This document shows positions 1 to 28,836 of a stretch of 28,836 nt of DNA, in pieces. Source of the stretch: a virus. Under the pieces are notes generated by a model. The model did no database searches. It saw nothing but the letters and a program-made list of their open reading frames with translations, and was not told the origin of the DNA. The DNA lies in the IMG/VR virus record IMGVR_UViG_3300032731_000215, positions 1 to 28,836 of that record; one strand, given 5' to 3'. Position numbers and translations under genes: made by a program. Each line of letters opens with the position of its first letter. Position 1 is the stretch's first letter.

Positions 1-264
1 GACAAGGAGCGTAGGATACGAGGACTTATCCCCAGGTACAACACAGGCACAGTATTCCACCAGAACACACATACAATACTAGAGGAAGAGTTACTAAGGT
101 TCCCTAAGGGTGAGCACGATGACGTAGCAGACGCCTTAGCCTACCAACTAGAGTTGAATTATCCATATACTAAAGGTGAACCAGCAAAGAGAGTAGACAT
201 AGTGAACAAAGATCCTTACTTCGGGAAAAAAGTGGTGCGCAAGACAGGCTACTTGGATTTATAG
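1..264 (+). CDS. terL: Terminase large subunit, C-terminal end (partial)
   Basis: The window opens inside a reading frame that ends with TAG at 262-264, giving 87 visible residues. Around residues 35-47 it has FPKGEHDDVADAL, the closing acidic motif of the RNase H-like nuclease domain of large terminases, preceded by RIRGLIPRYNTGTVFH, which is also typical of that domain. The protein would cut and translocate concatemeric DNA into the prohead. The ATPase domain lies upstream of the window. The position directly before the portal gene, 12 bases away, is the classical order. The assignment of this fragment as TerL is firm; the packaging strategy (headful, cos or other) cannot be read from it. 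Confidence 0.9.
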   Translation, partial: DKERRIRGLIPRYNTGTVFHQNTHTILEEELLRFPKGEHDDVADALAYQLELNYPYTKGEPAKRVDIVNKDPYFGKKVVRKTGYLDL

Positions 265-276
265 CCAGCAATCAGG

Positions 277-2055
277 ATGGGTTGGTTAAAGAGCGCAGCT
301 AACATAGTAGGACGTAAAGACCCCATTAAGTCTGACGACAAAGGGTCTAGTTTGATTGGTAAACTCGACAGCCTGTACTCTGAAGCCAAGACAGCACAGA
401 AGGATAGGAATATATACTACGACAGCAACGATAAACTATACACAGGCAACCACTGGGACGAGGCAGAGAACAGACCAGACTATAAGTCACGAGTCATTAT
501 CAACATGGTGTTCATGGCGGTAGAGACTATCACCCCTATCATGACAGACCGTGAACCTATCATGATCGTTGAACCTAAGAAGGAAGCACCAGACCCAGAG
601 AAGGCAGACTTACTAGCAGATCAGTCAGAGCATATGCTTCACTATCACTGGGATAGACTTGACATGCAGGTTGTAACCCCAGCCATAGTGAGACACATGC
701 TACTGAACCGAGACGCAATACTGCACTGGTACTGGGACACCTACACCAATGACGTAGGAGTAGAGTTACTTGATCCTAAGAACGTGTACACAGACCCATC
801 AGCTACCAAACCAGACGACGTGGACTATGTTATCAAGGCAGTACCACGCTCTATCAGGCAGGTTAAGCAGACCTACCCTAAGCTAAAGACTGCTGACCTA
901 GAGGACTTAGCAGGTGCATCGGGTGTTGATGATACAGACGGAGACGAAGAGAAGAATAGCCAAGTCCTAGTCAAAGAGTTCTGGGGTTGGGTACAGAACG
1001 GTGAAGACTATGAGATCAAGAAGATAACCTGGATCGGTAACAAGATAGTAGCTAACGAGAGCAATCCTAACTTTAAAAAGGGAGACGAAGAGAAGTATAA
1101 TCATTTCGATAAGGAAGCATTGCCCTTTATATTCATACCGTCATACCAGCATGGTGATGATCTGTACTCCAAGACCAGTGCTATAGAGCAGGCTAAGGAG
1201 TTACAGTACAACATCAACCAACGTAAGGCACAGATCACAGACAACGCTAATGATATTAATAACCCGCAACGTATAGTAGCCGCAGACTCAGGTATAGACC
1301 TAGACTTATGGGACAGCGCACCTGGCACAATCATAGAGGGAGGACCAGACATAAGCAGTAAGAAGGTAAGGATACTAAGCGCAGCAGGTCTACCTAACTT
1401 CGTAAGGGAAGACTTAGAGGACAGTATGAGAGCCTTCGATAACATATTCGGAACACATGATATATCCCGTGGTGTACAGGTAGGTACTAAGTCAGCTACA
1501 GAGAGCCAGTTACTGAAGGAAGCAGACCAAGGCCGCATTGCCCTACTGATAAGGAACTTCAACTACGGTATAGCCCAACTAGGTAACGCATGGCTACACC
1601 TAATGAAGATGAACTACACCGAGACCCACTATGGCAGATACATGAATGAAGATAACGAACGGAAATATATTCAGATGACCCGTGACAAGATACCTGATAG
1701 TGTAGAAGTATCAGTCAAGGTAGGTAGTAATCTCCCTATTGATAGACTAGCTAGAAGGGCAGAGGCGCAAGAGTTGTGGGCTTCACATGCCACCACACCT
1801 AACCGATTAGCTAAGGAACTAGACATGCCCAAATCTGATAACCTAGAGGATGATATAGTAGAGTGGGAGAAGAAGAAGATGGAAGCTATGCAACCACCTA
1901 TGCCAGAAGGACCACCTGAGATGCCACCAGGCGCACCAGGATCACCTGAGGGAGGCGTAGAGGGTGAAGGTGTACCAATCACTGATATGCCAGCAAGTCT
2001 GATAGAGGGAGAGCTAGAAGAGGAATTAGAAATAGACAAACCATTACCAATTTAA
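277..2055 (+). CDS. Portal protein
   Basis: This 592-residue protein follows the terminase and precedes scaffold and capsid genes, the standard place for the dodecameric portal through which DNA enters and leaves the head. Its length fits portals of short-tailed phages. The N-terminal third has the portal-like pattern of a short basic start, then YTGNHWDEAENRP and SRVIINMVFMAVETITPIM. The middle has acidic and aromatic stretches and NINQRKAQITDNAND. The last 60 residues are rich in proline, glycine and glutamate and probably disordered. The ATG is preceded by AGG directly against the start, too close for a good ribosome site. Codon use is rich in ATA, CTA and AGA/AGG, unlike the capsid gene. 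Function is inferred from position and overall pattern. Confidence 0.85.
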   Translation: MGWLKSAANIVGRKDPIKSDDKGSSLIGKLDSLYSEAKTAQKDRNIYYDSNDKLYTGNHWDEAENRPDYKSRVIINMVFMAVETITPIMTDREPIMIVEPKKEAPDPEKADLLADQSEHMLHYHWDRLDMQVVTPAIVRHMLLNRDAILHWYWDTYTNDVGVELLDPKNVYTDPSATKPDDVDYVIKAVPRSIRQVKQTYPKLKTADLEDLAGASGVDDTDGDEEKNSQVLVKEFWGWVQNGEDYEIKKITWIGNKIVANESNPNFKKGDEEKYNHFDKEALPFIFIPSYQHGDDLYSKTSAIEQAKELQYNINQRKAQITDNANDINNPQRIVAADSGIDLDLWDSAPGTIIEGGPDISSKKVRILSAAGLPNFVREDLEDSMRAFDNIFGTHDISRGVQVGTKSATESQLLKEADQGRIALLIRNFNYGIAQLGNAWLHLMKMNYTETHYGRYMNEDNERKYIQMTRDKIPDSVEVSVKVGSNLPIDRLARRAEAQELWASHATTPNRLAKELDMPKSDNLEDDIVEWEKKKMEAMQPPMPEGPPEMPPGAPGSPEGGVEGEGVPITDMPASLIEGELEEELEIDKPLPI

Positions 2056-2064
2056 AATAAACTA

Positions 2065-2391
2065 ATGCCAAAGTACGAAGAAGCAATGGGTGAGGAAGAC
2101 TACCAAGAAGACATGGGTGCAGAGAAAGAAGAACCCAAAGAAGAAATGGACTACGAACAGAAGGACTTAACCCTATGGGCTAAGGATGTACCTGAGCTAG
2201 AAGGTATGGCTGAAGGTGATTCAGTATCTGTAAGTGTAGAGGGTACAATCAAGTCAACTGGTGAGTCAGTAGTCATCAGTGTGGACAGTGCCTCAGTAGA
2301 AGGTGGAACAGAAGAAGAACCAGAGGAAGAGGACGAAGTACAGAAACTTGTTGACGACTCCGAAGACAAAGGTGACAAGCCGTTTGCCTAG
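2065..2391 (+). CDS. Acidic small protein between portal and scaffold
   Basis: This 108-residue, strongly acidic protein has low-complexity Glu/Asp-rich ends and a short central domain (about residues 33-80) predicted to be beta-rich, with DLTLWAKDVPELEGM followed by alternating SVSVSVEG and VVISVDSA strands. The start follows AATAAACTA-ATG, the A-rich leader seen across the window. It sits nine bases after the portal gene, so it is probably co-translated with it. Small proteins at this position can be scaffold-associated, decoration or connector cofactors, but I do not recognise the family. A structured RNA element and a terminator follow it, so it is the last gene of the terminase-portal transcription unit. 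Confidence 0.75.
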   Translation: MPKYEEAMGEEDYQEDMGAEKEEPKEEMDYEQKDLTLWAKDVPELEGMAEGDSVSVSVEGTIKSTGESVVISVDSASVEGGTEEEPEEEDEVQKLVDDSEDKGDKPFA

Positions 2392-2411
2392 TACCTACTA
2401 ATTGAATTAAA

Positions 2412-2486
2412 AGTGGTGAGCCCTTGAGGTTTCTATCAAGGGGGTGTTGGGTTACATTTGTTCCAACATCTAGGTTTATCACCACT
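2412..2486 (+). promoter_or_regulatory. Structured RNA element 1: three-way junction
   Basis: A perfect 8-bp outer helix AGTGGTGA (2412-2419) with TCACCACT (2479-2486) encloses two hairpins: CCCTTGA (2421-2427) with TCAAGGG (2436-2442), and GGTGTTGG (2443-2450) with CCAACATC (2463-2470, one G-U pair). The two inner stems abut with no spacer, so they could stack coaxially. A competing pairing, AAGGGGGT (2438-2445) with ACCCCCTT (2493-2500), would break both inner stems and occupy sequence next to the terminator at 2504. There is no long reading frame here. It may be a cis-acting switch, an RNA processing site or a separate small RNA; the pairings are seen, the role is not known. Confidence 0.6.
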
Positions 2487-2503
2487 CCTAGAACCCCCTT
2501 AAT

Positions 2504-2528
2504 AGAGGCCTTAAACGGTCTCTTTTTT
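2504..2528 (+). terminator. Rho-independent terminator after portal unit
   Basis: AGAGGCC (2504-2510) pairs with GGTCTCT (2517-2523) with one G-U pair, closing a 6-base loop, and a run of T follows to 2528. Flanking CTTAATA (2498-2504) and TATTAAG (2528-2534) are also complementary and could extend the stem around the T run. It lies between the portal unit and the scaffold-capsid genes, where partial termination would separate their expression levels. No clear promoter could be picked out between it and the scaffold start at 2591. Confidence 0.75.
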
Positions 2529-2590
2529 ATTAAGAATAACTATGTGCGGACTCGAAAGAATAACCAAGCATAGACTCTAACTGAAACAAC

Positions 2591-3295
2591 ATGACTGAAG
2601 AAACAACGGGACAAGAAACAGAAGCAGTTGAAACTGACTTAGCGGAATCCACAGAGGATCAACCAGTAGAGTCAGAAGACAACCAAGCTGAAGAATCACC
2701 CCAGACAGCGGACACCCCTGAACTCGGCGAGCAATTAACAGCCGAACAAATCAAGGAACTCCGAGACGGTTCAATGAGACAAGATGATTACACTCGCAAG
2801 ATGCAAGAGATGGGCACATTGCGTGACGAGCTTACTTCTTTAAAGGATGAGAAGGTAGAGACTGACAAATACAAGGGCTACACTGACGAGCAACGACAGG
2901 CCAGAGACATGGTCACAGAGATTGCTCGTGAAGAAGCCGAACGTATGGTCAAACCTCTAACTGAGAGGCAGCAAGACGTAGAGTTACGTCGAGAGATGGA
3001 AGACTTCAAATTTCGATACGAACTCGATGACGCTACCATGCGTGCTACAGCTAAGTTTGCAGACGAACAGAACTTACCGTTCGGTGTTGCTTACAAGGCT
3101 ATGAACTTTGATTCAATCAAAGACGGTGCACGCAAAGAAGGTGAAGCCAAAGCTACGCAGAACATTACTAAGCGTAAGGCAGCCTTCACTGAAAGCAGTA
3201 CAAGTAATCAAAAGGTTTCGGATGAGCCAGTAAAGGGCAAGCTTGGTTGGGATGTGCGAGCCGAGCGGGCTAAACAAAGGCTTAAAGAATTATAA
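2591..3295 (+). CDS. Scaffolding protein
   Basis: This 234-residue protein lies immediately before the major capsid gene. It has an acidic, low-complexity N-terminus (residues 1-50 rich in Glu, Thr and Ser), then RDGSMRQDDYTRKMQEM, a motif common in phage scaffolds, a long charged helical or coiled-coil middle (about 60-150), and a basic C-terminus ending GWDVRAERAKQRLKEL. Such basic helical tails are typical of scaffolds that bind the inner face of the coat protein. The protein would direct prohead assembly and leave or be degraded before packaging. No protease motif is seen. Assignment rests on composition, position and the short motif. Confidence 0.85.
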   Translation: MTEETTGQETEAVETDLAESTEDQPVESEDNQAEESPQTADTPELGEQLTAEQIKELRDGSMRQDDYTRKMQEMGTLRDELTSLKDEKVETDKYKGYTDEQRQARDMVTEIAREEAERMVKPLTERQQDVELRREMEDFKFRYELDDATMRATAKFADEQNLPFGVAYKAMNFDSIKDGARKEGEAKATQNITKRKAAFTESSTSNQKVSDEPVKGKLGWDVRAERAKQRLKEL

Positions 3296-3304
3296 ACTAA
3301 AGAA

Positions 3305-4315
3305 ATGGCATCATCACTAACTTACAGTGAAATCCAGTCCATAACGAGGAAAGAATTTATTCCAGAAGTAGTTGATAACATTCTGGATTCTGACGCAGTC
3401 TTTCAACGTGCTGCTGGTAAGACGAAGAAAATGAGCGGAGAACGAATCATGGTTCCCGTTAAGTATGATGTTAACTCTGCTACCACTGCCTATTCAGGTA
3501 TGGATACATTGTCCACTAACCATGTAGACACTGTTTCTGCTGCTGAGTTTAATATCAAACAGAATCAAATCACAGTTGTACTTAGCAACTTCGACCGAGC
3601 TAAGAACAAAGGCAAAAACGCTGTGATTGATTACGTCCAACAGAAGACCGAAGAAGCTACTACCGATCTTAAAAAATCTCTCATCGAGCAGTTTTATTCA
3701 GACGGTACTGGCACTGACAGTAAAGAACTAACTGGTATCCAAGCTTACATTGATGACTCAAGTAACGTTAATGTCTACGGTAGTATTAACCGAACAGATG
3801 ATACATTCTGGAAAGCTGGTTACACAGCTAGTATTGGATCGTTACAGTTATCAGATATGGCAGCTGCATACATTGACTGTACTTCTGCCACCGATCAACC
3901 AACAATCATCGTAACCACTGAGACTATCTTTAATGCTCTTGAAGCATTGCAGACAGCTAACCAGCGGTACTCATCATCTATGGACGGCTATCACAAGCTG
4001 ACCAAAGAAGGTGTTGCTAAGGGTTCCGATGGGCAAGTAGCCGACATGGGATTTAAGGCATTGATGTACAAAGGTGTTCCAGTTGTAGCAAGTGAATACT
4101 GTCCTGCTACTAAGATGTTCTTCATTAACGAGGAATATTTGCAGATGTATTGCATGGATCACCCAGAATTCTCAACTGATAAGATGGGATTTGCAATGAG
4201 TGATTACATAACTCCTGTCGATCAGGATGGCGTTCTATTCCGAATCTACTACTACGCTAATATGGTTGGTTCACAGCCTCGACGAAACCACCAGTTAACG
4301 GGAGTTACAGCCTGA
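3305..4315 (+). CDS. Major capsid protein
   Basis: This 336-residue protein is nine bases downstream of the scaffold gene. It has the look of an HK97-fold coat protein: an N-terminal helix with TRKEFIPEVVDNILDSDAVFQ, then GERIMVPVKYD, a run resembling QNQITVVLSNFDRAKNKGKNA, a long helix YVQQKTEEATTDLKKSLIEQF, and GIQAYIDDSSNVNVYGSINR, which matches the loop pattern GGI..R...W in many coat proteins. Codon use differs from the portal: mostly CGN arginine codons and ATC/ATT isoleucine, fitting high expression. It forms the icosahedral shell. The structured RNA at 4330-4416 follows and may set how much of the transcript continues. Confidence 0.88.
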   Translation: MASSLTYSEIQSITRKEFIPEVVDNILDSDAVFQRAAGKTKKMSGERIMVPVKYDVNSATTAYSGMDTLSTNHVDTVSAAEFNIKQNQITVVLSNFDRAKNKGKNAVIDYVQQKTEEATTDLKKSLIEQFYSDGTGTDSKELTGIQAYIDDSSNVNVYGSINRTDDTFWKAGYTASIGSLQLSDMAAAYIDCTSATDQPTIIVTTETIFNALEALQTANQRYSSSMDGYHKLTKEGVAKGSDGQVADMGFKALMYKGVPVVASEYCPATKMFFINEEYLQMYCMDHPEFSTDKMGFAMSDYITPVDQDGVLFRIYYYANMVGSQPRRNHQLTGVTA

Positions 4316-4329
4316 CCCACTTAACTAAC

Positions 4330-4416
4330 GAATTGTTACTTTCCCCCTAAGCCATACGCTTTAGGGCTATGTCACCTCAAGATTACTCTGGTCTGGGTGA
4401 GGCACGGTAACTATTC
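4330..4416 (+). promoter_or_regulatory. Structured RNA element 2 downstream of capsid gene
   Basis: An outer helix GAATTGTTAC (4330-4339) with GTAACTATTC (4407-4416), nine pairs and one T-T mismatch, encloses two hairpins. The first is CCCTAAGC (4345-4352) with GCTTTAGGG (4358-4366, one bulged T). The second is CCTCAAGA (4375-4382) with TCT (4392-4394) plus TGAGG (4398-4402), with a GGG bulge. There is no T run, so it is not a simple terminator. The shape and the CCCT/AGGG-based first hairpin resemble element 1 at 2412. It fills nearly the whole gap between the capsid and the next gene and may affect mRNA stability or processing. Confidence 0.5.
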
Positions 4417-4429
4417 ATAACGATAAACA

Positions 4430-6970
4430 ATGGCTTTAAAAAACATGAAGAACTACTTCGGGGCGGTCAATGAGAACCAAGGGGTTCTGAAGACTGACCA
4501 ACTCGAATTAGTAGAACAAGCCGCTGCACCTACTACAAACTTATCTAATGGGAGAATGTATCTTAATTCTTCAGATAACAATTTGTATGTGTATGCTAAC
4601 AGTACATGGGTAGACCTCACTGATACTGGTAGCTCAGGAACAGCGACGGGTGATCTCGATGGAGTTTATAGTAATGGTGGTACTGTTACTTTAGACGAAG
4701 GCCCGATCACTTTAAACGACGCTACTGCTGGCGCACTAAACTCCTTAGTGTTAACCAAGAGTGGCGCAGGTACAGGCAACATGCTTGACATGGGTGTCTC
4801 GACTACCTTTACAGGAAACGCTATCGACATTGACCTAGACGCTGGTGTCGGTGCCAAGGCTATCTACATTGATAGTGGTGGCGGAACACGAACTGCTGTT
4901 CCATTTGACATTAAACATGACGGTGACGGTAACGTCGCTGCTATGAATATAACCGCTACTAACACTGGTTCAGGATCTGTGTTTAGCGTAACTATGAATG
5001 GCGATGGTTCAGGTGGTGGCGTATTCAACGTGGATATGAACGCTGCTGTAGGAGCAGAAGCTGCCTACATTGACGCAGGTGGTGGTACTCGTACTGCTAA
5101 CTTGATTGAGATTAAAAATGATGGAGACGGAAACGTAGACGCTTTGTCTATCGTTGACTCCAACACTGGATCAGGAGATGTTATTGATGTCAACATGGAT
5201 GGTAATGGTAGTGGATCGTTCATGAATGTTGATATGAATGCTGCTGTCGGTGAAGAATTTATAATTCTTGACACTGGTGCTGGAGCGAGAACTGTTAATA
5301 TGTTCGAGATTATAAATGCAGGTAGTGGAAACGTTGACCTATTCTCTATTGTGTCTTCTAACACTGGTACTGGTGCGATACTCGACCTAAACATGGACGG
5401 TATTGATACTGGTGAAGTGTTGAACGTAGATATGAATGCAGCTGTAGGAGCTGAGTTCTTACTGTTAGACGCAGGCAACGCTATTAGAACGGCAAACCTA
5501 ATCGAAGTCACCAATGACGGTTCTGGTAATGTTGCACTCCTAAGTGTCACGGATACCAACACTGGTTCAGGTTCACTAATAGACCTTAGTATGGACGGCA
5601 ATGGTGCTGGTTCAACTATATCTTGCGATATGAACACAGCCGTAGGTGAAGAGTTCCTATACATAGACGCTGGTGGTGGAACTAGAACGGTAGACTTGGT
5701 CGATGTTAAATTCGACGGTGATGGTAATGTTGGTGTCTTAGGTGTCACTTGCACTAACACTGGTTCAGGAGCCTTAATCGACCTTGATATAAGTGGTATC
5801 CATACAGGAAATGCTATTGATGTTACTTACTCTGCAGCAGCCTCTACGGGTGATGCGGTTGCCTTAACAATGGCGAACAATGTAAGTGGTTCAGCCCTGG
5901 CAATCTCTGGCGCTGGTGCTAGAACAGATGACCTCATCAAGATTGATGACTCATCTACTGGAGCTGGTGCTAGAAGTATCTTTGACATCAATGTCACTGG
6001 TACTGGTACATTCCCTGTACTAGACATTAGCCTTGCTAATGCTTCTGTAAACGCTACAGCGATTAAGCTAACAGAAGGAACTGGAACAGCTACTGTACCT
6101 CTGATCGACATTAACTCGGCAGGTACAGGTGCTCAGGCCACGATTGATATCGACTACACTGGTATCTTTACTGGTAACTGCTTAGACATTACCTACTCGA
6201 CAGCTGCTGCTACGGGTAATGCTATCGACATTAACATGGGTAACACGAGTTCAAATGTAGCTGGTATGGGTTTGACCATCACCTCTGCTGGAACTGGTGT
6301 AGCCAATGAAGGTAGCGCTATCAACGTAGACCATGCTGGTAACTTAGCTGCTAATGCTGACTGTGTAAGGCTTGACCACACAGGAACACTTAGCTCAACC
6401 TCTAACGTTTTGATGGTTGAAGCTACTGGAGCTAGTACGGCTGGTGCTTACGCTGTAAACATTAACGCTACAGGTAACAACACCGAAGGCTTGAAGGTTG
6501 ATGCTGGTAAGGTTGTGTTAGATGAGACGTTAGAAGTAGGTGGAGCAGCAACCATAACTGGAGCTCTTACCCAAACTGGGATTGCTACCCTCTCAACAGG
6601 TCTAACTCAGACCGCTGTTGCAAAGGTTCCATCTGTCGATGGATCTGGAGACGGAACGATAGCCGCTGGAACGTCGATGATACAACCAACTTCTGCTGGT
6701 GCTAATAACTGGTTCACATTGCCAGTGCCAGTAGCTGGACACATAATCAATATCCTTCCTGATGTTGGTGCTACGGGGTATGAGATTAGGGCACAAGACC
6801 CTGCTAACCAGTACATCAATAATGTTACTGGAGCTAATGTTGAATTGGCTGTAGGAACAACGGACGCAATTAGATTGACTTGTGTTGTTGGTGGAGCAAC
6901 TGGTAGATGGATAGCTGAGAAGCTTAGCACCGTAGGTGCATCAACATCTGCTGGAACACCAGGAGCTTAG
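4430..6970 (+). CDS. Repeat-rich fibre or head-appendage protein
   Basis: This 846-residue protein starts with a short domain (1-70) containing GRMYLNSSDNNLYVYANSTW, a segment common at the N-terminus of phage fibre-type proteins. About residues 134-460 are tandem 66-residue repeats with the core VDMNAAVGAEF, then GGGTRTxNLIEI, then DGDGNVxxLS, then TNTGSGxxID and MDGNGSG. Shorter degenerate repeats (GNAIDVTYSAAAS, GNCLDITYSTAAA) follow to about 640. The C-terminal domain, about 715-846, contains WFTLPVPVAGHIINILPDVGATGYEIRA and is a separate beta fold. The regular Gly/Asp/Asn strands suggest a beta-helix-like stalk. It is probably an extended receptor-binding or head-fibre protein; its position next to the capsid gene favours the head. 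No enzymatic motif is seen. Confidence 0.75.
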   Translation: MALKNMKNYFGAVNENQGVLKTDQLELVEQAAAPTTNLSNGRMYLNSSDNNLYVYANSTWVDLTDTGSSGTATGDLDGVYSNGGTVTLDEGPITLNDATAGALNSLVLTKSGAGTGNMLDMGVSTTFTGNAIDIDLDAGVGAKAIYIDSGGGTRTAVPFDIKHDGDGNVAAMNITATNTGSGSVFSVTMNGDGSGGGVFNVDMNAAVGAEAAYIDAGGGTRTANLIEIKNDGDGNVDALSIVDSNTGSGDVIDVNMDGNGSGSFMNVDMNAAVGEEFIILDTGAGARTVNMFEIINAGSGNVDLFSIVSSNTGTGAILDLNMDGIDTGEVLNVDMNAAVGAEFLLLDAGNAIRTANLIEVTNDGSGNVALLSVTDTNTGSGSLIDLSMDGNGAGSTISCDMNTAVGEEFLYIDAGGGTRTVDLVDVKFDGDGNVGVLGVTCTNTGSGALIDLDISGIHTGNAIDVTYSAAASTGDAVALTMANNVSGSALAISGAGARTDDLIKIDDSSTGAGARSIFDINVTGTGTFPVLDISLANASVNATAIKLTEGTGTATVPLIDINSAGTGAQATIDIDYTGIFTGNCLDITYSTAAATGNAIDINMGNTSSNVAGMGLTITSAGTGVANEGSAINVDHAGNLAANADCVRLDHTGTLSSTSNVLMVEATGASTAGAYAVNINATGNNTEGLKVDAGKVVLDETLEVGGAATITGALTQTGIATLSTGLTQTAVAKVPSVDGSGDGTIAAGTSMIQPTSAGANNWFTLPVPVAGHIINILPDVGATGYEIRAQDPANQYINNVTGANVELAVGTTDAIRLTCVVGGATGRWIAEKLSTVGASTSAGTPGA
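4829..5820 (+). repeat. Five tandem ~198-bp (66-residue) coding repeats
   Basis: The VDMNAAVG-like segment recurs at 5030, 5228, 5426 and 5624, exactly 198 bases apart, with a first, more divergent copy 201 bases earlier near 4829. The DNA copies differ by many synonymous changes although the protein repeat is well kept, so the array is old or under protein-level selection rather than a recent duplication. Confidence 0.85.
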
Positions 6971-7002
6971 ATCTATAAATTAATCATAGAAAGGAACTAA
7001 CC

Positions 7003-7254
7003 ATGGACAAAAAGAAACTTATCGCAATGAAGGACGAAGTCGAGAACAAGTTTGAGGAAGTTGCCAAAAAAAGAGGAGAGGTAGTGGAACAACTCAAAAC
7101 TGTTCAAGACAACATCCGACAAATCGATGACGAACTCAAACGTCTACAAGGTGAGTATCGCTCTATCGAGAAAATCGCCAAAGACGCTGGCGTAGAGCTT
7201 GGTAAGCCTAAAGAGATCAAGGCTGACAAGCCCAAACCTAAAAAGAAGAAATAG
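7003..7254 (+). CDS. Small coiled-coil protein with lysine-rich tail
   Basis: This 83-residue protein is almost entirely helical and heptad-like from residue 3 to 65 (EVENKFEEVAKKRGEVVEQ, then NIRQIDDELKRLQGEYRSI) and ends in KPKPKKKK. It is one of only two genes here with a clear Shine-Dalgarno: AGAAAGGA seven bases before the ATG. It lies 32 bases after the repeat-rich fibre gene. A role as a small structural or chaperone protein for the fibres is possible; the family is not recognised. A similar basic tail occurs in the 110-residue protein at 13769. Confidence 0.75.
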   Translation: MDKKKLIAMKDEVENKFEEVAKKRGEVVEQLKTVQDNIRQIDDELKRLQGEYRSIEKIAKDAGVELGKPKEIKADKPKPKKKK

Positions 7255-7258
7255 TCTT

Positions 7259-7348
7259 CTCACTCAGCTCCTACTGGGGGCTGAGATGAGTAGATTAGGT
7301 CGGCCTACTCAATCTCAATAGTCTTAAATGACGAAGGGTCACTTGAGT
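7259..7348 (+). promoter_or_regulatory. Structured intergenic RNA element 3
   Basis: CTCACTCAGCTCC (7259-7271) pairs with GGGGCTGAGATGAG (7277-7290) in a 13-bp stem with one bulged A and loop TACTG. Next, GAGTAG (7288-7293) can pair with CTACTC (7305-7310), or AGATTAGG with CCTACTCAATCT, so the middle has mutually exclusive folds. A third stem, CTTAAATGAC (7323-7332) with GTCACTTGAG (7338-7347), has one mismatch and one G-U. ACTCAA (7307-7312) with TTGAGT (7343-7348) is an alternative. There is no T run, so this is not an ordinary terminator. Confidence 0.5.
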
Positions 7349-7371
7349 AACTAATAAACTAACAAACAATT

Positions 7372-7863
7372 ATGTCGATGAATCATTTATGGGAAACTAA
7401 GCTAACAGCCAACGATAGCACGGCTCAGGAACAGCTTGGTATTCTACGAACGGAATTGGATAGCAGCACCAATAGGTTTAAAACCTACAAGTATGTCGTT
7501 GCTGCTGCTGATACTACTGTCGCTGACGGTACTGCTCTATGTTATACAGACTTGTATGGCACTACAGCTAGCCTAGATATTAGTGATGGTGCTATCAACC
7601 AGGTATGTGGTGTAGGTGTTGGTGTTATCACTGCTTCCTACTATGGTTGGGTACAAACTTGGGGTTATCACGATGCTGTCTTAACTGACGGTGGCGATGA
7701 CATTGCTGATGGAGACTCGGTGATCCTTCACGCTTCAAGCAATGGTGTATGTAATAGCACTGCTAGCGGAACTGCTGCTGTATCTTTACCAATAGGTATT
7801 GCAGTAGACGCTGACATTGATGGTAGTAACACTGTTGAAGTTTTTATCCGAATTGAAAAGTAA
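7372..7863 (+). CDS. Putative head decoration or structural protein
   Basis: This 163-residue protein is small, neutral and beta-rich. From residue 40 it runs through VVAAADTTVADGTALCY, then CGVGVGVITASYYGWVQTWGYH and a C-terminal SLPIGIAVDADIDGSNTVEVFIRIEK. The order of a variable value, an YGWVQTWG turn, a GDSVIL strand and an IGIAV close is common in small phage structural proteins encoded near the capsid gene. I read it as a decoration or minor capsid protein, but have no decisive motif. The start has the long leader AACTAATAAACTAACAAACA before ATG, without Shine-Dalgarno. It stands alone between two structured gaps, which may allow separate dosing. Confidence 0.7.
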   Translation: MSMNHLWETKLTANDSTAQEQLGILRTELDSSTNRFKTYKYVVAAADTTVADGTALCYTDLYGTTASLDISDGAINQVCGVGVGVITASYYGWVQTWGYHDAVLTDGGDDIADGDSVILHASSNGVCNSTASGTAAVSLPIGIAVDADIDGSNTVEVFIRIEK

Positions 7864-7870
7864 TTCCAAC

Positions 7871-7897
7871 TAGGCTTCCCGATCTTCGGGGGGCTTA
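7871..7897 (+). promoter_or_regulatory. Stable 12-bp intergenic hairpin
   Basis: TAGGCTTCCCGA (7871-7882) pairs with TCGGGGGGCTTA (7886-7897) around a 3-base loop TCT, with three G-U pairs. No T run follows, so it may be an mRNA-stabilising or processing hairpin rather than a terminator. Confidence 0.5.
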
Positions 7898-7922
7898 TGA
7901 TGTAATTAACTAATACAAAAGT

Positions 7923-9344
7923 ATGGCACTACCAACAGATCGAAATGATCGTGAAATGCAGAAGTTCGTAGAGAACTCCGCTAGTGAGGTGGCAGTAAGG
8001 GTCGTAGCTACTGACGCGGCAGGAGCTGACATAACAGTTGCTGATGACGCAGCTTTCACACCGACAACAAGTGTAGTAACTCCCGTAGGATTCTTTGCTG
8101 ACGAAACAGCGACTGACAGTGTTAATGAAGGTGATACTGGTGCAGCCCGTATGACCCTTAACAGAAGGCAGATAACGGCAGATCAATTCTTAGATGACGG
8201 AGCATTCACTATTACAACTGACTATGTGGGTGTAATAGGAGGTTATGCAGATGAAACTACAACAGACAGTGTTAGCGAGGGAGACGTTGGGGCATTAAGA
8301 ATGACCCTAGACAGACGGCTGATAACAGCTTCAAATATATTAGATGATGCAGCTTTAGGAGTAGGGACTTCGTATGTCACTACGATAGCTGGATTCGCAG
8401 ATGAGACTGCGCCTGATTCAGTGGGAGAGGGAGACGTTGGCGCAGTACGAATGACGCTTGATCGTAAGCTTCACACTTCTAGTAGTCATATAGACGATGG
8501 TGCTTACACCATTACAACAGATTATTGTAACGTAATTGGTGCTTATGCTGACGAAACAACGCCTGACTCCGTAAGCGAGGCTGATGCAGGGGCGTTAAGG
8601 ATGACACTGGATAGAAAGCTTCATACCTCAGCCAATCACCTAGACGACGCTGCTGTAGGTATCGGAACGGATTATGCTTCAGTCATTGGTGCGTTAGTAG
8701 ACGACACCGCACCTGACTCAGTAGATGAGGGTGACGCAGGGTTCGTAAGGATGAGCGCTGACAGATTACTATACGTACAGGGCGCATTGGCTCACAGTGC
8801 AGTTGATGCAGGCAATCCACTAAAGATTGGTGGTATAGCTCGTAGTACACAAAGCACCGCTGTAACTGCCTTAGACAGAACAGACGCAATCTTTAATCTC
8901 AATGGTGAAGCAGTAGCAGCAGGGCACACCTGGGCTACAAACTCTAACCGAGGTGAAGAGATTGACCCTGTATCAAGCCACCACACAGAAGAAACTCTGG
9001 CTGATGTGACTGATGAGACTTCAGCCCCAACTACGAACTACTACTACATGGATATGGATGGCTACCGATACTTCAGTATCCAGTGTGAAACCTCAGACGC
9101 TACTCCTACAGATGTATTAGTCGTAACTGTAGAGGCTACCAATCAGGATGACGGGACGGCTCAAGCTAGTTGTACTTATCAGGATGTAACCCAGACTCAG
9201 TTCGGGGTTGCCAACTGGACAGACACAGACTTCTACGCGATAAATAGCACGGTATTGCCATGTAAGTATGTGCGAGTAAAGACTGTAACGACTGGAGCGG
9301 GCGATGACGCTGATTACACAATATTCGCTAAACGGTTGTATTGA
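7923..9344 (+). CDS. Repeat-containing structural protein (50-residue repeats)
   Basis: This 473-residue protein has an N-terminal segment (1-58), then five tandem 50-residue repeats (about 59-287) with the core ADETxxDSVxEGDxGAxRMTLDRxL, followed by DDxAxxIxTDYxxVIGA, and a C-terminal beta-rich domain (about 340-473) with NYYYMDMDGYRYFSIQCE and KYVRVKTVTTGAGDDADYTI. The DSV-EGD-RMT-DR pattern occurs in phage virion proteins and often marks a folding unit that repeats along an appendage. The C-terminal part resembles beta-sandwich attachment domains. It is probably a virion appendage or decoration protein. The start follows TTAACTAATACAAAAGT-ATG. Confidence 0.75.
   Translation: MALPTDRNDREMQKFVENSASEVAVRVVATDAAGADITVADDAAFTPTTSVVTPVGFFADETATDSVNEGDTGAARMTLNRRQITADQFLDDGAFTITTDYVGVIGGYADETTTDSVSEGDVGALRMTLDRRLITASNILDDAALGVGTSYVTTIAGFADETAPDSVGEGDVGAVRMTLDRKLHTSSSHIDDGAYTITTDYCNVIGAYADETTPDSVSEADAGALRMTLDRKLHTSANHLDDAAVGIGTDYASVIGALVDDTAPDSVDEGDAGFVRMSADRLLYVQGALAHSAVDAGNPLKIGGIARSTQSTAVTALDRTDAIFNLNGEAVAAGHTWATNSNRGEEIDPVSSHHTEETLADVTDETSAPTTNYYYMDMDGYRYFSIQCETSDATPTDVLVVTVEATNQDDGTAQASCTYQDVTQTQFGVANWTDTDFYAINSTVLPCKYVRVKTVTTGAGDDADYTIFAKRLY
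8097..8783 (+). repeat. Five tandem 150-bp (50-residue) coding repeats
   Basis: The ADET or VDDT codons start at 8097, 8247, 8397, 8547 and 8697, an exact 150-base period over five copies, the last one incomplete. The DNA sequences have diverged at many third positions while length is perfectly kept, implying selection on the fold of each unit. Confidence 0.88.
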
Positions 9345-9368
9345 TGTATCTGTTACATCTGGTATACT
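9341..9368 (+). promoter_or_regulatory. Possible promoter and inverted repeat before HNH gene
   Basis: TTGATG (9341-9346) and TATACT (9363-9368) are separated by 16 bases and could be -35 and -10 boxes; the first overlaps the stop codon of the preceding gene. The spacer contains a perfect inverted repeat, GATGTA (9343-9348) and TACATC (9354-9359), which could be a small hairpin or an operator. This would let the inserted nuclease gene be expressed apart from the structural operon. Confidence 0.4.
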
Positions 9369-9397
9369 TGAGGTAGTTAGAAATTAATTGAAAAATT

Positions 9398-9880
9398 ATG
9401 ACTACCAAGAAATGTACCAAGTGTAGCAAAGCCAAGCCAATGTCTGAGTTCTACGAGAATAAGAAAAGGAAGCAACTATGCACTGAATGTAAGAGATGTC
9501 ACAGAATAAGAACTGAAAAGTGGAGGATGAGGAACATGAAGAAATGTCGTGAATATTCAAGAGGATTTAGACAAAAACTACAGGCAAATAACCCAGAGGA
9601 ATGGAGAAGAAGAATTAGAAACAGTAACCTGAAAGCCCACTTCAATATGAGAGTGAAGGATTATGATAAAATGTTAGAGAAACAAAACGGGGTCTGCGCC
9701 ATATGTGGCAAACAAGAAACAATGACAAGGAATAGAAGATTGAAAAATCTGGCTGTAGACCACGATCATGAGACAGGAGAGGTGAGAGCATTACTATGTG
9801 GGCATTGTAATGCAGGGCTAGGAAGTTTCTATGAGAATGTAGAAGTAATGGAGAAGGCGATAAAATATCTAAAAGAATAA
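9398..9880 (+). CDS. HNH endonuclease, recombination endonuclease VII type
   Basis: This 160-residue protein has an N-terminal zinc-finger-like part (C6xxC9, C28xxC31), a very basic middle (residues 33-75), and a C-terminal endonuclease VII-type HNH core: C100xxC103, then LAVDHDHETGEVRALLCGHCN (D121-H124, C134xxC137). These cysteines bind structural zinc and the DHDH segment holds catalytic residues. In phage T4 endonuclease VII cuts branched DNA, but stand-alone copies like this are usually mobile (homing-type) genes. It interrupts a run of structural genes, is visibly more A-rich than its neighbours (AGA/AGG arginines, AAA lysines), and has its own possible promoter. Mobility is inferred. 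Confidence 0.88.
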   Translation: MTTKKCTKCSKAKPMSEFYENKKRKQLCTECKRCHRIRTEKWRMRNMKKCREYSRGFRQKLQANNPEEWRRRIRNSNLKAHFNMRVKDYDKMLEKQNGVCAICGKQETMTRNRRLKNLAVDHDHETGEVRALLCGHCNAGLGSFYENVEVMEKAIKYLKE

Positions 9881-9889
9881 CTAAAACTT

Positions 9890-10468
9890 ATGACAGTACA
9901 TACGAGTTCACAAGCCGCAGTAACCGAAGGGTTGAACACAGCCCATCCAAGTACTGTAACAGACGATAGTGCCTACTGGCATTTAGAGGAAACCACTGGT
10001 AACCGAGTCTCGAAGGCAAGCACATTGAGTGCAAGCAATACAACTGCCAGTAATAACTTATTCCAGCTGACAGGAACTGTGGAGATTACTAGGTTGTTTG
10101 CAGAGGTAACAACTGTAACTACATTAGTTAATTGCACAGCTTTATCATTCGACCTGTATGACAGTACTGCTGCTGTACCTGTTACAGATGCAGCTCCTGG
10201 TGCTACACTAAGCGGATTAGCAGTCGGTACATTTATGGTGAAAGATGCTGCAGCGGCCACAGTTCTCGCAGTAGCAGACAACGCTGCTGGTATAGTCACA
10301 GAGGGGTCAACGAATAAGGTCTTTGACCAGTTCTTCATAACTCAGAAGACAGGTGCCAATACTTATATGAGACTTACTTACACAACAACAGATGCACCTA
10401 TTAACGCGGTCATCACAGTTTATGCTGATTACATCGCAATGGGTAGCGGAACTTTAGTCGCAGTATAA
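9890..10468 (+). CDS. Putative structural or decoration protein
   Basis: This 192-residue protein is rich in Thr, Ala and Val with little charge, and seems all beta. It contains LFQLTGTVEITRLFAEVTTVT, SFDLYDSTAAVPVTDAAPGA and a C-terminal YMRLTYTTTDAPINAVITVYA. The LF.LTG.VEI..L..EV opening and the late A.ITVYADY strand recur in small virion proteins of uncultivated phages. Capsid decoration or appendage component is the best guess. The start is preceded by ATAACTAAAACTT, and the gene begins nine bases after the HNH gene, so removing the HNH gene would leave it next to the 473-residue protein. Confidence 0.65.
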   Translation: MTVHTSSQAAVTEGLNTAHPSTVTDDSAYWHLEETTGNRVSKASTLSASNTTASNNLFQLTGTVEITRLFAEVTTVTTLVNCTALSFDLYDSTAAVPVTDAAPGATLSGLAVGTFMVKDAAAATVLAVADNAAGIVTEGSTNKVFDQFFITQKTGANTYMRLTYTTTDAPINAVITVYADYIAMGSGTLVAV

Positions 10469-10483
10469 CAATTAACTAAAAAC

Positions 10484-10747
10484 ATGAGTTACAAAGAAAC
10501 AGCCCCTACCCTAGACGGTATAGGGGTAACACAGACAGACGTTGACGCTGTTGAATTGAAAGAAACTCCAGCGGCAAACACACCAGAGCTTTCCAAAGAC
10601 AAAGTTCTCGAGTGTCTAGCAGACTTTGCTGACATTGAGAAAGCCAACGGGTATCTAGCCATAGCACACAAGCGCGGTATGACTATGAGCCAAGTGAAGA
10701 AACTACACAAAGAATTTCTAGCTTCAAGAACTGTTGTAGAAGAATAA
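10484..10747 (+). CDS. Small protein of unknown function
   Basis: This 87-residue protein has a probably disordered N-terminal half (Thr, Asp, Pro rich) and a helical C-terminal half from residue 37, ending KRGMTMSQVKKLHKEFLASR. The last helices could be a small helix-turn-helix, but the pattern is too weak to claim. It is preceded by TTAACTAAAAAC-ATG, supporting the start, and lies between a decoration-type protein and two lectin-type genes. The family is not recognised. Confidence 0.65.
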   Translation: MSYKETAPTLDGIGVTQTDVDAVELKETPAANTPELSKDKVLECLADFADIEKANGYLAIAHKRGMTMSQVKKLHKEFLASRTVVEE

Positions 10748-10756
10748 TATAATAAT

Positions 10757-11944
10757 GTGTCTCTACTAATACCTAACACAACTCCAGCGGAGCGTAATTC
10801 TGGTTGTATATTCTCAGAGAATTTTGAGGATAAACAGAAAGTCGTTGAGAACGGTGGAGCGGTAACGTCCAAACCTGCATTTAAGAATGGGATGACTACT
10901 GATGGTACTGATGACGTAGTGGGTTATCCCTTAGTTAAGAACGTTCAGGGTGTTTCATTTTGGGTCACATTGACCTCAACCACAGAGCAGATCATGGAGT
11001 TCAGCGCGACACCGCACAAGATAGAGGCCAACACTGGGACTCTAAGCGCGTCTGGATTTGATACACCCGCCATATATGTTAATGGGGAAAGCACCAGTAC
11101 CATAGGAACAGGCAGGAGTTATGTAGTAATCACAACAGCTACAGCCTTTGACGCGGATGCTTTTATAGTAGGCGAGACTGATGGTGGGTTTGGTCAGTTC
11201 AAGATAGAAAACTTGAAGCTATGGAATACTGATGGAGTAGATGAAGCAGCACCAGTAACTAATTCTACATATAATTATGAACAATTTGCTTTGGTAAATG
11301 CTCCATTTACAATGGCTACACACGATCCGGCTGGCGTATCAGTGTATAATCTTTACACTGGCGGTGTTGATTTTACTATGGGTGATGGCAGTACTGCTTC
11401 AACTTATCCAACTAAACTTACTACAAGAGGATACAGTTTTGACGGAGGAGATTATTTAGATGGAACAGTTGCAACTTATTTAGATGGAGCTAATGGAGCT
11501 ACTATAGTCATGTTAGCTAAACAGACTGGGACTCCCGGAGCTGATGAAGTATTAGCAGAACAGACTGCGTTCAAGATATGGACTGAAAGCACAGACAGTA
11601 ACAATGTTCATATCTCATTTCAGGATTCTAACACTGGCGTGTTGTCTGTTACAGATGGGGGGGTAGGAATAAATGATGGGAAATTCCATATGATTATTGC
11701 CAGATATACTAGAAATGATGAAGCTACTTTAAATATAGATGGTCAGGATATCGGGACACCTGATGTTACTTCGGATTATCCATTGATAGCTGCTGCTGAT
11801 TCTTTGATTGTTGGAGCTTCTATGGTTCCTGATTTATATTTTAATGGTGAAATGAAACTTTTTCAGATTTATCCTGCCGTTGCATCAAGTCTCCAGATAC
11901 AGGATTTATATATCAGGCAGTTTAAGCAATTAAACGATATTTAA
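10757..11944 (+). CDS. LamG/ConA-like lectin domain protein
   Basis: This 395-residue protein starts at GTG; no suitable in-frame ATG exists near, and the overlapping ATG at 10755 is in another frame and stops after four codons. Residues about 25-160 form one jelly-roll-like unit (GVSFWVTLTSTTEQIMEF, SGFDTPAIYVNG, SYVVITTATAF, FKIENLKLWN). Residues about 225-385 are a second, fuller LamG-type lectin (YSFDGGDYLDG, TIVMLAKQTG, FHMIIARYTRN, ATLNIDGQDIG, LIVGASMVPDLYFNGEMKLFQIY). LamG domains bind glycans, so this is probably a receptor-binding or host-surface adhesion protein of the virion. Its stop overlaps the next start by one base (TAATG), implying translational coupling with the neighbouring lectin. 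Confidence 0.8.
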   Translation: MSLLIPNTTPAERNSGCIFSENFEDKQKVVENGGAVTSKPAFKNGMTTDGTDDVVGYPLVKNVQGVSFWVTLTSTTEQIMEFSATPHKIEANTGTLSASGFDTPAIYVNGESTSTIGTGRSYVVITTATAFDADAFIVGETDGGFGQFKIENLKLWNTDGVDEAAPVTNSTYNYEQFALVNAPFTMATHDPAGVSVYNLYTGGVDFTMGDGSTASTYPTKLTTRGYSFDGGDYLDGTVATYLDGANGATIVMLAKQTGTPGADEVLAEQTAFKIWTESTDSNNVHISFQDSNTGVLSVTDGGVGINDGKFHMIIARYTRNDEATLNIDGQDIGTPDVTSDYPLIAAADSLIVGASMVPDLYFNGEMKLFQIYPAVASSLQIQDLYIRQFKQLNDI

Positions 11945-13752
11945 TGAGCGCGATAATACAAGATAAATTAACACACTACTGGGATTTCAGATCAGGAACT
12001 ATTGATGATTTTGTAGGATCAGCAGATGGTACGTTTGGTAGTACACCAGTATTCAGTCGTGGTGGGTTAAAGTTTGACGGAGTCGATGATTATGTAAACT
12101 TAGGCAGTACCTTTGCTGCAGATTTTTCGTCTGCCTTACCGTTTACTATTTCAATTTACTTTAAGGTATGTGAAACCCTTACCAATACAATATTCGGACG
12201 TTACGATCCAACTGGGACTAGGTATTTACAGATGTATTTGGCTGCTGGGAAGGCAACAGCAAGATGTGGGCAGGGTGGTGGTGGTGATTTGCCAACCATT
12301 GATTCTACAGGGACTTACGCGAAGGGAGCCATGGTACACATGACCTACACCTATGATGGTTCAGCTAACACAAGATTGTATGTAGATGGTGTGAGTGTTG
12401 ATTCTAGTGCGGTTGCCCCAAGTGACTTTTATACAACCTTTGATACATATGTAGGAGGACTAAATAATAATGGATCATTATCAAATCCTATTGATGTTGG
12501 TATTTTGGCCATTGGTTTTTCTGATGAAGAATTAGATTCAACTGAAATCTCTCAGTTATTTGGAGAGATGGCAGACACGGTTTTTCCTACAAGAGCGCAT
12601 AGTACATCGCAAGTTTTTTCAGTTCCTAACTTAAATGAATCAGGTTTAGTGGGGGCTTGGAACATGAAACCTAGTGCTGGTAGCATAGTAGATTTATCTA
12701 CCAGCGGTAAAGATGGTACTCTGCTTGGAGCACCTAACCATGTGAATACCATACTCGGTGATTTTCTTAAGTTTGATGGCACGGATGATGTCGTAGATAT
12801 AGGCGACACAACTCAGACTGTAAGCACGGTGGCCTTCTGGATTAATCCCTCGACTACCTCAGAGGACATAATGGATCTCGATGGTGGTACTCATACGATA
12901 GAAGTAGGTACTGGGACTATCACGGCTACAGGATTTGATACCCCAACCATTTATGTGGACGGAGCTGTATCAAGTACCCTAATCGCTAATGTATTCCAGA
13001 GAGTAGTTATAACCACAGCAACAGGAATAGTAGTGAATAATTTTGATATAGGTAAGGAGACTACATATTTTGATGGGCTGATAGGTGATCCAGAGATATA
13101 CAGTGATGCAAAAGATATTGATTGGGTAAGAACAGATTATAAAAAGGGAGCCAGTGCAGTCCAGTATAAGAGTTCATGGGGTACGAGTGTAAGTACAGCC
13201 AATGTGACTGGTGGTATTTTGGGAGATAGCGAATGGAAAGTGGGTTCAGGTACATGGCAAATAGACACAGCTACTATCAATGGACAAAAATGCAAGGTGT
13301 TTAATTGTGTAGTCGCTGGTATATTGTACCTCCCTATAGGGGACATTGTTAATCCAACAGAGGTGGCTTATGGAACATGGGACTTTTGGGTGAATCATGC
13401 GAATGCTTCGACTACTGATATTGGGTTTGCCACGGGTGCGGCCAGTATCGCCAGTGGGTACGGTGTAACGGTAGCTAGTGATGAGAGCGTTAAGATAGTT
13501 GAGTATGCAGTGGGTGACGTCACCGCAACAGGTGGTACTTTGGTAGCAGCAACGTGGACTAATGTGAGAGTGACCAGAGATTTCACTGGTGCGTTTGTTC
13601 TCTCTATAGACGGTACCGCAGCAGACACAGGGACAGACACCACCACAACAACAGCTACTCATGTTGCCCTAGACTTTGACGCTGGGGATAAGCTGGCAAT
13701 ATCAGACCTTAAAGGCAATCATTCATTCAATAAGTATCTAGGAATAATTTAA
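11944..13752 (+). CDS. Three-domain LamG/ConA-like lectin protein
   Basis: This 602-residue protein appears to carry three consecutive lectin-type jelly rolls. Unit 1, residues about 35-205, is the clearest LamG (LKFDGVDDYVNLG, FTISIYFKV, MVHMTYTYDGSANTRLYVDG, IGFSDEELDSTEI). Unit 2 is about 230-390 (LKFDGTDDVVDIGD, STVAFWINPSTTSEDIM, GFDTPTIYVDG). Unit 3 is about 400-600 (YGTWDFWVNHANASTTDIGF, WTNVRVTRDFTGAFVLSIDG). The presence of three glycan-binding folds suggests multivalent attachment to host polysaccharide. Unit 2 is clearly related to the first unit of the preceding protein. It is probably a virion adhesion protein; whether on head or tail is unknown. Confidence 0.82.
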   Translation: MSAIIQDKLTHYWDFRSGTIDDFVGSADGTFGSTPVFSRGGLKFDGVDDYVNLGSTFAADFSSALPFTISIYFKVCETLTNTIFGRYDPTGTRYLQMYLAAGKATARCGQGGGGDLPTIDSTGTYAKGAMVHMTYTYDGSANTRLYVDGVSVDSSAVAPSDFYTTFDTYVGGLNNNGSLSNPIDVGILAIGFSDEELDSTEISQLFGEMADTVFPTRAHSTSQVFSVPNLNESGLVGAWNMKPSAGSIVDLSTSGKDGTLLGAPNHVNTILGDFLKFDGTDDVVDIGDTTQTVSTVAFWINPSTTSEDIMDLDGGTHTIEVGTGTITATGFDTPTIYVDGAVSSTLIANVFQRVVITTATGIVVNNFDIGKETTYFDGLIGDPEIYSDAKDIDWVRTDYKKGASAVQYKSSWGTSVSTANVTGGILGDSEWKVGSGTWQIDTATINGQKCKVFNCVVAGILYLPIGDIVNPTEVAYGTWDFWVNHANASTTDIGFATGAASIASGYGVTVASDESVKIVEYAVGDVTATGGTLVAATWTNVRVTRDFTGAFVLSIDGTAADTGTDTTTTTATHVALDFDAGDKLAISDLKGNHSFNKYLGII

Positions 13753-13768
13753 TAAGTAAATTAAATAA

Positions 13769-14101
13769 ATGTCAGACCTACACACAGACATCGTGAAGGT
13801 GAGAGCAGAGTCCAAACTAAGAGCTGAAGCCTATGAGAAACAAGAAGGTTACAAGAACGACGATATCGACGAGGTAGTCAACCCTACCAAGGAGGACATC
13901 TCAGTGATGTTTAATGGCGAGACACGAGTGATCGAAGCAGGTACAGAAGTACACCTACAGAAAGGTTTGATCTGTCACTTCCTAAAGCACACCACAGGGT
14001 TAGTGCTGAAGAAAGAGAAGAAAGAAGAAGAAGAGAAAGCAGTCATAGTAGAAAAGGCTGTTAAGCCAAAGAAGGTCGCTCCTAAAAAGAAGGCCAAGTA
14101 A
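13769..14101 (+). CDS. Small structural-region protein with lysine-rich tail
   Basis: This 110-residue protein has a charged helical N-terminus (1-35), a small beta domain (about 36-80) with VVNPTKEDISVMFNGETRVIEAGTEVHLQKG, and a tail ending KPKKVAPKKKAK. The VVNPT.ED....NGE...I.AG.E segment followed by a CHFLKH-type helix is common in small phage proteins encoded between head and connector genes, of unknown role. It is the last gene before a strong terminator. The start is preceded by TAAATTAAATAA, without Shine-Dalgarno. Confidence 0.7.
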   Translation: MSDLHTDIVKVRAESKLRAEAYEKQEGYKNDDIDEVVNPTKEDISVMFNGETRVIEAGTEVHLQKGLICHFLKHTTGLVLKKEKKEEEEKAVIVEKAVKPKKVAPKKKAK

Positions 14102-14107
14102 AAGTGT

Positions 14108-14130
14108 GGCGTGTTTATCACGCCTCTTTT
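14108..14130 (+). terminator. Rho-independent terminator before adaptor gene
   Basis: GGCGTG (14108-14113) pairs perfectly with CACGCC (14119-14124) around TTTAT and is followed by TCTTTT. It ends the lectin/decoration block and precedes the head-tail connector genes. Confidence 0.8.
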
Positions 14131-14156
14131 ACAGAGTGCATACTGTGCATTCTGTA
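14130..14156 (+). promoter_or_regulatory. Second hairpin between terminator and adaptor start
   Basis: TACAGAGTGCA (14130-14140) pairs with TGCATTCTGTA (14146-14156) with one G-U pair and loop TACTG, the same five loop bases as the hairpin at 7259-7290. It sits 16 bases before the ATG of the adaptor gene and overlaps the T run of the terminator by one base, so it might influence termination or translation. Confidence 0.5.
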
Positions 14157-14172
14157 GAGGATAACTAAACAT

Positions 14173-14871
14173 ATGACCCTAACCACAATTCTAACAAACA
14201 TTCGAAGTCTATGTGACGAGGAAAGTACCACCGATCCTACGGACACTGCTTTAACGGCCTTTGTTAATAAGCGTTATCACGACTTAGTAGATCGGATAAT
14301 GAATATCAATGAGGATTTCTTTGTCGAGACTGATCAAACACTTGATACTGTAGATGGTACGGAGCTTTATGATCTACCAAGTGATTTTAAGAAGGTGAAG
14401 CGGGTAGAGATTTCTTATGACGGGACTACCTACGACGAAGCGTTTGAGATAGACCTCAACGACAAGTACACCACTGAAAGTGATACGGATTCCTCGTATT
14501 CACAACATAACCCACGCTGGTATTTTCTGGGCGACCAGATAGGCTTTGATCCAATACCAGACTATGACGGTACTAACAATATTAAGTTGTGGTACATACA
14601 AAGACCTACTGATCTAGAAGGTACAGCTACCCCTGTAATCCCTGCTGAGTACCACAGTCTTATTGTGGACGGAGCGTGTGCTGATCTAAAGAAACGTGAC
14701 GACAACTGGGCTATGGCCAACAACTTTGAGAAAGACTACGAATCAGGTATTAAGGAAATGGAACAATCACTACGTCGTAGACAAGTACAAAGCCCGCGCA
14801 AGATTAAGAACGCAGGCGATCGTCCTTATCGCAACAATGAAAATTATTTATCACCAAGTTCACTAAGCTAA
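14173..14871 (+). CDS. Head-tail adaptor protein
   Basis: This 232-residue protein has the pattern of phage connector adaptors: N-terminal helices with TALTAFVNKRYHDLVDRIM, then DQTLDTVDGTELYDLPSDFKK, a beta region with PRWYFLGDQIGFDPIPDYDG and IKLWYIQRPTDL, then IPAEYHSLIVDGACADLKKR and a charged C-terminal helix. The tY.LP.d, P.P and YI..P motifs are shared by adaptors that bind under the portal in short-tailed and some siphovirus particles. It would form a ring between portal and tail nozzle. The stop overlaps the nozzle-like gene start (TAATG), supporting joint function. The ATG follows ATAACTAAACAT. Confidence 0.82.
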   Translation: MTLTTILTNIRSLCDEESTTDPTDTALTAFVNKRYHDLVDRIMNINEDFFVETDQTLDTVDGTELYDLPSDFKKVKRVEISYDGTTYDEAFEIDLNDKYTTESDTDSSYSQHNPRWYFLGDQIGFDPIPDYDGTNNIKLWYIQRPTDLEGTATPVIPAEYHSLIVDGACADLKKRDDNWAMANNFEKDYESGIKEMEQSLRRRQVQSPRKIKNAGDRPYRNNENYLSPSSLS

Positions 14872-17132
14872 TGGCAGAAGTAAAATACCAAACTGGAGAC
14901 CCGACACAAAGAGCTCCGTTCTTCGACTTTGGTGGTGGGCTGAACACGACTGATCCTCCCCATTTGATTAAAGATAACCAACTAACTAGGGCTGATGATG
15001 TAATAATAGAGGGTTCTACTTTAAAAAAACGACTGGGAACACAACAGATAGGTGCTACTTTATCAGCCAAGGTATCGGGTCTATATGGTTATAAACAATA
15101 CGACGGTGATATAAAACTGATGGCTTCGGCTAGTACGGGTGTGTATTACGACAGTGCTGGGACGTGGACTATTATATATGGTACAACAACAGCTGCTCAC
15201 AACGTGGAGATGCAGACATATTTAGACAAAGTATTTGTTGCTAATGGTATAGATTTATTACAGAGCTGGGATGGGGACGCAGTTGTTTCGGGGACTTCTG
15301 TAGCTCCAGATCATACGGCTGAAAACTTTACTGCCGTGGCTCACGGTTTATTAGATGACGACAGGATAAGGTTTGCAGGCACTCTTGTACCAACTGGGTT
15401 ATCATTCTCTACTACCTACTATGTTATTAATAAGGCAGCTGATACATTTCAAGTAGCTTTAACTTCAGGTGGTGCAGCGGTTACTTTTACTGCTAACGGT
15501 ACAGCGGTGACTGTTACTGAATATATGCACGAGTATTCTGGGTTGCCAGTTGCCAGTGCTGCGGCTACCGATCAACCACATTACTTGGAAAGTTTTAAGG
15601 AACGCCTAATAATGGCCAACACTGACAGTTATCCTTATCGGGTCTACTACACGGCAGCAGGAGCGTCCACTATTTCGACTACTGATTATTTTGATGTAGA
15701 CTCCCCCATAACTGGCTTAAAAGTCTATAAGAATTATTTATATATATTCACATCTGATGAGATGTATCGTGTTGATGGATTTGTATTTAATGGTGCTGGT
15801 TCGGAGGCACAAAGAGTTAATAGATTAAGTCTTGGTGTAGGGACAATATCACACCGCTCTATCGAGGTCGTTAATAACATTATGTATTTTCTTGATAGTA
15901 ATGATATTTATGCCTTTGATGGTAGCGCGGCTTATCCCATAGCTAGTCCTATTATCCAAGAGACCTTTGACAATCTATCTAAGCCAGAATTAGCTAATGC
16001 CTGTTCCGGACGACAAGGTGATAAATATATTCTTACTGTACCTAATGAAGTTATTACAACCACAACTGGTACAGTTTGGGCTACGTTTGTCTGGGGGGTT
16101 GATAGTTGGGGATATAATGAAGATACTGAATTTAAGTCTTACGATACCCTAGTTTTTGATACTAATGCTAAATCGTGGGTTAAGTATCAGAATTATAATG
16201 CCAATGTTTATGCTAATGTCGAAGACGATAACCAAGATGAACAATTATATTATGGTGACGGTGCGTTTGTTTGGTTGACTAATACTGGTTATGCGACCGT
16301 TGAAAAGAATCTGGTTGTTAATCATTCCTTTGAAACTGGGACGGCAGGTAATACTCCAACAAGCTGGACAGAAACAGTGGACGCAGGGACAGCTAGTGCA
16401 ACTAAGGAAACAAGTAACCGCTCTCTAGGATCATTTGCCTTAACTGTTAGTAAGAGTACGGGGTGTAGCTCGGTGTTGGCTTATCAAAACATAACAGCCA
16501 CGGCCGCCAGTAAGTACCAGTTATCCGGATTTATCAAGACTTCTCACATAGGAGACGCAGACGAAATAGAGATCCAAGTTATTAATGCCTCAACTGCCGC
16601 AGATTACGGGACAATCTCAGTTGGCGATAAAGACAATCGTGGTGGACGATATTGGTATAGAGAAGTGACTGTACCCACGGCGGTTACAGCTATTAGAATA
16701 CAATGTGTTGATACTTCGTCAGGTGATTCTATAGCTTACTTTGATGATGTCAGGCTATGTAAGTATGAGGACGTAGTTGGTACTAATGACGGACTGATAA
16801 GTATGGACGTAAGGACTAAGGCTTTTACCTTTAATGCTCCTAGTCGGAAGAAGATAATCAAGGAGTTGTTTATATTAGCCAAGTCTAGTTCACAATATAA
16901 TCTTGATGAGACTACTTATCCTTTAACCTATGGCTATGCTGACGGTCTTTATAACGATTTCACTACGGGAACAATTACTATGGACGAGGAAGAAGATCAT
17001 GTTGAGAAGTATATCAAGACTAGATCAAAGTCTAAGTTTCAAAGATACCAGTTTACAAATACAGAACCGCTCAACCCGATAGATATCTTTGGCATAGAGA
17101 TAGAATTTATACCAGTTAAATCTTTTAGATAA
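14871..17132 (+). CDS. Tail nozzle-like protein with inserted carbohydrate-binding domain
   Basis: This 753-residue protein begins with FFDFGGGLNTTDPPHLIKDNQ (17-37) and LKKRLGTQ (51-58), the usual opening of podoviral tail nozzle or stabilisation proteins (T7 tubular B / P22 gp10 type), followed by beta-propeller-like strands such as YLDKVFVANGIDLLQSWDG, NYLYIFTSDEMYRVDG and IMYFLDSNDIYAFDG. Two inserts stand out. Residues about 146-216 (FTAVAHGLLDDDRIRFAG to AVTV) are a small beta unit seen in many phage proteins. Residues about 480-631 (NLVVNHSFETG to SIAYFDDVRLC) look like a complete family 4/9-type carbohydrate-binding jelly roll. The main fold resumes with GLISMDVRTKAFTFNAPSRKK. It would close the tail channel and touch the cell surface. 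Confidence 0.8.
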   Translation: MAEVKYQTGDPTQRAPFFDFGGGLNTTDPPHLIKDNQLTRADDVIIEGSTLKKRLGTQQIGATLSAKVSGLYGYKQYDGDIKLMASASTGVYYDSAGTWTIIYGTTTAAHNVEMQTYLDKVFVANGIDLLQSWDGDAVVSGTSVAPDHTAENFTAVAHGLLDDDRIRFAGTLVPTGLSFSTTYYVINKAADTFQVALTSGGAAVTFTANGTAVTVTEYMHEYSGLPVASAAATDQPHYLESFKERLIMANTDSYPYRVYYTAAGASTISTTDYFDVDSPITGLKVYKNYLYIFTSDEMYRVDGFVFNGAGSEAQRVNRLSLGVGTISHRSIEVVNNIMYFLDSNDIYAFDGSAAYPIASPIIQETFDNLSKPELANACSGRQGDKYILTVPNEVITTTTGTVWATFVWGVDSWGYNEDTEFKSYDTLVFDTNAKSWVKYQNYNANVYANVEDDNQDEQLYYGDGAFVWLTNTGYATVEKNLVVNHSFETGTAGNTPTSWTETVDAGTASATKETSNRSLGSFALTVSKSTGCSSVLAYQNITATAASKYQLSGFIKTSHIGDADEIEIQVINASTAADYGTISVGDKDNRGGRYWYREVTVPTAVTAIRIQCVDTSSGDSIAYFDDVRLCKYEDVVGTNDGLISMDVRTKAFTFNAPSRKKIIKELFILAKSSSQYNLDETTYPLTYGYADGLYNDFTTGTITMDEEEDHVEKYIKTRSKSKFQRYQFTNTEPLNPIDIFGIEIEFIPVKSFR

Positions 17133-17145
17133 TTAACAAAAATAT

Positions 17146-17652
17146 ATGGGAGTACCAAATGTAGTAGCGGATGGCAACACGTCAGACGCTGACAACGACA
17201 TTAATGAGAACATGGACGCAATTACTGACGGATCAGCTTTTACGGCTATCAGTAACAATATTGTCTTTGACAACACTAAGGGGATAAATATTGATGACTC
17301 GGCTGGGACACCGAGACAGGTGCTATCTATGGACACGAGTGATTGTTTCGAATTAGGTAGAATGAGAAGACAAGGTGGTAGTGCCACAGCTTGGGCAACA
17401 ACAGGGACAACAAATTACACTACGGGTGATTTTACTATCCAATGTGGAGCGGTAAGTAATGGGGGGAGTGCTGCAACAACAATTACTTTCCCAACAGCTT
17501 TTTCTTATACTCCGATTGTTACTGCTAATCCTTCAGGTGCAATTACTGGTAACCCATTAACTATAACAGCAGTATCTACCACACAAGTTACGCTTAATAA
17601 TAATGATGCTACCGCTATTAATATTCACTGGATAGCAATGGGAAGTATTTAA
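17146..17652 (+). CDS. Small tail-fibre-like protein
   Basis: This 168-residue protein has an N-terminal part with repeated Asp/Asn (NTSDADNDINENMDAITDG) and a C-terminal domain, about 95-168, with ITFPTAFSYTPIVTANPSG, TQVTLNNND and closing INIHWIAMGSI. The FP..F..TPIV and final W.A.G pattern is typical of the trimeric C-terminal domain of many phage tail fibres and spikes. The absence of a long shaft suggests a short fibre tip or spike attached to the nozzle encoded 14 bases upstream. The start follows AATTAACAAAAATAT. No enzymatic motif is visible. Confidence 0.72.
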   Translation: MGVPNVVADGNTSDADNDINENMDAITDGSAFTAISNNIVFDNTKGINIDDSAGTPRQVLSMDTSDCFELGRMRRQGGSATAWATTGTTNYTTGDFTIQCGAVSNGGSAATTITFPTAFSYTPIVTANPSGAITGNPLTITAVSTTQVTLNNNDATAINIHWIAMGSI

Positions 17653-17660
17653 TTTTACTG

Positions 17661-18155
17661 ATGACAGACGAACTCCTAAAAACTGAAGATAAACACCAAG
17701 ACCTAACTGATGCAGGCCAGTATACCCACGCTGAGCTAGATGATTATATGGAGCGTCTAGTAGCTAAGGGAACGAGGACAGTACAGATAGCCGAAACAAC
17801 AGTGTTAACTCTAACAAATCAAAGTGATGTTTCCGCAACAGAATTAGACTTATCTAGTTATGTAACGCCCAGAACATTTATAGTCCATCTTAGGTTAAGT
17901 ATGCAGGATAGTGGATCAGCAGCTGGACAGACTTATATAGCAGTTAGGAAAAATGGTGCAGCAGCTCCCAGTGATTTAGTTTGTGAAGGCCATCAAGTTA
18001 ACGATATAATAGGATATGAATCTGGTCCTGTTAGATGTGACTCTGATCAGAAAGTCCAGTATGCTATAGATGCTTCAGGGGCAGGGACAGCGAATGTAAC
18101 AATAGTCCTATTCGGCTACGAAGAAGGAATCTGGAACTACCAACAAGAGGAATAA
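17661..18155 (+). CDS. Putative fibre-associated beta-sandwich protein
   Basis: This 164-residue protein has a helical N-terminus (residues 1-36, with QYTHAELDDYMERLVAKG) and a beta-sandwich C-terminal part (about 40-160) with VLTLTNQSDVSATELDLSSY, RTFIVHLRLSMQD, TYIAVRKNGAA and ANVTIVLFGYEEG. An N-terminal helix that trimerises before a jelly roll is a common layout in phage receptor-binding proteins. The start has no recognisable Shine-Dalgarno and lies eight bases after the previous gene. It is probably a virion surface protein in the tail region; the family is not recognised with certainty. Confidence 0.65.
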   Translation: MTDELLKTEDKHQDLTDAGQYTHAELDDYMERLVAKGTRTVQIAETTVLTLTNQSDVSATELDLSSYVTPRTFIVHLRLSMQDSGSAAGQTYIAVRKNGAAAPSDLVCEGHQVNDIIGYESGPVRCDSDQKVQYAIDASGAGTANVTIVLFGYEEGIWNYQQEE

Positions 18156-18164
18156 TATAAATAT

Positions 18165-19220
18165 ATGGCACAATCAGGTGGGAGTATAAACTCCTTATTC
18201 AAAAAGTACTACGGACGTGACGCTACGGCTGACGAACGAAGTTATTGGGCTGGCAAAGATGCCCCCCAGCTTCGTGATGCCCTAATGAAGACAGACACAG
18301 GTGGAAAGAGACAGCAGATTAATAATCTTTTCCAGAGGTATTATGGTAGAGACGCGACTAAAGAAGAATCAGACAACTACGCTAAGGGTAAAGATCTAGA
18401 TATACTGGAACAGAAACTAGCTGAATCTCCTAGAGCCGAAACTTATACAGGTGAGAAGGAAGCTACCAAAGCTAAAGAGGACTACGAAGCTGAACAAGCT
18501 AAACGTAAAGAATATTACGAGAAAGAGTTTGAACCAGCATGGCAGAAGGAATACGAAGAGAGCGAAGCTGAATACAAACGCTCTGTTGAGGCTTGGCAAG
18601 ACAATCGTAATAAACTAAACGATCAATATAAGGATGCCGTAGAACGTGGAGACACGGACAAAGCCCAGTATATTAAAAGGTTATACGATGATTACAAGCA
18701 GAATGTATCTCGGATGGCCGATGATCGCCAAGTATATATAACTGATCTAGAAAAGAAGACAGGACAGAATCTAGGAGCAGCCGATGTTTCCTACGCTGAA
18801 CGTGGTTTATTCAGATCAGGTTCTAGAGAACAAAAGAAGGGGTATATCCAAGAGGAAGCTGAAGGTACTAAGGGTAAATATGAGACAGCCTATGGACGAC
18901 AGACAGAAGATGTAACTCAGCAAAAGGAACGTGGAGAGAAGGACTATATGACAGCCTACGAGAGACAGAAAGCTGACATGGCTAGTGATTATGGTTATGC
19001 AACCAAGGCTTCTGAGAGATCTAAGGCTGGTGGTGAAGCTGGTTGGGAAGCATATCAAAGAGACTGGGAGAAAAGAAAACAAGCACATGAGGCTGGCTAT
19101 TATGATACTGGTAAGTACGAAGGTCTGATCGGAACAGGCTATCAAGGATGGAAACCTCCTAGTAATCCTGTCTATGGAGCGATCAGTAAATCTGAATCTG
19201 CACAAAGAAAAAAAGCATAA
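18165..19220 (+). CDS. Probable internal virion (ejection) protein with DUF4214-like repeats
   Basis: This 351-residue protein begins with two tandem motifs resembling DUF4214: INSLFKKYYGRDATADERSYW (8-28) and INNLFQRYYGRDATKEESDNY (52-72). The following 200 residues are highly charged and helical, rich in Lys, Glu, Gln and Tyr, suggesting long coiled coils. The C-terminus is basic. Large helical proteins coded between tail genes and lysis genes in short-tailed phages are usually packed in the head and ejected into the cell. This and the next two genes form such a trio. The function is inferred from position and composition; the two repeats may be a protein- or envelope-binding module. Confidence 0.65.
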   Translation: MAQSGGSINSLFKKYYGRDATADERSYWAGKDAPQLRDALMKTDTGGKRQQINNLFQRYYGRDATKEESDNYAKGKDLDILEQKLAESPRAETYTGEKEATKAKEDYEAEQAKRKEYYEKEFEPAWQKEYEESEAEYKRSVEAWQDNRNKLNDQYKDAVERGDTDKAQYIKRLYDDYKQNVSRMADDRQVYITDLEKKTGQNLGAADVSYAERGLFRSGSREQKKGYIQEEAEGTKGKYETAYGRQTEDVTQQKERGEKDYMTAYERQKADMASDYGYATKASERSKAGGEAGWEAYQRDWEKRKQAHEAGYYDTGKYEGLIGTGYQGWKPPSNPVYGAISKSESAQRKKA

Positions 19221-19245
19221 TTAATATAAAAGAAAGGATACTTTT

Positions 19246-20244
19246 ATGGCATACGAACGAGACATAAAGAAAGAACAAAAGTCCCTCCAGGAGTTACTGG
19301 CTACTGGCGGGTTTAAGGAGGAAGATATTAAGACACCAGGGATGGAGGAGAATATCAGACGCAAAACCTACGGAACTTCACGCCCAACCTTCCGTAAAGA
19401 CTACGGTATTGATGAGATGGAGAAGAAAATTGATGAAGCTACTGGTAAATACGAGCAAAGAAGAGCTGGAGCTGGTAAGTATGCTGGTCAGTATGAGAAG
19501 AATCTAAGATCAGCCATACCAGAGTTAGCTGGTCAGCGTGGAGAAATGGAAGCAAAGTATGGTACTGAAGGCTCAGATACTTATATTAGAGATCCCTTTG
19601 CCCGCGAAGAAGCTATCCAAGGAGCCCAGACTAGCTCACGCATGACCCTAGGGGAAATGCTTAACAGGGCTATGGGAGTTTATCAGTCCCGTACCGCTGA
19701 ACAAGAGGCCGCTTTGGGTGGACTAGGACGTAAATATGAACGAGCTATGGGTGAGTACACTGGTGATGTAGAAGAAGCTCAGGGTCTTGACGCACAGGAA
19801 GCTCAACAAGGAGCAGTACGAAGACAAGTCGCCCAGCAGGAGTTTGAGAACCAGATGGCCATGAAGCAGTACGAGCTAGCCTTGATGTCAGCACAGAAAA
19901 GTGGTGGTAGAGGCGGTGGCGGCGGTGGAGGCAAGAAAGGTGGAGGCAGTGACTTTGAAGATTTTGTACAAAATATGCAAGACTTTGCTGAACCAGTAAC
20001 CTATAGACAGCTGTCTAGGGAAGACTTGGGCAGTAAATTACAAGTTGCTCACCCCAATATGGGTAAGGATCAGATTATGAGCTATGTGTATTCATATTTC
20101 CCAGATAATTCATTGATGCAGGAAGAGGGACAAGAACAGCCTACACAAGAAGAAGGTACGGAAACAGTTAAGGCTGACTGGCAGAGACCAGAAAGGAAAG
20201 GATATGAAGATAGATGGGGACGACAAACCTATGTAAACAGATAA
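19246..20244 (+). CDS. Probable internal virion (ejection) protein, glycine-rich linker
   Basis: This 332-residue protein is helical and charged for residues 1-215, with runs such as YEQRRAGAGKYAGQYEKNLRSA and QEAQQGAVRRQVAQQEFENQM, then has a nearly pure glycine/lysine stretch (about 219-235, GGRGGGGGGGKKGGG), and a second, more globular part with QVAHPNMGKDQIMSYVYSYF before a charged tail. It has a good Shine-Dalgarno (AAAGAAAGGA, seven bases before ATG), one of two such genes here. It lies one base before the 1136-residue gene, so the two are surely co-translated. Position and composition point to an ejection protein; no enzymatic motif is seen. Confidence 0.65.
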   Translation: MAYERDIKKEQKSLQELLATGGFKEEDIKTPGMEENIRRKTYGTSRPTFRKDYGIDEMEKKIDEATGKYEQRRAGAGKYAGQYEKNLRSAIPELAGQRGEMEAKYGTEGSDTYIRDPFAREEAIQGAQTSSRMTLGEMLNRAMGVYQSRTAEQEAALGGLGRKYERAMGEYTGDVEEAQGLDAQEAQQGAVRRQVAQQEFENQMAMKQYELALMSAQKSGGRGGGGGGGKKGGGSDFEDFVQNMQDFAEPVTYRQLSREDLGSKLQVAHPNMGKDQIMSYVYSYFPDNSLMQEEGQEQPTQEEGTETVKADWQRPERKGYEDRWGRQTYVNR

Positions 20245-20245
20245 C

Positions 20246-23200
20246 ATGGTAAGAATATCACGATCAAGTGGAAGCGGTGGCCGCTCTAGTGGCGGTGGTT
20301 TTCGTGGTGGCACGATAGATGACTTCTACTCAGAGGAGAACACCCCTAAGCGTATGCAGTACTGGTCTTCCAAGTATGAGGAACAAGAGCCTTATCGTGA
20401 TAAGCGAACAGGGAAGATGACTGATTCGAGAGTAGCTAAGTACTACAAGATGAAGATGGAGAACGAACTACTGGGTACTAAGTACGGCCTTAAGGATGTA
20501 GCTCGTCTGGCTGGTGAGGAAGCACCAGACCCAGAGAAAGAAAAAACTTCATGGCTGAAGAAACTATCCAGTATAATCACTTCTGGTGAGACTGGTGACG
20601 TAGCCTACAAACAGATTAAAGCCCGCAAAGAAGGTGGAGACTTTTCGAATATCGAGGCTCTTAAGAGCTATGGCAGGGGAGTAGGGAAGGGAATAACTGG
20701 CAAGGCAGGGGAGAAAAAGACATACAAAGATGTATTAAAATTATTAGGTGCTGGAGAACATAAGCTATCTAGTATCTTACCTTTCGTAAAAGATAAAACA
20801 CTAGCTGATGTTTTGCCTTCTTTGTACTCTGAGAGTGGCAAGGGAATCAAACTCAAAAAGGGCGGGATAGCTGACCCTGGACTTGATGTATCGGACGTAG
20901 GGGTAGCTGGTACTGCTCTTGATATAGGGCTTGATCCGTCAACTTATTTAACATTGGGGACTAGTGTCGCCCCAAAGATAGGTGGTAAGACATTATCTAA
21001 AGCAGGAACTAAGACGTTAAAGAAGGGCGTTAAGGATGTAGGTAGAAAGCAGGCAGAGATAGACTTAGCAAAGGTACTCGCAACTGGTGGCAAACAAGCT
21101 GACAAACTTGTAGATAAGGGTGGTATAAAGTATATGGGTAAGTCGATCGTACCTGGTAAGTATATAAAGAAGGCAGGGGAGAAGACAGGACTTACTAAAG
21201 CCAAGGAGGCAGTTCGTCTTAGTACACCAGTACAGGGGCTGGCTAAGGCTTTTAAGCGTGACGTGAGGGGAACAACAAAAAAGGAGGGGTTCGAGGCATT
21301 AACCGATACACTCCAGTCAGAACTCAGAGATCGTAAGGTTTACGAAGAAGCAGCTCTACTTAAAGGGGTTAAGGAGACATTAAAGCCTGGTGTATTAAAG
21401 AAAGCCATAAAGCCAGCGGAGCGAGATAATATGTATCGGGCTGTTATTACTAATACTACGAAGAATCTATCAAAGAAAGCACGACCAGCGGTAAAATCGA
21501 TGGTTGATGAATTGGCTAACATGGCCAAGATAGAGGGTAAGAAAGGCTACAATATACTACCGAACGTAAGGGAAAATTATCTACCACAGATATATAAGAA
21601 CCCAGCTAAAGCCAAAGTAATTTTGGATAAATTAAAGCCTACACTTAAAACTACTACCAGGCATTCCAAGGAAAGAGTCATAGATAGTGTGCTTGATATA
21701 CCAGCCATAGCTATGGCAGCTCGTGGTGTTAAAGTACCTATTAATAGGAAGCAGGCCGAGGGCATTATATTTGGTGACAAAGGAAAGCTTGCTAATAATC
21801 TTACGTTTAAAGACGTTCGCAAGGGTATTAAAGAGATCGGGCTAACACCTGAAACAGATATAGCCAAGGTGTTTGTTGCTCGAAAGAAAGCATCGCTTGA
21901 AGCTATAAGGAATATAGAACTGTTGAGAACCTTAGAAAAGAAATTAGGAAGTAAGTTGAGTAAGCGTGGCGTTGAGAAGGTACAGGAATTAGCAGATAAG
22001 AACCGTGGGTTGCTTGCTAAGATAGCTGCTATGGAAGCTGGTAAAGGCATGAAGTCTCTCAAGGGACTACCACCAGAAGTACAGGGCTTGGCTATGGTGA
22101 AGAACAAATCTATCCAAGAAGCGAAAGAAAAGTATGAGAAGCAACTCAGTAAGGTCGAGCGTAAATATAATGTCAATAGACTGGCAGACGATATTATTAC
22201 ATATAAATCTGGAACAGCTGGCAAGGTACGAATACCACGCTTCGTTGCCGAGAAACTAGACGAGCTGGAGAAGATGGGGATCAACGATGAGGGTATCAAG
22301 AAGATATTAAATGGCTGGAATAAAATCCAAAACGTATATAAGAAATACTTAACCGCTGTATTCCCAGGCTTTCATATAAGAAATAGTATATCTAATGTGG
22401 CCTTAAACTCTTTAGATGTAGGGCTTAGTGCTTTGAATCCTATATCACACTATACCGCTAACCGTGCGCTAATAGGTGGTAAAGGGAAAGTCACTACCAA
22501 ACTAGGAGAATCATATACCTATGGTCAACTGAAAGAATTAATGAAAAGACATAGTGTCACTAAGTCAGGGTTCTATGAGGGTGAGGCTAGAGATATGTTC
22601 GATGATAAATTGAGTAAGACTCTAACAGCCAAAGGATTAAAAGCTAAGGGCGGGAAGGTAATAGGAGCACCATTCAAGGGGGGTTATAAGGTTGGTAGTA
22701 TGATAGAAAACGAAGCACGAGCATTAAACTTTATAACAAATCTGAAGAAGGGCTTATCTCCAGAGGACGCAGCTAAACGAACAAAGCAGTTCCTGTTTGA
22801 CTACGACAACCTATCACAGTTTGAGAAGAATGTAATGCGGACAGCCATTCCTTTCTACACCTTTACCCGTAAGAATTTAGAGTTACAGTTAAAGATGCTG
22901 GTTAAGAAGCCAGGTGCTACGGCAGCACAACTTAAAGCTATAAGAGGCTTTGGTGAACCTATATCAGAAGACGAGAAGGGCATGGTTCCTGACTTTATTA
23001 GAGAACAACTTGGGGTTAAGAAGGGTGTTGACAAGTACGGACGACCGATCTATTACTCAGGTCTCGGCCTACCTATAGAGGAAACCATGCAGAAACTATC
23101 TGGCGATAGGTTAAAGAACTTCATGGGTATGCTCTCTCCCATAATTAAAGTCCCAATAGAGAAGACTACAGGTAAAGACATATTCAGAGAGAAAGACATT

Positions 23201-23656
23201 AAGGATATTAATAAGGCAGACGACATAGCATATCTCGTCGAGAAGCTACCAGGCGAGCAACAACGTAGAGCATCTATGTGGCTAGACCTACGTCCTAAAG
23301 AGAAGTCTGTTTATGTTAAAGGAGAAAAGGTTGGTACTAAGGTTGCTTGGACTGCTGATCCACAGAAGCTTTGGTTGTTGAGACAACTACCCACCTCCAG
23401 ACTTCAGACTACACTAGGTTATGTTGGCAACGAGGAGATGAGCGACAAACAAAAGCTAATGAAAATACTAACTGGTATTAAGGGCTACGCTATAGATGAG
23501 GAAACACAGAAGTACTTTGCGGAGAAGCCAGAGACAGATGCTTTAACGGAGATGCTAAAGCGCTACGGTATAATAGGACAAGAATCAGAAGCAAGCCCAC
23601 CATACATTAAAGAGAAGGGGTTAACTGAAGAAGCTATTAAAACTTATAGTAAATAA
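20246..23656 (+). CDS. Giant internal virion or polyvalent-type protein
   Basis: At 1136 residues this is the largest protein here. It opens with a Ser/Gly/Arg-rich stretch (SRSSGSGGRSSGGGFRGG), then a very basic, helical body with several Gly/Ala-rich amphipathic stretches (for example about 210-245, VGVAGTALDIGLDPS), which resemble membrane-active segments of ejection proteins. Near residue 706 is FPGFHIRNSISNVALNSLD and near 855-880 FDYDNLSQFEKNVMR followed by IPFYTFTRKNLELQLKML. These two motifs recur in very large phage internal or polyvalent proteins (LPD38-like region; assignment from memory). It probably enters the host with the DNA. No protease, polymerase or lysozyme active site was recognised. 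Confidence 0.68.
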   Translation: MVRISRSSGSGGRSSGGGFRGGTIDDFYSEENTPKRMQYWSSKYEEQEPYRDKRTGKMTDSRVAKYYKMKMENELLGTKYGLKDVARLAGEEAPDPEKEKTSWLKKLSSIITSGETGDVAYKQIKARKEGGDFSNIEALKSYGRGVGKGITGKAGEKKTYKDVLKLLGAGEHKLSSILPFVKDKTLADVLPSLYSESGKGIKLKKGGIADPGLDVSDVGVAGTALDIGLDPSTYLTLGTSVAPKIGGKTLSKAGTKTLKKGVKDVGRKQAEIDLAKVLATGGKQADKLVDKGGIKYMGKSIVPGKYIKKAGEKTGLTKAKEAVRLSTPVQGLAKAFKRDVRGTTKKEGFEALTDTLQSELRDRKVYEEAALLKGVKETLKPGVLKKAIKPAERDNMYRAVITNTTKNLSKKARPAVKSMVDELANMAKIEGKKGYNILPNVRENYLPQIYKNPAKAKVILDKLKPTLKTTTRHSKERVIDSVLDIPAIAMAARGVKVPINRKQAEGIIFGDKGKLANNLTFKDVRKGIKEIGLTPETDIAKVFVARKKASLEAIRNIELLRTLEKKLGSKLSKRGVEKVQELADKNRGLLAKIAAMEAGKGMKSLKGLPPEVQGLAMVKNKSIQEAKEKYEKQLSKVERKYNVNRLADDIITYKSGTAGKVRIPRFVAEKLDELEKMGINDEGIKKILNGWNKIQNVYKKYLTAVFPGFHIRNSISNVALNSLDVGLSALNPISHYTANRALIGGKGKVTTKLGESYTYGQLKELMKRHSVTKSGFYEGEARDMFDDKLSKTLTAKGLKAKGGKVIGAPFKGGYKVGSMIENEARALNFITNLKKGLSPEDAAKRTKQFLFDYDNLSQFEKNVMRTAIPFYTFTRKNLELQLKMLVKKPGATAAQLKAIRGFGEPISEDEKGMVPDFIREQLGVKKGVDKYGRPIYYSGLGLPIEETMQKLSGDRLKNFMGMLSPIIKVPIEKTTGKDIFREKDIKDINKADDIAYLVEKLPGEQQRRASMWLDLRPKEKSVYVKGEKVGTKVAWTADPQKLWLLRQLPTSRLQTTLGYVGNEEMSDKQKLMKILTGIKGYAIDEETQKYFAEKPETDALTEMLKRYGIIGQESEASPPYIKEKGLTEEAIKTYSK

Positions 23657-23657
23657 A

Positions 23658-23873
23658 ATGACCCAACCATCAAACAACGTCTTACTAGAGAAGATCGACA
23701 ACATAATCGATAGACTGGATCGCATGAACGATCACATGGTTAAGCTTAACGGTTCCGTCGCCAAGAACAGCAAGAACATATTTCTAGTTAAAAGTGTCTA
23801 TGCTGTCTTGTTGCCTATTTTAATGGCAGTAGTTGGTTTCATGGCTAATGCTTTACTTAATGTAATAAGATGA
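23658..23873 (+). CDS. XhlA-like holin or holin-associated membrane protein
   Basis: This 71-residue protein has a soluble helical N-terminus with heptads (LLEKIDNIIDRLDRMNDHMVKLN) and one C-terminal membrane segment (about 45-68, YAVLLPILMAVVGFMANALL), the layout of the XhlA family of lysis-associated proteins. It starts one base after the giant protein and overlaps the endolysin start by four bases (ATGA), which places it in the lysis cassette. It likely helps to release or activate the M23 enzyme by disrupting the inner membrane. Confidence 0.75.
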   Translation: MTQPSNNVLLEKIDNIIDRLDRMNDHMVKLNGSVAKNSKNIFLVKSVYAVLLPILMAVVGFMANALLNVIR

Positions 23874-24487
23874 GATCACCAGTAGACGAACCATATAGGT
23901 ACGGTTACAAACATGGACAGTGGACATTCTATGGTACAAGACATAAGGGTGTGGATCACTCTGTACCTAAAGGTAGGAATGTGTATGCTATGTTTGATGG
24001 TAGAACAGAGGTTAAGGTAGGATTCCAGGGTGGTAAACAGATATGGCTGTATTCGCACGACAATCGCTTTAGAGCACGTTCTATGCACTTAAGTAAGATG
24101 GTAGTCTCTTTCGGTCAGGAGGTCTTAGCGGGCGATGTGATAGGTCTGAGTGGCAATACAGGAGCGTTAACCACTGGTGCTCACCTTCATCAAGATCTAA
24201 TGATAGATGGTAAGTGGGTTGACCCTTTACTATATATAAATAATGATGACGACATGAACAAGAACGAAGTCATTGAACTATGCGACAAGCGCTATGCCAA
24301 GCGTGACGTACGCCTCAACCAAGACATGAAGGATGGGAGTGTGTGGGTAGTCAACCACGGCCTCAAGTATAAGCTATCCGAAAAGGACATAGCTTATCTT
24401 GGTTCGCTTCTAAAGGGAGAAGACTTGAGTGATGAGGAGCGAGTCTACCCAACGACCAAAGATATTCGTAAAGTATTAAAAATATGA
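23870..24487 (+). CDS. M23-family peptidase endolysin
   Basis: This 205-residue protein has an N-terminal M23 (LytM-like) zinc metallopeptidase domain, residues about 1-125. RHKGVD gives the HxxxD ligands H25 and D29, and GAHLHQDL gives the HxH pair H105 and H107; H73 in RSMHLS fits the additional conserved histidine. It would cleave cross-bridge or stem peptides of peptidoglycan. Residues 126-205 form a separate small helical region that may bind the wall. No signal peptide or membrane segment is seen, so it depends on the holins around it. It overlaps both neighbours by ATGA, showing tight coupling. Confidence 0.88.
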   Translation: MRSPVDEPYRYGYKHGQWTFYGTRHKGVDHSVPKGRNVYAMFDGRTEVKVGFQGGKQIWLYSHDNRFRARSMHLSKMVVSFGQEVLAGDVIGLSGNTGALTTGAHLHQDLMIDGKWVDPLLYINNDDDMNKNEVIELCDKRYAKRDVRLNQDMKDGSVWVVNHGLKYKLSEKDIAYLGSLLKGEDLSDEERVYPTTKDIRKVLKI

Positions 24488-24618
24488 GAGCATTGCTAAT
24501 GTTTCTATTCATAGTAGGCGGAAGTCTGCTAGGTGCTTATGTTGCTGTCGAAGTCAAGAATAACTGGGGAGCTATCATTAAGTTCATAAAAAAACTATGG
24601 AAAAAAAAGATCCGTTAA
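24484..24618 (+). CDS. Small one-helix membrane protein of the lysis cassette
   Basis: This 44-residue open frame starts at the ATG overlapping the endolysin stop (ATGA). It encodes MRALLMFLFIVGGSLLGAYV, a single membrane segment, followed by a basic tail ending KKLWKKKIR. Its position, coupling and cationic C-terminus fit a small holin-like or spanin-like accessory, but the family is not recognised. It overlaps the next gene by 22 bases if that gene uses 24597, or not at all if it starts at 24621. Confidence 0.65.
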   Translation: MRALLMFLFIVGGSLLGAYVAVEVKNNWGAIIKFIKKLWKKKIR

Positions 24619-24815
24619 ATATGCCAGAAGGTAGTGTGCGTGCGATCTTAGCTTTACTGCTTACAGTAGGAATACTTATCTATGTCTTGGCTTACGATCA
24701 ATTCCCAGGTGAACTAATCAGTGTGTTGGGTGTCGTGGTTGGATTTTACTTTGGTCAAAGATTAAATGAAAATACAAGAACTACAAACAAATCAGCTAAA
24801 AAAAGAACAGTCTGA
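24597..24815 (+). CDS. Holin-like protein with two membrane segments
   Basis: This 72-residue protein contains MPEGSVRAILALLLTVGILIY (residues 9-29), then a second hydrophobic segment (LISVLGVVVGFYFG, about 40-53), and a basic C-terminus. The EGSVRAILALLL segment recurs in small phage membrane proteins near endolysins. Two starts are possible: ATG 24597, which overlaps the previous gene, and ATG 24621, right after that gene's stop (TAAATATG), giving a 64-residue form that begins at MPEGSVRA. Two in-frame starts would be a dual-start arrangement of the kind known for lambdoid holins. It overlaps the next gene by 50 bases. Confidence 0.7.
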   Translation: MEKKDPLNMPEGSVRAILALLLTVGILIYVLAYDQFPGELISVLGVVVGFYFGQRLNENTRTTNKSAKKRTV

Positions 24816-25416
24816 AAGTAAACCAAAGGACTACTGGCGTGTATCAGAGATGGGGCAATGCTTACGGAAGCGGTGGCTAAGACGTAAGGGAGAGAAACGT
24901 GCTGAGTTAGATGATAAGACGCAGTGGTTGTTTGAGTGCGGCAAAGCTATCCACTCACAGATGCAGTGGATACTTAAACGTTCAGGTGATATGATAGCTT
25001 GTGAAGAAGAAGTCAAAGGGCTTGGATATGTCGGTCACTTCGATGGGCTTATTCAGGTAGAGGATAAGATTGTGTTGGTTGATTGGAAGTCCACAGGTAA
25101 GTGGAAGCTCATGCACCTTGAGAAGAACGGGGTGGCTGATGACCATACTGTCAAACAACTACTCACCTACTACCTACTACTCAAAGACGAACACGATATA
25201 GACGAGGCCAGGGTGATCTATATTGATCGTGAGGATCTAAACAAGCAGGTAGAGTTCACCTACTGGTTGACCCCTAAGTGGGAGAAGATTATAATGGACG
25301 AGATTAAAAAGTTGGACGAGTATTGGGAGAAGGGTATACTTCCTCCACCTACACCGATTTATGATTGGCAATGTGGGTATTGTAATGTAACAAGTTGTGA
25401 GAGTTGCGGGAACTAA
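24766..25416 (+). CDS. Cas4/RecB-like PD-(D/E)XK nuclease with Fe-S cysteines
   Basis: This 216-residue protein has the Cas4-like layout: SEMGQCLRKRW with C32, a histidine H63 in GKAIHSQ, the metal-binding GHFDGLI (D93) and VLVDWKST (D106, K108), the QLLTYY motif (Q131 to Y135), and a C-terminal cysteine cluster C203, C206, C211, C214. Cas4-type exonucleases use one N-terminal and three C-terminal cysteines for a 4Fe-4S cluster; this one has a spare cysteine. No CRISPR array or other cas gene is present, so a role in phage recombination or replication is more likely. The start at 24766 is preferred because a later ATG would cut off the first motif. The terminator at 25471 follows. Confidence 0.82.
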   Translation: MKIQELQTNQLKKEQSESKPKDYWRVSEMGQCLRKRWLRRKGEKRAELDDKTQWLFECGKAIHSQMQWILKRSGDMIACEEEVKGLGYVGHFDGLIQVEDKIVLVDWKSTGKWKLMHLEKNGVADDHTVKQLLTYYLLLKDEHDIDEARVIYIDREDLNKQVEFTYWLTPKWEKIIMDEIKKLDEYWEKGILPPPTPIYDWQCGYCNVTSCESCGN

Positions 25417-25470
25417 TTGGCAGGAAGATGGTCGGTTCATAGCCTATTAATCTAACCACCGACGGGTATG

Positions 25471-25495
25471 CAGGGCTGTAGTTAGCCCTGTTTTT
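25471..25495 (+). terminator. Rho-independent terminator ending the late block
   Basis: CAGGGCT (25471-25477) pairs perfectly with AGCCCTG (25484-25490) around GTAGTT, followed by TTTTT. It ends the long structural and lysis transcript after the nuclease gene. Confidence 0.85.
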
Positions 25496-25525
25496 AGTAC
25501 CTGTTGATAAGTCTAGTAAATTGTA

Positions 25526-25554
25526 TAGACAGGTTGTGATACATAGTGTACTAT
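25526..25554 (+). promoter_or_regulatory. Sigma70-type promoter for the small-gene block
   Basis: TAGACA (25526-25531; five of six match TTGACA) is separated by 17 bases from TACTAT (25549-25554; four of six match TATAAT). It lies between a terminator and the first gene of a new, tightly overlapping block, so it is a convincing early or middle promoter. The gap 25417-25582 contains no other gene. Confidence 0.6.
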
Positions 25555-25582
25555 GAAGCCATGATAGAAATTAACAAAACAC

Positions 25583-25753
25583 ATGAGTGAAGTTTATCGG
25601 AAGCGGGAGGACAGAGTATCAATCGCGGTACGTAGGAGTGCAGCCAAAGCAATGAGGAAATACGCTAAGATGTTAAAAAGAAAAGGCAAGGGACAACACG
25701 TCATCGACATCGCTACGGTAGCGATCCTACAATACATAGAGAAAAATAAATAA
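25583..25753 (+). CDS. Small basic protein, possible ribbon-helix-helix regulator
   Basis: This 56-residue, very basic protein reads RVSIAVRRSAAKAMRKYAKM near the N-terminus and QHVIDIATVAILQYIEKNK at the end. A short strand (RVSIAV), then a helix, a glycine-containing turn and a second helix fits the size and order of ribbon-helix-helix DNA-binding proteins. It is the first gene after the promoter at 25526, a usual place for a small regulator. The ATG follows ATTAACAAAACAC. The fold assignment is an inference. Confidence 0.65.
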   Translation: MSEVYRKREDRVSIAVRRSAAKAMRKYAKMLKRKGKGQHVIDIATVAILQYIEKNK

Positions 25754-25762
25754 CATAAACAA

Positions 25763-25942
25763 ATGAGAAACCTACTCGACAAAACCCCTAAAGAAAGGTT
25801 GCACAAATACCTACATGATTATGTTGATGTTCCACGGACAAAGTACAAAAAAGATATAGAGCGTATGTGTGACACACTAGGTATAAACTACAATAAACAT
25901 ATAGAAAATAGTCGTAAACTATTATTAAGAAAACACAAATGA
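25763..25942 (+). CDS. Small protein, unknown, with LLDxTP start
   Basis: This 59-residue protein (MRNLLDKTPKERLHKYL and so on) is basic and mostly helical, with DIERMCDTLGINYNKHI in the middle. Its N-terminus resembles that of the next protein (LLD.TP.E..H), although the rest differs. The leader AACATAAACAA before ATG and the ATGA overlap with the next gene support it as real. No function is recognised; the second helix pair might be a DNA-binding helix-turn-helix. Confidence 0.65.
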   Translation: MRNLLDKTPKERLHKYLHDYVDVPRTKYKKDIERMCDTLGINYNKHIENSRKLLLRKHK

Positions 25943-26154
25943 AGCTACTCGACACAACACCTAGGGAGACGTGGCACAACCTCAAGATGTGCTGGCCACC
26001 CTACCAAGCCAAGGTAAAACAGAACATAGCAGATGGTTGGGATACGTTCCTAACTAACCAGAGACTCGATGACGAAGACCTCAAGTACAGACAACCGTCC
26101 TACCAGAAACCAAAGGGACAGAGCTGGGACGAGTACAGATGGCTACCATTTTAA
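25939..26154 (+). CDS. Small protein, unknown, with LLDxTP start
   Basis: This 71-residue protein begins MKLLDTTPRETWHNLKMCW and is rich in Trp, Tyr and Pro, ending SWDEYRWLPF. It overlaps the preceding gene by four bases (ATGA) and shares with it the N-terminal pattern LLD.TP.E..H. The aromatic, proline-rich sequence is not typical of a DNA-binding fold. No family is recognised. Confidence 0.7.
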   Translation: MKLLDTTPRETWHNLKMCWPPYQAKVKQNIADGWDTFLTNQRLDDEDLKYRQPSYQKPKGQSWDEYRWLPF

Positions 26155-26162
26155 CTAAACAT

Positions 26163-26240
26163 ATGAACCAAGATACATTCGCATTCCTAATCCTACTAGC
26201 CATAGTCACAGCCATCGGTTTACTAATAGTGTTTAAATAA
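26163..26240 (+). CDS. 25-residue single-span membrane peptide
   Basis: This open frame encodes MNQDTFAFLILLAIVTAIGL and then LIVFK: one membrane segment with an acidic start and lysine end. It is very short, but its start has the full leader TTTTAACTAAACAT-ATG and it fills the gap between two genes exactly, so I keep it. Phage micro-membrane proteins of this kind often modify host envelope functions; nothing more can be said. Confidence 0.5.
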   Translation: MNQDTFAFLILLAIVTAIGLLIVFK

Positions 26241-26244
26241 ACAA

Positions 26245-26406
26245 ATGAAGAAGCCAAGCAAGTGCGAAGAATGTCACGAACCCCTAAAGGGTAAGGGTGG
26301 TGCAGTCAAGATAAAGGACACAGTGATGTACTTATGTCCTGAGTGCCACCGCAGACAAAGAGCTAACCTATATATATTTAACAAACTACTATGTCCCAAA
26401 AACTAA
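26245..26406 (+). CDS. Small zinc-ribbon protein
   Basis: This 53-residue protein has two CxxC knuckles, C7xxC10 and C31xxC34, the latter in YLCPECHRRQR, giving a treble-clef or zinc-ribbon fold for one zinc. A lone C50 lies at the end. The leader AAATAAACAA precedes ATG. It overlaps the next zinc-ribbon gene by 16 bases in another frame. Such mini zinc ribbons in phages are usually nucleic-acid- or polymerase-binding, but the target is unknown. Confidence 0.72.
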   Translation: MKKPSKCEECHEPLKGKGGAVKIKDTVMYLCPECHRRQRANLYIFNKLLCPKN

Positions 26407-26552
26407 AGGACAAAAAAGAGAGAGCCAAGAGTCTAGTCCCTCACAATATCTGTGAGAACTGTGGATCCAAGTTCATTGACAACCCCCACTCAGATAGATA
26501 CTGCTACAACTGCTACAACGAAGATAGGGAAATCGTGGAGGATCATGAATGA
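26391..26552 (+). CDS. Second small zinc-ribbon protein
   Basis: This 53-residue protein has a basic N-terminal helix, then C21xxC24 (ICENCGSKF) and C38xxC41 (YCYNCYN), and an acidic tail. It is the same length as the zinc-ribbon protein it overlaps, but the sequences outside the knuckles differ, and the frames are different. The stop overlaps the next start by four bases (ATGA), so the run 26245-26710 is translationally coupled. Function unknown. Confidence 0.7.
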   Translation: MSQKLKDKKERAKSLVPHNICENCGSKFIDNPHSDRYCYNCYNEDREIVEDHE

Positions 26553-26710
26553 CTAAGATCAAGTTAGTGAAGCAACCAGGGGATGAGAACTATATCCTCA
26601 CCCTAACTGACGAGGCATCAGAGCAAGACATAGCCATTACCTGGAAGGAACTACTAGAACTCAAGAAGATAATTAATAAACTAAATAAGAAATATGGAAA
26701 AACTAATTGA
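26549..26710 (+). CDS. Small protein of unknown function upstream of SSB-like gene
   Basis: This 53-residue protein has a short beta-hairpin-like start (MTKIKLVKQPG, YILTLTDEAS) and a C-terminal helix ITWKELLELKKIINKLNKKYG. It overlaps both neighbours, by ATGA upstream and by 17 bases with the SSB-like gene downstream. The layout of two strands and a helix occurs in many small phage proteins without known role. Confidence 0.65.
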   Translation: MTKIKLVKQPGDENYILTLTDEASEQDIAITWKELLELKKIINKLNKKYGKTN

Positions 26711-27122
26711 CGACGAGATGAAGAAGAACCTAGAAGGAATGTATCTAAAGTATGACGACAACGGAAAGATAGAGAACAAGAAAGTTGTCGGCATAGCTTA
26801 TGTAGAGACTGCTCAGTACGGCGATGCTAACGGCAAGAGATATGAGATTAAATTTGAAGGTGATACTGAGGAAGGCAAGATTTTAACCACCACCTCTAAG
26901 AGATTGATGTGGGCTATCTATGACAAGAAGGTAGTAAAGGGCGACACTATCACCATCACTCGTACCGGAACAGGATTTGAGACACAGTATGCAGTAGAGG
27001 TAGCAGGTGGAGAGAAAGAGATAGTCAAGCCTGAGAAGCCAGGAGACGAACAGAAAGCCCCCTCTAAGGAGAGTAACGCTGGATCAGGGGATAAGGTGAG
27101 TATTGAGGATATACCATTCTAG
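26694..27122 (+). CDS. Putative single-stranded DNA-binding protein with SSB-type tail
   Basis: This 142-residue protein has a beta-rich N-terminal domain (about 12-105: KKVVGIAYVET, RYEIKFEG, KILTTTSKRLMWAIYD, GDTITITRTGTG, TQYAVEV), compatible with an OB fold, then a charged, flexible linker (107-134) and the C-terminus VSIEDIPF. The acidic EDIPF end closely matches the last residues of bacterial SSB (DDDIPF in E. coli), the tip that recruits replication and repair partners. The length and domain order also fit SSB. The N-terminal domain is not an obvious classical SSB, so this may be a divergent phage version. It suggests that this block acts in DNA replication or recombination. Confidence 0.72.
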   Translation: MEKLIDDEMKKNLEGMYLKYDDNGKIENKKVVGIAYVETAQYGDANGKRYEIKFEGDTEEGKILTTTSKRLMWAIYDKKVVKGDTITITRTGTGFETQYAVEVAGGEKEIVKPEKPGDEQKAPSKESNAGSGDKVSIEDIPF

Positions 27123-27158
27123 CATTCCACAAGGATAACTAATAAACTAAACAAACAA

Positions 27159-27380
27159 ATGAAAATGACTAAAGAAGAGAAGATCATCCACATCTTTGAC
27201 AACGGACTACTCAAGACAACCAAGGAGTTATCAGAGGAACTAGGAGTAAAGCCTGCTACCATTGGTAGTTGGTTTCACAGACTACGACAATGTGGTGTAT
27301 CAGTACGAGTTAAGTCAGGCAAGACAAGGATTGACTGGGACGGTTTAACATCAAAGCTAAAAGCTAGAAAGCAGAAGTAA
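27159..27380 (+). CDS. Helix-turn-helix DNA-binding protein
   Basis: This 73-residue basic protein contains LKTTKELSEELGVKPATIGSWFHRLRQCGV (split here as LKTTKELSEELG and KPATIGSWFHRLRQ), a clear helix-turn-helix with the G-V turn, followed by a wing-like SVRVKSGKTRIDW. It is likely a small winged-helix regulator. Two ATGs, 27159 and 27165, are close; the first fits the very long A-rich leader ending AACTAAACAAACAA. No effector domain is present. Confidence 0.75.
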   Translation: MKMTKEEKIIHIFDNGLLKTTKELSEELGVKPATIGSWFHRLRQCGVSVRVKSGKTRIDWDGLTSKLKARKQK

Positions 27381-27388
27381 ATAAACAC

Positions 27389-27775
27389 ATGAGAGAAATA
27401 AAGTTTAGGTGTTGGAACGGCAAGAAGATGACCTACTTAGATATAGAATCTGTAGGGGATTATTGTTCCGAGTATGATAGTAACCCAGAGATAATGATGT
27501 GGACTGGGTTGCTGGATAAAGCGGGCAACGAGATATATGAGGGCGACGTGTTCAAAACAGTTTACAGTGCTGGGCATTCTATACACGAGGTTTGTTTCGG
27601 ATCGTATGACAACGAGGAAGAGTGGGAAGAAAATGTTTCTGGTAATGGTTGGTACATAAAAGAACATTTGCATTGGCCAGGATATGAATTACATATAAAA
27701 GATATCTTCGGTGTCGGTGAGATGGAGATCATAGGCAACATATGGGAGAACGCTAACCTAGTTAAAAACAAATAA
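27389..27775 (+). CDS. YopX-family protein
   Basis: This 128-residue protein shows the YopX family layout: REIKFRCWNGKKMTYLD at the start, MMWTGLLDKAGNEIYEGDVF in the middle, and a closing EIIGNIWENANLV. YopX domain proteins are common in phages of many hosts, are around 120-140 residues long, and have no established biochemical function. The gene lies eight bases after the helix-turn-helix gene with leader AAATAAACAC. No catalytic residue can be named. Confidence 0.85.
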   Translation: MREIKFRCWNGKKMTYLDIESVGDYCSEYDSNPEIMMWTGLLDKAGNEIYEGDVFKTVYSAGHSIHEVCFGSYDNEEEWEENVSGNGWYIKEHLHWPGYELHIKDIFGVGEMEIIGNIWENANLVKNK

Positions 27776-27784
27776 TAAAACAAA

Positions 27785-28327
27785 ATGAAGTACTTAGATC
27801 AAATCAATCGAAGTGCTGACCAAGAACGTAAGACCAAAGTAGATCTTAACAAAGTTAAATCACAAGGTAAGTTAATGGGGATACTGTTATTAGTATTCAT
27901 GGGATTCCTATTCATTATGATGGGTGCTGAGTTAGACAAGAAGGTCATAGCCTCAACACCTGTAGAGAAGATAGTTGCTGACACAGAGGAACCACCAAGC
28001 CAAAGCAAGCCAAAGCAAGCCGAACCAGATGTGGCTAGTATGAGTGTCGAAGAACAGATACGTCACCACGCTGCCGAAGAGAACTTCCAGTGGCCAGACT
28101 ACCTAGTACGGTTGGCTAAGTGTGAGTCTAAGCTTGACCCCAAGGTAGTAAACACTAAGGGTAACTCTCCAGCCTCAAGAGACCGTGGAGTTTTCCAGAT
28201 CAATGACTACTGGCAGAGACAGGTGACTGACGAGCAAGCGTTTGATGTAGAGTGGAGTACTAAGTGGACAATGAAGCGCATCAACCAAGGTGACCAACAT
28301 CTATGGAGCTGTGATAAATTAATATAA
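27785..28327 (+). CDS. Membrane-anchored transglycosylase-like protein
   Basis: This 180-residue protein has a basic cytoplasmic N-terminus, one membrane segment (about 30-47, LMGILLLVFMGFLFIMMG), a Pro/Lys/Gln-rich linker with a short repeated SKPKQ segment (72-82), and a C-terminal lysozyme-like domain (about 88-180). LAKCESKLDPK places a probable catalytic glutamate at E114, and RDRGVFQINDYWQRQ is the usual second motif of SLT or transglycosylase domains. C113 and C176 could form a disulfide. The orientation suggests an enzyme facing the periplasm or wall. It lies far from the lysis cassette, so it may act early, in cell-envelope remodelling, rather than in lysis. Confidence 0.75.
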   Translation: MKYLDQINRSADQERKTKVDLNKVKSQGKLMGILLLVFMGFLFIMMGAELDKKVIASTPVEKIVADTEEPPSQSKPKQAEPDVASMSVEEQIRHHAAEENFQWPDYLVRLAKCESKLDPKVVNTKGNSPASRDRGVFQINDYWQRQVTDEQAFDVEWSTKWTMKRINQGDQHLWSCDKLI

Positions 28328-28331
28328 ACCT

Positions 28332-28836
28332 ATGAGAAAAGTAGCGTACCACGTACCAACAAGGGCTGACTTCGAGCGACAAGTACAGCCTTGGTTGGAT
28401 GAGAAGTATTGGTGGGGTGAAGAAGTTGGTGGAGTGAAATATGGTGAAGTATATCACAAAGCATGGAATAGATATAAAGAAGATACTTGTGTTTATTTAG
28501 ATGATGATGGTCTAATAAAATATAACCAAATAACTTATCTTAAATCAATTAACTACAAAATCATGGAACCAAAGAAGACACTAGAGAACGCAGTAGCAGG
28601 GGACTTTATTCAAGACCACAGTGGAGACAAGAGAAAGATACTCTCAGCAGACGGAGAAGGAGAGAGTACAGTGTTTCAGCTATCCCAGTTTGCAGAGCAG
28701 GGTGACACTGATTTTTATAAGATGCACGGTACGACCCTAACTCTCTACGAGCTAAAAGAAGACGGCTACAAACCAGTAACCGACGACAAAGTAGTCCTCT
28801 CTATGGATGAGGTAGTAAAATTGTACAACATAGAAA
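28332..28836 (+). CDS. Two-domain small phage protein (runs off window)
   Basis: An open frame from ATG 28332 continues in phase to the window edge with at least 168 residues. Residues 1-77 (VAYHVPTRADFERQVQPWLD, then DTCVYLDDDGLIKYNQITY) resemble a whole small phage protein type that starts with a PT....F segment and has a TC...D...I.Y middle. Residues 78 on (MEPKKTLENAVAGDFIQDHSG, FQLSQFAEQGD, TLYELKEDGYKPV) look like a second, separate small protein. The ATG at 28563 is preceded by ATTAACTACAAAATC, the usual start leader of this phage, so a second start or a gene fusion is possible. The end is outside the window. Confidence 0.65.
   Translation, partial: MRKVAYHVPTRADFERQVQPWLDEKYWWGEEVGGVKYGEVYHKAWNRYKEDTCVYLDDDGLIKYNQITYLKSINYKIMEPKKTLENAVAGDFIQDHSGDKRKILSADGEGESTVFQLSQFAEQGDTDFYKMHGTTLTLYELKEDGYKPVTDDKVVLSMDEVVKLYNIE

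Follow-up and report, generated by a model that had tools for sequence, protein, structure and literature searches.

How does transcription pass from the portal to the capsid genes in a phage whose intervening gap encodes an RNA with competing folds? The question is raised by the IMG/VR virus record IMGVR_UViG_3300032731_000215, analysed over its whole length (positions 1 to 28,836; this 28,836-base stretch is called the window), the start of which falls within a terminase large subunit gene (PHROG phrog_38). The features of the locus are collected in Table 1. The terminase/portal and scaffold/capsid context proposed in an initial annotation of this DNA is right: the portal is SU10/P22-like and is followed by a gene for a 108-aa protein, a gene in scaffold position and the major capsid gene. 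Searches of PHROG and Pfam gave no match for the 108-aa protein and no family match for the 234-aa scaffold-position protein, and a tRNA scan of the window found none. Further downstream, an 846-aa protein (4430-6970) carries degenerate repeats of ~50 residues (VDMNAAVG.EA.YIDAGGGTRT..., NTGSG) and has no PHROG or Pfam family match above cut-off.

Table 1. Genes and RNA elements of the portal-to-capsid region, in window positions
Feature	Position	Strand	Sequence, basis or remarks
Portal gene, SU10/P22 type	277-2055		PHROG/Pfam matches
Gene for 108-aa acidic protein	2065-2391	+	ORF list; portal-scaffold accessory position, 5' of the RNA
Intergenic gap holding the RNA element	2392-2590		199 nt
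P1, outer helix	2412-2419/2479-2486	+	AGUGGUGA/UCACCACU, 8 bp
P2	2421-2427/2436-2442	+	CCCUUGA/UCAAGGG
P3	2443-2450/2463-2470	+	GGUGUUGG/CCAACAUC, one G-U
Early fold, three-way junction P1+P2+P3	2412-2486	+	predicted minimum-energy fold of transcripts ending at ~2485 to 2505
8-bp alternative pairing of the initial annotation	2438-2445/2493-2500	+	AAGGGGGU/ACCCCCUU
Candidate antiterminator	2424-2514	+	2424-2436/2502-2514 plus 2438-2445/2493-2500, 21 pairs
P4, hairpin of the antiterminator fold	2469-2474/2487-2492	+	inverted-repeat search, folding
Predicted intrinsic terminator	2504-2528	+	AGAGGCC-UUAAAC-GGUCUCU then UUUUU
Possible 12-codon leader ORF	2542-2580	+	MCGLERITKHRL; between terminator and scaffold start; sequence reading alone
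Scaffold-position gene, 234 aa	2591-3295	+	first gene 3' of the RNA; placed directly before the capsid gene
Major capsid protein	3305-4315	+	phrog_9953, E 5e-56; Pfam SU10_MCP, E 2.5e-6

Inverted-repeat search and folding recovered, position for position, every helix that had been named in the initial annotation, and the terminator described there is present as well, with its stem at 2504-2510/2517-2523 followed by a U-tract. The alternative pairing, which had been put at 8 bp, also exists but is the core of a longer helix paired at 21 of 22 positions (2424-2445/2493-2514). The underlying 22-position inverted repeat, TTGAGGTTTCTATCAAGGGGGT / ACCCCCTTAATAGAGGCCTTAA, found by the inverted-repeat search, gives as + strand RNA 18 Watson-Crick pairs, 3 G-U pairs and a single C/A mismatch (2437/2501). 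Since its 3' arm includes 2504-2510, that is the 5' arm of the terminator, the long helix has the form of a textbook-style antiterminator in competition with both terminator and junction, so that the region holds three rival elements, junction, antiterminator and terminator. The proposal that the alternative fold destroys both inner hairpins holds for P2, which is lost together with P1, but not for P3, which is kept in a shifted register (2446-2451/2462-2467); with the new hairpin P4, this makes the antiterminator fold itself a three-way junction. For the region, predicted folding energy is lowest in the antiterminator fold, not in the junction fold that had been described. In the early fold, 2471-2474 could pair with 2487-2490 in a possible pseudoknot adjoining P1.

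Whether the gap is more structured than shuffled sequence had been raised as a check on the proposal; at -57.9 kcal/mol (z about -4.0) the gap 2392-2590 exceeds all shuffles, and 2401-2520 ranks 5 among 958 folding windows by z. The antiterminator helix is strongly non-random: its z is -5.1, with none of 1000 shuffles equal to it, in shuffles of the sequence 5' of a fixed terminator, and -4.0 (3 of 2000) when the upstream region is fixed and only the linker 2487-2503 is shuffled. The portion facing 2502-2512, taken alone, reaches only z -2.2 (27 of 1000 shuffles). As a control, 175 terminator-like sites of the window and of the related phage contigs then collected were scored for upstream complementarity, and among them the site at 2504 came first, with a z of -6.3 (runner-up -3.1). 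The early junction departs from chance only modestly (p about 0.016-0.03): shuffling the region 5' of the terminator, with the terminator fixed, gives z -2.6 (16 of 1000), and a dinucleotide shuffle that leaves the arm 2424-2445 intact gives z -2.1 (65 of 2000). Perfect 8-bp helices of the P1 kind turn up in 5.7% of shuffles. Thus, on the shuffle tests and the 175-site control, the antiterminator is the well-supported element and the junction the weaker one.

Minimum-energy folds of the growing transcript yield P2, next P3 and next P1, reaching -32.0 kcal/mol by 2490; the junction is the minimum-energy fold until about nucleotide 2505 and the antiterminator from 2510 through 2540. At 2540 the antiterminator stands at -47.6 kcal/mol vs. 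-44.7 for the junction plus extended terminator, about 3 kcal/mol apart, and its computed share at equilibrium is 99.9%. On the best nested path found from junction to antiterminator the barrier height is about 14.4 kcal/mol (2500) or 16.7 kcal/mol (2510), values that are upper bounds because the P2 loop (2428-2435), complementary to 2503-2510, could seed a pseudoknotted exchange absent from such models. Given the small energy gap and a barrier of about 14-17 kcal/mol, the outcome could therefore depend on kinetics. A high barrier out of the junction would favour termination; the early fold may or may not outlast synthesis of the terminator, and control could act at that point.

The competing pairings are present and the long one, far beyond chance, takes in the terminator arm. 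Our preferred reading, held tentatively and at somewhat under an even chance, is that an attenuator-like, conditional terminator separates the portal/108-aa genes from scaffold and capsid. While the gap is being transcribed, P2 would form first, followed by P3 and P1. After 2493-2514 has emerged, the 21-bp antiterminator could displace P1 and P2 and sequester the 5' arm of the terminator, so that transcription continues into scaffold and capsid; should the early fold last to about 2523, the terminator would form and transcription would stop. Termination would take place at the 2504-2528 site and the balance would presumably shift during infection, for which polymerase speed or pausing, or a protein or ligand holding the early fold, are candidates. 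It is a good deal less probable that capsid production is timed or scaled in this way, with a kinetically trapped junction permitting termination as long as no factor of phage or host origin tips the balance to the 21-bp antiterminator. Compared with what marks an attenuator, a terminator hairpin with a U-tract lies upstream of a gene (2504-2528), a helix including the terminator 5' arm exceeds chance (2424-2445/2493-2514), and the junction, a candidate for the earlier fold that would compete for the antiterminator arm, has a p of only 0.016-0.03. The initial annotation had recognised the layout of a riboswitch or attenuator. The attenuator-like order of early fold, antiterminator and terminator is supported, and now more strongly, as the arm of the terminator is itself taken up by the alternative helix; a ligand-binding riboswitch is not supported, since neither an Rfam family nor a homologue was found.

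Scanned against Rfam, the window yielded no family above the gathering threshold; with the cut-off relaxed to E<=10, the sole matches were to microRNA and snoRNA models, all sub-threshold and none credible. Near-identical DNA was sought in phage records and none was found; a distant DNA search with the gap returned only chance matches of 24-28 nt from phages and none from plasmids. Single-protein scans with the capsid and with the portal gave no relatives, and a terminase-tail search gave 30 loci, mostly distant, in the best four of which the head module differs. By blastn no RNA homologue was detected in the collected related loci, an absence of close relatives that is not evidence of rarity. 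Scans of viral contigs with P2 and P2-P3 patterns pointed to an AT-rich phage terminator (L252) and a GC-rich contig (L253), both judged to be chance as they lack other similarity. These results bear on a set of readings which we regard, even jointly, as very improbable: a ligand-sensing riboswitch, a packaging RNA like the pRNA of phi29, an inserted mobile hairpin, or chance. In favour of this set, the three-way junction with its possible pseudoknot (2471-2474 with 2487-2490) is aptamer-like, though only in general form, and many relatives have shorter scaffold gaps. Against them stand the lack of an Rfam match at the gathering threshold, the lack of a second copy in the window record, the collected contigs, or the phage or plasmid records, and a structure that exceeds shuffles. 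The link to the phi29 packaging RNA, offered earlier as speculation, found nothing beyond a generic three-way junction; no Rfam match was obtained, and portal and capsid are SU10/P22-like.

Capsid relatives were gathered with a hand-made capsid pattern and alignments, at 20-43% identity (genome contigs gave only capsids at 26-30%), and none of those up to 43% carries a similar RNA. Inspection of 132 distinct pre-scaffold regions from these relatives indicates that portal, small gene, scaffold and capsid is the common order, so that a small gene between portal and scaffold is itself common, and that the pre-scaffold gap is often short. Terminator-like sites near the scaffold start occur in L241, L075 and L171/L172, and by eye in L178. 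None of the relatives having a pre-scaffold terminator carries a comparable antiterminator arm, which counts against the conditional-terminator reading, as do the absence of an RNA homologue from the collections searched, the modest departure of the early junction from chance and the z of only -2.2 for the portion of the helix facing 2502-2512. The terminator-like sites themselves speak for a conditional terminator and equally for a rival, in which the terminator is a plain one and the structure belongs to the 3' end of the transcript or to a small RNA, a reading that we consider possible and less probable than a conditional terminator. According to it, the portal/108-aa transcripts, or a separate RNA of ~117 nt, would terminate at 2528 with their 3' end shielded by the folded RNA; the long helix would be what the released RNA adopts at rest, and a different promoter would serve scaffold and capsid. 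The terminator is good and the fold very stable, and a separate transcription unit would fit the need for capsid copies, as capsid is required in many more copies than portal. Yet no promoter-like site was found on the + strand of 2380-2590, where the lone Bacteroidota-type TAnnTTTG sits within the RNA itself (2453-2460), and the window as a whole has 32 such matches where 22 are expected, a mild excess. Moreover, an upstream arm that destroys the terminator would be superfluous for a plain terminator. Apart from the RNA, a 163-aa protein (7372-7863) is 52-62% conserved in a few viral contigs (L237-L240), with a tandem duplicate in L239 and L240, and its conservation far exceeds that of the capsid.

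Other gaps of the phage are structured too. The gap 7255-7371 has z -3.8 and an alternative fold of z -2.9, in which GAGATGAGTAG pairs with the preceding arm or with the following CTACTCAATCTC; the gap 7864-7922 has z -3.0 vs. shuffles; the gap 14102-14172, the strongest tested (z -7.0), holds two abutting hairpins, one of ~17 bp, directly 5' of a tail-protein gene; and the gap 25417-25560 (z -3.8) holds a terminator-like hairpin, CAGGGCTGTAGTTAGCCCTGTTTTT, at 25471. In the relative L242, the post-capsid gap (6730-6970) contains a long-stem terminator-like structure (GGGGGCGAGA...TTGCCCCCTTTTT; z -4.3) whose arms have local partners too. As these other gaps of the phage have equally strong hairpins, mostly without terminators, strong structure need not mean switching. 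The element 2392-2590 may instead, though we hold this to be unlikely, act in mRNA processing or stabilisation. Its 21-bp helix would then be a double-stranded cleavage site of RNase III type or a stability hairpin between genes in a long late transcript, and the element one of several intercistronic structures in the phage, as the strong hairpins of the four gaps just listed would suggest. This leaves unexplained a well-formed terminator with a U-tract whose arm belongs to the helix; the gaps 9345-9397 and 24488-24596 are unstructured, hence there is no rule for every gap.

Control at the level of translation was also considered. Of the 31 gene starts in the window, only 4 have a Shine-Dalgarno-like site; the sequence 5' of gene starts is A-rich at -4 to -6 and at -10/-11, and AACTAA lies within 30 nt of 9 starts. 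Initiation in Bacteroidota follows a similar pattern, with few Shine-Dalgarno sites and an A-rich upstream region (PMC6847099). The gene starts of the window thus resemble those of Bacteroidota, which is a hint at the host only. With Bacteroidota-like initiation and Shine-Dalgarno sites nearly absent, control by covering such a site is therefore unlikely, and translation control by a hidden ribosome site was rejected, the structure stopping about 60 nt 5' of the scaffold start in a phage where Shine-Dalgarno sites are rare.

If the conditional-terminator reading is true, RNA folding would govern the step from portal to capsid expression, a role that would then fall neither to an antiterminator protein nor to a new promoter, and would make this locus a compact, directly testable case; if it is not, the element would be an ordinary terminator or an intercistronic hairpin. 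Among known systems, the RNase III processing sites of phage T7 are long imperfect RNA helices in intergenic gaps, a description that also suits the present helix, which differs from them by its built-in terminator. The packaging RNA of phi29 includes a three-way junction, and the present RNA likewise has such a junction and a portal gene in its neighbourhood; unlike the phi29 RNA, it belongs to an SU10/P22-like phage, has no Rfam match and ends in a terminator within an operon. Riboswitches with terminator expression platforms, such as the crcB and pfl motifs, provide a further comparison (PMC2864571). They share with our element a structured domain followed, or overlapped, by a terminator, whereas the RNA described here has no Rfam match and the genes downstream are virion genes. 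Known attenuators are found mostly in the leaders of metabolic or regulatory operons, their input being a ribosome, a ligand or a protein. Those of the terminator/antiterminator type rely on mutually exclusive stem-loops (PMC3369936). The likeness extends to the arrangement in which an upstream arm can pair with the terminator 5' arm and so exclude the terminator, and in which an earlier fold, here the candidate junction, would compete for the antiterminator arm; in contrast to them, the candidate, known from its sequence only, sits inside a phage head-gene operon. The general kind of element is already known, and it is this location within the head operon that is noteworthy.
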